A stretch of DNA of 38,250 nt from a virus, in the IMG/VR virus record IMGVR_UViG_3300025687_000129, positions 1 to 38,250 of that record. One strand, given 5' to 3'. The notes below the pieces were generated by a model, which was not told the DNA's origin, made no database searches, and worked only from the letters and a program-made list of their open reading frames with translations. Shown here piece after piece: positions 1 through 38,250 of this stretch (the stretch's first letter is position 1; each line of letters starts with the position of its first letter). A program made the position numbers and the translations under genes.

Positions 1-85
1 ATTTCAATGGTCCTCGGGTGTTGCAAAATGATACACCCCCCCATCCTGCCGCGTTTCGCTACACTTCCCAAATTACCAGCATTAC
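1..85. other. Non-coding left end, candidate packaging-site region
   Basis: No credible gene lies here. The stretch follows the stop of the HNH nuclease (minus strand) and holds a run of seven C (plus strand) near position 40. If the molecule is circular it joins the 40 nt in front of the small terminase gene, which is where cos sites lie in many HNH-containing phages. No terminal repeat between the two window ends is visible by eye. The cos assignment is inference only. Confidence 0.3.
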
Positions 86-412
86 CTAGCCAGTGAACGT
101 ACTGTCTGTTGCTGCTGTCTTCGCACTGTGGTGTGATGCGCACAGCGTCTGTAAGTTATTGTCATCAAAGAACAACCGCTTCCTTCCCTTGTGTGGCTTG
201 ATGTGGTCAACCACTGGCTTGTCTGGTGTGCAGTCATGCAGTGGTTTCCCCTCCTTCAGGCACTCGACACAGAACGGCTGCAAGTAGAGATGTCTGGCAC
301 GCAGACCATCTTTACCTCGCCAGCCGTGCTTGCCATAAGTGTTGTACAGTTCATGCGGCTTGCTGGTTCGCCTCCACCTGTTGCGGTTGGATGTCTTCGC
401 AGATGTCGCCAT
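86..412 (-). CDS. HNH endonuclease, packaging-associated
   Basis: A 108-residue HNH nuclease. The fold markers are visible: a CxxC pair at 48-51, the catalytic Asp-His at 69-70, an Asn-rich helix near 84-87 and a second zinc half CxxHH at 91-95. The N-terminus is basic. Proteins of this size and type sit beside the terminase genes in many cos-type siphophages, where they are needed with the terminase for genome cleavage at cos. Here the gene is the last of the leftward late operon. Its ATG overlaps the TGA of the upstream tail gene as TGATG, so it is translationally coupled. A free-standing homing nuclease is possible, but its position opposite the terminase across the window ends favours the packaging role. 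Confidence 0.85.
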   Translation of the reverse strand: MATSAKTSNRNRWRRTSKPHELYNTYGKHGWRGKDGLRARHLYLQPFCVECLKEGKPLHDCTPDKPVVDHIKPHKGRKRLFFDDNNLQTLCASHHSAKTAATDSTFTG

Positions 413-1563
413 CAGTCCTCCTCCGCTGCTTCGGTCACAACAACCCTGCCGTGTGCCAACACCTCGTCACCATTCGCCGTGTCCCTCAATGCCCATCGCA
501 ATGTTCTCGCGGTTGCTGTCACTGCTGCTGTGTTAACGAAAGTGATCTGATTGTTGCTTGCACCACTGACAGTAATCGAGCCACTGGCAATGACCTGCAC
601 GTCGCCGTGACTGGCTTTTGGCGAATCAATCACTACTTGTAAGGTCTTGGTGGACAGATCCACTGCACTGCCCGCCGAGTCGGTGATTGCGACAGTCTGA
701 GCCACCACCTCACCGACGAAGTAATTGATCGTAGTTCCATTGACCCTTGCTGTGATTGATGCCTGGAGCGGTGCAATTGTGATTTGTAGATCCGCAGGAG
801 TCGCCAGTCCCGCTTGAATCTCACTGATTGGATGCGAGTGCTGCGGCAAGATCACAAACTCCTCATCACCCACGGGTATCTCTGTCAATGGCTCCTGCAA
901 TGTGATCACGCCATTCGCCTGCACGTAGGTATCTATTGGTCGTGCTTCCCCTTCCAGCCCGTTGCTGACAAACACCAGGATCATGTGGTCGTATTGTGAA
1001 TCAGGTGCAGTCAGATTGGTCTGGAATTGCGTGACGGTATTGCCAGCGTCAGCAACCGCAGTGCCATCAGTCACGGCTTGAGTTTTTAGAATCTGCCAGA
1101 ACGCACGCTCGATTGTCCCGGCACTGCCTTTGGTCAATGCGGTGCCGAGGAAGGTAGTGCCAATCGCCGTAGTCGCTGCCGTCGTCAATGACCGTTCGCT
1201 ACTTTGCCAGTCGTAACCCACCAGCGGATACGGATCACCAATCAAATACCCACTGTCTCCACCGTCTGTCCACGTCCCATAAATCTTCACACTGGGCGCA
1301 CCACTTGCTACCGCAGCATCAGGCACACTCACCAGGTACTCACCACCACCAGCGTTGTAGATGTTGCCGTCTGTGTGTGCGTCGTCTGGATCGGTATCGA
1401 GTGCGTTTTCAGTCACCGTCACATCAGCAGCACCCGACCGCTTGACGACAAGTGATTGGATGTCCGCAATCTGTAAATCGGTTTTGAACGTGCTGTAATC
1501 GTCCTGCACAGCCACGCACCGCAACCGTTGATCCGTACTGCCTGCTTGAATCGGCGTGCTCAT
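412..1563 (-). CDS. Putative tail or baseplate protein with beta-sandwich domains
   Basis: A 383-residue protein without cysteine-rich or enzymatic motifs. It is rich in Thr, Ala, Val and Asp, as is typical of beta-structured virion proteins. The N-terminal 110 residues and the C-terminal 100 residues each look like an Ig-like or upper-baseplate (BppU-N-like) strand pattern. In the C-terminal copy a segment reading ITDSAGSAVDLSTKTLQVVI (about residue 292 on) is typical of that fold. It overlaps the BspA-like gene upstream by ATGA and the HNH gene downstream by TGATG. It is probably part of the receptor-binding end of the virion. The family assignment is by eye and moderate. Confidence 0.55.
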   Translation of the reverse strand: MSTPIQAGSTDQRLRCVAVQDDYSTFKTDLQIADIQSLVVKRSGAADVTVTENALDTDPDDAHTDGNIYNAGGGEYLVSVPDAAVASGAPSVKIYGTWTDGGDSGYLIGDPYPLVGYDWQSSERSLTTAATTAIGTTFLGTALTKGSAGTIERAFWQILKTQAVTDGTAVADAGNTVTQFQTNLTAPDSQYDHMILVFVSNGLEGEARPIDTYVQANGVITLQEPLTEIPVGDEEFVILPQHSHPISEIQAGLATPADLQITIAPLQASITARVNGTTINYFVGEVVAQTVAITDSAGSAVDLSTKTLQVVIDSPKASHGDVQVIASGSITVSGASNNQITFVNTAAVTATARTLRWALRDTANGDEVLAHGRVVVTEAAEED

Positions 1564-2573
1564 ATCACCAAACCTCCAAATAGCCTACGTCGCCGTAGAA
1601 GCAGTTGCGGGACGATGCCACCGTACGAAAACTCAGAGTCGAACCCACCGTCCGTGATCGTCCAATTGCGAGGTGATGTTGTCAGCACGTCACGTACAGC
1701 CTGCCCTTTGCTGGCATACTTACTGTTTCCGCCGTGAAACGTCACGTTGTTATTGACGTTGTTTGCGAACGAGTTGGCGAGAATTGCGTCGTATGATTCC
1801 GTAGAAAGTGTAACGCCCGCGAACGCATTGACGCCGTTGTTCATTGTCGTGAAATCGAGTTGCGCACACTCAGTAAGATTGGTGTTTTGCCAGCATCCGC
1901 GAAACGTAGTACCGGCGGAAGTGTCAATAAGCGGGAAGGACGTCAACCCGCTGTTTTGCCACGACTCGTAGAAATCTGTAACCGTGCTCGTTGATATCGC
2001 AGGGAAGGACGTCAACAAGCTGCAACCCTTCCAGGCTCTACGCAATGTCAAAGCACTGGAGGTATCAATCGCCGGGAAGGAGGTCAATGGATCGTTAATC
2101 CACGCCAGGCTGAAGTCTTGCCCGCCTGACGTATCAATGAGCGGGAAAGACGCGAACTGGCAGGCGGCAAACGCTAAGAAAAACGATGTGACTCCGCCTG
2201 TATTCGCCGTTGCATAATCCGCTGCGGTAAAGGTGAGATTGCTACACCCATAAAACGCTGAATTGAATGTATCCCATCGGTTAGTCCCCCATTGTTCTAT
2301 TTCCAACAGTTTGGCTTTGTCGCCACCATTATTGAAGTTGATCGCAGGAAACCCACCTGCCACATTTTCTGTAATCGAAATCGAATACGTGCCAGCCCCA
2401 CCAGTAAACGTGTGCGTCCAACTCGACCCGGTATTGATCGTCTCGACTGGAGATCCATCGCCCCAGTCTACGTCGAAGTTGTACGAATAGCTCGAATTCC
2501 CTGGCAGCGTAAACTGGTCGTTGCTGGACGTGCCGGTGTTATCCGTTTTAACCTTGATGACAAATGCGGACAC
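1560..2573 (-). CDS. Tail or adhesin protein: PKD-like domain plus BspA-type LRR repeats
   Basis: A 337-residue protein. Residues about 20-75 form a PKD-like beta-sandwich, with the signatures DVDWGDGSP and a later THTF...GTYSISI. Residues about 95-235 contain roughly 23-residue repeats around the core LTSFPLIDTS, with AW..C/S between cores, as in BspA/DUF285 leucine-rich repeats of surface adhesins. The C-terminus is short and basic (LLRRRRLFGG). In phages such proteins are usually tail-tip or fibre components that bind the host surface. The start is GTG, overlapping the TAG of the gene before it as TAGTG. No signal peptide is present, in keeping with a virion protein rather than a secreted one. 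Confidence 0.7.
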   Translation of the reverse strand: MSAFVIKVKTDNTGTSSNDQFTLPGNSSYSYNFDVDWGDGSPVETINTGSSWTHTFTGGAGTYSISITENVAGGFPAINFNNGGDKAKLLEIEQWGTNRWDTFNSAFYGCSNLTFTAADYATANTGGVTSFFLAFAACQFASFPLIDTSGGQDFSLAWINDPLTSFPAIDTSSALTLRRAWKGCSLLTSFPAISTSTVTDFYESWQNSGLTSFPLIDTSAGTTFRGCWQNTNLTECAQLDFTTMNNGVNAFAGVTLSTESYDAILANSFANNVNNNVTFHGGNSKYASKGQAVRDVLTTSPRNWTITDGGFDSEFSYGGIVPQLLLRRRRLFGGLVI

Positions 2574-3262
2574 TATTCACCCCCCGCTGGATACGTCGCA
2601 GGGTACCCCCGCACCGTCGCAATCTCCGCTTCAATCTCAGCGAGCGTCAGAGCGTAGGTGTCCTGATTCTTGAGCGATTGCAGGCGACTCACAGCAACAT
2701 TGTGAGGCGATGCCAACGCCTGTTCCGCTGCGATGGCTGTGTCGATGACGCCCTTCTTGGCCTGCAAGTCAATCAACGCCTGCACTGCCGCCGCATCGAC
2801 TCCGGTGTAACGTGGACCACCTGTGAGAGTGTAGACATCAGCCACGACTTCAGCCGCTGTGATTCCCTGCCCGCGTGCTTCCACAAGCTGACCCACGATT
2901 CCGGCAATCTCCGTGACCAAATAACCAGTCAGTCCAGTGGTGTCGGAATTAGTGAGCACCTTGCGTCCGGTGATCTGCAACTGAGTCAGGAACTTGTTGA
3001 ATCCGGCAATCAACGCTGAATCGCCAGTTGCTTCAATCGCATCGATGAGTGATCCCGTCCAGGCCGCTGACTTGTCCAATGAAAGTACGTCGTAGCGAGC
3101 TGTCAACATGAACAGCAGGTCCGGCGAACTTGCGTCTGCGTGCTGCTTGGTCGCCCAGCAATCGCGAACGTGCCGAGTGTCCTGTCCCAGTGCCGTCGCA
3201 ATCTCAGCCGCCGAATTGCCAGCGTCTACAAGTTCCGAAATGTCTGCATAGGTTAGACTCAT
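2573..3262 (-). CDS. Hypothetical virion-associated protein
   Basis: A 229-residue, mainly helical protein with no family I recognise. Its first 45 residues look like a small HTH-type helical unit (YADISELVDAGNSAAEIATA), but the rest is an Ala-rich helical body without enzymatic motifs. It begins with ATGA overlapping the stop of the holin-like gene. It is followed directly by the BspA-like adhesin, so it belongs to the late tail/lysis operon. A tail or tail-fibre assembly role is possible from position alone. Confidence 0.6.
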   Translation of the reverse strand: MSLTYADISELVDAGNSAAEIATALGQDTRHVRDCWATKQHADASSPDLLFMLTARYDVLSLDKSAAWTGSLIDAIEATGDSALIAGFNKFLTQLQITGRKVLTNSDTTGLTGYLVTEIAGIVGQLVEARGQGITAAEVVADVYTLTGGPRYTGVDAAAVQALIDLQAKKGVIDTAIAAEQALASPHNVAVSRLQSLKNQDTYALTLAEIEAEIATVRGYPATYPAGGE

Positions 3263-3540
3263 CGCATTTTCTCCGCCGATTGATGATCACCCGACCGCTT
3301 CAGGATGTGGTCGATATCCTTTATGACTTCCATGTTGTCTCGCATGACCGCTGTGTTGGATTTGATCGTGTCGTTGCTGTTGTTGATGATGTCGACAAGC
3401 TCACCTCGCACCCAATGTTCAAGTTCGTCGATGCGGTCATCTGTCTTCTGCTGCCGCTTAGACGAATGCCACACGAAGAAACAGCAGAGTGCCGCGGGCA
3501 ACCCCACCGTGGCAATGAAATTTCCAACTTCGTCAATCAC
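3259..3540 (-). CDS. Holin-like small membrane protein (BhlA/UviB type)
   Basis: A 93-residue protein with one N-terminal membrane segment (about residues 7-26, ATVGLPAALCCFFVWH). A charged, coiled-coil-prone cytoplasmic part follows. This is the architecture of BhlA/UviB-like holins and of other small phage membrane proteins. It begins with GTG (VIDEVGNF...), with AGAAAG upstream as a weak ribosome site. It lies in the same operon as a papain-like protease and several other short membrane proteins, so a lysis role is reasonable. Architecture alone does not prove holin function. Confidence 0.55.
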   Translation of the reverse strand: MIDEVGNFIATVGLPAALCCFFVWHSSKRQQKTDDRIDELEHWVRGELVDIINNSNDTIKSNTAVMRDNMEVIKDIDHILKRSGDHQSAEKMR

Positions 3541-3678
3541 GGCGTCATCTTTCTAATCCTGACCACTTCATTTGTGTTGTGAGGCACTTCGGACTTGCAC
3601 CGCTCCACTGTGATTGCGAATTCGATCACGAGTCGTATTCACCCCCGGCACCTCAACGGGATTGATGGAGATGTTCTG
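3541..3678. other. Gap without a convincing gene
   Basis: About 140 nt between the holin-like gene and a tiny ORF. On the minus strand a 27-codon reading frame can be drawn from a GTG near 3634, but it has no ribosome site and no recognisable product. No promoter or terminator hairpin was seen. Confidence 0.3.
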
Positions 3679-3750
3679 TTATTCTGTTGGTGTCGCTTCT
3701 GTCTCAATGACTCGCCATTTCAATTTGGCGACTTCGAATGCATTACTCAT
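3679..3750 (-). CDS. Possible 23-residue peptide
   Basis: A minus-strand ORF MSNAFEVAKLKWRVIETEAT... of 23 codons whose ATG overlaps the end of the preceding gene. The same frame stays open for more than 40 further codons after its TAA. There is no recognisable motif. The overlap style matches the operon, but the ORF is very short and may be incidental. Confidence 0.3.
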   Translation of the reverse strand: MSNAFEVAKLKWRVIETEATPTE

Positions 3751-4000
3751 TGTTAAACACCCGCTGCATGATCCACCGCACCCACTTGGCAATCGTCCAG
3801 GCTAAAATCAACTGCTCGATCAACCCCGCCTGATAAAACCCCACGCTCAACCGCAACGTCTCCCGTGCATTGTCGCGAATACGCTGCTTCTCCTGTTTGC
3901 GATTGAACGGAGACATCCTCAACCGCGCACGCAGCTCACTTACGCGTGGGGATGTCACGTAAGCGGCTGCGGCGTCGGAGAGGATCTTGTCTGTGTTCAT
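3743..4000 (-). CDS. Hypothetical 85-residue protein with hydrophobic C-terminus
   Basis: Starts at an ATGA overlap with the secreted Cys-rich gene upstream, which fixes the start at 4000 rather than at a longer upstream ATG. The middle is strongly basic (about residues 20-50, many Arg and Lys). The last 30 residues form a hydrophobic, Trp-containing helix that could lie in or on the membrane (LIEQLILAWTIAKWVRWIM). The family is unknown. Its place among membrane and lysis-type genes suggests a membrane-associated role. Confidence 0.55.
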   Translation of the reverse strand: MNTDKILSDAAAAYVTSPRVSELRARLRMSPFNRKQEKQRIRDNARETLRLSVGFYQAGLIEQLILAWTIAKWVRWIMQRVFNNE

Positions 4001-4647
4001 CGAAATAATCGAAACCGTCGTTGTGGCTGATTGCACCGACCATTGGCACAACCACTGCTGCTAGGATAGCTACGTCGGGTTGTACTGGCCTGAACCTTGG
4101 GCGAAGTTTGCCGCACGACAAAATTGCCGTTGGCTTCAACGCCCGCATGGTGTAGCGCGGAATGGAGGTCGTGCTTTTCTTGCGTGGTTAAATGTGAAGC
4201 GTCCTCCACTCCGTGATGTCCCAAATGCTCATCAATCGACATGCCTGCAACGCCGTATTGCACGCCATTGCCGTGCTGGGCGAGGTATGAATTGAGGTTG
4301 TAAGAACGCCCGCGAATTGTGACTGTCTTGCCACCGACACTTGGCACCGACTGCAACGGCTTCGGACCACACCCACAGTTGGCACATTCCACCTTCAACG
4401 CTTCGATTTCCGCTCGCAGTTCCGCAATCGCCTCCATGCATTTACCATCGCAATTGCACGTGCAACCTGGCTCGCCAATCGTGGCTGCGATGTCGATGCC
4501 AGAAAGATCCTGCACAGGCACAATGAACGGTTCACCGCTCTGGTCCTTGTCCTCTCTCCAGGTGATCGGCTTCGGTGGTGCCTGCTGTGATTCGACAACC
4601 GCAATGGCCGTGACGATGAGTATCGTGATGGTAATCAACTGCTTCAT
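3997..4647 (-). CDS. Secreted Cys-rich hypothetical protein
   Basis: A 216-residue protein. I choose the ATG at 4647 because a GGGAG ribosome site lies just upstream and the protein then starts with a signal peptide (MKQLITITILIVTAIAVVES). A Cys cluster CTCNCDGKC follows near residue 65, then a short coiled coil and a CANCGCG motif. Later comes a His-rich patch (HLGHHG...HSALHHAG). The cysteines and histidines suggest a disulfide-bonded or metal-binding exported protein. No lipobox is seen, so a spanin lipoprotein is not supported. It lies directly after the papain-like protease. Function unknown. Confidence 0.6.
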   Translation of the reverse strand: MKQLITITILIVTAIAVVESQQAPPKPITWREDKDQSGEPFIVPVQDLSGIDIAATIGEPGCTCNCDGKCMEAIAELRAEIEALKVECANCGCGPKPLQSVPSVGGKTVTIRGRSYNLNSYLAQHGNGVQYGVAGMSIDEHLGHHGVEDASHLTTQEKHDLHSALHHAGVEANGNFVVRQTSPKVQASTTRRSYPSSSGCANGRCNQPQRRFRLFR

Positions 4648-4722
4648 TGTTTCGCTCCCTTTGGTCGCTTGTTGCTTCGTGTCCTTCATGCAACCGCTAC
4701 GCTAGGTTGCGGACACTTCGCT

Positions 4723-5571
4723 TCACCCCATCAAGTTGAATTGACCTGTATAGTTCGGCTCTTTGTGCGTCCCCGGCGCACCAATCAAATACACGCCGAA
4801 ACGATTCTCGCGCCGGATGTCTTCGAAATCCTGCTTGCCCAAGTAGAAATAACCCGCATCGCCGTAACGTGTGCTGTGACTGTTGGCGACCTTGAGATAC
4901 CACTGACTGTCCCACTTCTGGCACGTCACACCTTCGACTGCATGCCCACCGTTGCCAGCCCTTTTGTAGTTCTGAGCCACGCCTCGGGAATCAATCGGAA
5001 TCGGCCAACGCATCCCGATATGCACGCTTCCACACCGACACGCGACCCAGGCCATTGCCTGCTCGAATGATTCGCAGACAAGATGATCAGGCACAATGAA
5101 TTGCTTCGCCTCGTCCAGCACCTGCTGATTGCGTGCTGCCTCTTTGTATCGCGAATACATCTGACTGTAGTTCGCCACGTACGGCACTGTTGATTCCAGT
5201 GGGAGTCCCGTTGATTGCAGCAACTTAATGCCGCTAATCATTGATGATCCATTGTCGCGGCCAGACGAACCGCTCATGAACTGGCTGCCGATGTAAGCAA
5301 ACCCGCGTGATAGCTGGATCACTTCATCGCTACCAGATTCATAGAAATGGACAGCCTCAGCACCTGTCGATAATGCGTGACCCTGACAGGCGCCCATGCT
5401 TGACTGATCTTCAATTCGCAGCCATTGCGTCACATCGTGCGTCTCATCAATCAGCACATCCAACTGATTGAAATACTCCCGATAATTCCACGACATCGGC
5501 AGTGCCTGTGCCTCGAAATCAGCACGCACTTCGTCGGAATCGGGAATCAGACCTGTGAAGATCTCAGCCAC
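4723..5571 (-). CDS. Papain-like (C1A family) cysteine protease
   Basis: A 282-residue protein with the full papain catalytic pattern. Gln56 (oxyanion) sits in EDQSSMGACQGHA with nucleophile Cys62. His210 is in NGGHAVEG, and Asn230 is in VANSHSTRYGDAGYFYL, the equivalent of the papain NSWG...WGxxGY block. The start is GTG at 5571, overlapping the TAG of the preceding gene as TAGTG. An in-frame ATG 27 nt earlier lacks this coupling. There is no signal peptide and no pro-region of usual length. It lies among small membrane proteins in the late operon, so it may act as a lysin or as a virion-associated protease. No muramidase, amidase or peptidoglycan-binding domain is visible anywhere in the window. 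Confidence 0.8.
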   Translation of the reverse strand: MAEIFTGLIPDSDEVRADFEAQALPMSWNYREYFNQLDVLIDETHDVTQWLRIEDQSSMGACQGHALSTGAEAVHFYESGSDEVIQLSRGFAYIGSQFMSGSSGRDNGSSMISGIKLLQSTGLPLESTVPYVANYSQMYSRYKEAARNQQVLDEAKQFIVPDHLVCESFEQAMAWVACRCGSVHIGMRWPIPIDSRGVAQNYKRAGNGGHAVEGVTCQKWDSQWYLKVANSHSTRYGDAGYFYLGKQDFEDIRRENRFGVYLIGAPGTHKEPNYTGQFNLMG

Positions 5572-5924
5572 TACAACGCCTCCCCAATCTGTTTCCACGT
5601 CTCGCAGCTCTGGCGAATGAACTCCGCCACCTGTTTCCGATCCGCACCCTCTTTGAGCATCGCAGCAACGTGCTCGTCAATCAGCTTCGACGCATCTGAC
5701 CGGGCTTGCTTGCTGAGTTCGGCCCATTCCTGAGCCAATGCCACCTGCGATTTGCTGGAGTTCTCCACCTCGTCAGCAAACGACTTCAACGCAGCCAGAT
5801 TGCCACAGTATTCGTGAATGAAAGCTTGCGCGTGATCCTCTTCGCCACCAATGCCTGAAATGCCTGGTGCCAGCAGTTGCAACGCGATGAACGCGACCAG
5901 CATGCCGTTGGCGAACTGCTTCAC
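5571..5924 (-). CDS. Membrane-anchored or secreted helical protein
   Basis: 117 residues. Residues about 5-27 form a hydrophobic signal or membrane helix (GMLVAFIALQLLAPGI), followed by a long helical, coiled-coil-like part (about 40-110). The start is GTG, overlapping the previous stop as GTGA. This layout recalls inner-membrane spanins or holin-associated proteins (one N-terminal anchor, periplasmic coiled coil), but no sequence family is recognised. It directly precedes the cysteine protease. Confidence 0.55.
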   Translation of the reverse strand: MKQFANGMLVAFIALQLLAPGISGIGGEEDHAQAFIHEYCGNLAALKSFADEVENSSKSQVALAQEWAELSKQARSDASKLIDEHVAAMLKEGADRKQVAEFIRQSCETWKQIGEAL

Positions 5925-6112
5925 GACTTGCCCCTCAGATCGCGGATGGCCTGTTCAATGTCGCCCAGCTTGTCAATCAGCTTGTCGTTGCCACCGCTCA
6001 CGCTGGGCAACTTGAACGACTTGGCGAGCGACCACAGATACGACCACGGCACGTTGAGCACAGCGAGCACAACCAGGCCGAGGATCATCAGTGTTTGATT
6101 GTCCAGATTCAT
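5921..6112 (-). CDS. Small membrane protein
   Basis: 63 residues with one membrane segment (about 8-24, LMILGLVVLAVLNVPW) and an amphipathic charged tail. The ATG overlaps the stop of the 51-residue gene upstream (ATGA). Its size and layout fit a holin or holin-like protein. It is one of several membrane peptides grouped in this cassette. Confidence 0.55.
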   Translation of the reverse strand: MNLDNQTLMILGLVVLAVLNVPWSYLWSLAKSFKLPSVSGGNDKLIDKLGDIEQAIRDLRGKS

Positions 6113-6264
6113 TCCCCATCTTCCTTGGCTGCATGTTGCAAGACTTCAAACTTCACCGATTCCAACGCTCCCACAATCTCCACCGCAGAAAACTCCCACT
6201 CTTGATGAGCTGCAAGGCATGTCTTGAACAGCCGGTCAATCAGGTCTGCGAGCTTGTGGTTCAC
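6109..6264 (-). CDS. Small hypothetical protein, 51 residues
   Basis: A 51-codon gene beginning GTG-AAC-CAC (MNHKLADLIDRLFKTCLAA...). Its start overlaps the stop of the gene before it (GTGA) and its stop overlaps the ATG of the membrane protein after it (ATGA). Precise coupling at both ends is the main reason to call it. It is a helical, charged protein with no recognised motif. Confidence 0.6.
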   Translation of the reverse strand: MNHKLADLIDRLFKTCLAAHQEWEFSAVEIVGALESVKFEVLQHAAKEDGE

Positions 6265-6575
6265 AGAGACACGCCTTTTTCAAGATAGGCAAAAACACGC
6301 TCTACAACCGGACGAATGAAATCATCATCGAACGGCTCTAGGTACACTGGCAGTTTGAGAAGCTTGTCGATTTCTGTGGTCAGCGTCTCAACCCATTCAC
6401 GCTTCTCTGACTCGTCAATACCATCTGCGACAGACAGCATGATCTGTTTCCAGTTCCACGGAATGCGTGATGCAGCAAGAAGGGCGACCTGTTTCACGAG
6501 CACCTTGCCATAAGTGTTGAGAAAGCCATCGTCCATCGACGCGGCAATCCGTTCCGCAAATTCCTGATCGGTCAT
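6261..6575 (-). CDS. Hypothetical protein, first gene after the late leader terminator
   Basis: 104 residues, helical, acidic, without a recognised family. It has a clear AAAGGTGAC ribosome site before the ATG. It is the first gene downstream of the promoter at 6674-6702 and the terminator at 6594-6629, so it heads the late tail/lysis operon. Function unknown. Confidence 0.6.
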   Translation of the reverse strand: MTDQEFAERIAASMDDGFLNTYGKVLVKQVALLAASRIPWNWKQIMLSVADGIDESEKREWVETLTTEIDKLLKLPVYLEPFDDDFIRPVVERVFAYLEKGVSL

Positions 6576-6593
6576 TTGTCACCTTTGGAAACG

Positions 6594-6629
6594 AAAAAGG
6601 CGGCTTCTTCGCAGATGGAAGAAACCGCC
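6594..6629 (-). terminator. Intrinsic terminator in the leader of the late operon
   Basis: Read on the minus strand, a 12-bp stem (GGCGGTTTCTTC with GAAGAAGCCGCC, one G-U pair) closes a 7-nt loop and is followed by five T. It stands between a good promoter and the ribosome site of the next gene, only about 20 nt before the ATG. It should stop most transcripts unless an antitermination mechanism acts. Confidence 0.85.
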
Positions 6630-6673
6630 GGAGGCGTCGTTAAGTCAGCACGGAGTGCCTGTATGTCAAGAGC

Positions 6674-6702
6674 ATTATGCGATAGAACTAATTGATTGTC
6701 TA
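6674..6702 (-). promoter_or_regulatory. Sigma70-like promoter of the late tail/lysis operon
   Basis: Minus strand: -35 TAGACA (5/6 match), 17-nt spacer, -10 CATAAT (5/6 match). The -35 overlaps the stop codon of the HTH gene. The expected transcript start is near 6667, about 40 nt before the terminator stem. The layout resembles lambda pR'/tR'. Confidence 0.6.
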
Positions 6703-7032
6703 TAGCTCTTCGAAGATGGTGTCTCCTGATTTGAGCTTGCGAACGGTGTAGGCTTTCACGCTCTTCGGCATCTTTACACGCCACTTATCGGGCTCAGCAG
6801 GCCCAAAATACTGCTTCACCCATGCCTTGCCACAATTCAACGCGTCGCCAATCTCAGGTACCGAATAACCGAGGTCTCGCAACTTACGCACCAGCGTTGG
6901 TCGCAGGGCATCGGCTTTAATGCTCTGATCCGACTTGTCACGGAGCTGCGAAATCGACAACCCCACCTTGTCACACGCACACCAAACTTCCGAGCGTCCC
7001 TGCTCGTCCAAACACTCAATCCATTTCTTCAC
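6700..7032 (-). CDS. HTH-containing protein in late-regulator position
   Basis: 110 residues. A helix-turn-helix is visible at about residues 58-78 (YSVPEIGDALNCGKAWVKQY), and the first half is helical and charged. The start is GTG, overlapping the stop of a 34-codon ORF (GTGA). The gene lies immediately before a promoter plus terminator that lead into the tail/lysis genes, the place occupied by the antiterminator Q in lambda. I know of no sequence match to Q. A transcription regulator of the late genes is an inference from position and HTH. Confidence 0.6.
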   Translation of the reverse strand: MKKWIECLDEQGRSEVWCACDKVGLSISQLRDKSDQSIKADALRPTLVRKLRDLGYSVPEIGDALNCGKAWVKQYFGPAEPDKWRVKMPKSVKAYTVRKLKSGDTIFEEL

Positions 7033-7133
7033 GCCGATTCCTCCTGTTCTTTCCAGTGTGCATCGCAGCTCTCAAACCGAAAACTGCAACCCTCTGCCGT
7101 CACGTTGTCCTTGCCGTCGTACTGAGTGGGCAT
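7029..7133 (-). CDS. Small ORF, 34 residues
   Basis: MPTQYDGKDNVTAEGC... ends at a GTGA overlap with the HTH gene and overlaps the end of the gene upstream by 34 nt. A GGAGG-like sequence near its end probably serves the HTH gene. Its own ribosome site is poor. It may be a real coupled small gene. Confidence 0.4.
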   Translation of the reverse strand: MPTQYDGKDNVTAEGCSFRFESCDAHWKEQEESA

Positions 7134-7360
7134 GAAGACTTCGATGGCTGGTTTTCCTTTAGCCTGTAGTGCTCACCTTTTAGTGGGACAATGTCCGGTC
7201 GACCAGCAAGAAGCAATCTCACAATGTGCCCGTCAAGTTGATTACTCGTAGGCGACATCGCAACAAATTCTTGGCTGAAATTAGCCGCGTTAAACGTCCC
7301 GTCAGTGCTGCCAAATGCGTCCACAGCACGCTCCGCAGCAAGTCGAATCAAATCATTCAC
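7100..7360 (-). CDS. Hypothetical protein, 86 residues
   Basis: Begins at GTG in a GTGA overlap with the preceding gene. The first 70 residues are a plausible globular, helical protein; the end is Ser/Thr-rich. No family is recognised. It is part of the leftward early/middle operon. Confidence 0.5.
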   Translation of the reverse strand: MNDLIRLAAERAVDAFGSTDGTFNAANFSQEFVAMSPTSNQLDGHIVRLLLAGRPDIVPLKGEHYRLKENQPSKSSCPLSTTARTT

Positions 7361-7740
7361 GCTTCCACCTCCTCAATCAACGCACAGTGAATCTCGCCAG
7401 CCCGGACCAGTGCGTTGTGCAGGTCCAGTTCTGCTGCGTGGCGAGTTGGGTATTCTCTGAATCTGAAGTCCGTTTCTCTGCCATCGCACAAATTATCAAA
7501 AACATGTTCTGGCAAGTCGCTGGGTAACAGACTGTGTTTCGGTGACCACCAATCCCAAGTTCTGTATTCGCAGTCAGGACATGTTTCGAACGCCACCATC
7601 CACCGCTGCGTCTCACAAAACGCATCCCTTTGTTCCTCCAGCCAGTCCGCGTAGACCAGCCGGTATTTCCAGTCGTCTGGGTGGGCGTTGAGGTGAGATT
7701 CGAATTCGTCACACCTCTTTGATTTCAAAGCCGCCACCAT
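7357..7740 (-). CDS. Protein with TIGR02996-type 'repeat-companion' domain
   Basis: 127 residues. The ATG at 7740 has an ideal GGAGGA ribosome site 6 nt upstream, so I prefer it to longer in-frame extensions. The N-terminal 40 residues carry the motif HPDDWKYRLVYADWLEEQRD. This matches the short domain described from planctomycetes (TIGR02996, PDD...RLVYADWLEERGD), where it often accompanies repeat proteins. The remainder has a possible zinc site (CETQRWMVAFETCPDC). The domain's role is unknown. Its value here is mainly as a marker of a planctomycete host. Confidence 0.75.
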   Translation of the reverse strand: MVAALKSKRCDEFESHLNAHPDDWKYRLVYADWLEEQRDAFCETQRWMVAFETCPDCEYRTWDWWSPKHSLLPSDLPEHVFDNLCDGRETDFRFREYPTRHAAELDLHNALVRAGEIHCALIEEVEA

Positions 7741-8080
7741 CACGCTTCCTCCGCTTGTAGACCAGTCGAAACACCCACAACGGAAACAACTCCGCTGCAC
7801 ACTTAGCCCGCACGATTGACGCTTTGTCATCAAACCCCTTGCTCGCTTTGATGTCGTCAACAAAGGTTGTTCCGTCAGTCATGAGCACCAGGAAGTCAGG
7901 TGTGTACCGTGCTGGCTGCCCCGAATTAGGCGACGACAGACGCAACGAGAACGGCTCATGCCACCAACGGTAAACGTCAGGATTGACGGTCAGGTCGCTC
8001 GCGTACGCTTTCTCAGTCTGATTCATCTCCCCACGCTTACGACGCAGGCCACGTGAGAGATGCGTAAATCGAGTTCGCAT
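7709..8080 (-). CDS. Restriction-endonuclease-fold nuclease (DUF1064-like)
   Basis: 123 residues. A PD-(D/E)XK-like pattern is visible: Glu near residue 23 (EKAYASDL), the segment RYTPDFLVL (residues 58-66), then DDIKA at 75-79 (D...D-x-K). This layout is typical of DUF1064-like phage nucleases related to Holliday junction resolvases and TnsA. It may process replication or recombination intermediates. The ribosome site AAAGGAT precedes the ATG. A 32-nt overlap with the next gene is unusual but the reading frames are clear. Confidence 0.6.
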   Translation of the reverse strand: MRTRFTHLSRGLRRKRGEMNQTEKAYASDLTVNPDVYRWWHEPFSLRLSSPNSGQPARYTPDFLVLMTDGTTFVDDIKASKGFDDKASIVRAKCAAELFPLWVFRLVYKRRKRDGGGFEIKEV

Positions 8081-8084
8081 CGCA

Positions 8085-8474
8085 TTATCCTTTCGCTGCT
8101 AATTGCTGAACTAACCGAATGAAATCATCATCACTGCAACTCCAGTTACCGGCCTGAGTCGCTGCCGTTTGCACCAACGCTGACAACGCCTTCCTCTGAC
8201 CGTTCAGATTCACCGTCCGTTGAACTGCGTCAGGCATCGACTCACCGTCATTCGCCTGAACGCCCGCTTTGTCTTTGAACCATTGACGAATCGCGTTGGC
8301 ATGCTTGCTCTTGTCCTGGCACTGTTCAACGAGTGCTGCGATGTCCGGGTCGCAGCAGTTGGTCGGATGAACGCTCACTTCGCCTTGTGCAATCAGGATT
8401 CCAATCATGACAAGTTGCGCTGTCCGTTCCCGGTCACGTCTGTTGTCCCGTCGTGTGATTTGTAAAGCGTTCAT
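8085..8474 (-). CDS. Hypothetical protein, 129 residues
   Basis: Helical, charged protein. I take the start at MNALQITRRDNRRDRE (8474), which removes an unlikely N-terminal extension. Residues about 30-60 include a possible small domain with CCDP. No family is recognised. Its stop overlaps the following nuclease region (TAATG). Confidence 0.5.
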   Translation of the reverse strand: MNALQITRRDNRRDRERTAQLVMIGILIAQGEVSVHPTNCCDPDIAALVEQCQDKSKHANAIRQWFKDKAGVQANDGESMPDAVQRTVNLNGQRKALSALVQTAATQAGNWSCSDDDFIRLVQQLAAKG

Positions 8475-8624
8475 CTTTAGTCTGTAACTTTCCGAGTCGC
8501 TGACACCTCTGAGAAAACACCCGTTCCGCAAAGGTTGACGTTCCTATGTGGTTTGTTGTTCGTCGGTAGTGCTAAGTCGTGCCATGTTTCATTGGATTCT
8601 CAACGTGCCCTCCTACCCCGCAGA
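8475..8624. other. Short gap in the early operon
   Basis: About 150 nt without a convincing gene. On the minus strand only very short frames occur (for example 13 codons from an ATG near 8584). No terminator-like hairpin or strong promoter was seen. Confidence 0.3.
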
Positions 8625-8756
8625 TTATTTTTTGTCGCCTGCGAACTCAGTGGCTAATTCCTCACGACATGCACGTCTTGTGTTCAACACTACCCTGATA
8701 TTCTTCAGGCGAGGCATACGGAGCACATCGCCACTCAGTTCTCTCTGACCTCTCAT
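8625..8756 (-). CDS. Possible 43-residue basic protein
   Basis: The ORF MRGQRELSGDVLRMPRLKNI... is basic in its first two thirds and acidic at the end. It lies in a space otherwise without genes. A GAGG-like site is weak. A longer form starting at a GTG at 8828 has a GGGAGGGAAGG-like sequence nearby. No family is recognised. Confidence 0.35.
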   Translation of the reverse strand: MRGQRELSGDVLRMPRLKNIRVVLNTRRACREELATEFAGDKK

Positions 8757-8915
8757 CTGGCCCTCCCAGTCGGCGTTATCACAACGGCGTTTCTGAGCCC
8801 CAAATGGTTTGTCAGCCTTCCCTCCCACTCGTTCGAATCGGTTCAGGTTGTCGACAGTGACGAGCTGTCAGCAGCAAACAAGTGGGTCATGCTGCTTGCG
8901 TACGTCAATTGCAAT

Positions 8916-9191
8916 CTAATCCGAATGAATCTCCACTTGGTCGTTAGTGACAGACAAGATGTAACCAACACGGAAGAACTGCATTGACTGTGCTGTCTTG
9001 CTGTACACGGAATCGAACTCGGTATCCTCCTTGACTGTGTACGAACGAAACGTTTTCTCACCACCACGTTTCACCAGCGCCTTGGTTCCTTTCCTGACGA
9101 AATACACCGGCTTCGATGGTGTTGGCTTTGCACCGGGATAAACCGTCTCAGTGCGATTGCGTTGTTGTTCGCTCCCTGTCCAGTCGCTCAA
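8916..9191 (-). CDS. Hypothetical protein, 91 residues
   Basis: Starts with TTG overlapping the helicase stop (TTGA). The N-terminus is polar; the middle (about 28-60) is a basic beta-rich segment. It could be a small DNA-binding or helicase accessory protein by position, but nothing in the sequence proves it. Confidence 0.5.
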   Translation of the reverse strand: MSDWTGSEQQRNRTETVYPGAKPTPSKPVYFVRKGTKALVKRGGEKTFRSYTVKEDTEFDSVYSKTAQSMQFFRVGYILSVTNDQVEIHSD

Positions 9192-10804
9192 AACGGCACC
9201 TCCTCAGTTACTCGTTGCGGTTGTCCTGCACCTTCCATCTGTGCAATGTGCTGTTGCAGTTCAGGCCGGTCCAGATTCTCTTTCATCCATCTCACATAAC
9301 CACGCGGAATCTCACTGAGCTTTTTCCCAGCGTGCTTACCAAACGTGACAATGTAGTCTTTGCCAGTGCCGTTCTTGAGCTTGGTAATCACCGCTCCGGC
9401 CTGTCGCTTCGTGTATCCTGTTGCCGTTTCCGCTGACACGCCCAACTTCATGAGCAGATTGACCTGCTTCTGGCTCGCCATGTCGTGTGTTGGCCGGTAA
9501 TCAGTGAACGGATCAAACTGCTGACCACCAAACAAATCAACATCATGCGCAGAGTATTCACCCGACTCCGCATAGGTCCGCGTTTCCAGTCGTTGGCGTC
9601 TGCGTTCTTCCGCTCGTTTCTCTTTCTCTTCGCGGGCCTGCTTGGCTTTCTCAAACAGCTCCTGCATGTCGACCGCTTCACCTGACTTGCGAGCCATCTG
9701 AACAGCCATCGACACGTCAGCTTCCACGGTTTCGCCAGCGAGGCAATCAGCCACACTGACCAGCTTGTGACGTCCACTGTTGCCCACGAAATCCAGGACA
9801 GTGCAATAAGGCTTGGCACTCGCAGAAATCGCAGCACGTCGCAGCTCGGCTGTCTTGGGACCGTCCACCGTTCCCGGCAGTGGTCGAGTTCCGCGTCCGA
9901 TAATCTGCAGGTACAGACTCTCTGATTTCGTCGGTCTGGCATTGGCCACGATTGCTGTGTCTGGTGCGTCAAATCCTTCCGTGGCCACCATGCAGTTGAC
10001 GAGAACCTGCGTCTCTTTGTTCTTGTACCGCTCAACAATTCGCTTGCGTTCATCCTTGTCCGTGCCACCAACAATCAATTCCGCCGTGGCTCCGTGGCGG
10101 TTGAATGACGCTGTAAAATGTTTGGCCGGTTCCACGCCCGGCGCGAAGAACAACACTTGCTGCCCGTTCGCTTCCTTGAGTGTCGGATACACAATCTCGT
10201 GCAATGTCTGTTCTTCATCCGCTGTCAATTCCAGGAAGGCACGCGACAAATCACCATCTGCCAGATCCCCGCCCGCTTTGGTTCCAACTCCGCTGATGTC
10301 AAGGTGCTCACACTCCACAAACCGCTGACGAATCGGACACAGCCAGCCCTCATTGATTCCTGTCAACAAATCCATCTCATAGGCGACCGAATCGAAGACA
10401 TTGTGCAGTCCAACACCGTCCGCACGTTTCGGAGTCGCAGTTACACCCAGCACATTCAAATTGGGGTTGCCGCTCATGAAGTGCTTGAGGATCCGTCGGT
10501 AACTAGTCGCCGATGCGTGATGCGATTCGTCAATGATCACAGCACCAAAGTCGAGCGGATTGAGTTTGGTCATCCGATAGACTTTGCCGCTGCCCTTGCA
10601 CTTGCCACAGTCCCCACCCACGCCATTGCACCAGTCGCAGCGGCGGGTTGAATTCAGCGTCTGCACCGTTGAAACAACAACGTCCGTCCGCTTCGGGCAG
10701 ATCTGCGCACCCATCTCAATACCCGCAGTCAGACCAGCCCGCTTGGCATGTCCGACCGCCTGCGTGATCAGTTCCGTGCGATGTGCAATGACGAGAACCC
10801 TCAT
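9188..10804 (-). CDS. DEAD/DEAH-type superfamily II helicase, main part (motif Ia onward)
   Basis: 538 residues from the ATG at 10804. Visible helicase motifs are AHRTELI (motif Ia, residues 7-13), DESH (II, 92-95), TATP (III, 122-125) and QIIGRGTRP (VI). An inserted CDWC...CGKC zinc loop lies at 56-69. The C-terminal 100 residues carry an ASQKQVNLLMKLG unit and then a DUF3820-like end (FGKHAGKKLSEIPRGYVRWM). Walker A is missing here. It is encoded in the 72-codon ORF directly upstream, and the two ORFs overlap as ATGA. The two products together make one ordinary helicase, so this is either a split gene joined by reinitiation or a frameshift. Confidence 0.85.
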   Translation of the reverse strand: MRVLVIAHRTELITQAVGHAKRAGLTAGIEMGAQICPKRTDVVVSTVQTLNSTRRCDWCNGVGGDCGKCKGSGKVYRMTKLNPLDFGAVIIDESHHASATSYRRILKHFMSGNPNLNVLGVTATPKRADGVGLHNVFDSVAYEMDLLTGINEGWLCPIRQRFVECEHLDISGVGTKAGGDLADGDLSRAFLELTADEEQTLHEIVYPTLKEANGQQVLFFAPGVEPAKHFTASFNRHGATAELIVGGTDKDERKRIVERYKNKETQVLVNCMVATEGFDAPDTAIVANARPTKSESLYLQIIGRGTRPLPGTVDGPKTAELRRAAISASAKPYCTVLDFVGNSGRHKLVSVADCLAGETVEADVSMAVQMARKSGEAVDMQELFEKAKQAREEKEKRAEERRRQRLETRTYAESGEYSAHDVDLFGGQQFDPFTDYRPTHDMASQKQVNLLMKLGVSAETATGYTKRQAGAVITKLKNGTGKDYIVTFGKHAGKKLSEIPRGYVRWMKENLDRPELQQHIAQMEGAGQPQRVTEEVPF

Positions 10805-11019
10805 GATGCGCACAGACTCCGCATGACTTCCGAAAAGCAAACTGACTTACCAGCACCCGTTGGCAGGCAAATCAACGTTGCACGATTTCCCGCTTCCCAC
10901 TCCGCAAACACAGCGTCCACGGATTCCCGCTGATACGGTCGCAACGTCACCGCGTCCGCTGCCTTGATATCTTCTACAACAGGTGAATCGTCCAGTTCCG
11001 CAAACAGTGACAGTGTCAT
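10801..11019 (-). CDS. Helicase N-terminal fragment with Walker A
   Basis: 72 residues: a polar leader, the Q-motif-like RPYQ at 27-30 and Walker A PTGAGKS at 53-59. The ORF then ends in TGA, which overlaps the ATG of the large helicase ORF. Sequence similarity to normal helicases continues without a gap in the -1 frame. The start is coupled (ATGA) to the ParB-like gene. A 72-residue piece alone cannot hold a complete RecA lobe. Confidence 0.8.
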   Translation of the reverse strand: MTLSLFAELDDSPVVEDIKAADAVTLRPYQRESVDAVFAEWEAGNRATLICLPTGAGKSVCFSEVMRSLCAS

Positions 11020-11825
11020 TTCGCCACCTCCGTCTGCAGATGGTTCTTGCGTCCGTGTGGGAAGTACCCCCAGCTTTTACAGCGGTCGCACTTGTCACCG
11101 TGGCAATATGGACAGACGACGTGGAATCGTGCCTGATGCAACTCGTCCTTGATGTCTTTGATGGCCTTGTCGATCACTTGCGGATTGACCATCTCGCAGC
11201 CTGGACGTTCAGCAAACTCCAGCAACTCACGCTTAATGCCGTCCAGTTGCTTCCGTCGCGAATTGATCTGCACCACTTGCTCGTGAGACTCTTTGAGATG
11301 CTTAGGAATAGGAGTCCCATTGTCGTCACGAAGAATTGAAGCTTCCTCGATCTCCTCGACATCGAACGTTGTACCGCCACTCACCTTGCCGGTTTCGCGA
11401 GCGCGTTGGACGTCACCTCTAGCCTCTTTAATGTCCTTGGCCTTTGGTGTTTTCTTTCCGTTGCTGCTCGCCTTCTTCAACACTTCTGTTTGTGTTTCGG
11501 TGTCCAACCCCTTCAGTTCTCTGGTAGCTCGCTCCGGCAATTTGTCTACCATGGTAGACAAATCTTCGGACTGCTTAGCGATATTGGCGACGACTTCAAC
11601 GTGAGCCAATTGCTGATAAGCCCATTGTCGCGACTTGCCAACACGCTCTTTGACATACTCGCCAAAAGTCTTGAATTCTTCGCGGTACAGCTTGTCGTCG
11701 TGGATCACCTTCAGAGCATTGACAATCATGTCACCGCCTTGTTGGATCTCGTCTTCGCACTGTTCAAGTTTGCGCTGCTCTGCGACACTCAATGCCTGTT
11801 GCACAATTGATGTTATTGGTTTCAT
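11016..11825 (-). CDS. ParB-like HTH protein with C-terminal zinc ribbon
   Basis: 269 residues from the ATG at 11825, which has a GGAGGT ribosome site. Residues 50-80 give an HTH (FGEYVKERVGKSRQWAYQQL). Residues 96-135 (LPERATRELKGL...NGKKTPKAKDIKEA) match the second half of the ParB/KorB-like phage family. The C-terminus has a zinc ribbon, CPYCHGDKCDRCKSWGY. The ParB nuclease-like N-terminal box is absent. A DNA-binding role in replication, partition or transcription is likely. The gene contains a perfect 24-bp palindrome at 11540-11563, which is a candidate binding site. Confidence 0.7.
   Translation of the reverse strand: MKPITSIVQQALSVAEQRKLEQCEDEIQQGGDMIVNALKVIHDDKLYREEFKTFGEYVKERVGKSRQWAYQQLAHVEVVANIAKQSEDLSTMVDKLPERATRELKGLDTETQTEVLKKASSNGKKTPKAKDIKEARGDVQRARETGKVSGGTTFDVEEIEEASILRDDNGTPIPKHLKESHEQVVQINSRRKQLDGIKRELLEFAERPGCEMVNPQVIDKAIKDIKDELHQARFHVVCPYCHGDKCDRCKSWGYFPHGRKNHLQTEVAK
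11540..11563. promoter_or_regulatory. Perfect 24-bp palindrome inside the ParB-like gene
   Basis: The left half is ATTTGTCTACCA and the right half is its exact reverse complement, with no central gap. It encodes part of DLSTMVDKL in the ParB-like gene. A perfect palindrome of this length is rare by chance and fits a dimer binding site (operator or parS-like centromere). Confidence 0.55.
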
Positions 11826-11908
11826 CCCAGCACCTCCATAACCACCCAGAGAATCCCCGCCACGATGGTCGAGGCAATGCACGCGTCCTTGAGTTCGGTG
11901 ATCGTCAA
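11822..11908 (-). CDS. 28-residue single-span membrane peptide
   Basis: Starts with TTG in a TTGA overlap with the methyltransferase stop and ends in an ATGA overlap with the ParB-like gene. The sequence is MTITELKDACIASTIVAGIL..., with one hydrophobic helix (about residues 11-26). Double coupling and the membrane helix support a real gene. It also carries the GGAGGT ribosome site of the next gene. Function unknown. Confidence 0.55.
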   Translation of the reverse strand: MTITELKDACIASTIVAGILWVVMEVLG

Positions 11909-12822
11909 AACAGCACCTCCTGCCGTGATTCGTCAATGGCCTTTTCTAAATTTCGGCAGGCGATCTTGTAGTAGCTTGGCTTGAGTTCGATGCCGATAAA
12001 CTTGCGGTGCATCTTCAAACTGCAATAACCCTCGCTTCCAATGCCGGCAAATGGACTTAATACGACATCGCCGGGATTGCTCCACAACTGCAATGCTCGC
12101 TCGATGACATCAAGCTGTAATGGGCAAATGTGCCTTTCGTCATCTTGCTCTCGCCCTTCGCGGTAGTTGTTCAAAGTGCGATTCATCCTTATGTCCGACC
12201 ACACTGGGCTTGCGTACTTTTGCCAGACGTCAATCGAAAACCGGCCTTCGCTTCGGAACTCGGACTCATCACCGATAAATCTATTGAATGCGCCAGATAC
12301 AGGTTCTGGCCTGTCTCCAGGCTTCCGAAACGTGCATAGATAGTCGGGTATCCCTTGGCGACTCATCGATGAGTCTTTGACGATCTGCTTGTGTAGCAGT
12401 CCCAACGCTTTCGTTCGCTGCATCGCTGTCACGGGATCTTTCCATATGCAGACCTCGCTGTGATAAATCCAACCCGCGGACTCGAATGCACGAATCACGT
12501 CACCGCGAAAGTCGCGAATCCCAATGTATCCGCTGTGCTGCTTCGTTGTTGGTAGATTCATGCAGTGCACACTGCAGTTAGATCCCGGCTTAGCGGCTCT
12601 CAGGAGCTCAGGAATAAGAAAGTTAAAGTGCCCCCAAAACTCATCGTCGCTCTTGCAATTGCCCATGTCCCGCTCGCTGTCCGAGTATGTGTACAGGCTT
12701 GCGAATGGCGGGGAAAACACAGTGAACCCAACTGAATCATCAGGTATCGACTGAATCACCTCGCAGCAATCGCCATTAAACAACGAATAGTCATCGGTAG
12801 TTACCTGCTCAATGCACTGCAC
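11905..12822 (-). CDS. DNA N4/N6 methyltransferase, beta class
   Basis: 305 residues. The catalytic motif SPPF is at 37-40 and the AdoMet-binding motif FAGIGSEG follows at 258-265, the order typical of beta-class amino-methyltransferases. FIGIEL (275-280) completes the AdoMet pocket. The middle region is long and probably holds target recognition. The start is GTG with an AGGAG site. The gene overlaps the helicase gene by 14 nt, so the two are made together. It probably modifies adenine or cytosine in phage DNA, protecting it from host restriction. Confidence 0.85.
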   Translation of the reverse strand: MQCIEQVTTDDYSLFNGDCCEVIQSIPDDSVGFTVFSPPFASLYTYSDSERDMGNCKSDDEFWGHFNFLIPELLRAAKPGSNCSVHCMNLPTTKQHSGYIGIRDFRGDVIRAFESAGWIYHSEVCIWKDPVTAMQRTKALGLLHKQIVKDSSMSRQGIPDYLCTFRKPGDRPEPVSGAFNRFIGDESEFRSEGRFSIDVWQKYASPVWSDIRMNRTLNNYREGREQDDERHICPLQLDVIERALQLWSNPGDVVLSPFAGIGSEGYCSLKMHRKFIGIELKPSYYKIACRNLEKAIDESRQEVLF

Positions 12823-14224
12823 AAGATTCTCCTGTTAGCCATGACGGAATTGTGATTTGCGATGTAGCCCTGTAGTCAGCCACTGGTTTTCGACCGTACA
12901 GTTGAGAGAACATGCCATCCCTCATCGCTCCGGTCATGCCTGACATCATTTCCGTGAAATCTGACTGCTTGCGACTCAACGTGTCAGCAAGGTTCGTCTC
13001 GTTGTCACTCATGACGATGTGGCAGTTCACATTATAGGCCTGACCGAAACGATAGAATCGACGGATGGCTTGATACCACATCTCAAACGAGAAGTTGGCC
13101 ATGTATGTTGTGTTGTGGCAGTGCTGCCAGTTAAGACCGAAGCCGCCAATTTTCGGCTTTGTAATTAGCACTCGCTCTTTACCCATCGTGAACGCTTCGA
13201 GCTTGTCACACTTCGACTCTTCAGAATCCGATCCGCGAACTTCAACTGCGTCAGGTATCACTTTTCGCAGTGCATCCGCTTCGGTGTTAGTATCAACCCA
13301 ACACACCCATGACTCACTGCTATTGTTTACTAATCCAGAAATCAGTTCAGCTTTCTCTTCAGCTGAACGCCCTTTTTCCTTGTAGATATTTGTTGCGGAC
13401 ACCTCACTTCCCGCGTTGAACAAAAAGCCTGCATGTGCCACATCGGACTCAACAACGTGCTCGAAGATGTTTAGTTCCGGCAACTGGTACCCTTCGTCAC
13501 CAAATCCGATGTCAGATGGTTTCCCGATGGCCAGTGCCCATGACGATACCCAATTCCAGAAATTTGACTTCGCATGGCCCCTTAATCTCCACTTGGATGT
13601 TTCGCCGCCATCGTGAACAAAGAACTGCGATAGCATCACCTCCCGCTGCATAACCCCTAGGAACTCGCACTGGTTGCCGAGTTCCATGTGATCATTCGGT
13701 GCCGGTGTTGCCGTGGCAACCAGTCGATACTTTGTTTGACTGAACGCATCGCACAAAGCTCGTTTAGTCTTCCCTGCGAAGCTCTTGAGTATGCTCGCTT
13801 CATCCAAGCAAACCGCATCGAACGCGGACGGATCGAACTTATGCAACTTCTCGTAATTCGTGACATTAATGCCACTGGAAACTTCACTGGAATCCTTCAC
13901 GAGCCGGATGTCGCAGTCGATGTTGAACTTCTCCGCTTCCCTCAGCATCTGCGGACCAACAGCAACAGGTGTAAGCAGCAATGACCGTTTGGCACCACCT
14001 TTGCGCACCATCAACCGCAACCAGTCAAGCTCCATCAAAGACTTGCCGAGTCCGCAATCTGCAAACGTTCCGCAACGACCTTTTGCCGCGTTCCACTTCA
14101 CAATCGCACGCTGAAAGTCAAACGCATTTGGGTTGACTTCAGATTCGTCGATGTCAATTCCGCATGACTCATGGCGTCGATGTTTGGACGCAATAAAATT
14201 GTGATAGCTTTCTACTTGAGCCAT
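12809..14224 (-). CDS. SNF2/DEAD-like helicase-ATPase
   Basis: 471 residues. Visible motifs are Walker A DCGLGKS (56-62), LDEAS (140-144) as motif II, TATPAPND (171-178) as motif III, and a C-terminal QAIRRFYRFGQ as motif VI, all as in small SNF2-like phage proteins. It starts in a 13-nt overlap with the 74-residue gene and ends in a 14-nt overlap with the DNA methyltransferase. This helicase-methyltransferase pairing recurs in siphophages. The likely role is DNA translocation or remodelling in replication or in modification of phage DNA. Confidence 0.8.
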   Translation of the reverse strand: MAQVESYHNFIASKHRRHESCGIDIDESEVNPNAFDFQRAIVKWNAAKGRCGTFADCGLGKSLMELDWLRLMVRKGGAKRSLLLTPVAVGPQMLREAEKFNIDCDIRLVKDSSEVSSGINVTNYEKLHKFDPSAFDAVCLDEASILKSFAGKTKRALCDAFSQTKYRLVATATPAPNDHMELGNQCEFLGVMQREVMLSQFFVHDGGETSKWRLRGHAKSNFWNWVSSWALAIGKPSDIGFGDEGYQLPELNIFEHVVESDVAHAGFLFNAGSEVSATNIYKEKGRSAEEKAELISGLVNNSSESWVCWVDTNTEADALRKVIPDAVEVRGSDSEESKCDKLEAFTMGKERVLITKPKIGGFGLNWQHCHNTTYMANFSFEMWYQAIRRFYRFGQAYNVNCHIVMSDNETNLADTLSRKQSDFTEMMSGMTGAMRDGMFSQLYGRKPVADYRATSQITIPSWLTGESCAVH

Positions 14225-14436
14225 ATTACCGTCTCCCCTGTCACCTGATGGCCAACCGATTCAATCTCCGACTTGTGAAACAGCCACTCTGCACGAGCCT
14301 GATCACCCGTTGGCATTTCTGACCAGCGACCGTAAGCACGCCAGTCTCCGTTTTCGTCACGGGCAACCATGTAGCCACCATCACAGGCCGCTCCAGTTAG
14401 TGGTGATGTTCGTTCGTGTTTGACGACGAGCTTCAT
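14212..14436 (-). CDS. Hypothetical protein, 74 residues
   Basis: MKLVVKHERTSPLTGAACDG... begins at 14436, with GGAG 8 nt upstream. The longer frame from 14460 would start inside the terminator. The stretch VARDENGDWRAYGRW suggests a small beta-sheet domain. It is the first gene after the leader terminator at 14446-14489 and is coupled to the helicase. No family is recognised. Confidence 0.55.
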   Translation of the reverse strand: MKLVVKHERTSPLTGAACDGGYMVARDENGDWRAYGRWSEMPTGDQARAEWLFHKSEIESVGHQVTGETVIWLK

Positions 14437-14522
14437 GAGCACTCCAAAGAAAAACCCCAAGCGACTGGAGAAAGAAAAGTCGCAAGGGGTGAATCCGGTT
14501 TCCCGGTCGATTCAATTGTCAT
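14433..14522 (-). CDS. 29-residue leader peptide crossing a terminator
   Basis: Starts at an ATG with AAAGG upstream and encodes MTIESTGKPDSPLATFLSPV.... It runs through the whole terminator hairpin and stops at TGA overlapping the ATG of the next gene (ATGA). A ribosome on this ORF would cover the terminator stem, the geometry of a translation-dependent attenuator. No run of one amino acid is seen. Confidence 0.5.
   Translation of the reverse strand: MTIESTGKPDSPLATFLSPVAWGFSLECS
14446..14489 (-). terminator. Intrinsic terminator in a gene leader
   Basis: Minus strand: CCCCTTGCGACT pairs with AGTCGCTTGGGG, with a TT/TT internal mismatch and an 11-nt loop. It is followed by TTTTTCTTT and then directly by the GGAG ribosome site. 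It stands about 60 nt after the promoter at 14551-14578. Confidence 0.75.
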
Positions 14523-14662
14523 GGCACCTTTCTCCAAATGCCACGCACACATTACAAGCAAAATGTTCATTGTGTCAACCCGCAATCTGTACAATTCTCC
14601 AACTGGATTCGCACCGTGTTGACAGCCGAGGCGAAACGGCAGATTGAGGAGGCTAAGAAGCA
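14490..14662. other. Leader and promoter region between two operon segments
   Basis: Holds the promoter 14551-14578, the start of the leader peptide and a small CCGG-GAAA-CCGG hairpin (GNRA loop) near 14500. The rest, up to the stop of the PP-loop gene, has no gene. Confidence 0.5.
14551..14578 (-). promoter_or_regulatory. Sigma70-like promoter
   Basis: Minus strand: -35 TTGACA (perfect), 16-nt spacer, -10 TGTAAT (5/6). The transcript would begin near 14544 and meet the leader peptide and the terminator before the 74-residue, helicase and methyltransferase genes. Confidence 0.6.
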
Positions 14663-15496
14663 TTAGGCTTGCTCCTCAGACAGCGTCATGCAGCCGCAAG
14701 TTGACCGCCATTCATTTCCGAAATCACGTCCAGACTCAACATCTTTTCGAAGTTGAAACAGCGGATAAGGCTTTGTCTCACCGTTGCGACGGTCACGATT
14801 GACTGTGAATCCGGTTTTGTTGAAGAACTTTTTTTCGCGTTGCTCGCAGTACTTGAAGTGCTCGGGGTTGTCGTGCAGTAATCCAGACCACTGCTTGAGA
14901 CCAGCTAAAATGCATCCACCATTGCAGTTGTCGTGGCTGTATCCGTTTCGGTAGGCTTCACTAACTGGCAACCCATACCGTTCCAGTTCTGCGATGATGC
15001 CGCACGCAGAGAGTCGAGGCCGCACATTCAAGGGAAAAAAGCATTGATATGGAGACAGTTTTCGTTGCAGTCGCACCTGTCTATCGAGTCGTTCTTCGTA
15101 CGTCAGGCCAGTAGCTATCACACATGAGTCAGGACTGAAGTTTTGCTTGGTCCACTTATCAAGAGGCTTTTGCTTCAATTCAACAGATGCCTTGCAGGCG
15201 CCTGTTACAGATATTCGCGACACTCCCGTTTCATCAAACACGTCCCAAATATCCTTTCCTTGATTGAGCCTTGTGACTGTGACACCAGACAACTTTTCAA
15301 CCGCGTCAACCAAAGCGTAGGCATCGTCTGACTCACTGTTGGTGTCCGCAAAAACAATCGACACTTGATCGCCGAACCATTCAGCACAACGCATTGCAGC
15401 AATTGCTGAACCGGCACCACCTGACAAGTGAACGCAGCAATGGCGGTCAGGTATGTCTGGTTTGTCGTAATCGATGTCGATTTCAAACAGATTCAC
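14663..15496 (-). CDS. PP-loop ATPase, PAPS-reductase-like (first of two)
   Basis: 277 residues. The PP-loop SGGAGS at 25-30 marks the adenylating PAPS reductase/ATP sulfurylase/TtcA/DndC superfamily. Cys101 lies in TGACKASVELKQKP, matching the C...K..P block of phage PAPS-reductase-like proteins. Four more cysteines (CNGGC at 191-195 and CGC at 267-269) could hold an iron-sulfur cluster. The start is GTG in a GTGA overlap with the gene before it. The actual substrate is unknown. Sulfur metabolism is less likely than nucleic-acid modification, given the helicase and methyltransferase next to it. Confidence 0.75.
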   Translation of the reverse strand: MNLFEIDIDYDKPDIPDRHCCVHLSGGAGSAIAAMRCAEWFGDQVSIVFADTNSESDDAYALVDAVEKLSGVTVTRLNQGKDIWDVFDETGVSRISVTGACKASVELKQKPLDKWTKQNFSPDSCVIATGLTYEERLDRQVRLQRKLSPYQCFFPLNVRPRLSACGIIAELERYGLPVSEAYRNGYSHDNCNGGCILAGLKQWSGLLHDNPEHFKYCEQREKKFFNKTGFTVNRDRRNGETKPYPLFQLRKDVESGRDFGNEWRSTCGCMTLSEEQA

Positions 15497-15795
15497 ATCG
15501 TCACCTTGCCTTCATGCTGGGCGTGCTTTTCGTTCCAGGCTTCAACCATTTGTTTGAACACTTCTGCAATCATTGACTCCCATGAATCGGGAGCAAATTG
15601 CACAAACGGTTCAGACGCCATAAGCACTGGTTCAGAACAGCGCACCATGATTGTCTGCTCGCAATCCTTCTTCATCGTGAACTCCACGCATGGAACTTCT
15701 TGGTTCACAAACGCTTTGATTTGATGACCCGCTCCCATCACCCGTTCGTACTTCAGGTATTTGGGAGTGATTGGCTGTCCTTTTTGAAAACTCAC
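15493..15795 (-). CDS. Hypothetical protein, 100 residues
   Basis: MSFQKGQPITPKYLKYERVM..., with a GTG start coupled to the gene before it. It appears to be a mixed alpha/beta single domain without motifs I recognise. It lies between the two PP-loop genes and is probably co-expressed with them. Confidence 0.5.
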   Translation of the reverse strand: MSFQKGQPITPKYLKYERVMGAGHQIKAFVNQEVPCVEFTMKKDCEQTIMVRCSEPVLMASEPFVQFAPDSWESMIAEVFKQMVEAWNEKHAQHEGKVTM

Positions 15796-16049
15796 AGCGT
15801 CACCTTAAATTCTGCCGCCACCATTTCCGCTGTGGTTTCTTCGTCCACGGCTTCAATGCAGCGTTGTTTCATGTCTTCGTTTCCATCTGCGTTGTACCAC
15901 AACTCACACAGACCCCATTCGCGTTCCCAATTCCATGGCTTCTCGACCACCTGCAATAAGTCATCAGCGTCGTAAGCGAGTTCACTCACCAGCCATTCAC
16001 AGAGCTGGTACAGGTTGCCGGGGTGTTGTTCGTGCCAGTTACTACTCAT
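15792..16049 (-). CDS. Hypothetical acidic protein, 85 residues
   Basis: Acidic, Trp- and Glu-rich (WNWEREWGLCELWYNADG). Its ATG follows the stop of the second PP-loop gene directly and its stop overlaps the next start (GTGA). No family is recognised. Confidence 0.5.
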   Translation of the reverse strand: MSSNWHEQHPGNLYQLCEWLVSELAYDADDLLQVVEKPWNWEREWGLCELWYNADGNEDMKQRCIEAVDEETTAEMVAAEFKVTL

Positions 16050-16925
16050 TCAATCCGCTCCCACTTCGCATGTTTCCCCGCATGATGATTGGCGATCCCA
16101 CTCGTCCTCGTATCCTTGAATTTCCCAATGCTCAAACAGCCTTGGTTCATGTGGATCGATAGTGTCTCGATATGGTCGAAAGCTCGCGTTTTTGGCATTT
16201 TCGATGAGTTGCTCAGTGGGTGTGTTTTCGCGGAAAAACACACGGCCCGACTCTGGATAATCACGCTCCATGCGGGCTGGAAAATCAAACACATCCGGTG
16301 ACTCATTGGCGAGTGTGTACAGTTTGCGTTTCGATTTCTTCCAGCACCAAACACAGTTACCGTAAGCGTCGGATGGCAGTTTTAGGTCCCAATCAAATTG
16401 GGCCATGAAACGGTTGACGCTGTCTTTTGTCCAACCTTCTCGGATGAGCGGATAAATAAACCGCCTTTGCGTTGCCATGGCGCTGCGCCTGTCGGCCTCA
16501 TCAGCACGAATACCGATGGCAACGTCATAGCTCCCCTTACTCCAACCAATCGCACGCCTGTATGAAATCATTGGCTCCTCTTTTAGACGTGACGTGCATT
16601 GGGGATGCGTTGTGCAGAAAATGCCATGCTTTTTAATTGCCGCTTCGAACGGTTCGCCGTTGCGGCTTGCTGATTCAAAATCAACAATCTTGGCTGTTGG
16701 TCCTTTGCCAAGTTTGTGAAATTCCGCCTCAATCCAAACAACTCGACCGCTGGCGAAGTTCTTGTCAACAGCATCCACAAACCGCAGCGTTTCCTCGTGC
16801 TCGCAACCCGTATTGGCAAACGTAATGCAGATGTCATGTGTTTTGTCGTACAGGTCGAGGCAGCGATTAAGCATCACTGCCGATGACCGTCCTCCGCTAA
16901 ACGAAATGGCAAGTCGCGGCTTCAT
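16050..16925 (-). CDS. PP-loop ATPase, PAPS-reductase-like (second of two)
   Basis: 291 residues. PP-loop SGGRSS is at 10-15. CTTHPQCTSRLKEEP corresponds to the conserved C...K..P block, IGIRADEADRR follows, and GNCVWCWKKSKRKL supplies a CxxC pair. All are typical of phage-encoded COG0175 proteins. The ribosome site AGGGAG precedes the ATG. It is only distantly similar to the other PP-loop gene of this genome, so this looks like two separate acquisitions or an old duplication. Its probable chemistry is ATP-dependent adenylation or thiolation of an unknown substrate. Confidence 0.8.
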   Translation of the reverse strand: MKPRLAISFSGGRSSAVMLNRCLDLYDKTHDICITFANTGCEHEETLRFVDAVDKNFASGRVVWIEAEFHKLGKGPTAKIVDFESASRNGEPFEAAIKKHGIFCTTHPQCTSRLKEEPMISYRRAIGWSKGSYDVAIGIRADEADRRSAMATQRRFIYPLIREGWTKDSVNRFMAQFDWDLKLPSDAYGNCVWCWKKSKRKLYTLANESPDVFDFPARMERDYPESGRVFFRENTPTEQLIENAKNASFRPYRDTIDPHEPRLFEHWEIQGYEDEWDRQSSCGETCEVGAD

Positions 16926-17000
16926 TCGAATCTCCCTGTCATTTCATTTTCCTCGTTCTTGTTGCTCAGTTTTGAAGCGGACTGAGCCATGCAAACCGCG

Positions 17001-17180
17001 TTACTGTTCAAATCTCCTCAGTGCCATGTAAATCGCCGTGGAAATCTCATCCACCTGCTGTTGGTTTCCGTCGCGAATCAGTTGGCAGCACAGATTACCG
17101 AGCTGCAACACTTCGGATTTACTGGTTGCGTCGCGTAGGGCTTGCTTGGCCTTGGCGATGCGTGTGGTGATGTCCTTCAT
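17001..17180 (-). CDS. Hypothetical helical protein, 59 residues
   Basis: MKDITTRIAKAKQALRDATS... is a charged helical protein with a CC pair in the middle. The ATG overlaps the stop of the gene upstream (ATGA). No family is recognised. The coupling supports a real gene. Confidence 0.55.
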   Translation of the reverse strand: MKDITTRIAKAKQALRDATSKSEVLQLGNLCCQLIRDGNQQQVDEISTAIYMALRRFEQ

Positions 17181-17587
17181 TTTGTCAAGTCCACTCCCAG
17201 ATGTTGCTTTTGGATGAGTGGCTTCGCGTTGCCTTCTGGAACCCGCACACGAACTGCAATGACATCCTTTTGTCCAAGCCAGTCGCCTTTCACTGGGTAA
17301 AGCGTGAGCTTTTGCCCGACCATCTTTTCGCGGTCGTTAGTTTTCAATGCAGCCTTGAGCAACCTCACGTTTGATTTACGCAGCACAGCTACCTTGGTTG
17401 TCTCGACAAAGTGAACTGGATAACCCTCTATCACTTGGCCTTGCTTGGACTTCATTGAATTCTCGTCGCCAACTGATTTGATTGTCAGTGTGATGTCCGA
17501 CCACTTGCCGCCACGTTGCAGGTCTTCACCGTGGATGAATCGGCTGTCGTCTTTGATGATTTGGTCACTCACGGTCAACTCCATCAT
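17177..17587 (-). CDS. Conserved phage protein of the exonuclease cluster
   Basis: 136 residues from the ATG-ATG at 17587. Blocks such as SRFIHGEDLQ, VGQKLTLYPVKGDWLGQKDV and AVRVRVPEG resemble a widespread phage protein found beside recombination exonucleases (FLKxEDL ... GKKITLYP ... AIRVRxP). Its biochemical role is not known to me. The gene overlaps the alpha-CTD-like gene by about 20 nt. Confidence 0.6.
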   Translation of the reverse strand: MMELTVSDQIIKDDSRFIHGEDLQRGGKWSDITLTIKSVGDENSMKSKQGQVIEGYPVHFVETTKVAVLRKSNVRLLKAALKTNDREKMVGQKLTLYPVKGDWLGQKDVIAVRVRVPEGNAKPLIQKQHLGVDLTK

Positions 17588-17957
17588 GTTTCGACACCCA
17601 CTCAAGTATCTCGTTTATTGTTCCAGGACCTGCGCCCTTTAGTGGTGTCAATGAGGATCGTGTAACTTCTCCGGAAAACTTAAACGCACCGCGCAACAAA
17701 ACTTTTCTTGCACGCACGCTCAACGTTCCTGCGAGACTGCTAAGTTCTGGGATAGGTCGCGACTTATTTAGCCACTGCAACATTCCATCTGACACTGCTC
17801 TCGATTGGTGTTCACTTGCTCGTAGGCGGTTGTTGATTGCGGCCAGCAAATAGTCAGAACTTCGGTAAATGTGCCCTGATCGCCTTTCGTAGTCCTTGGC
17901 GTCAAAAAAACCAGACCATGACCGCGTGAGATATTCGCCAAGTTCGGACATATTCAT
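17565..17957 (-). CDS. Protein with RNA polymerase alpha C-terminal-like HhH domain
   Basis: 130 residues. The C-terminal half (about 67-128) reads LSVRARKVLLRGAF (79-92), then SSLTPLKGAGPGTINEILEW (101-120). This matches the bacterial alpha-CTD in order and spacing: SVRSxxxL, a turn, then L....x.GxxSLxEIxxxL. The Arg in SVR corresponds to the DNA-binding Arg265 of E. coli. The N-terminal 65 residues are a separate helical region with no known relative. The ATG overlaps the exonuclease stop (TAATG). It could bind DNA or compete with host alpha-CTD. A generic HhH DNA-binding domain is the alternative. Confidence 0.55.
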   Translation of the reverse strand: MNMSELGEYLTRSWSGFFDAKDYERRSGHIYRSSDYLLAAINNRLRASEHQSRAVSDGMLQWLNKSRPIPELSSLAGTLSVRARKVLLRGAFKFSGEVTRSSLTPLKGAGPGTINEILEWVSKHDGVDRE

Positions 17958-18607
17958 TATGTCAATTCCTCCGATGTATCCACGAACTGAAACTCAGGTG
18001 AGGCAGGGCGCGATTGAATGCACTGCTGCATAACTTTGACCGATTCGAGAAACGCAGGAATCGCTGACTCCAACGCTGCAATCACTTCTTCGTCTCGACC
18101 AACAACAATGTGCATCGGGTGAATCTGCGGGTGCCATGCGTAAAAGTGGCAACTCGTCCGACCAGTGACCCAGAGTGATCCTTGCACCTGCAATCGATAC
18201 TCATCTGGCAATTGTCCGTTCAGTTGATACCGGATCAGTGTCTCAGGCTTTGGACACTTCACCTCGATCAGTTCCGTGTCGCCAATCAGTCCATCTGGAG
18301 AACAGCCGCAATGCTCGTTCAGTTCGACGAATCCAACACGCTGGACTGTCAAATTGTTGGTTCGTTCGAACTCAGCAATCGCGTAGTCTTCGGCCTCCAT
18401 GCCGTATTGCATCCAGTATGTTGGTGCGAACTGTGGCGATTCGATCTCTAATCGCTCAGCCACTAATTCAGCCGCGTAGTTCTCAGCAGACTTGGACAGC
18501 TTCAACGTCTTTGCAGTCACAATATCCTTGAACCGTGACGCCGTTGCTTTGCCTTTGCGGATCTGCTCCCACTGTTCGGAGCCTTGCAAGAAAGTGTGGA
18601 TTTTCAC
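17957..18607 (-). CDS. Lambda-type exonuclease (YqaJ family)
   Basis: 216 residues from a GTG overlapping the previous stop (GTGA). This gives the usual family start MKIHTFLQGSEQWEQIR. The catalytic core is visible: GMEAED near 69-74, GCSPDG with Asp105, and E115-V-K117 in LIEVKCPKP. QVQGSLWVTG at 140-149 is the conserved Q-rich helix. It degrades one strand of double-stranded DNA for phage recombination. No classic RecT/Beta partner is recognised. The neighbouring 136-residue protein is a candidate for part of this pathway. Confidence 0.9.
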   Translation of the reverse strand: MKIHTFLQGSEQWEQIRKGKATASRFKDIVTAKTLKLSKSAENYAAELVAERLEIESPQFAPTYWMQYGMEAEDYAIAEFERTNNLTVQRVGFVELNEHCGCSPDGLIGDTELIEVKCPKPETLIRYQLNGQLPDEYRLQVQGSLWVTGRTSCHFYAWHPQIHPMHIVVGRDEEVIAALESAIPAFLESVKVMQQCIQSRPASPEFQFVDTSEELT

Positions 18608-18885
18608 AGTGTTTGCTCCCATTTCCCAGAACGCAGTTCCCACTCATTCCCATCATCCGTTGGCGATTGACCTGGTGATGCCAAGTTCAAATACAACGTT
18701 CCATCTGGAGTCATCCCCATCGAAACGCTTGATTCACCTGCTGGATGCGGGATTGTTATTTCCATGTGGCCATCGAGAAGAGATATATGTATTTCACACG
18801 CACAGAACGCAGCCAACTCGTCGAGATAACTGTCACCCTCAAGTAGAAACCGCCCTTTCCATTCCTCAGTTCGGTGATTGCTCAT
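18604..18885 (-). CDS. Hypothetical protein, 93 residues
   Basis: MSNHRTEEWKGRFLLEG..., a beta-rich small protein (MEITIPHPAGESSVSMGM). It is coupled by 4-nt overlaps at both ends, in the recombination operon. No family is recognised. Confidence 0.5.
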   Translation of the reverse strand: MSNHRTEEWKGRFLLEGDSYLDELAAFCACEIHISLLDGHMEITIPHPAGESSVSMGMTPDGTLYLNLASPGQSPTDDGNEWELRSGKWEQTL

Positions 18886-19079
18886 GCATCCACCCCCATA
18901 ACATCCAATACTTGGCGTTCCTCAATCATCAGCACTTTTGCGATTGTCTCCACTGACTCGCCTTTCAACTCCGCCACAGCATCGGCAACCGGCATCTCTT
19001 GCAGTCGCTCAATCGCTTCCTGTTCCGCGATGATTTCACGGCACTGGCAGATGACTTGGTAGCACGATTCACAGCTCAT
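18882..19079 (-). CDS. Small Cys-rich helical protein, 65 residues
   Basis: The N-terminus CESCYQVICQC could bind one zinc. The rest is acidic helix with an HTH-like end (ESVETIAKVLMIEERQVLDV). ATGA overlaps on both sides. Function unknown. Confidence 0.5.
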   Translation of the reverse strand: MSCESCYQVICQCREIIAEQEAIERLQEMPVADAVAELKGESVETIAKVLMIEERQVLDVMGVDA

Positions 19080-19531
19080 GATTGGTTCTCCAGGTATGCC
19101 AGTGCTGCAACAATCGCAGCCTGTGGTGTGTCGCCAGTTCCGACGGTTTCATCGAGTGCGGATGTCACGAGCCAAACGAGTCGACCATGTGGTTCGCGCT
19201 CGCACCCAAGCTCGTAGACGTTGTTTGCTGAGTCGTTCAACTCAACTAGTGCGTCAAGTGCTTCCAGTAATGCAGAATCGGCTTTGCGGTTTCCTTCGCA
19301 GTAAGCCAGCACAAGACACGAACGCAAATTGACTAGTGCCGTTTCGCGTGGCTGGTTTCGAATCCTGTCGTATAGACGATTGAATTTAGTTCCAGTCACA
19401 TCGTCGTCTCGTGGCTGATTCAACCAGTCCACCCACTCGTTGGCTTCAATCGATACCGGGTCTGGTGTATGCACTGTGACTCCCTTACATGGTGGTGAAC
19501 AATTTGAGCTGAGGCATTGCTGACAGATCAT
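19076..19531 (-). CDS. Hypothetical protein with N-terminal Cys cluster
   Basis: 151 residues. The first 15 residues contain four cysteines (CQQCLSSNCSPPC), a likely zinc site. The C-terminal 45 residues (LGCEREPHGRLVWLVTSALD...TPQAAIVAALAYLE) resemble a small phage alpha/beta domain. The ATG overlaps the previous stop. No family is named with confidence. Confidence 0.5.
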   Translation of the reverse strand: MICQQCLSSNCSPPCKGVTVHTPDPVSIEANEWVDWLNQPRDDDVTGTKFNRLYDRIRNQPRETALVNLRSCLVLAYCEGNRKADSALLEALDALVELNDSANNVYELGCEREPHGRLVWLVTSALDETVGTGDTPQAAIVAALAYLENQS

Positions 19532-19869
19532 CGCTTGGCCTCCAGGTGTTGCTTAATTCGTCGGCTAATAACTTGGTCATCGCACTGCATCGCCTGAGCA
19601 ATTCGACGTTGTGTATGTCCGGCTTTTTTTAATTCCATGATGCACGTTATTTGGCACTCACGGACCAGCTCGACATACCCGTCCTTATCTAGTGGGTGGC
19701 GGCTTTGCGTCTTGTTTCCATCGAACCTGAAGACATCATCGAGCGGAATACCTGTCGGGTCGCGTTTCAGTTCCATCAGCACCCAAAACCACATGCCGTC
19801 GTTGGCAATGCCGCAGATGAGGTTTTCCGGCGTGTCACGGTCGCGGTTGTTCCATTTCTCGTGATTCAC
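19528..19869 (-). CDS. HTH DNA-binding protein
   Basis: 113 residues from GTG at 19869 (GTGA overlap with the DnaA-like gene). This start removes a long basic extension that is a shadow frame. The C-terminus has a clear HTH (AGHTQRRIAQAMQCDDQVIS, about 83-102). The N-terminal part is a compact Trp-containing domain. Possibly a replication or transcription regulator. Confidence 0.6.
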   Translation of the reverse strand: MNHEKWNNRDRDTPENLICGIANDGMWFWVLMELKRDPTGIPLDDVFRFDGNKTQSRHPLDKDGYVELVRECQITCIMELKKAGHTQRRIAQAMQCDDQVISRRIKQHLEAKR

Positions 19870-20141
19870 TTTGCGTTCCTTGCTAGATGCGAGACTGTTG
19901 ATCGCGTCCGATTGATTGCTTGCCCGATTTCTTCGTGCGTGTATCCCAATTTTGTTGCCTTGCTGATGACGATCTGGCGAATGTGATTCATGCGTTTTGT
20001 CCGCAGTGGTCCGCGTAACTCGCTGATGGTGATCCCGTGCCAGTCGCACGCTGTTTGAATGATGTCCGCCAGCGTGAAACAGGCTGTTGTGTCGCCCAGT
20101 TCAAGCGTCGTCGTCATGTCTGTTTGCACAATCGTCTGCAT
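19866..20141 (-). CDS. DnaA domain-IV-like DNA-binding protein
   Basis: 91 residues. The C-terminal half (about 38-88) resembles the duplex-DNA-binding domain of DnaA: ITISELRGPLRTKRMNHIRQ, then a helix, then GYTHEEIGQAINRTRSTVSHL. The ATPase domain is absent. Such stand-alone domains occur in phages and are thought to bind origin sequences. ATG 20141 is used; a second ATG lies 24 nt further on. The repeat-rich gap at 20858-21087 is a candidate target. Confidence 0.65.
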   Translation of the reverse strand: MQTIVQTDMTTTLELGDTTACFTLADIIQTACDWHGITISELRGPLRTKRMNHIRQIVISKATKLGYTHEEIGQAINRTRSTVSHLARNAK

Positions 20142-20229
20142 CGCAAATAAGCCAGTAAGTGATTGTTCCAGTGATCATCCACAGCAAAATTCCAAACGCT
20201 GCGACGATGGCTTCGGGTGATGTGTTCAT
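20101..20229 (-). CDS. 42-residue membrane protein
   Basis: MNTSPEAIVAAFGILLWMIT... has one membrane helix (about 8-28) and an acidic, His-containing tail. AAGGAGG precedes the ATG, and ATGA overlaps the MazG-like stop. Its end overlaps the start of the DnaA-like gene by 41 nt. It is a real small gene by coupling and ribosome site, of unknown function. Confidence 0.6.
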   Translation of the reverse strand: MNTSPEAIVAAFGILLWMITGTITYWLICDADDCANRHDDDA

Positions 20230-20675
20230 GTCGCCTCCTTAATGAAGACGCCGTCCACCATCCGGCCTTTGCGGTCCTTGATTTGGTCCCAGGCGTAAGC
20301 ACGGGCTTTGTTCATCTCTACGCCGTGGCGAGATGAAAGCAGCTCTAGGCATTTGCGAGCCGTCCGTAGGTAGTACGCATCTAGCAATTCACGACCGTGG
20401 CAAATGGACATCATGAGCGTTCCAAATGTTGGAGCCGATGACGTGCCGTCGCGTGTGTCGTCCAGGCACAACGCACAGGCCAAAACCAATGTCACGTCGA
20501 TGTCGCCGAATGCGTCCAGGATTCCGTCACCGTCCAGTGCATCAATCGACTGCCACAGTTCGCCAATTTCTTCGAGCGTCTTGCCTAGCTGTGCGCCGAC
20601 ACTCGAACCGTTCGGGAGAATGCCGCGATCGGTTCCCCACTTAATCACGTTGGCGTTGAATGTTCGCTCATCCAT
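20226..20675 (-). CDS. MazG-like nucleotide pyrophosphohydrolase
   Basis: 149 residues. The MazG acidic pattern is visible: LGKTLEEIGELWQSID (E...EE..E) and DAFGDIDVTLV (D..GD..). The C-terminus carries AYAWDQIKDRKGRMVDGVFI, an ending common in phage MazG-like proteins. It probably hydrolyses nucleoside triphosphates or stress alarmones, to keep the host active or clear modified nucleotides. The ATG overlaps the previous stop as TAATG. Confidence 0.75.
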   Translation of the reverse strand: MDERTFNANVIKWGTDRGILPNGSSVGAQLGKTLEEIGELWQSIDALDGDGILDAFGDIDVTLVLACALCLDDTRDGTSSAPTFGTLMMSICHGRELLDAYYLRTARKCLELLSSRHGVEMNKARAYAWDQIKDRKGRMVDGVFIKEAT

Positions 20676-20857
20676 TACTCTGCGTACTCCTCGTTTGTGT
20701 AGTAGGTCAGTGCTCGCTCGAATCCGAGGTTGTCAATCAGCTTCTGAGACATCCGCTTGCGAATCTCTTCTCGCTTGTTAGGGACGCTGCCTCTGCTTGG
20801 TGTTGCCTGCGATGGCCTGCAACACGGTTTGGCGATGGCGTTAGTTGAAGCTTTCAT
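20675..20857 (-). CDS. Hypothetical basic protein, 60 residues
   Basis: MKASTNAIAKPCCRPSQATP... starts at 20857, with AAAGGA upstream. The first half is basic with a CC pair; the end is an acidic helix. It is the first gene after the repeat-rich gap. No family is recognised. Confidence 0.5.
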   Translation of the reverse strand: MKASTNAIAKPCCRPSQATPSRGSVPNKREEIRKRMSQKLIDNLGFERALTYYTNEEYAE

Positions 20858-20963
20858 CTTCGCATTCCTTTCACGCGAACAATCAAAGTGTTTCAATCTG
20901 GCGACTGAGCGTTTAGCAAACCCAGCCGCCAGTGACAGGCGACACACCTGTTTTCACAGCCTG

Positions 20964-20999
20964 TAAACTGTGTCTCACAGTGAATACTTGCCGCCAACG
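20964..20999. repeat. 36-nt direct repeat, copy 1
   Basis: Identical to 21077-21112. It begins TAAACTGTGTCTCACAGT, includes the dyad ACTGTG-TCT-CACAGT, and ends CCGCCAACG. It is non-coding here. Confidence 0.85.
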
Positions 21000-21041
21000 C
21001 AGCTGGGTGCTGCTCCATGTGGGCAATAGTCGCCAATGCGG

Positions 21042-21066
21042 AGCGCTCACCACTGCAAGCGCTCAC
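21042..21066. repeat. Pair of 9-nt direct repeats, 16-bp period
   Basis: AGCGCTCAC occurs at 21042-21050 and 21058-21066. The flanks CCAAT and ATTGG make the whole block roughly symmetric, which suits a regulator or iteron-binding site. Confidence 0.5.
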
Positions 21067-21076
21067 AATTGGGGAC

Positions 21077-21112
21077 TAAACTGTGTCTCACAGTGAATAC
21101 TTGCCGCCAACG
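21077..21112. repeat. 36-nt direct repeat, copy 2 (covers csrA stop)
   Basis: Identical to 20964-20999. Read on the minus strand it encodes the last residues of CsrA (VGGKYSL and stop) and then the dyad. The non-coding copy therefore looks like a duplicated gene tail. Confidence 0.85.
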
Positions 21113-21348
21113 ATCAGCGGCTCATGCTCAAAAAACGGGCTTCCCTGCCCATCGCCATCCATGCGGCTCGCGTCATGCTTGCTTCCGTGCCCTGCCGACT
21201 CCGCCAGCAGCTCAGTACGTACGATGTTCACGTTCTGTGGTGCGTCGAATGCCAGCTTGCAGCCGTTGTTCGTGCACCGAACAACATGCACCGTGCCAAC
21301 GCCTTCAATGGTCACTGACTCGCCAAGTTTCCTGCTAAGTACCAGCAT
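21088..21348 (-). CDS. csrA: CsrA-family RNA-binding regulator
   Basis: 86 residues. It starts MLVLSRKLGESVTIEGVGTV, the unmistakable CsrA N-terminus, and continues with GCKLAFDAPQNVNIVRTEL. The conserved A-P-x-x-V-x-I-x-R region includes the RNA-contacting Arg. About 30 extra residues follow the usual 60 (GHGSKHDASRMDGDG...). CsrA dimers bind GGA motifs in mRNA leaders and block or expose ribosome sites. GAGAGG precedes the ATG. The gene follows the excisionase-like HTH gene by 1 nt. Targets may be host mRNAs or the phage's own leaders, several of which have GGAG right after a hairpin. Confidence 0.9.
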   Translation of the reverse strand: MLVLSRKLGESVTIEGVGTVHVVRCTNNGCKLAFDAPQNVNIVRTELLAESAGHGSKHDASRMDGDGQGSPFFEHEPLIVGGKYSL

Positions 21349-21349
21349 C

Positions 21350-21550
21350 TCATTCCTCTCCCTGTCTGTTACTCTCGATCTCGCCAAGATAAACGTAGAC
21401 TGAGTGCCACGTGACGCGGGTATCCGACCCAACGTTGCGTGTTTCCAAATCACCATTGCGAATTAGACTTTCCAAACCACGTTGCGACACATTGAGGTAC
21501 CTGCGTGCCTCAACCTTCTTTGCTAGTCCTGTTTTGATATTACTACTCAT
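21350..21550 (-). CDS. Excisionase-like HTH protein
   Basis: 66 residues with a MerR/excisionase (HTH_17) winged-helix pattern: VEARRYLNVSQRGLESLIRN, then DTRVTWHSVYVYLG. With no integrase in view it is more likely a transcription regulator than an excisionase. Direct repeats at 21555-21579 lie immediately upstream of its start and may be its operator. Confidence 0.65.
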   Translation of the reverse strand: MSSNIKTGLAKKVEARRYLNVSQRGLESLIRNGDLETRNVGSDTRVTWHSVYVYLGEIESNRQGEE

Positions 21551-21554
21551 TTCC

Positions 21555-21579
21555 GTGTCAGTGTTAATGCGTGTCAGTT
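21555..21579. promoter_or_regulatory. Operator-like direct repeats before the HTH gene
   Basis: CGTGTCAGT occurs at 21555-21563 and again at 21571-21579, 16 bp apart. They lie between the promoter at 21613-21640 and the ATG at 21550, which is a position for autoregulation. Confidence 0.45.
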
Positions 21580-21612
21580 CTCAGTGATTTTTAACGACTC
21601 TCAGCTAGTCCC

Positions 21613-21640
21613 ACAGTACAGCGTAAATCGGCGTTGTCAA
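21613..21640 (-). promoter_or_regulatory. Promoter for the HTH-csrA operon
   Basis: Minus strand: -35 TTGACA (perfect), 16-nt spacer, -10 TACTGT (weak, 3/6). It follows a strong terminator, so a new start here is expected. Confidence 0.45.
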
Positions 21641-21660
21641 TCACAATCTTTGCACTATTT

Positions 21661-21693
21661 CAAAAAAACCGTCACCTGTGACACTGACGGCTT
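21661..21693 (-). terminator. Intrinsic terminator ending the first early operon
   Basis: Minus strand: AAGCCGTCA pairs with TGACGGTTT around a 10-nt loop, followed by a run of seven T that overlaps the stem base. It overlaps the stop codon of the 92-residue gene. Confidence 0.8.
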
Positions 21694-21950
21694 TGTGGGT
21701 TCGTTGCATTGTTGGCCTCTTTTTCGCAGAGAAACTCTTTACAGATGCCTTCATAGTTCATGCCAAATTCGTGCGTCCACACTGGTCGCCCAAGTGATTT
21801 CTCCACTGCTTCGTGGAAGACGGCGAATGGACACGCCAATTCTTTTGTGAACAACTGAAACTCTGCGATTTCACGGTGAGAACAAAACTCCCACCAGTTT
21901 GTTGACGCGAGTTCAATGGCCTTGTCTTTGCCGATTGATTTTCGGTTCAT
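21672..21950 (-). CDS. Hypothetical protein, 92 residues
   Basis: MNRKSIGKDKAIELASTNWW... starts at 21950, with AGGAGAG upstream. A compact acidic helical domain with aromatic residues and several cysteines. Resembles small phage early proteins only in general style. Last gene before the terminator. Confidence 0.55.
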   Translation of the reverse strand: MNRKSIGKDKAIELASTNWWEFCSHREIAEFQLFTKELACPFAVFHEAVEKSLGRPVWTHEFGMNYEGICKEFLCEKEANNATNPQSRQCHR

Positions 21951-21954
21951 CGGT

Positions 21955-22197
21955 TCACTCTCCTTCGCTTGGTGATTGGCTGCGTTGATCACAAATGTCT
22001 TGCAGAACACTGGACGCTTCCGGCTTGACGTAAATCCTGTGAAACCCATCAGGAAGTGGTTCGAATAGGTAAGCCAATCCGCGCTCCATCAATTCCTTTG
22101 CAATGGATTGTGCTGTGTCCCAAGGCACGTCCACAAAATGCGGAACATGCAGACCGTTGTTTCCAATAAACACTTTCACCACATGTGGTTCACTCAT
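21955..22197 (-). CDS. Hypothetical protein, 80 residues
   Basis: MSEPHVVKVFIGNNGLHVPH... starts at 22197 after GGAGGGG. It is a mixed alpha/beta protein (WDTAQSIAKELMERGLAYLF). It is the first gene after the structured leader and terminator. The reading frame is open further upstream through the leader, but the ribosome site selects this ATG. Confidence 0.6.
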   Translation of the reverse strand: MSEPHVVKVFIGNNGLHVPHFVDVPWDTAQSIAKELMERGLAYLFEPLPDGFHRIYVKPEASSVLQDICDQRSQSPSEGE

Positions 22198-22206
22198 TAC
22201 CCCTCC

Positions 22207-22251
22207 AAAACAAAAGCCCCATGCGCTGATGGGCAGTCCAACGCATGAGGC
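22207..22251 (-). terminator. Intrinsic terminator in the early leader
   Basis: Minus strand: GCCTCATGCG pairs with CGCATGGGGC (one G-U pair) around a 16-nt loop, followed by TTTTGTTTT. The ribosome site GGAGGGG follows at once, 9 nt before the ATG. Confidence 0.7.
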
Positions 22252-22322
22252 TCTGTTGCGGTCTCCCGCGTGATTGAATTGTTCGGCTTCCCTGCCCGAA
22301 TGCCGTTCCAACAAAATAAACA

Positions 22323-22459
22323 CGAACTAGGTAGGATTCGAACCTACAACCTTTACAGCCTTTTACTGAGTTGGTGTTAGTGACCAATCTCATACCGCCA
22401 CAACGTGACTCGGCACTCACCACAAGGGTGAAGCGTTTGCCTGGTTTCGCCACTAGATC
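22323..22459 (-). tRNA. tRNA-like element (137 nt), possibly degenerate or regulatory
   Basis: The 3' end has a perfect T-arm, GTAGG-TTCGAAT-CCTAC (22331-22347). The acceptor GATCTAG/CTAGTTC pairs at 6 of 7 positions. The 5' end has a tRNA-Leu-like D-arm, TG-GCG-AAACCAGGCAAA-CGC. Between them lie two 5-bp/7-nt arms: TTCAC-CCTTGTG-GTGAG, and TTGGT-CACTAAC-ACCAA (22371-22387), whose central triplet is CTA. Neither loop has U33. The length is about 50 nt too great for a class II tRNA. No CCA is encoded. It may be a decayed tRNA, a tRNA with an insertion or a tRNA-like leader RNA. Confidence 0.4.
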
Positions 22460-22470
22460 ATGTGTGTGCA

Positions 22471-22498
22471 AGCATAGTGAACGGTTGACCAGTTGCAA
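22471..22498 (-). promoter_or_regulatory. Probable early promoter
   Basis: Minus strand: -35 TTGCAA, 16-nt spacer, -10 TATGCT (4/6 each). It would start transcription a few nt before the tRNA-like fold and feed the leader terminator and the early operon. Confidence 0.4.
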
Positions 22499-22605
22499 GT
22501 GAAGATGTGCGGCTTTGGTATTTTGTGACGCTGGGCCGTGGCGTGCTCAAGATGTGGTGTTTGCGTGGCATTCTCATTTTTTCTCGAACAACATGCACAC
22601 AATAC

Positions 22606-22633
22606 TTGCACTGTCGGTTATTATGTGTATGAT
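22606..22633 (+). promoter_or_regulatory. Promoter of the plus-strand operon
   Basis: -35 TTGCAC (4/6), 16-nt spacer, -10 TATGAT (5/6). It lies 52 nt before the first plus-strand ATG and is divergent from the early promoter at 22471-22498. The shared space is a natural switch point. Confidence 0.5.
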
Positions 22634-22684
22634 ACATTCATCACTGAACGAGACGCTCTTGAGACAAAACACGGAGACAAACAA

Positions 22685-22879
22685 ATGACCGCTTCTGAAC
22701 AAATTGCACGAATCGATTCACGCATCCAAGCACGTCAGCAAATGGTTGATATTTGTCGCAGCAACGGCGACACGGACGGTGTGAGATGTCACCAAATGTG
22801 CATTGATAGTTTGATGCACAGTCGCATTCAGATTCATGACAGTCAAGTAGCTCCAATCCGCTTAGGGGCTCCTGTTTAG
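22685..22879 (+). CDS. Small helical protein, 64 residues
   Basis: MTASEQIARIDSRIQARQQM..., with ACGGAGACAAAC before the ATG. The same leader words precede the next plus-strand gene. Coiled-coil-like, with a few Cys and His. A longer frame from 22538 is not supported because it would include the promoter. Confidence 0.6.
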   Translation: MTASEQIARIDSRIQARQQMVDICRSNGDTDGVRCHQMCIDSLMHSRIQIHDSQVAPIRLGAPV

Positions 22880-22900
22880 CTTACAATCTCAAATCAAACA

Positions 22901-22918
22901 GGGCCGCTCCGGCGGCCC
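22901..22918 (+). terminator. GC-rich hairpin between plus-strand genes (weak terminator or stabiliser)
   Basis: A perfect 7-bp stem GGGCCGC/GCGGCCC closes a UCCG tetraloop of the stable UNCG type. There is no U-tract after it on the plus strand, so it may stabilise or process mRNA rather than stop it. It lies 21 nt before the next ATG. Confidence 0.4.
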
Positions 22919-22938
22919 GCATTCACACGGAGACAAAT

Positions 22939-23058
22939 ATGAGCAACTTCGACAAAATCCAACGCAAACTGGACCGACTTGAAGTGATTAACCACCTCGT
23001 ATTGGTTGCGGTGCTGACGGTCATCCTACTGTGCAACGCAGTCTGGATTGTCCTATGA
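22939..23058 (+). CDS. 39-residue membrane protein
   Basis: MSNFDKIQRKLDRLEVINHL... A short charged N-terminal helix precedes one membrane segment ending in NAVWIVL. It has the same ACGGAGACAAAT ribosome-site context as the gene before it, and an ATGA overlap with the next gene. Function unknown; a superinfection-type membrane protein is possible. Confidence 0.6.
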   Translation: MSNFDKIQRKLDRLEVINHLVLVAVLTVILLCNAVWIVL

Positions 23059-23243
23059 AAACCGTACGCATTCAAGTTCTCGTTCCGGAAGACTGGCGAG
23101 ACGCCTTTTTCAAGCAGGCTGCCAAGAGCGATCAGGGGCTTTCCGAGTGGCTGGCTGAGCTGGGGAAAGACGCACTGCCGAAGACTGTGCAGGGCCAGTT
23201 GAGTGAGCGGAAGGGGCCGGGGCAGCCGCGAAAAAAGAGTTAG
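23055..23243 (+). CDS. Ribbon-helix-helix-like regulator
   Basis: 62 residues from an ATGA overlap with the membrane peptide. MKTVRIQVLVPEDWRDAFFK gives a beta strand followed by a helix; SDQGLSEWLAELGKDAL gives the second helix, as in Arc/CopG-type proteins. The tail is basic and flexible (ERKGPGQPRKKS). It is probably DNA-binding. It is convergent with the late virion operon. Confidence 0.55.
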   Translation: MKTVRIQVLVPEDWRDAFFKQAAKSDQGLSEWLAELGKDALPKTVQGQLSERKGPGQPRKKS

Positions 23244-23260
23244 GCCATTGGTAGTTATCA

Positions 23261-23434
23261 TCACGCTGGTGTCGGTGGTGTCGACCTGTAGTTGTAGGAG
23301 ATCAGCAACCGCGTCTCTGTGGACCGTGACGTGATAGGCTCAATCACGTAAGTGTTGATATTGGGGCTGATGCTCCAGACCTCTGTGCCGTCCAATGCGT
23401 AACGTCTCAGTGTGCCTGTGCCGTTCTCGTTCTA
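23261..23434 (-). other. Read-through extension after an in-frame amber codon
   Basis: The TAG at 23434-23432 ends the propeller-like gene. The same frame stays open for 56 more codons to a TGA. The added protein contains GTLRRYALDGTEVW, which echoes the internal motif LRRYDTGGLVW of the same gene. The extension is therefore real coding sequence. The amber is either a recent nonsense mutation or is suppressed. Confidence 0.7.
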
Positions 23435-24610
23435 CTTGTCGACTCGTTCATGAGGCAGAAAGATTCTGCCGCGGATTGTGTCCACCACAATTTCTTCAGC
23501 GGATTTGCCGCCGAAAGCCTGTGGCGCTGCCGTCTGCCAATCAATTGTTTTATCCACTTGCATGCGGGCCAGGAATGTGTCTCCGGCAAGACCTACCTTC
23601 CCGATTGCCAAGATGTCTCCGTCCCATTGGTCGATGTCGAAAATGTTGTAATTGTCGCCAAACAGCGTAGTGCTGGTTTCGCTCCAAACAAGGCCGCCTG
23701 TGTCGTATCTGCGCAGTCTGCGGTTGTCGATAATGATCAGGTCGCCAGTCGTGTCTATCGCCATTGAGTCATTGACGACGACAAGACTGGATGCGGTGAC
23801 GATTGGACCCGAAGCAACATTGCTCGAATCGAATGTCCAGACCGTGTAATTAGTGGTTCGGATCTGCACAGAAAAAAAGCTTGCACCAGGAATTCCCACG
23901 CGTGCAATCGTCACCGTGGATGCGTCAATCGTGCTCTGGTATTCCGTCTCATTCCCTGCTGAGTCACGGACCACAACAGTGATGTAGTCAGTCCCTCCGT
24001 CGTCTTGGCTCTTGATGTAGACGAGCTTTTCGCCACAAGTCTTGATATGCCAACAACGCTCTGAGACAATTGTTGTTTCCGTGCCGCCTGTGGTGAGCGT
24101 GGCCAGGTAGTAGCCGTTTGCTGCATTGCGAATGAAGTAGCCAACACCATCCAGAACGGGCAAGTTGAATTGAGTCATGTCAACATCAATTGCATTGATG
24201 AATCCGATTGTTGTTGCTGAATTGTCTACAAAATAGACGCCAGTTGTTGAAGCACCTGTGTTTTCTATAGCAAAGCAAAACAAGTTTTTGAGCGGGTCAG
24301 CCGTCAGACACCTAACAACTGTCGATACCGTACCAGTGTAAACGTCACCAGACGGGCTGCGTTCCTTGTCAAAGATCCTCAACCCGGTGTTGATTGGCTC
24401 GCTTGTGCCCGTTGTCTGCTGCCCAGATTCAGCAATGCCAAACGAGTTAACAGCACACTCGTAAGACGAAACTGACGCGCTGCCACCTTCCGACCGATCC
24501 TCCCACCACAGCACTGCACCGGAAGATGGGTTCACAGCCGTAATCGTGGCATATTGGGGTGCCAGCCAAATCTGTGGACACTTGCAGCAATCGCTACCGA
24601 TCAGAACCAT
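23432..24610 (-). CDS. Propeller-like virion protein (amber-terminated)
   Basis: 392 residues up to the TAG, 449 including the amber if read through. The protein shows repeating blocks of a WD/PQQ-like beta-propeller: NPSSGAVLWWEDRS near the start, then recurrent YFVD..., LVYIKSQDDGG, IIDNRRLRRYDTGGLVWSE and GDILAIGKVG. Two Cys close together near the start (DCCKC) recall metal-binding virion proteins. It is the last gene of the rightward part of the late operon and is probably a tail or fibre protein that contacts the host. The start ATG lies shortly after the stop of the 152-residue gene. Confidence 0.65.
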   Translation of the reverse strand: MVLIGSDCCKCPQIWLAPQYATITAVNPSSGAVLWWEDRSEGGSASVSSYECAVNSFGIAESGQQTTGTSEPINTGLRIFDKERSPSGDVYTGTVSTVVRCLTADPLKNLFCFAIENTGASTTGVYFVDNSATTIGFINAIDVDMTQFNLPVLDGVGYFIRNAANGYYLATLTTGGTETTIVSERCWHIKTCGEKLVYIKSQDDGGTDYITVVVRDSAGNETEYQSTIDASTVTIARVGIPGASFFSVQIRTTNYTVWTFDSSNVASGPIVTASSLVVVNDSMAIDTTGDLIIIDNRRLRRYDTGGLVWSETSTTLFGDNYNIFDIDQWDGDILAIGKVGLAGDTFLARMQVDKTIDWQTAAPQAFGGKSAEEIVVDTIRGRIFLPHERVDK

Positions 24611-24614
24611 GAAA

Positions 24615-25073
24615 TCACAGCGAGTTAGTGGAGAACTTGTCCATAACGAGATTGCCCGTCAGCGATGATTCGTCAATAACTGGGTATCCGGTGTTGATGT
24701 CCTGATCATCCTTAGCCCAAATCACATAGATCGCGACTGTGGGAAATGGACCACCCTCGCAGGACACGTCGCCTGTCGTCAACTCGGTGTGCGTCAGCAG
24801 TTCAGTTTCCATCTCTGCTGCGGTTGTGTTCCAGTTGAATGTCAACGTTTCGCTTGACGCATTGACGGTGATATCCGCATCCCATGTTCCGGCCGATGGC
24901 GCAAGTGGTGTGAATCGCCAAATTTCCTTGCAAGCACATCCACCGCTGCCAGTCAGCCGCTTTCGTTTCTTTCTTGGCAGCACGTATTGCGGCTTCTTCT
25001 CGTACGCTTTCACGGTCGCGTCGATGCGTTCCGCTTCCTGCGTTGTGAAGATGACGCCAATCGGATCAGCCAT
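24615..25073 (-). CDS. Hypothetical virion protein, 152 residues
   Basis: The N-terminal part is basic (LPRKKRKR) with a CAC pair. The C-terminal part is beta-rich, with TLTFNWNTTAAEMETELLTH, a pattern seen in repeated phage and surface domains in which a short helix follows a strand. It lies between two other virion genes. Function unknown. Confidence 0.5.
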   Translation of the reverse strand: MADPIGVIFTTQEAERIDATVKAYEKKPQYVLPRKKRKRLTGSGGCACKEIWRFTPLAPSAGTWDADITVNASSETLTFNWNTTAAEMETELLTHTELTTGDVSCEGGPFPTVAIYVIWAKDDQDINTGYPVIDESSLTGNLVMDKFSTNSL

Positions 25074-25076
25074 CGA

Positions 25077-25697
25077 TTAGCCTCTCACGTCGCATTGAAT
25101 CTCGGTATTGTTGATCTGAGCTGTCACGCCAGATCCCGTTGCACCGTCCGTGATGGCAACTGTCATGCGGATGTCCAGCCAGTCACCAGGACTGAGACCA
25201 GCACCGTTGATCGTGAACGTCTTATTCGCTGCGGTGGCAGAGTTGATTGTGGTGGCGGCAGTCGTGCAAAGATCAGATCCAATTCCACCGGCCTTGTCAG
25301 CCTCGTACACCTCGACATCGATGGTGGCTGTGGTATCGCTGACAGTCGCCATTTCGGCATTGACGACAAATTGAATCGTCTGGTTGTTTTGGTACTCCAG
25401 CGGCACCATAAACGATTGCCGTGCATACTGAGTGACTGTTGTTGAGGCACCATCTGACGAAACTATTGTTGGAGGTGCCGTCGCAAATGTTCCCACTGAG
25501 AAACCGAGATCGTCAGCAGTCGCTGACGCTGGCAGCAATGCACCAGAATCGTGAACCTGCCAGCCACGTAAATCGAGAGGGAATGACTTAGCACTCTCTA
25601 ATGCTTGCTTTAATCGCGGCAGTGCAAAAGTTGAGACAAGATCGTTTTCACTGACCTGCGATTGCGTTGTTTCGAGTGTGACGCCTGTGATTCTCAT
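25077..25697 (-). CDS. Hypothetical virion protein, 206 residues
   Basis: The N-terminal 80 residues are mixed (ALPRLKQALESAKSFPLDLR). The C-terminal half is a Thr/Ala/Val-rich beta sandwich (TIQFVVNAEMATVSDTTATI, DWLDIRMTVAITD), as in phage structural proteins. It is part of the tail cassette after the tape measure. No enzymatic motif is visible. Confidence 0.5.
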   Translation of the reverse strand: MRITGVTLETTQSQVSENDLVSTFALPRLKQALESAKSFPLDLRGWQVHDSGALLPASATADDLGFSVGTFATAPPTIVSSDGASTTVTQYARQSFMVPLEYQNNQTIQFVVNAEMATVSDTTATIDVEVYEADKAGGIGSDLCTTAATTINSATAANKTFTINGAGLSPGDWLDIRMTVAITDGATGSGVTAQINNTEIQCDVRG

Positions 25698-25705
25698 GAT
25701 GATCC

Positions 25706-26602
25706 CTAAACTGATGCTGTGAAGAAGAATGGAAGGTTTAGCCAGTCCGAAGCGGCGAAGTCCGTAAAGGTGAGCATGACAGGATCGTTGCCTGAAGATA
25801 GTGCTGCACCTTCGCCATCCAGTAGCTGCTCCGTCGGTGCGTCTTGATCTTCGTCGCTGATATTCTTGACCGTAAACCGCTTGCGATTGCCGCCACTGAG
25901 GTAATAGAAACCCTGGTCAATGCGTGGCAGGTTCCACTTGTAGGTTGTGTTTGTCGTGACGTGGATTTGTCCCGATGCCGTGTAATACTGGTAACCGTTC
26001 TCTTCTTTGAGATCCGACACGCGGAACCCTTTGAACAGACCGTACTCAGCATCGATGGTCACTGTGCTGACTCCATCGGTCACGCTGACAGCCGCTGAGT
26101 TCGTTGTGTTGTTGTACAGAAACCAACTTGCATCCCACGTGGCAACATGCTTCTGAACCGGAATCACGATTCGTGAGTCCTCAAATGGTTGCGGTTCAAG
26201 TGGATCGCCTGCTGAGTTAACGTAAGCTTTGCCGTCCAGATCCTCGTCACGATAAACTTGAAACTCTTGTGAGTCAGCGCCCATCTTGACGCGTCGATCG
26301 ATTGGATTTGGGAACTGCTCCCGCTCACGCTCATCGTTGCTGATGGGACGTGTAGACCAGTTGACATAAGCAGTCCAGTGCAACGCTGTACGAGCATCAA
26401 CGCGGACGTTGCGACGTGTATAGAACGGATTGGATGGGTGAGCTGTTCCAAACGGCCCCACTTCTGCTTCAACGGCTGCACGGACAGCGAAAAAGTCGTC
26501 ATCGCGTGAATTGCAGGTGACGAGGTAGGTCTGGTATGTGTCGTCGTAGTCTTCAAACTGACCACCACGTTCGGGCATCTTCTTGCAGGACACAACACTC
26601 AT
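25706..26602 (-). CDS. Tail-associated protein downstream of tape measure
   Basis: 298 residues, starting in an ATGA overlap with the tape measure gene. Beta-rich with many aromatic and acidic residues and no Cys-based or enzymatic signature. In siphophages the gene next after the tape measure usually encodes a distal tail or baseplate hub protein, so that is the likely role. Sequence alone does not show it. Confidence 0.5.
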   Translation of the reverse strand: MSVVSCKKMPERGGQFEDYDDTYQTYLVTCNSRDDDFFAVRAAVEAEVGPFGTAHPSNPFYTRRNVRVDARTALHWTAYVNWSTRPISNDEREREQFPNPIDRRVKMGADSQEFQVYRDEDLDGKAYVNSAGDPLEPQPFEDSRIVIPVQKHVATWDASWFLYNNTTNSAAVSVTDGVSTVTIDAEYGLFKGFRVSDLKEENGYQYYTASGQIHVTTNTTYKWNLPRIDQGFYYLSGGNRKRFTVKNISDEDQDAPTEQLLDGEGAALSSGNDPVMLTFTDFAASDWLNLPFFFTASV

Positions 26603-28017
26603 AGTGTCAGACCTCCAATTTGCACCATACGTCCAGACTGCTCACGATCAGCAGCACGGCGTTGAATTTCTTCGGCCAGTCGATCCAATGCAGCAACCGT
26701 CATCTTCTGCTGTTTGGTGTTCTCTTGAGTCGCCTTGTCGAGTGCGGACTGCTTATTGTCTCGGTCCTCGTTTTTCTGCTGGCGACCACGTGCCGCATCT
26801 TTCACCGATTGAATCTGCCTGTCGATCTCGGCAATCGTTTCTTTACGCTGCTTGTCAAAGCCTGGACGTAAATCATCCTGTTGCAGCCTGTCTTTGTTCT
26901 TCTGCATCGTGTCAATCGACTGCTGTTGTCGTTGCGACAGATCCGGGCCGACGAATCCCTGCCGCCTTGCCTTTGCCATCCGTTCGGAGAATTCACGGTC
27001 ACCCATGCGAGCACCGGAAGGATTAGCGGGTCGGTCAGCCCTCATCCGATCTGGCTTGTCGGGCTTGTTGCGATCAACACTGTGCTGATTTTCGGCAACA
27101 CGGTTTTGGTTTTGGATCGCCAAATCAGCCGCCTCTCGATCCTTACGGATCTTCTCCTCTAAGGCGGCAATTTCCTCGTTATTGGCTCTCACAACCTCAG
27201 CCTGAATGAGCTTGTTGTGTTTTTGGCGAATCATCGCCAGTTCTTCCTCCTTCTGTCCGCGTTCTTCAATCAGTTTTTGCAGTCGCCCTTCCAATTCCTC
27301 GATTTTGCTTTGCTGCTTCTTGGCTTCGTCGAATGCGGCATTCGCCGCAATTGCTGCAGCCGATTGAGGATTACTGCCAGCCGCTTGCTCAAACATTTGC
27401 CCGCGTGTCAAAAGCTGCTCGCGAGTTTTCTCCAGATCCTCTTTTTGACGCTTGAATGCTTCAATTTGGTTTTTAATTGATTCCTGATCCGCCATCGCCT
27501 GCTCTCGCATCCCTGACGTTTGATTGCTGTCATCAGCGTTAGCGAGATCTCGACGGAGCCGCGTCAACCTGTCGATACGTCCAGCCTGCTCATCCAGAGC
27601 GTTCTTGTATTCATCGACTTCATTCTTTGCCTTTTCCGCTGCGTCAGCATCTTTGTTAAGCGCAAAGTAAAGCTGTGTTGCGGTTGATGCGGCCACTGCC
27701 GCAGCCATCGTCCACGGTCCAAACGCCATCGCCATCATTGTCAGGTTGTTCGATGCAGCACGCACCGATCCCGCCAGACCCATTGTGCCGTACACTGATG
27801 CGGCATCCTCGACCATAAAAATCGAGTTGGAAATCAGACTTTGGTTGACTCGCCAAGACTTGGACGACTGATCCATTGTCTGTTCGAACCGCTGCATTGT
27901 CTTTTGCGACAATCCAATCTGCTTGTTCCAGTTAAGCAAAGCACCTTTCGAAGCGTTCATGCCCTGCATGTACTTCTGATTGTTCAGATACATGCTGACT
28001 GCAATGTCATTTGCCAT
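26599..28017 (-). CDS. Tail tape measure protein
   Basis: 472 residues from the ATG at 28017, which overlaps the stop of the chaperone frameshift frame (TGATG). Residues about 60-125 contain hydrophobic helices (LTMMAMAFGPWTMAAAVAAS). Residues about 130-300 form a long charged coiled coil (KNEVDEYKNAL, KIEELEGRLQKLIEERGQKE). A Gln/Arg/Lys-rich end follows. This composition, with the position after the frameshifted chaperones, is diagnostic. The length predicts a short to medium tail of roughly 70 nm by the usual 0.15 nm per residue rule. Confidence 0.85.
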   Translation of the reverse strand: MANDIAVSMYLNNQKYMQGMNASKGALLNWNKQIGLSQKTMQRFEQTMDQSSKSWRVNQSLISNSIFMVEDAASVYGTMGLAGSVRAASNNLTMMAMAFGPWTMAAAVAASTATQLYFALNKDADAAEKAKNEVDEYKNALDEQAGRIDRLTRLRRDLANADDSNQTSGMREQAMADQESIKNQIEAFKRQKEDLEKTREQLLTRGQMFEQAAGSNPQSAAAIAANAAFDEAKKQQSKIEELEGRLQKLIEERGQKEEELAMIRQKHNKLIQAEVVRANNEEIAALEEKIRKDREAADLAIQNQNRVAENQHSVDRNKPDKPDRMRADRPANPSGARMGDREFSERMAKARRQGFVGPDLSQRQQQSIDTMQKNKDRLQQDDLRPGFDKQRKETIAEIDRQIQSVKDAARGRQQKNEDRDNKQSALDKATQENTKQQKMTVAALDRLAEEIQRRAADREQSGRMVQIGGLTL

Positions 28018-28244
28018 CACAGACTCCCGCTAAACAGTTGCGGACCTTGCCCCAACGCCTGCCGCCATGTGTCAGCAGTGGCAACTTCTTCCTCGGCCTC
28101 GAACGATTCACACTCAATGGATGTGAACGCAACAAGTTGACGAAATCGGTCGTATGGGATTTCTCGTTTCATGTTCCAGAAGTCGACTCGGTTACATCTC
28201 AGTGCCAGACGAATCCACCACTGTTCAACCGAGTCCTGCCTTAG
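28017..28244 (-). CDS. Tail assembly chaperone, frameshift extension (T part)
   Basis: A 75-codon frame in -1 relative to the 102-residue chaperone. It enters at the slippery site 28244-28250 and reads LRQDSVEQWWIRLALRCNRV, then a segment rich in Glu, and stops at TGA just before the tape measure. A fused product of about 177 residues is predicted, like lambda gpGT. The frame also has its own ATG at the 25th codon, but it has no ribosome site. Confidence 0.75.
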   Translation of the reverse strand, partial: LRQDSVEQWWIRLALRCNRVDFWNMKREIPYDRFRQLVAFTSIECESFEAEEEVATADTWRQALGQGPQLFSGSL

Positions 28245-28549
28245 TTTTTTTCCAGTTCCTCAAGGTCAATGTCCATCTTGCAGTGCTTCTGAATCGCCAG
28301 TCGCAACGGAACCGCAATTGCCGAATCCAGGCTTTTCAATTGTTCCAGGTGCGAGTCGTCGTAAACACGCTGACCATGGTTGTTGACGATGGCAAGTTGG
28401 AACAGTTTCGCGTCGGTGTTGGCTTTCCAGTATTCTTCCATCTCACTGACAGTGAGTGACTGGATTGGAATATCCATTCCATCAATTGTCACCGTCTTGA
28501 TTCGTCGCTCCGTTCGCTGGAGCAGTGCGTTCGCGTCGAAGTCGCTCAT
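28241..28549 (-). CDS. Tail assembly chaperone (G part)
   Basis: 102 residues. The pattern IQSLTVSEMEEYWKAN, then FQLAIVNNHGQRVYDD and LEQLKSLDSAIAVPLRLAIQ, is typical of siphophage tail chaperones (mutant-sensitive SLT..E..E.., then a D..G.P.F.D..). It ends ELEKN just after a slippery A-AAA-AAC. It precedes the tape measure. The start overlaps the gene before it by 68 nt. Confidence 0.8.
   Translation of the reverse strand: MSDFDANALLQRTERRIKTVTIDGMDIPIQSLTVSEMEEYWKANTDAKLFQLAIVNNHGQRVYDDSHLEQLKSLDSAIAVPLRLAIQKHCKMDIDLEELEKN
28244..28250 (-). promoter_or_regulatory. Programmed -1 frameshift site A-AAA-AAC
   Basis: Read on the minus strand in the chaperone frame, GAA-AAA-AAC-TAA holds the classic slippery heptamer directly before the stop. 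The -1 frame continues for 75 codons. It is the same arrangement as the G/GT frameshift of lambdoid tails. Confidence 0.75.
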
Positions 28550-28961
28550 TCGCTTTAACCTTCAGTTCCTTCACAAGTTTCAAGTGGGCTTTCATCACTT
28601 CCACGTTGTCCATGTCGTCAGCCGGAACATTCTTCAGTTCAATCAGCCTGTGACGCATTCGCATGAGTGCGGCCGGTTCGCCGTGTTCGCTGTCGTACCT
28701 GGAATCGCCAGTCGTGTGGGCGCATTCCTTCTGGTCATAGTCAGCCTGCAAAAATTGCTTGCTGTCCTCGTTCCAGAAAGCAGCACACACCTGCTCACAC
28801 TCCTCATCAGCAGGTTCCGCCACGCCGATTCGGACCAGCCACGGAGAATCCTTGTGTTCCACAAGCGTCCCCTCTGGCTTCCAAATGAATCGAGGCAACC
28901 CCGACCCTTCAGTCCAGTCCGGGTTTTCCTGCTGCATCGGAATCAGATAGCGAACCTTCAC
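28482..28961 (-). CDS. Hypothetical tail-region protein, 159 residues
   Basis: Lies between the major tail protein and the chaperone. The first half is mixed and acidic with Trp and Cys; the last third is a basic helix ending in a disordered tail (RTAPANGATNQDGDN). Its last 22 codons overlap the chaperone start. A tail accessory or chaperone-related role is likely from place only. Confidence 0.55.
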   Translation of the reverse strand: MKVRYLIPMQQENPDWTEGSGLPRFIWKPEGTLVEHKDSPWLVRIGVAEPADEECEQVCAAFWNEDSKQFLQADYDQKECAHTTGDSRYDSEHGEPAALMRMRHRLIELKNVPADDMDNVEVMKAHLKLVKELKVKANERLRRERTAPANGATNQDGDN

Positions 28962-28968
28962 GAATCAC

Positions 28969-29391
28969 CTAGCTTGTTGGGTATGTCACGAGCCCGGCAG
29001 TCTTGATCGTCACGCCGGTTTTGACACCATCGTTCATGCGGATTGCTGTGGCTCCCATACCGATTGTCGCCGCTGTGAAATCCAGCGTCGTGGAACTGCC
29101 GTCCGTCAGCGTGATATTGCCAGCCACTTCCGTTCCGGGAGTCTGGGAATTCGTCGCAATAAACTGGTGCGTGGCCTGAGCTGGGTCGTAGAACAGAGTC
29201 CCGGTAATATCGCCCTGTGCGGTATACGTGGTCGCCTGCTTGGCCACCGCAACACCACCGTCCAGCGTGCGCGACTCGAACACTTCCGGGTCTTGCTCAC
29301 CAACGTCCAGTTCAATCATCTGGGCAATCGTCGTGAGTGATGCTGAGATCGTGAGTTTCAATGCTGTTCCCTTGGAAACCAGCTTAGCCAT
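28969..29391 (-). CDS. Major tail tube protein
   Basis: 140 residues with a beta-rich Thr/Ala/Gly composition. The signature of small siphophage tube proteins is present: SRTLDGGVAVAKQATTYTAQ followed by DITGTLFYDPAQATHQ. No Cys. It is followed by the tail accessory and chaperone genes, which is the usual order. High copy number is expected. Confidence 0.75.
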   Translation of the reverse strand: MAKLVSKGTALKLTISASLTTIAQMIELDVGEQDPEVFESRTLDGGVAVAKQATTYTAQGDITGTLFYDPAQATHQFIATNSQTPGTEVAGNITLTDGSSTTLDFTAATIGMGATAIRMNDGVKTGVTIKTAGLVTYPTS

Positions 29392-29402
29392 GATCGTTAC
29401 TC

Positions 29403-29825
29403 CTATTGAGGAACATGCATAATTGTGAAGGTACTGGTGACGATTCCGTTACCAGAGTCATCGCCAAAATCGTCGAATTCGTGACCGTCTGTCTGATCGT
29501 CCACGTTGACAGCCATGACCGTCCGCGAACTGCCTACGTTGGTTCCCTGTAATGCTTGCAGGTCGTCAACAATCGCATCGTTGATGGATTCCGCTGTCTG
29601 GCTGTTCTTGCCGCGTGTCTCAATGACGAATGTTTCCGTCACTAAATCGTCATCGTCCACTTCAAGCGTGCTGTTGGCGTTGAATCCTACACGGCGAATC
29701 AGCACGCTTTTGTAATCATCCTGGTGCTGCGGAAGTCGATCAATGTACGCAGCAAAACCCGCTGCCGTGACTGCTGACAGTCCGGCGATGCGGTTTCGTA
29801 GATCGGGCTTGAGCGTGGCACTCAT
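29403..29825 (-). CDS. Tail terminator / tail completion protein
   Basis: 140 residues. Mixed alpha/beta, with TFVIETRGKNSQTAESINDA (about 66-85) and a conserved-looking end DSGNGIVTSTFTIMHVP. This is the size and location of gpU/DUF3168-like terminators, between the HK97-gp10-like protein and the tube protein. ATGA overlaps the gene before. Confidence 0.6.
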   Translation of the reverse strand: MSATLKPDLRNRIAGLSAVTAAGFAAYIDRLPQHQDDYKSVLIRRVGFNANSTLEVDDDDLVTETFVIETRGKNSQTAESINDAIVDDLQALQGTNVGSSRTVMAVNVDDQTDGHEFDDFGDDSGNGIVTSTFTIMHVPQ

Positions 29826-30301
29826 CGACTTCGCAACCTCGCTTTGAGTTCGGTTCGCATGGCTTGGATTGCTCGTGGAATGGCTGCTGTCACTTGACGG
29901 CCTGCATTGAGTGGACGAATGGACCCGCGGTTCTGACCTTTCTTAGTGACACGACGCTGCGTTCCCACAGCTACTGCTGACGCGTAAAACGCTCTCTTGG
30001 CTCCCTTCTTACCGACGTTGTAGCCTGCTTTGGCCATTGGTCCGCGTTTGCTGTTGCCACGACGAACCTTGCGTCCCACTGACTGCTTCATCGGTGTGCG
30101 GGAAATCGCAATCCCTGTTTGTCGATAGGCCCGTCTGTTCGTGCGTGTCGCATTTCCAGTTGGTGCAGCCTGGCGATAAATCTTAGTGATGACGTTAATA
30201 CCCTTGCTGATTGCCGCAGTGCCTGCTTTTTTGTTCGGCTCCTGCATCAATCGCAAGATTTCATCATTGAGTCGTTGAACGCCTTTGATTTGCATTCCCA
30301 T
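29822..30301 (-). CDS. HK97 gp10-like head-tail protein
   Basis: 159 residues from the ATG at 30301 (a GTG one codon earlier overlaps the upstream stop). The protein is very basic: KGVQRLNDEILRLMQEPNKK, GINVITKIYRQAAPTG and then many Arg/Lys. This is the gp10-like pattern (helical start with K..A....A..I...A...P..TG.L...). It helps finish the neck and tail joint. Confidence 0.7.
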   Translation of the reverse strand: MGMQIKGVQRLNDEILRLMQEPNKKAGTAAISKGINVITKIYRQAAPTGNATRTNRRAYRQTGIAISRTPMKQSVGRKVRRGNSKRGPMAKAGYNVGKKGAKRAFYASAVAVGTQRRVTKKGQNRGSIRPLNAGRQVTAAIPRAIQAMRTELKARLRSR

Positions 30302-30678
30302 CACGCCACCGATGCATTCTCAACCGCCTGCAATGTGACCCACTTGTTAGTGGTGTCGATTTGACGGTCAATAATTCCTAGAGTGTGCGACGTGCCATCA
30401 ATGTCGGTGTATTTGAGGCGATACGTAAGCAGAATGTGCCGTGTTTCACTGTCACCCCACATCTCGAAGACTTCGAGCCTGTCACCAATCATCTGTTCGT
30501 TGCCCAGGCGTTCGTTGCCGCGCAGTGGTCGTCGGTGTGCTGGTCGGACGCAGTATTCTGACCAGTTCGCATCATCGTACAGATCAATTTCGTTGTACGT
30601 GTTCGCGTTACCGCTGGACGTGGATGGCTGCTCAATGGTGACTGAGCAGTTGAACGGCTTGGGCTTGCGGCAGGTCAT
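30301..30678 (-). CDS. Head closure / head-tail joining protein
   Basis: 125 residues from the ATG that overlaps the previous stop (ATGA at 30678). Beta-barrel style with WSEYCVRPAHRRPLRGNERL, then VFEMWGDSETRHILLTYRLK and a final DRQIDTTNKWVTLQAVE, matching phage head-tail joining stoppers (SPP1 gp16 / pfam05521-like). The longer frame upstream is not supported. Confidence 0.7.
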   Translation of the reverse strand: MTCRKPKPFNCSVTIEQPSTSSGNANTYNEIDLYDDANWSEYCVRPAHRRPLRGNERLGNEQMIGDRLEVFEMWGDSETRHILLTYRLKYTDIDGTSHTLGIIDRQIDTTNKWVTLQAVENASVA

Positions 30679-31253
30679 GTGGACAGTACCCGGTAAGGAC
30701 TCAACATCGCTCTGGCTGCCGGATTTACATCCATCGAACTCCCTCCGCACTGCATCGCATGCCACCAGCCAACTGCAATCATCATGATTGACTGACGGAT
30801 CGACTCAGGAATGTCATGCCCATCGTCACCGTATCCGGCCACATACGTGATCGTGATCGGTTCCAGTTCGTTGCGCGTGGAGGGCCAGCTCTCGTTATAG
30901 GCTGGTGCCACGCGCCCGCTGTCTGTGCTGACATCGTATTTCGACGTGCTGAGCGTCGTGGAACTGCCTTCCGTGTCGACATAGGAAATGGACGACACGG
31001 ACTGCACCGGCAGACGCGGCAGGTCGATGTCTCCCAATGGGAAACGATCAATATTGAGAGTCCATGTGGCTGTGATGAGTTGGCGTCTGAGGAAGGTTTC
31101 CACCCACTCACGCGCAGCCACAATGAGACTGTCAAACACGGAATCCTGATCGGTGCCACCGTAACCCAGCCAAGACTTCAGCTCAGCGGTCGTCACCGGC
31201 TCAATCGTTGGAGCTGTTGTTTGCGTCAGACCGAGAGTTTGAGGTCGAGACAT
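30675..31253 (-). CDS. Head-tail connector (gp6-like adaptor)
   Basis: 192 residues from the ATG at 31253, with GGAG 9 nt upstream. The family pattern is clear: EPVTTAELKSWLG, FDSLIVAAREWVETFLRRQL (helix), WTLNIDRFP, LPRLPVQSVSSISYVDTEG, then ITITYVAGYG and PESIRQSIMMIAVGWW. It forms the adaptor ring between portal and stopper. Confidence 0.85.
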   Translation of the reverse strand: MSRPQTLGLTQTTAPTIEPVTTAELKSWLGYGGTDQDSVFDSLIVAAREWVETFLRRQLITATWTLNIDRFPLGDIDLPRLPVQSVSSISYVDTEGSSTTLSTSKYDVSTDSGRVAPAYNESWPSTRNELEPITITYVAGYGDDGHDIPESIRQSIMMIAVGWWHAMQCGGSSMDVNPAARAMLSPYRVLST

Positions 31254-31404
31254 ATTCAGCAACTCCACGACGCACCCACCGGAAAGCGGATGCTGGATTC
31301 ATGTCATACGTTTTGCCTGCCACGAATTCCTGGTTGTCGCCTTCCGGATCAACAACCGTTCGGCTTTCCAGGAACTTGACTTTGTCAGTGCTTGTCTTGG
31401 ACAT
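31201..31404 (-). CDS. Small head-region protein, 67 residues
   Basis: MSKTSTDKVKFLESRTVVDP..., with FVAGKTYDMNPASAFRWVRR as a small beta/helix motif often found in short phage proteins between capsid and connector genes. It overlaps the connector gene by 53 nt. The exact function is not known. Confidence 0.6.
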   Translation of the reverse strand: MSKTSTDKVKFLESRTVVDPEGDNQEFVAGKTYDMNPASAFRWVRRGVAEYVSTSNSRSDANNSSND

Positions 31405-31413
31405 CTGTTATCC

Positions 31414-31842
31414 TTACGCGATTGAATCGCTTGTGAGGCTTGCCTGTGCGTGACGTGGCATGTGGCGAATGTAAGTCACCACACCTTCATCCGTGCCCGT
31501 GGCCAAAGTCAGGTTGAGTGTGACGTATCGCAGATCGGAACCGGCTGAAAGCAGCTCCTCTGCCGTGCATTCCAGGAATGCGTAATCGCCAACAGCATCA
31601 GGTGCGGCCGATCCGGCTTTGATCTCCACGTCTGACCCACTGCCATCACTCGCACTGTTGGCAAGGATCTTGTAAGTCAGTGCGGATGTCCCGACAGTGC
31701 GAAAGAACGAGGCGATGAAACAGCCGTAATCACGCATGTCGACCCACGCCACATCAACCGCTGATGTACCGTCTGGGTCGTGGTCATATTGGGTAATCGC
31801 CATATTGCTTGACGATTTGTCGGTTGTGGTGGCAACAGCCAT
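31414..31842 (-). CDS. Putative capsid decoration or head protein
   Basis: 142 residues, beta-rich, with AAAGGAG before the ATG. It sits immediately after the capsid gene and a strong hairpin. Composition is like head decoration proteins (Ala, Ser, Asp, Thr; no Cys motif). Pieces such as SALTYKILANSASDGSG and YVTLNLTLATGT suggest a sandwich. Decoration or head-fibre is an inference from order. Confidence 0.5.
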   Translation of the reverse strand: MAVATTTDKSSSNMAITQYDHDPDGTSAVDVAWVDMRDYGCFIASFFRTVGTSALTYKILANSASDGSGSDVEIKAGSAAPDAVGDYAFLECTAEELLSAGSDLRYVTLNLTLATGTDEGVVTYIRHMPRHAQASLTSDSIA

Positions 31843-31863
31843 AAGAATCTCCTTTGATTCAGT

Positions 31864-31888
31864 GCCGGGCTGCGAAAAACAGCCCGGC
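31864..31888 (-). terminator. Strong hairpin after the capsid gene, no U-tract
   Basis: A perfect 9-bp stem GCCGGGCTG/CAGCCCGGC with a 7-nt loop of mostly T (minus strand). It is not followed by T residues, so it is more likely an mRNA stability or partial-termination element that sets the capsid/downstream ratio. Confidence 0.5.
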
Positions 31889-31904
31889 TATTAAAATCGT
31901 GCTG

Positions 31905-33203
31905 TTACGCACGCTCTGCGAGGACAACAAAAGGACTGAGAGTGTTGGCACCGTTCTTGGGTGTCAGTTCTGATTTCCACCACGGAGCCCCGGTGTTGTA
32001 CATGTAGAACTTGAAAGTCCGTTCATGATTCACGAACCGCACATGCATGGACTCGGCCTGCTGTGGAGTTGTCGATCCCAACGTGCCCCACAGATACTGC
32101 GACCAGTCAGCGAGGATGATGTCACCGACATCGCCAAGAGTTGGACAGTACTCCGTGAAGAATATTGGCCGACCAAGCAGCGTGTCAGGACGATCGGTGC
32201 CGTTGCCGTAGGAAAACAGCGGACGGTCATCATTGGTGAGCGTGGTGTGCGCTCCGATCAACTGACGTTCCGTGTCGTGGTTGGCAAGCCAGATTGATCG
32301 ACCGAAACGCCAGGCACGTTCCTTCATTTTGAGAAGGTTCGCACCAAGGATCGTGTCGGCTGACTGAGAACCTTCCTTGGCCACGGAAACCGTACATGCT
32401 GCGTTGATCACACCAACAGGATTGCCAGCACCAACGCCGTTGATCTTTTCGTTGAGCATGACGCTGCGGAATTCGTCTGCAAACCCACGCTCCAGCAACG
32501 CAGCAAAGGACACGGCTGAACGCTCCAGCAACTGCTCTGACGCATAGGACAAGCCCATGAGTGCAGTGGCCTCTAGCTTCACATTCTCCATCGCCATTCG
32601 GCTGGCTGACGGCGACTGAGTTTCAGTCGTACGGCCAACAGTCAGACCACCGCTCACGCTTGTAGAATGGTTTTTGTCCGTGCGTGCCGGGATGTTGACG
32701 ACATCGGTTTCCATCGGAATGGATGTCACCAGTCCGGCAGTCGGATCTTCTTCAACAGGCACACTCAGCACTTCGGGTCGGAATCCCTCAGGAACGAGGA
32801 ACCCGCCATAAGTGTCATTGATGGTGCTGTGCTCATCAGAACCGGCAGCGGACAGAAACTTGAGTTGTGGCGTGGTCTGTCCCGTGCGGCTGCAATCCAT
32901 CACTTCCATCAGGAAGTCGCGAGGCTGCTTGTAACCACATTTCGGGTCATCACGCCAGGCGTCGCGAATCTGACCGATTTGCGGTTCATCGCTGGTCGTG
33001 AAACTGCCGCGAACTTCCTCAACTGTCGCCAGTCGATCTTCGTAGCGTTTAATGGCCTTGTCGGCTTGTTCGACGGCTGCGGACAGCTCGCCAAACTTTT
33101 CATCATCGACATCGGCCTCGATTCCATCCTGGAGTGCCTTCGCCGCGATGGACTTGGCATCCTGTAATTCTTTGAGGCGATCGCCTCGCAGTGAACATGG
33201 CAT
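31905..33203 (-). CDS. Major capsid protein, HK97 fold
   Basis: 432 residues. Residues 8-70 form a charged helical, delta-domain-like region (DRLKELQDAKSIAAKALQDG). The body has HK97-family marks: GGFLVPEGFRPEVLSVPVEE, ALMGLSYASEQLLERSAVSF, and near the end PIFFTEYCPTLGDVGDIILA and FVVLAERA. No separate scaffold gene is seen, which fits a delta-domain type. GGAG precedes the ATG. It has its own promoter and leader terminator upstream, which is unusual for a gene inside a head operon. Confidence 0.9.
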   Translation of the reverse strand: MPCSLRGDRLKELQDAKSIAAKALQDGIEADVDDEKFGELSAAVEQADKAIKRYEDRLATVEEVRGSFTTSDEPQIGQIRDAWRDDPKCGYKQPRDFLMEVMDCSRTGQTTPQLKFLSAAGSDEHSTINDTYGGFLVPEGFRPEVLSVPVEEDPTAGLVTSIPMETDVVNIPARTDKNHSTSVSGGLTVGRTTETQSPSASRMAMENVKLEATALMGLSYASEQLLERSAVSFAALLERGFADEFRSVMLNEKINGVGAGNPVGVINAACTVSVAKEGSQSADTILGANLLKMKERAWRFGRSIWLANHDTERQLIGAHTTLTNDDRPLFSYGNGTDRPDTLLGRPIFFTEYCPTLGDVGDIILADWSQYLWGTLGSTTPQQAESMHVRFVNHERTFKFYMYNTGAPWWKSELTPKNGANTLSPFVVLAERA

Positions 33204-33216
33204 GTTCTCACTCCAT

Positions 33217-33280
33217 AAAAAAACGCGGACGCAGAACAGACCACCTCAGCAAGTGAGATGAATCGTTCCACGTCCGCGTT
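33217..33280 (-). terminator. Intrinsic terminator in the capsid leader
   Basis: Minus strand: AACGCGGACG pairs with CGTCCGCGTT around a 39-nt loop and is followed by a run of seven T. The GGAG ribosome site begins 2 nt later. The long loop contains a smaller hairpin (CTCA/TGAG), so the fold may have alternative states. Confidence 0.65.
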
Positions 33281-33345
33281 GCGTGACGTTGTATGTGTTG
33301 TGGAGAAATGCCGACCGGATGCCGTATCAGCTATTTCAGGTGATT

Positions 33346-33373
33346 AGTGTACGCCTGTGCGTGTGCGTGTCAA
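33346..33373 (-). promoter_or_regulatory. Promoter in front of the capsid gene
   Basis: Minus strand: -35 TTGACA (perfect), 16-nt spacer, -10 TACACT (4/6). It lies just after the protease stop and drives a leader of about 135 nt that contains the terminator. Confidence 0.55.
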
Positions 33374-33375
33374 GA

Positions 33376-34263
33376 TTAATATAAACTGGCTGCATATGCC
33401 TGCCGCTGCCGCTTACGTTTGCGGTTGGACTGTGCCGCTGTGACATGCTCATTCAGCACTTGCTCGAAAGTGGCAATGCGGTCGACCATGCCACGTTGAA
33501 GCAACTGCTCAGCTCCGTAACTGCGACCCTGACCGAACTTGTCCAGAACCTGATCCACGCTGACACCTCGCCCACGAGCCACATTAGCCACGAATGGCTC
33601 ATAGTAGGAATCAACAATCGATTGCAGGTGATCGCGGTGCTCTTCACTGAGCGATGTCTGCCAGCCTTCGGCTTTGTTCTCGCCTGCAGTGATATACTCG
33701 ACACGATAGCCAGCCTTTTCGGTGGCTTCGGAATCGTCCACATGCGGCAGGATGACACCGATGGAACCGGCCATACCAGACGGAATCACCACCAACTCGT
33801 CGGCCTGCGAGGCGATGTGGTAGGCTGCTGAATGAGCTTCGGCGTTCGCCACTGCCGTGACTGGTTTGACCCCACGCGCTGCAAACACAGCATCGGCTGC
33901 CTCCTGTGTGCCAAACACGCTGCCACCTGGTGAGTCGACATCAAGCACAATCGATGCAATGCGTTCGTCCTGCACTGCCTGATTGAACACCTGCGTGAAC
34001 TCGGATGTCGACAAACCACCCGACGTGAACAGGCTGGGGCGGTGTGACAGCGTGCCATGCAGGCCAATCACTGCCACGCCTTGCCGCTGTCCTGTGCGTT
34101 CTTCTCTGGCTGCGTTGACCGCTTCGAGTTGTTCGCGGAGCTCGCTGGACATCTTCACGCCAGCATCGCGTGCTTCCACGATGCCGATGATGGTTTCCAG
34201 TTTGGCCCGCGTGATCGCCCACGGTGTTGCACAAACTTCGCTGATGATGTTGGAATACTTCAT
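33376..34263 (-). CDS. Prohead protease, S49 (SppA-like)
   Basis: 295 residues from an ATGA overlap with the portal stop, which is preferred to a start 22 codons earlier. GLHGTLSHRPSLFTSGG and VLDVDSPGGSVFG are the SppA core. The nucleophile Ser sits in AEAHSAAYHIASQAD, and AGSIGVILPHVD follows. The end is Gln- and Arg-rich. It cleaves the capsid delta region during head maturation. It is placed between portal and capsid as usual. Confidence 0.85.
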   Translation of the reverse strand: MKYSNIISEVCATPWAITRAKLETIIGIVEARDAGVKMSSELREQLEAVNAAREERTGQRQGVAVIGLHGTLSHRPSLFTSGGLSTSEFTQVFNQAVQDERIASIVLDVDSPGGSVFGTQEAADAVFAARGVKPVTAVANAEAHSAAYHIASQADELVVIPSGMAGSIGVILPHVDDSEATEKAGYRVEYITAGENKAEGWQTSLSEEHRDHLQSIVDSYYEPFVANVARGRGVSVDQVLDKFGQGRSYGAEQLLQRGMVDRIATFEQVLNEHVTAAQSNRKRKRQRQAYAASLY

Positions 34264-35846
34264 AGGACAAGCCCTTTCAGTGCTTGTGCAACACTTGGCT
34301 GCAATTCCTGTTGATGCTGCATCACCCAAGCGTTGACATCTTCGGTGGCGCAGAGTTGCTGCACCGTCCCAGCCGTTAATGACTGGATTAATGCAATTCT
34401 ATCCGATTCACGTACGCCAAGTGAATCGCAGAATCCATTGACCTGCTGATCCACCCATGTTGCGTGATCGGTGTACCATTCAGCAGCCCACTCATTGAAC
34501 CGCTTTCTGTCCGATGTGGCATGCTTGGAGCGTTTCTCCAGTTGTGCCAATTCACGAGCTGCGATGCGTGATGCCAGATCGTCAGCGTAATGAGAGACAA
34601 TCGCCTGCATCTGATTCGCTGGTGGATCGCTGGTAGGCTGGCTGTCGTGCGTGTTCACCAGCGGGTTGCGGTATTCATCTCCGTGACCATCCGGCCTTGG
34701 ATTCCTGTTTTCCATCGCTCGCACTTCGTCTGGACTCAGCCACTCGTGCTGAATTGCAGACGCATACGCAGCAAACCGGCTCGGAGCGTCACCACGCAGC
34801 AAGCCGTCAACGTTGAACTCAACGAAGAAGCGATTGCGCTGGTAAATCAAATCGCGTCGCATCGCCTGTTCAAATCGCACCAGCCACGGACGTAGCGTGT
34901 GAATCACGAACTGAATCGACAGATGCTCAATGTTGTTGAACGTGGCACGGTCGAGGCTTTGCACCATGTGCAGCGGAACGCGGAAGATGCGACAGATCTC
35001 CTCAATCTGAAACTTACGTGTTTCCAGGAACTGAGCATCTTCTGGCGTGACACTCATCTGTGCCCAGCTCATGCCCTCCTCGAGTACCATCGGCTTGTGA
35101 AAGTTCCCGGCGTGCATTTCGCCCATCTGCTTCCTCAACCTGTCAATAGCTTCCTCTGAGAGGTGATTCGGATGTGATAAAACACCAGACGGACGCATGC
35201 CTTGCTTAAATAACTGGTTACCAATCTTCTCGGCACCCAATGCCATACCGACCGAGCCGCGTGCATAGCCCAGCACAGACTCACCCCACAGTCCATTCGA
35301 TGACATGCCGCACACATGAAACACTTCGGACGAATCAAGCCATTCATCGTTGTCTTTGTCGATGTAATACCGACGCGAACCGTCCTTGAGTTGCTGCACC
35401 TTCTTGATCTTGCGTGGGTTGATCAGTTCGAGTCCTGCGACCGAACCGCGTGGACCAGGAACAATGCGGCTCAGTGCATTACCGCCCAGAAGCAGGTAAT
35501 TCATACACAAATCGTAATATTCGACGCTAGTTTGCCACATGTTCGGCATGGCGTTGATTACGTCGTACAGATAGTGGTCTGTTGCCTTCCGTTTACTGCC
35601 GTCGTCCATGCGTTCGTAAAGATGGCATGGCAGTGTGGCCACCGATTCGGACAGCACGCGGACGCAGCCCAGCACCGCAGACACACGCATCGCTGATTCA
35701 GGTGTCACAATCTCCCCCGAATCGGTCGTGTGCGGATCATTCGAGTACCAGAAAGGATGGCCCGGATTGGGAACCCCGTTTTCGTAGAATGGCGAGTCAG
35801 CGTGTGCGTTGACGCTGTTCGACCTGCCTAGCAGAAAGTCGATCAT
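34260..35846 (-). CDS. Portal protein, HK97 family
   Basis: 528 residues. Family landmarks: MRVSAVLGCVRVLSESVATLP, RKATDHYLYDVINAMPN, YYDLCMNYLLLGGNALSRIV, then GVLSHPNHLSEEAI, ICRIFRVPLHMVQSLDRATF and WLSPDEVRAMENRNPRP. The C-terminal extension (about 420-528) is helical and longer than in HK97. The start overlaps the small membrane protein gene by 50 nt. It forms the DNA entry ring of the head. Confidence 0.9.
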   Translation of the reverse strand: MIDFLLGRSNSVNAHADSPFYENGVPNPGHPFWYSNDPHTTDSGEIVTPESAMRVSAVLGCVRVLSESVATLPCHLYERMDDGSKRKATDHYLYDVINAMPNMWQTSVEYYDLCMNYLLLGGNALSRIVPGPRGSVAGLELINPRKIKKVQQLKDGSRRYYIDKDNDEWLDSSEVFHVCGMSSNGLWGESVLGYARGSVGMALGAEKIGNQLFKQGMRPSGVLSHPNHLSEEAIDRLRKQMGEMHAGNFHKPMVLEEGMSWAQMSVTPEDAQFLETRKFQIEEICRIFRVPLHMVQSLDRATFNNIEHLSIQFVIHTLRPWLVRFEQAMRRDLIYQRNRFFVEFNVDGLLRGDAPSRFAAYASAIQHEWLSPDEVRAMENRNPRPDGHGDEYRNPLVNTHDSQPTSDPPANQMQAIVSHYADDLASRIAARELAQLEKRSKHATSDRKRFNEWAAEWYTDHATWVDQQVNGFCDSLGVRESDRIALIQSLTAGTVQQLCATEDVNAWVMQHQQELQPSVAQALKGLVL

Positions 35847-35976
35847 TGATTATCCTTCCGTAAAAACTGACTCCCAAGACCACCATCCCTGCCACAATCA
35901 ACGCGGCTGGAACGCTCCACATTCCGACACCACCGACAAGGCTGATAAAACCGATAATTTCAATCGCTGGCTTCAA
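35797..35976 (-). CDS. Small two-segment membrane protein between terminase and portal
   Basis: 59 residues with a TTG start that overlaps the TerL stop (TTGA). Reads MKPAIEIIGFISLVGGVGMW... with two short hydrophobic segments (about 4-19 and 22-37, VPAALIVAGMVVLGVSF), then a basic tail. Short proteins of this kind are found between the large terminase and portal in many HK97-like phages. Role unknown. Confidence 0.6.
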   Translation of the reverse strand: MKPAIEIIGFISLVGGVGMWSVPAALIVAGMVVLGVSFYGRIINDRLSARQVEQRQRTR

Positions 35977-37802
35977 AATGTCAGGAGTCCTCTTGTTTCG
36001 TACACTGATTTTTGTGGCCTATACTGTTCATCCATTGCCACCGCCAACGCGGTGACCATTGCCACTGGTCCGTCGATCTTCCTGACGCCATCCTTGTTTT
36101 CATCCGACTTCAATAACCGCTTGCGGTCGCCCTGATTCTTCAGGTGGACATTGCCCATCATCCAGTTCAGAACCGGGTTGTTGGGATGCCTGATCTTGCC
36201 CTCGATCGCCATCGCTTCGAATTCGTCAATTGCCTCGTGCAACCCGGATCTCTGGTTCACGGAGATGCGTTCAACTCCGTGCCCTTTGCTGAGTCGATCA
36301 CCGTCATTCGTAGTGGCTCCCTGCTCAATGATCTGAGTGATGGCTTCAGCTTTGTGCGGGTCGTAGGCAAGAGCAACACAATCGAACTGCTTGGCAATCC
36401 GACCAAACTGGTTGAACACATCGCCAACGCTGATCACATCGCCGTGGCTCACGATGAGATGGCCTGACTCCTCCCAATCGGCAAACGCTGCCAGGTCCCT
36501 GTTTTTACGAATGTACTCTTCCGGTGCGATGATCAGCGGCCAGACAATCAGTTCGTCAATTCCGTACTCGCCCCAAGTCGGAAACACGCACACAAACGCG
36601 GTAAAGTCGCGCTTGTCGGACTTATCGAAACCGACCACACAGTACCGGCCTTTGAGTGATTCCCATGTGATCGATTCATCAGCCGACTGTTGCCAGACGC
36701 CAGCCGGCAGCCACGGTGACGACGATTCCTGCCAGACGTTGAGGCGATACATGAGGAAGTCCAGTTGCTCGCCAATCTTATGACCTGATGTTTTCCAGTC
36801 GTTGACAAATTCCGCCTCTTGGATCGTGTGACCCCACGCCGGATTTGCTGAACGTCCGATTTCAATAACGTTGCTGTCTGTGATCGTGTCGAAACTGATG
36901 GCTTGGTCTGCCGCGTACGCCTGATACATGAACTGCCAGTCCTCAATGACTCCACTGGCAACATCGGCCCCGTAGTCAAACTGCTCCTTGCCGTATCCGT
37001 CAGGATTGGTGCCTGCTGTGGAAACCTCCAACTGAACGGGCTCTTTGCGGCTGATACCGGCCCGTTTCACGCGTCGCATGAACGCCCTGTCAACAACGTG
37101 CGTTTCGTCCACCAAAATTGAACCGTTGAAACCTTCTTTGCTCTCCTGTGTGCGGGCATTCGATGATGAAAACGGCTTCATGATTGATGATGTTGGCAGG
37201 TGCGTAAATTTCATCTCGTTCAGATTGACCTTGCACTCAGCCTGCAATTCCGGTGACTGATGAATCATCTGTAAAATGTGCTGGCCTGCAATGTCGCGTG
37301 CTTGCGATCCGTCCTTTGCACACAACGCCACTTTTTGCCCAGGTTCACCATCGCCGCACGTGAGGTAGACGCCAATTGCTGCCAGTGTGGGCGATTTCTT
37401 ATTCTTCTTTGGTACCCACCACGAGGCTCGTCGGAATCGCCTGATCCACTCATCACGCCCTTTCCATTTAGCGAGGTAGACCCATCCGAATAGCCGCATT
37501 ACGCATTCGTACTGCCAGTCGCACACAACGCCAGATTGAACGCCATCGATGTAATGCTCGTGACGCTCCAAGGCGAGTTGCCTGTCAAACTCATCTGGAA
37601 TTGGCCAACTGTCAATCGCATCATCGTGACGACCACGCAGAATCAGCGGCTCCCCGGCGTGGTCACCTTCATACAGCCTGCAATTCCGCTCGATCCACCA
37701 CACGGCATACGATCCACGCAACGGATTGAACTTGCAGCCCTTTGCGACCGCCAATTCATCCGATGCATTGCGAATCCATTTTGTGGTGATGTCGTTGTTC
37801 AT
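35973..37802 (-). CDS. terL: Terminase large subunit
   Basis: 609 residues. The ATPase Walker A-like segment is PKKNKKS at 131-137 and Walker B is ILVDETH at 229-235. The nuclease half starts at CVVGFDKSDKRDFTAFVCVF with its catalytic Asp. The C-terminus contains the expected LAYDPHKAEAI and LNWMMGNVHL blocks. It belongs to the Terminase_1 (HK97-like) group. It pumps DNA into the prohead and cuts it, working with the small subunit and probably with the HNH protein. Confidence 0.92.
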   Translation of the reverse strand: MNNDITTKWIRNASDELAVAKGCKFNPLRGSYAVWWIERNCRLYEGDHAGEPLILRGRHDDAIDSWPIPDEFDRQLALERHEHYIDGVQSGVVCDWQYECVMRLFGWVYLAKWKGRDEWIRRFRRASWWVPKKNKKSPTLAAIGVYLTCGDGEPGQKVALCAKDGSQARDIAGQHILQMIHQSPELQAECKVNLNEMKFTHLPTSSIMKPFSSSNARTQESKEGFNGSILVDETHVVDRAFMRRVKRAGISRKEPVQLEVSTAGTNPDGYGKEQFDYGADVASGVIEDWQFMYQAYAADQAISFDTITDSNVIEIGRSANPAWGHTIQEAEFVNDWKTSGHKIGEQLDFLMYRLNVWQESSSPWLPAGVWQQSADESITWESLKGRYCVVGFDKSDKRDFTAFVCVFPTWGEYGIDELIVWPLIIAPEEYIRKNRDLAAFADWEESGHLIVSHGDVISVGDVFNQFGRIAKQFDCVALAYDPHKAEAITQIIEQGATTNDGDRLSKGHGVERISVNQRSGLHEAIDEFEAMAIEGKIRHPNNPVLNWMMGNVHLKNQGDRKRLLKSDENKDGVRKIDGPVAMVTALAVAMDEQYRPQKSVYETRGLLTF

Positions 37803-37844
37803 AACAATCTGGTTTCATCCGGTTCAGGTGCAAACGTTTGCACC

Positions 37845-38210
37845 TCACAACCCTTTTGGCCTTGATGACACTCGCTTTTCTGGCTCGCTTGCTTCCGGGT
37901 CAATCTCAGTCCAGCCCAGCATTTTGCCAAACTCTGCCATTCGCTTGATCGCTGCCTGTTTCCTGCTCACCGCTGGATGCTGGTACACGCCCCCCTTTTC
38001 GGAAACGCACGTTGCTCCGGCAATTCCGATGTCATCAATCGATTGCCGGTAATCGTTGTATGCTTCGCAGTACAGTTCCAGAATCTGGATGTTGCTTTCG
38101 TCTAGTTTGCGTTCGGCGACGAGACGTTTACCAACACTTTTCCACTCATCGAAACCATACTTTCCGATGTGTTTTGGCGGCTGTGGCGTCTGCTTGTAGG
38201 GCTCACTCAT
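37845..38210 (-). CDS. terS: Terminase small subunit (P27 family)
   Basis: 121 residues. AKHIGKYGFDEWKSVGKRLV-like start (here PPKHIGKYGFDEWKSVGKRL), LELYCEAYNDYRQSIDDI and then NGG-like QHPAVSRKQAAIKRMAEFGK, ending PEKRVSSRPKGL, match P27-type small terminases. AAGGGG precedes the ATG. It recognises packaging sequences near the start of the late operon. Confidence 0.85.
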   Translation of the reverse strand: MSEPYKQTPQPPKHIGKYGFDEWKSVGKRLVAERKLDESNIQILELYCEAYNDYRQSIDDIGIAGATCVSEKGGVYQHPAVSRKQAAIKRMAEFGKMLGWTEIDPEASEPEKRVSSRPKGL

Positions 38211-38250
38211 AAACCTACCCCTTCAATGTGTGTAAAAAATGTGTGCGTTA
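38211..38250. other. Non-coding right end before the small terminase
   Basis: 40 nt holding the terS ribosome site and two ACACAT-type words in an A/T-rich stretch. If the molecule is circular this joins positions 1-85, giving a total gap of about 125 nt between HNH and terS, a likely home of cos. Confidence 0.3.

Follow-up and report, generated by a model that had tools for sequence, protein, structure and literature searches.

An accessory phage gene beside a recombination exonuclease, with a C-terminal domain resembling that of the RNA polymerase alpha subunit

The P0001 gene and its surroundings

The window, the whole stretch of viral DNA analysed here (38,250 nucleotides, IMG/VR record IMGVR_UViG_3300025687_000129), contains a 130-residue protein gene, P0001, wedged between a recombination exonuclease gene and a small conserved gene. 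All three are encoded on the minus strand. The features of the locus are as follows.

17957..18643, minus strand: YqaJ/lambda-type recombination exonuclease (PF09588, E 7.8e-24; phrog_149, phrog_434)
17968..17972, minus strand: GGAGG ribosome-binding site, within the 3' end of the exonuclease gene and 10 nt before the P0001 ATG
17565..17957, minus strand: P0001 gene (130 aa), ATG at 17957, TGA at 17567-17565
17763..17957, minus strand: N-terminal 65 residues of P0001; no detectable relative, predicted helical with low confidence
17712..17714, minus strand: codon of R82, equivalent to Arg265 of E. coli RpoA by alignment and numbering check
17595..17723, minus strand: core of the alpha-CTD-like domain, residues 79-121, placed by the match to a second viral protein (P0002, see below), alignment with the alpha-CTD profile and fold match
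17177..17572, minus strand: small conserved gene downstream of P0001 (phrog_21613)

The P0001 reading frame is the only one of the six that is free of stops, and it has the top codon score. Each of the other frames is interrupted by 3-10 stops across this stretch. An earlier note on this DNA had placed a gene at 17565-17957; these coordinates stand, with the gene on the minus strand; in the plus direction the stretch is packed with stops. The P0001 ATG shares 1 nt with the TAA stop of the exonuclease gene upstream, an overlap that, as read from the sequence, is consistent with co-expression of the two. At the other end, the downstream gene begins with a GTG that overlaps the P0001 stop and is preceded, six bases before, by GGAG.

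In two IMG/VR sister records, the exonuclease and the downstream protein are 92% and 95% identical to those of the window, respectively. In both sister phages the exonuclease stop leads directly to the start of the downstream gene, and the ∼385 bp that are absent correspond exactly to the P0001 gene. The GGAGG site there stands before the next gene instead of P0001. The gene was not found anywhere in the 38-kb sister record, and two relatives that are more distant (65%) also lack it at the same place. Third-position GC in P0001 is 0.45, compared with 0.57 in the neighbours, and every other gene compared has a higher synonymous codon score, although the others helped to train this score, which makes it indicative only. 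Given the clean absence from close sisters and the atypical codon usage, P0001 is an accessory gene that was probably gained recently. Recent gain is a more likely origin than loss.

The wider region is mosaic, as the window encodes two PAPS-reductase-like proteins (16050-16925, PF01507 3e-7, and 14663-15496, a weak match; both minus strand), neither of which was found in the sister phage. A DNA methylase gene adjoins an SNF2-like helicase gene at 11905-14224 (minus strand), both 94-97% identical in the sister. At 19866-20141 (minus strand) lies a 91-residue protein that matches DnaA domain IV (PF08299, 1.3e-10), the DNA-binding domain of DnaA, here free-standing; the sister phage has a diverged copy (33%). 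A CsrA-like regulator is encoded at 21088-21456 (minus strand; PF02599, 5e-14), and the sister has one too. Most early genes are shared with the sister phage at 85-97% protein identity, while the terminase and capsid proteins (window 31905-37802) show only ∼25%; judged by these identities, the two phages have a common early block and different structural modules.

A divergent alpha-CTD-like domain

The C-terminal half of P0001 fits the alpha-CTD pattern L-[ST]-V-R ... G-x-x-[ST]-[IL]-x-E-I. The earlier note had reported this pattern together with an Arg265 equivalent. Both are present, but P0001 taken alone lies only marginally above chance, with 14 of 5000 shuffles reaching an equal score against an RpoA-CTD HMM. 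P0001 did not match PF03118 even at E 10, and the whole protein gave no direct match in Pfam, PHROGs, NCBIfam or the PDB. Weak matches to cytochrome c552 and ribosomal mL43 were rejected as chance. Using tblastn against phages and plasmids, we obtained chance-level matches for P0001 and none for P0002.

P0002, a protein of 194 aa on IMG/VR contig 3300034198_017445, is the sole relative of the domain that emerged from the viral and genome scans. The two domains align without gaps, with 20 of 43 residues identical (47%) and a score of 44.7 bits, which applies to a search of candidate stretches and would be weaker against the whole viral collection. They have in common the LSVRARKVL motif, equal spacing to the second hairpin and a T-I-x-E-I-x-x-W-V helix, and in both proteins the domain lies C-terminal to an N-terminus, the two N-termini being unrelated. 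Unlike P0001, P0002 has a longer N-terminus and an additional C-terminal tail, retains the equivalent of N294 and weakly matches PF03118 (RNA_pol_A_CTD; E 7e-4 for the domain, 5e-3 for the whole protein), at 19.7 bits and thus below the gathering cut-off of 23.8. The contig of P0002 also contains, at 8826-9443, an ORF that by eye resembles CsrA.

Once P0002 is added to P0001, the alpha-CTD resemblance becomes significant. A profile of the two aligned with the alpha-CTD profile (hhalign) across 45 columns, covering the whole domain (P 5e-5). Its score of 26.6 was reached by none of 150 shuffles, all of which stayed at or below 16.9. By comparison, the helix-hairpin-helix (HhH) profiles of RuvA and Rad51 scored at shuffle level, with equally high values in 27/150 and 8/150 shuffles, respectively. 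The earlier note had held that a match to generic HhH repeats alone, such as those of RuvA, would speak against its reading; at the level of sequence, this is not what we observed.

AlphaFold2 prediction of the whole protein without an alignment was unusable (pLDDT 48), while a model of the domain aligned with P0002 reached a pLDDT of 70.8. Its top structural matches are RNA polymerase alpha-CTD chains (Z 5.5-5.6; for 1lb2_B, Z 5.5 over 55 residues at 2.2 Å), followed by the Rad51 N-terminal domain (Z 5.2-5.3). The structural check suggested in the earlier note hence places alpha-CTD first, but in a near tie with Rad51 and with a match of middling quality. Foldseek on its own returned no match under E 0.001. 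With profile and fold evidence combined, we consider it likely that the C-terminal half of P0001 is homologous to alpha-CTD.

The N-terminal 65 residues, previously described as new, indeed found no relative in viral-sequence and genome scans with P0001 or P0002. A Pfam match to the N-terminal dimerisation domain, which precedes the CTD in full RpoA, was likewise not detected in this half.

With the bacterial RpoA C-terminal domain (PF03118), P0001 shares the order of helices and the equivalents of R265 (R82), G296 (G110) and E302 (E116); S299 corresponds to T113. It differs in having no alpha N-terminal domain attached and in the replacement of N268 (K85), C269 (V86), N294 (G108), K298 (G112) and K291 (proline). 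The sigma-facing determinants D259 and E261 are not retained, and the loop preceding the second hairpin is 3 residues shorter than in alpha-CTD. In RpoA structures, R265 and N294 enter the minor groove, and K291 and K298 contact the phosphates (PMC7822876, PMC5101437). Of this DNA-contact set, P0001 retains R265 only. The loss of N294, K291 and K298, together with the shortened loop, makes it doubtful on sequence grounds that P0001 binds UP elements faithfully.

Possible roles of P0001

We propose that P0001 is an accessory early gene, which joins a novel helical N-terminal half to a divergent alpha-CTD-like docking domain and modulates early transcription or DNA metabolism. We assign this reading a probability of about 0.5. 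One lineage would have acquired the gene at the junction of the exonuclease gene with its downstream neighbour. Its product, a helical N-terminal half fused to a divergent alpha-CTD-like (double helix-hairpin-helix) domain, would be translated early in infection, coupled to the exonuclease. The C-terminal domain may then act as a small docking module, through a weak and probably low-specificity DNA contact via the R82 face or through a protein partner. Docking would bring the N-terminal half to DNA or to the transcription machinery, where it could modulate early transcription or DNA metabolism.

Among the alternatives, the one that fares best, though still unlikely, is an accessory role in recombination, with the HhH-type domain binding to ends or junctions of DNA and aiding the exonuclease or its partner. 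The position of P0001 inside the exonuclease operon, with the 1-nt overlap, and the tied fold match to the N-terminal HhH domain of Rad51 are in line with this. However, close relatives have a 92% identical exonuclease and no P0001, and the sequence profile prefers alpha-CTD over RuvA and Rad51.

Somewhat less probable is a true alpha-CTD mimic, which would replace the host alpha-CTD at UP elements or at activators or sigma and so redirect or block host transcription. While the likeness of the domain and the retained equivalents of R265, G296 and E302 would suit such a protein, the equivalents of N294, K291, K298, N268 and C269 and the sigma-facing D259 and E261 are lost. P0001 is probably not a faithful mimic acting on UP elements, and mimicry by binding to UP-element DNA or to host RNA polymerase looks doubtful. 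A slightly weaker candidate is a new two-part factor for host takeover: a module derived from alpha-CTD but devoid of the UP-element contacts would dock on the host's RNA polymerase or on regulators of it and deliver a novel N-terminal effector.

There is only a slim chance that P0001 is a counter-defence or host-takeover gene in a mosaic spot, with an active N-terminal half and a C-terminal domain that is a mere scaffold. Its sporadic presence, atypical codon usage (GC3 0.45 vs 0.57) and the exchange of other genes in the vicinity, for example those for the PAPS-reductase-like proteins that the sister lacks, would fit, but the N-terminal half has no relatives. Finally, a spurious or decaying ORF without function is highly improbable: the codon score is the lowest among the compared genes and the one relative covers one half only, but against this stand 130 open codons where other frames have 3-10 stops, a good ribosome site, an exactly gene-sized insertion with overlapping ends and a domain common to P0002.

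Alpha-CTD-like modules in phages

Searching with the E. coli alpha-CTD (tblastn) identified Mazun gp26, Goe8 gp5, V16 gp23 and an unannotated gut phage regulator, all with significant PF03118 matches. The 141-residue gp26 of Microbacterium phage Mazun, annotated as a DNA binding protein, resembles P0001 in that an uncharacterised N-terminal half precedes a C-terminal alpha-CTD-like domain. Unlike P0001, it matches PF03118 strongly (E 1.7e-13), and we detected no similarity between the two N-terminal halves. In gp5 of Bacillus phage vB_BmeM-Goe8 (210 aa, annotated as RNA polymerase subunit alpha) the alpha-CTD is also at the C-terminal end, but it is near-canonical (PF03118 4e-22) and retains the DNA-contact motif N-L-G. 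Ruegeria phage vB_RpoS-V16 gp23 (1432-2295 of its record) is likewise a fusion with an alpha-CTD-like domain; in contrast to P0001, the domain is N-terminal and its partner is a MazG-like pyrophosphatase. The gut phage protein (865-1857 of its record) combines an alpha-CTD (PF03118 2e-14) with HTH_17 and a part resembling sigma-70 region 4, and by its domain content is an unusual transcription-factor fusion. In BFVD, a Mithril protein carries a similar annotation.

Judged by these domain matches, phage proteins with an alpha-CTD-like module are already known, and P0001 is a divergent, stripped-down one. In the open literature, with most subscription journals outside the scope of our search, we found no paper on phage alpha-CTD-like proteins, and the role of the module appears unstudied there. 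The repeated fusion of alpha-CTD-like domains to differing partners in unrelated phages suggests a reusable module. If P0001 does dock on partners of the host RNA polymerase, it would represent a compact route for a phage into host transcription that does not depend on an RNA polymerase of its own.
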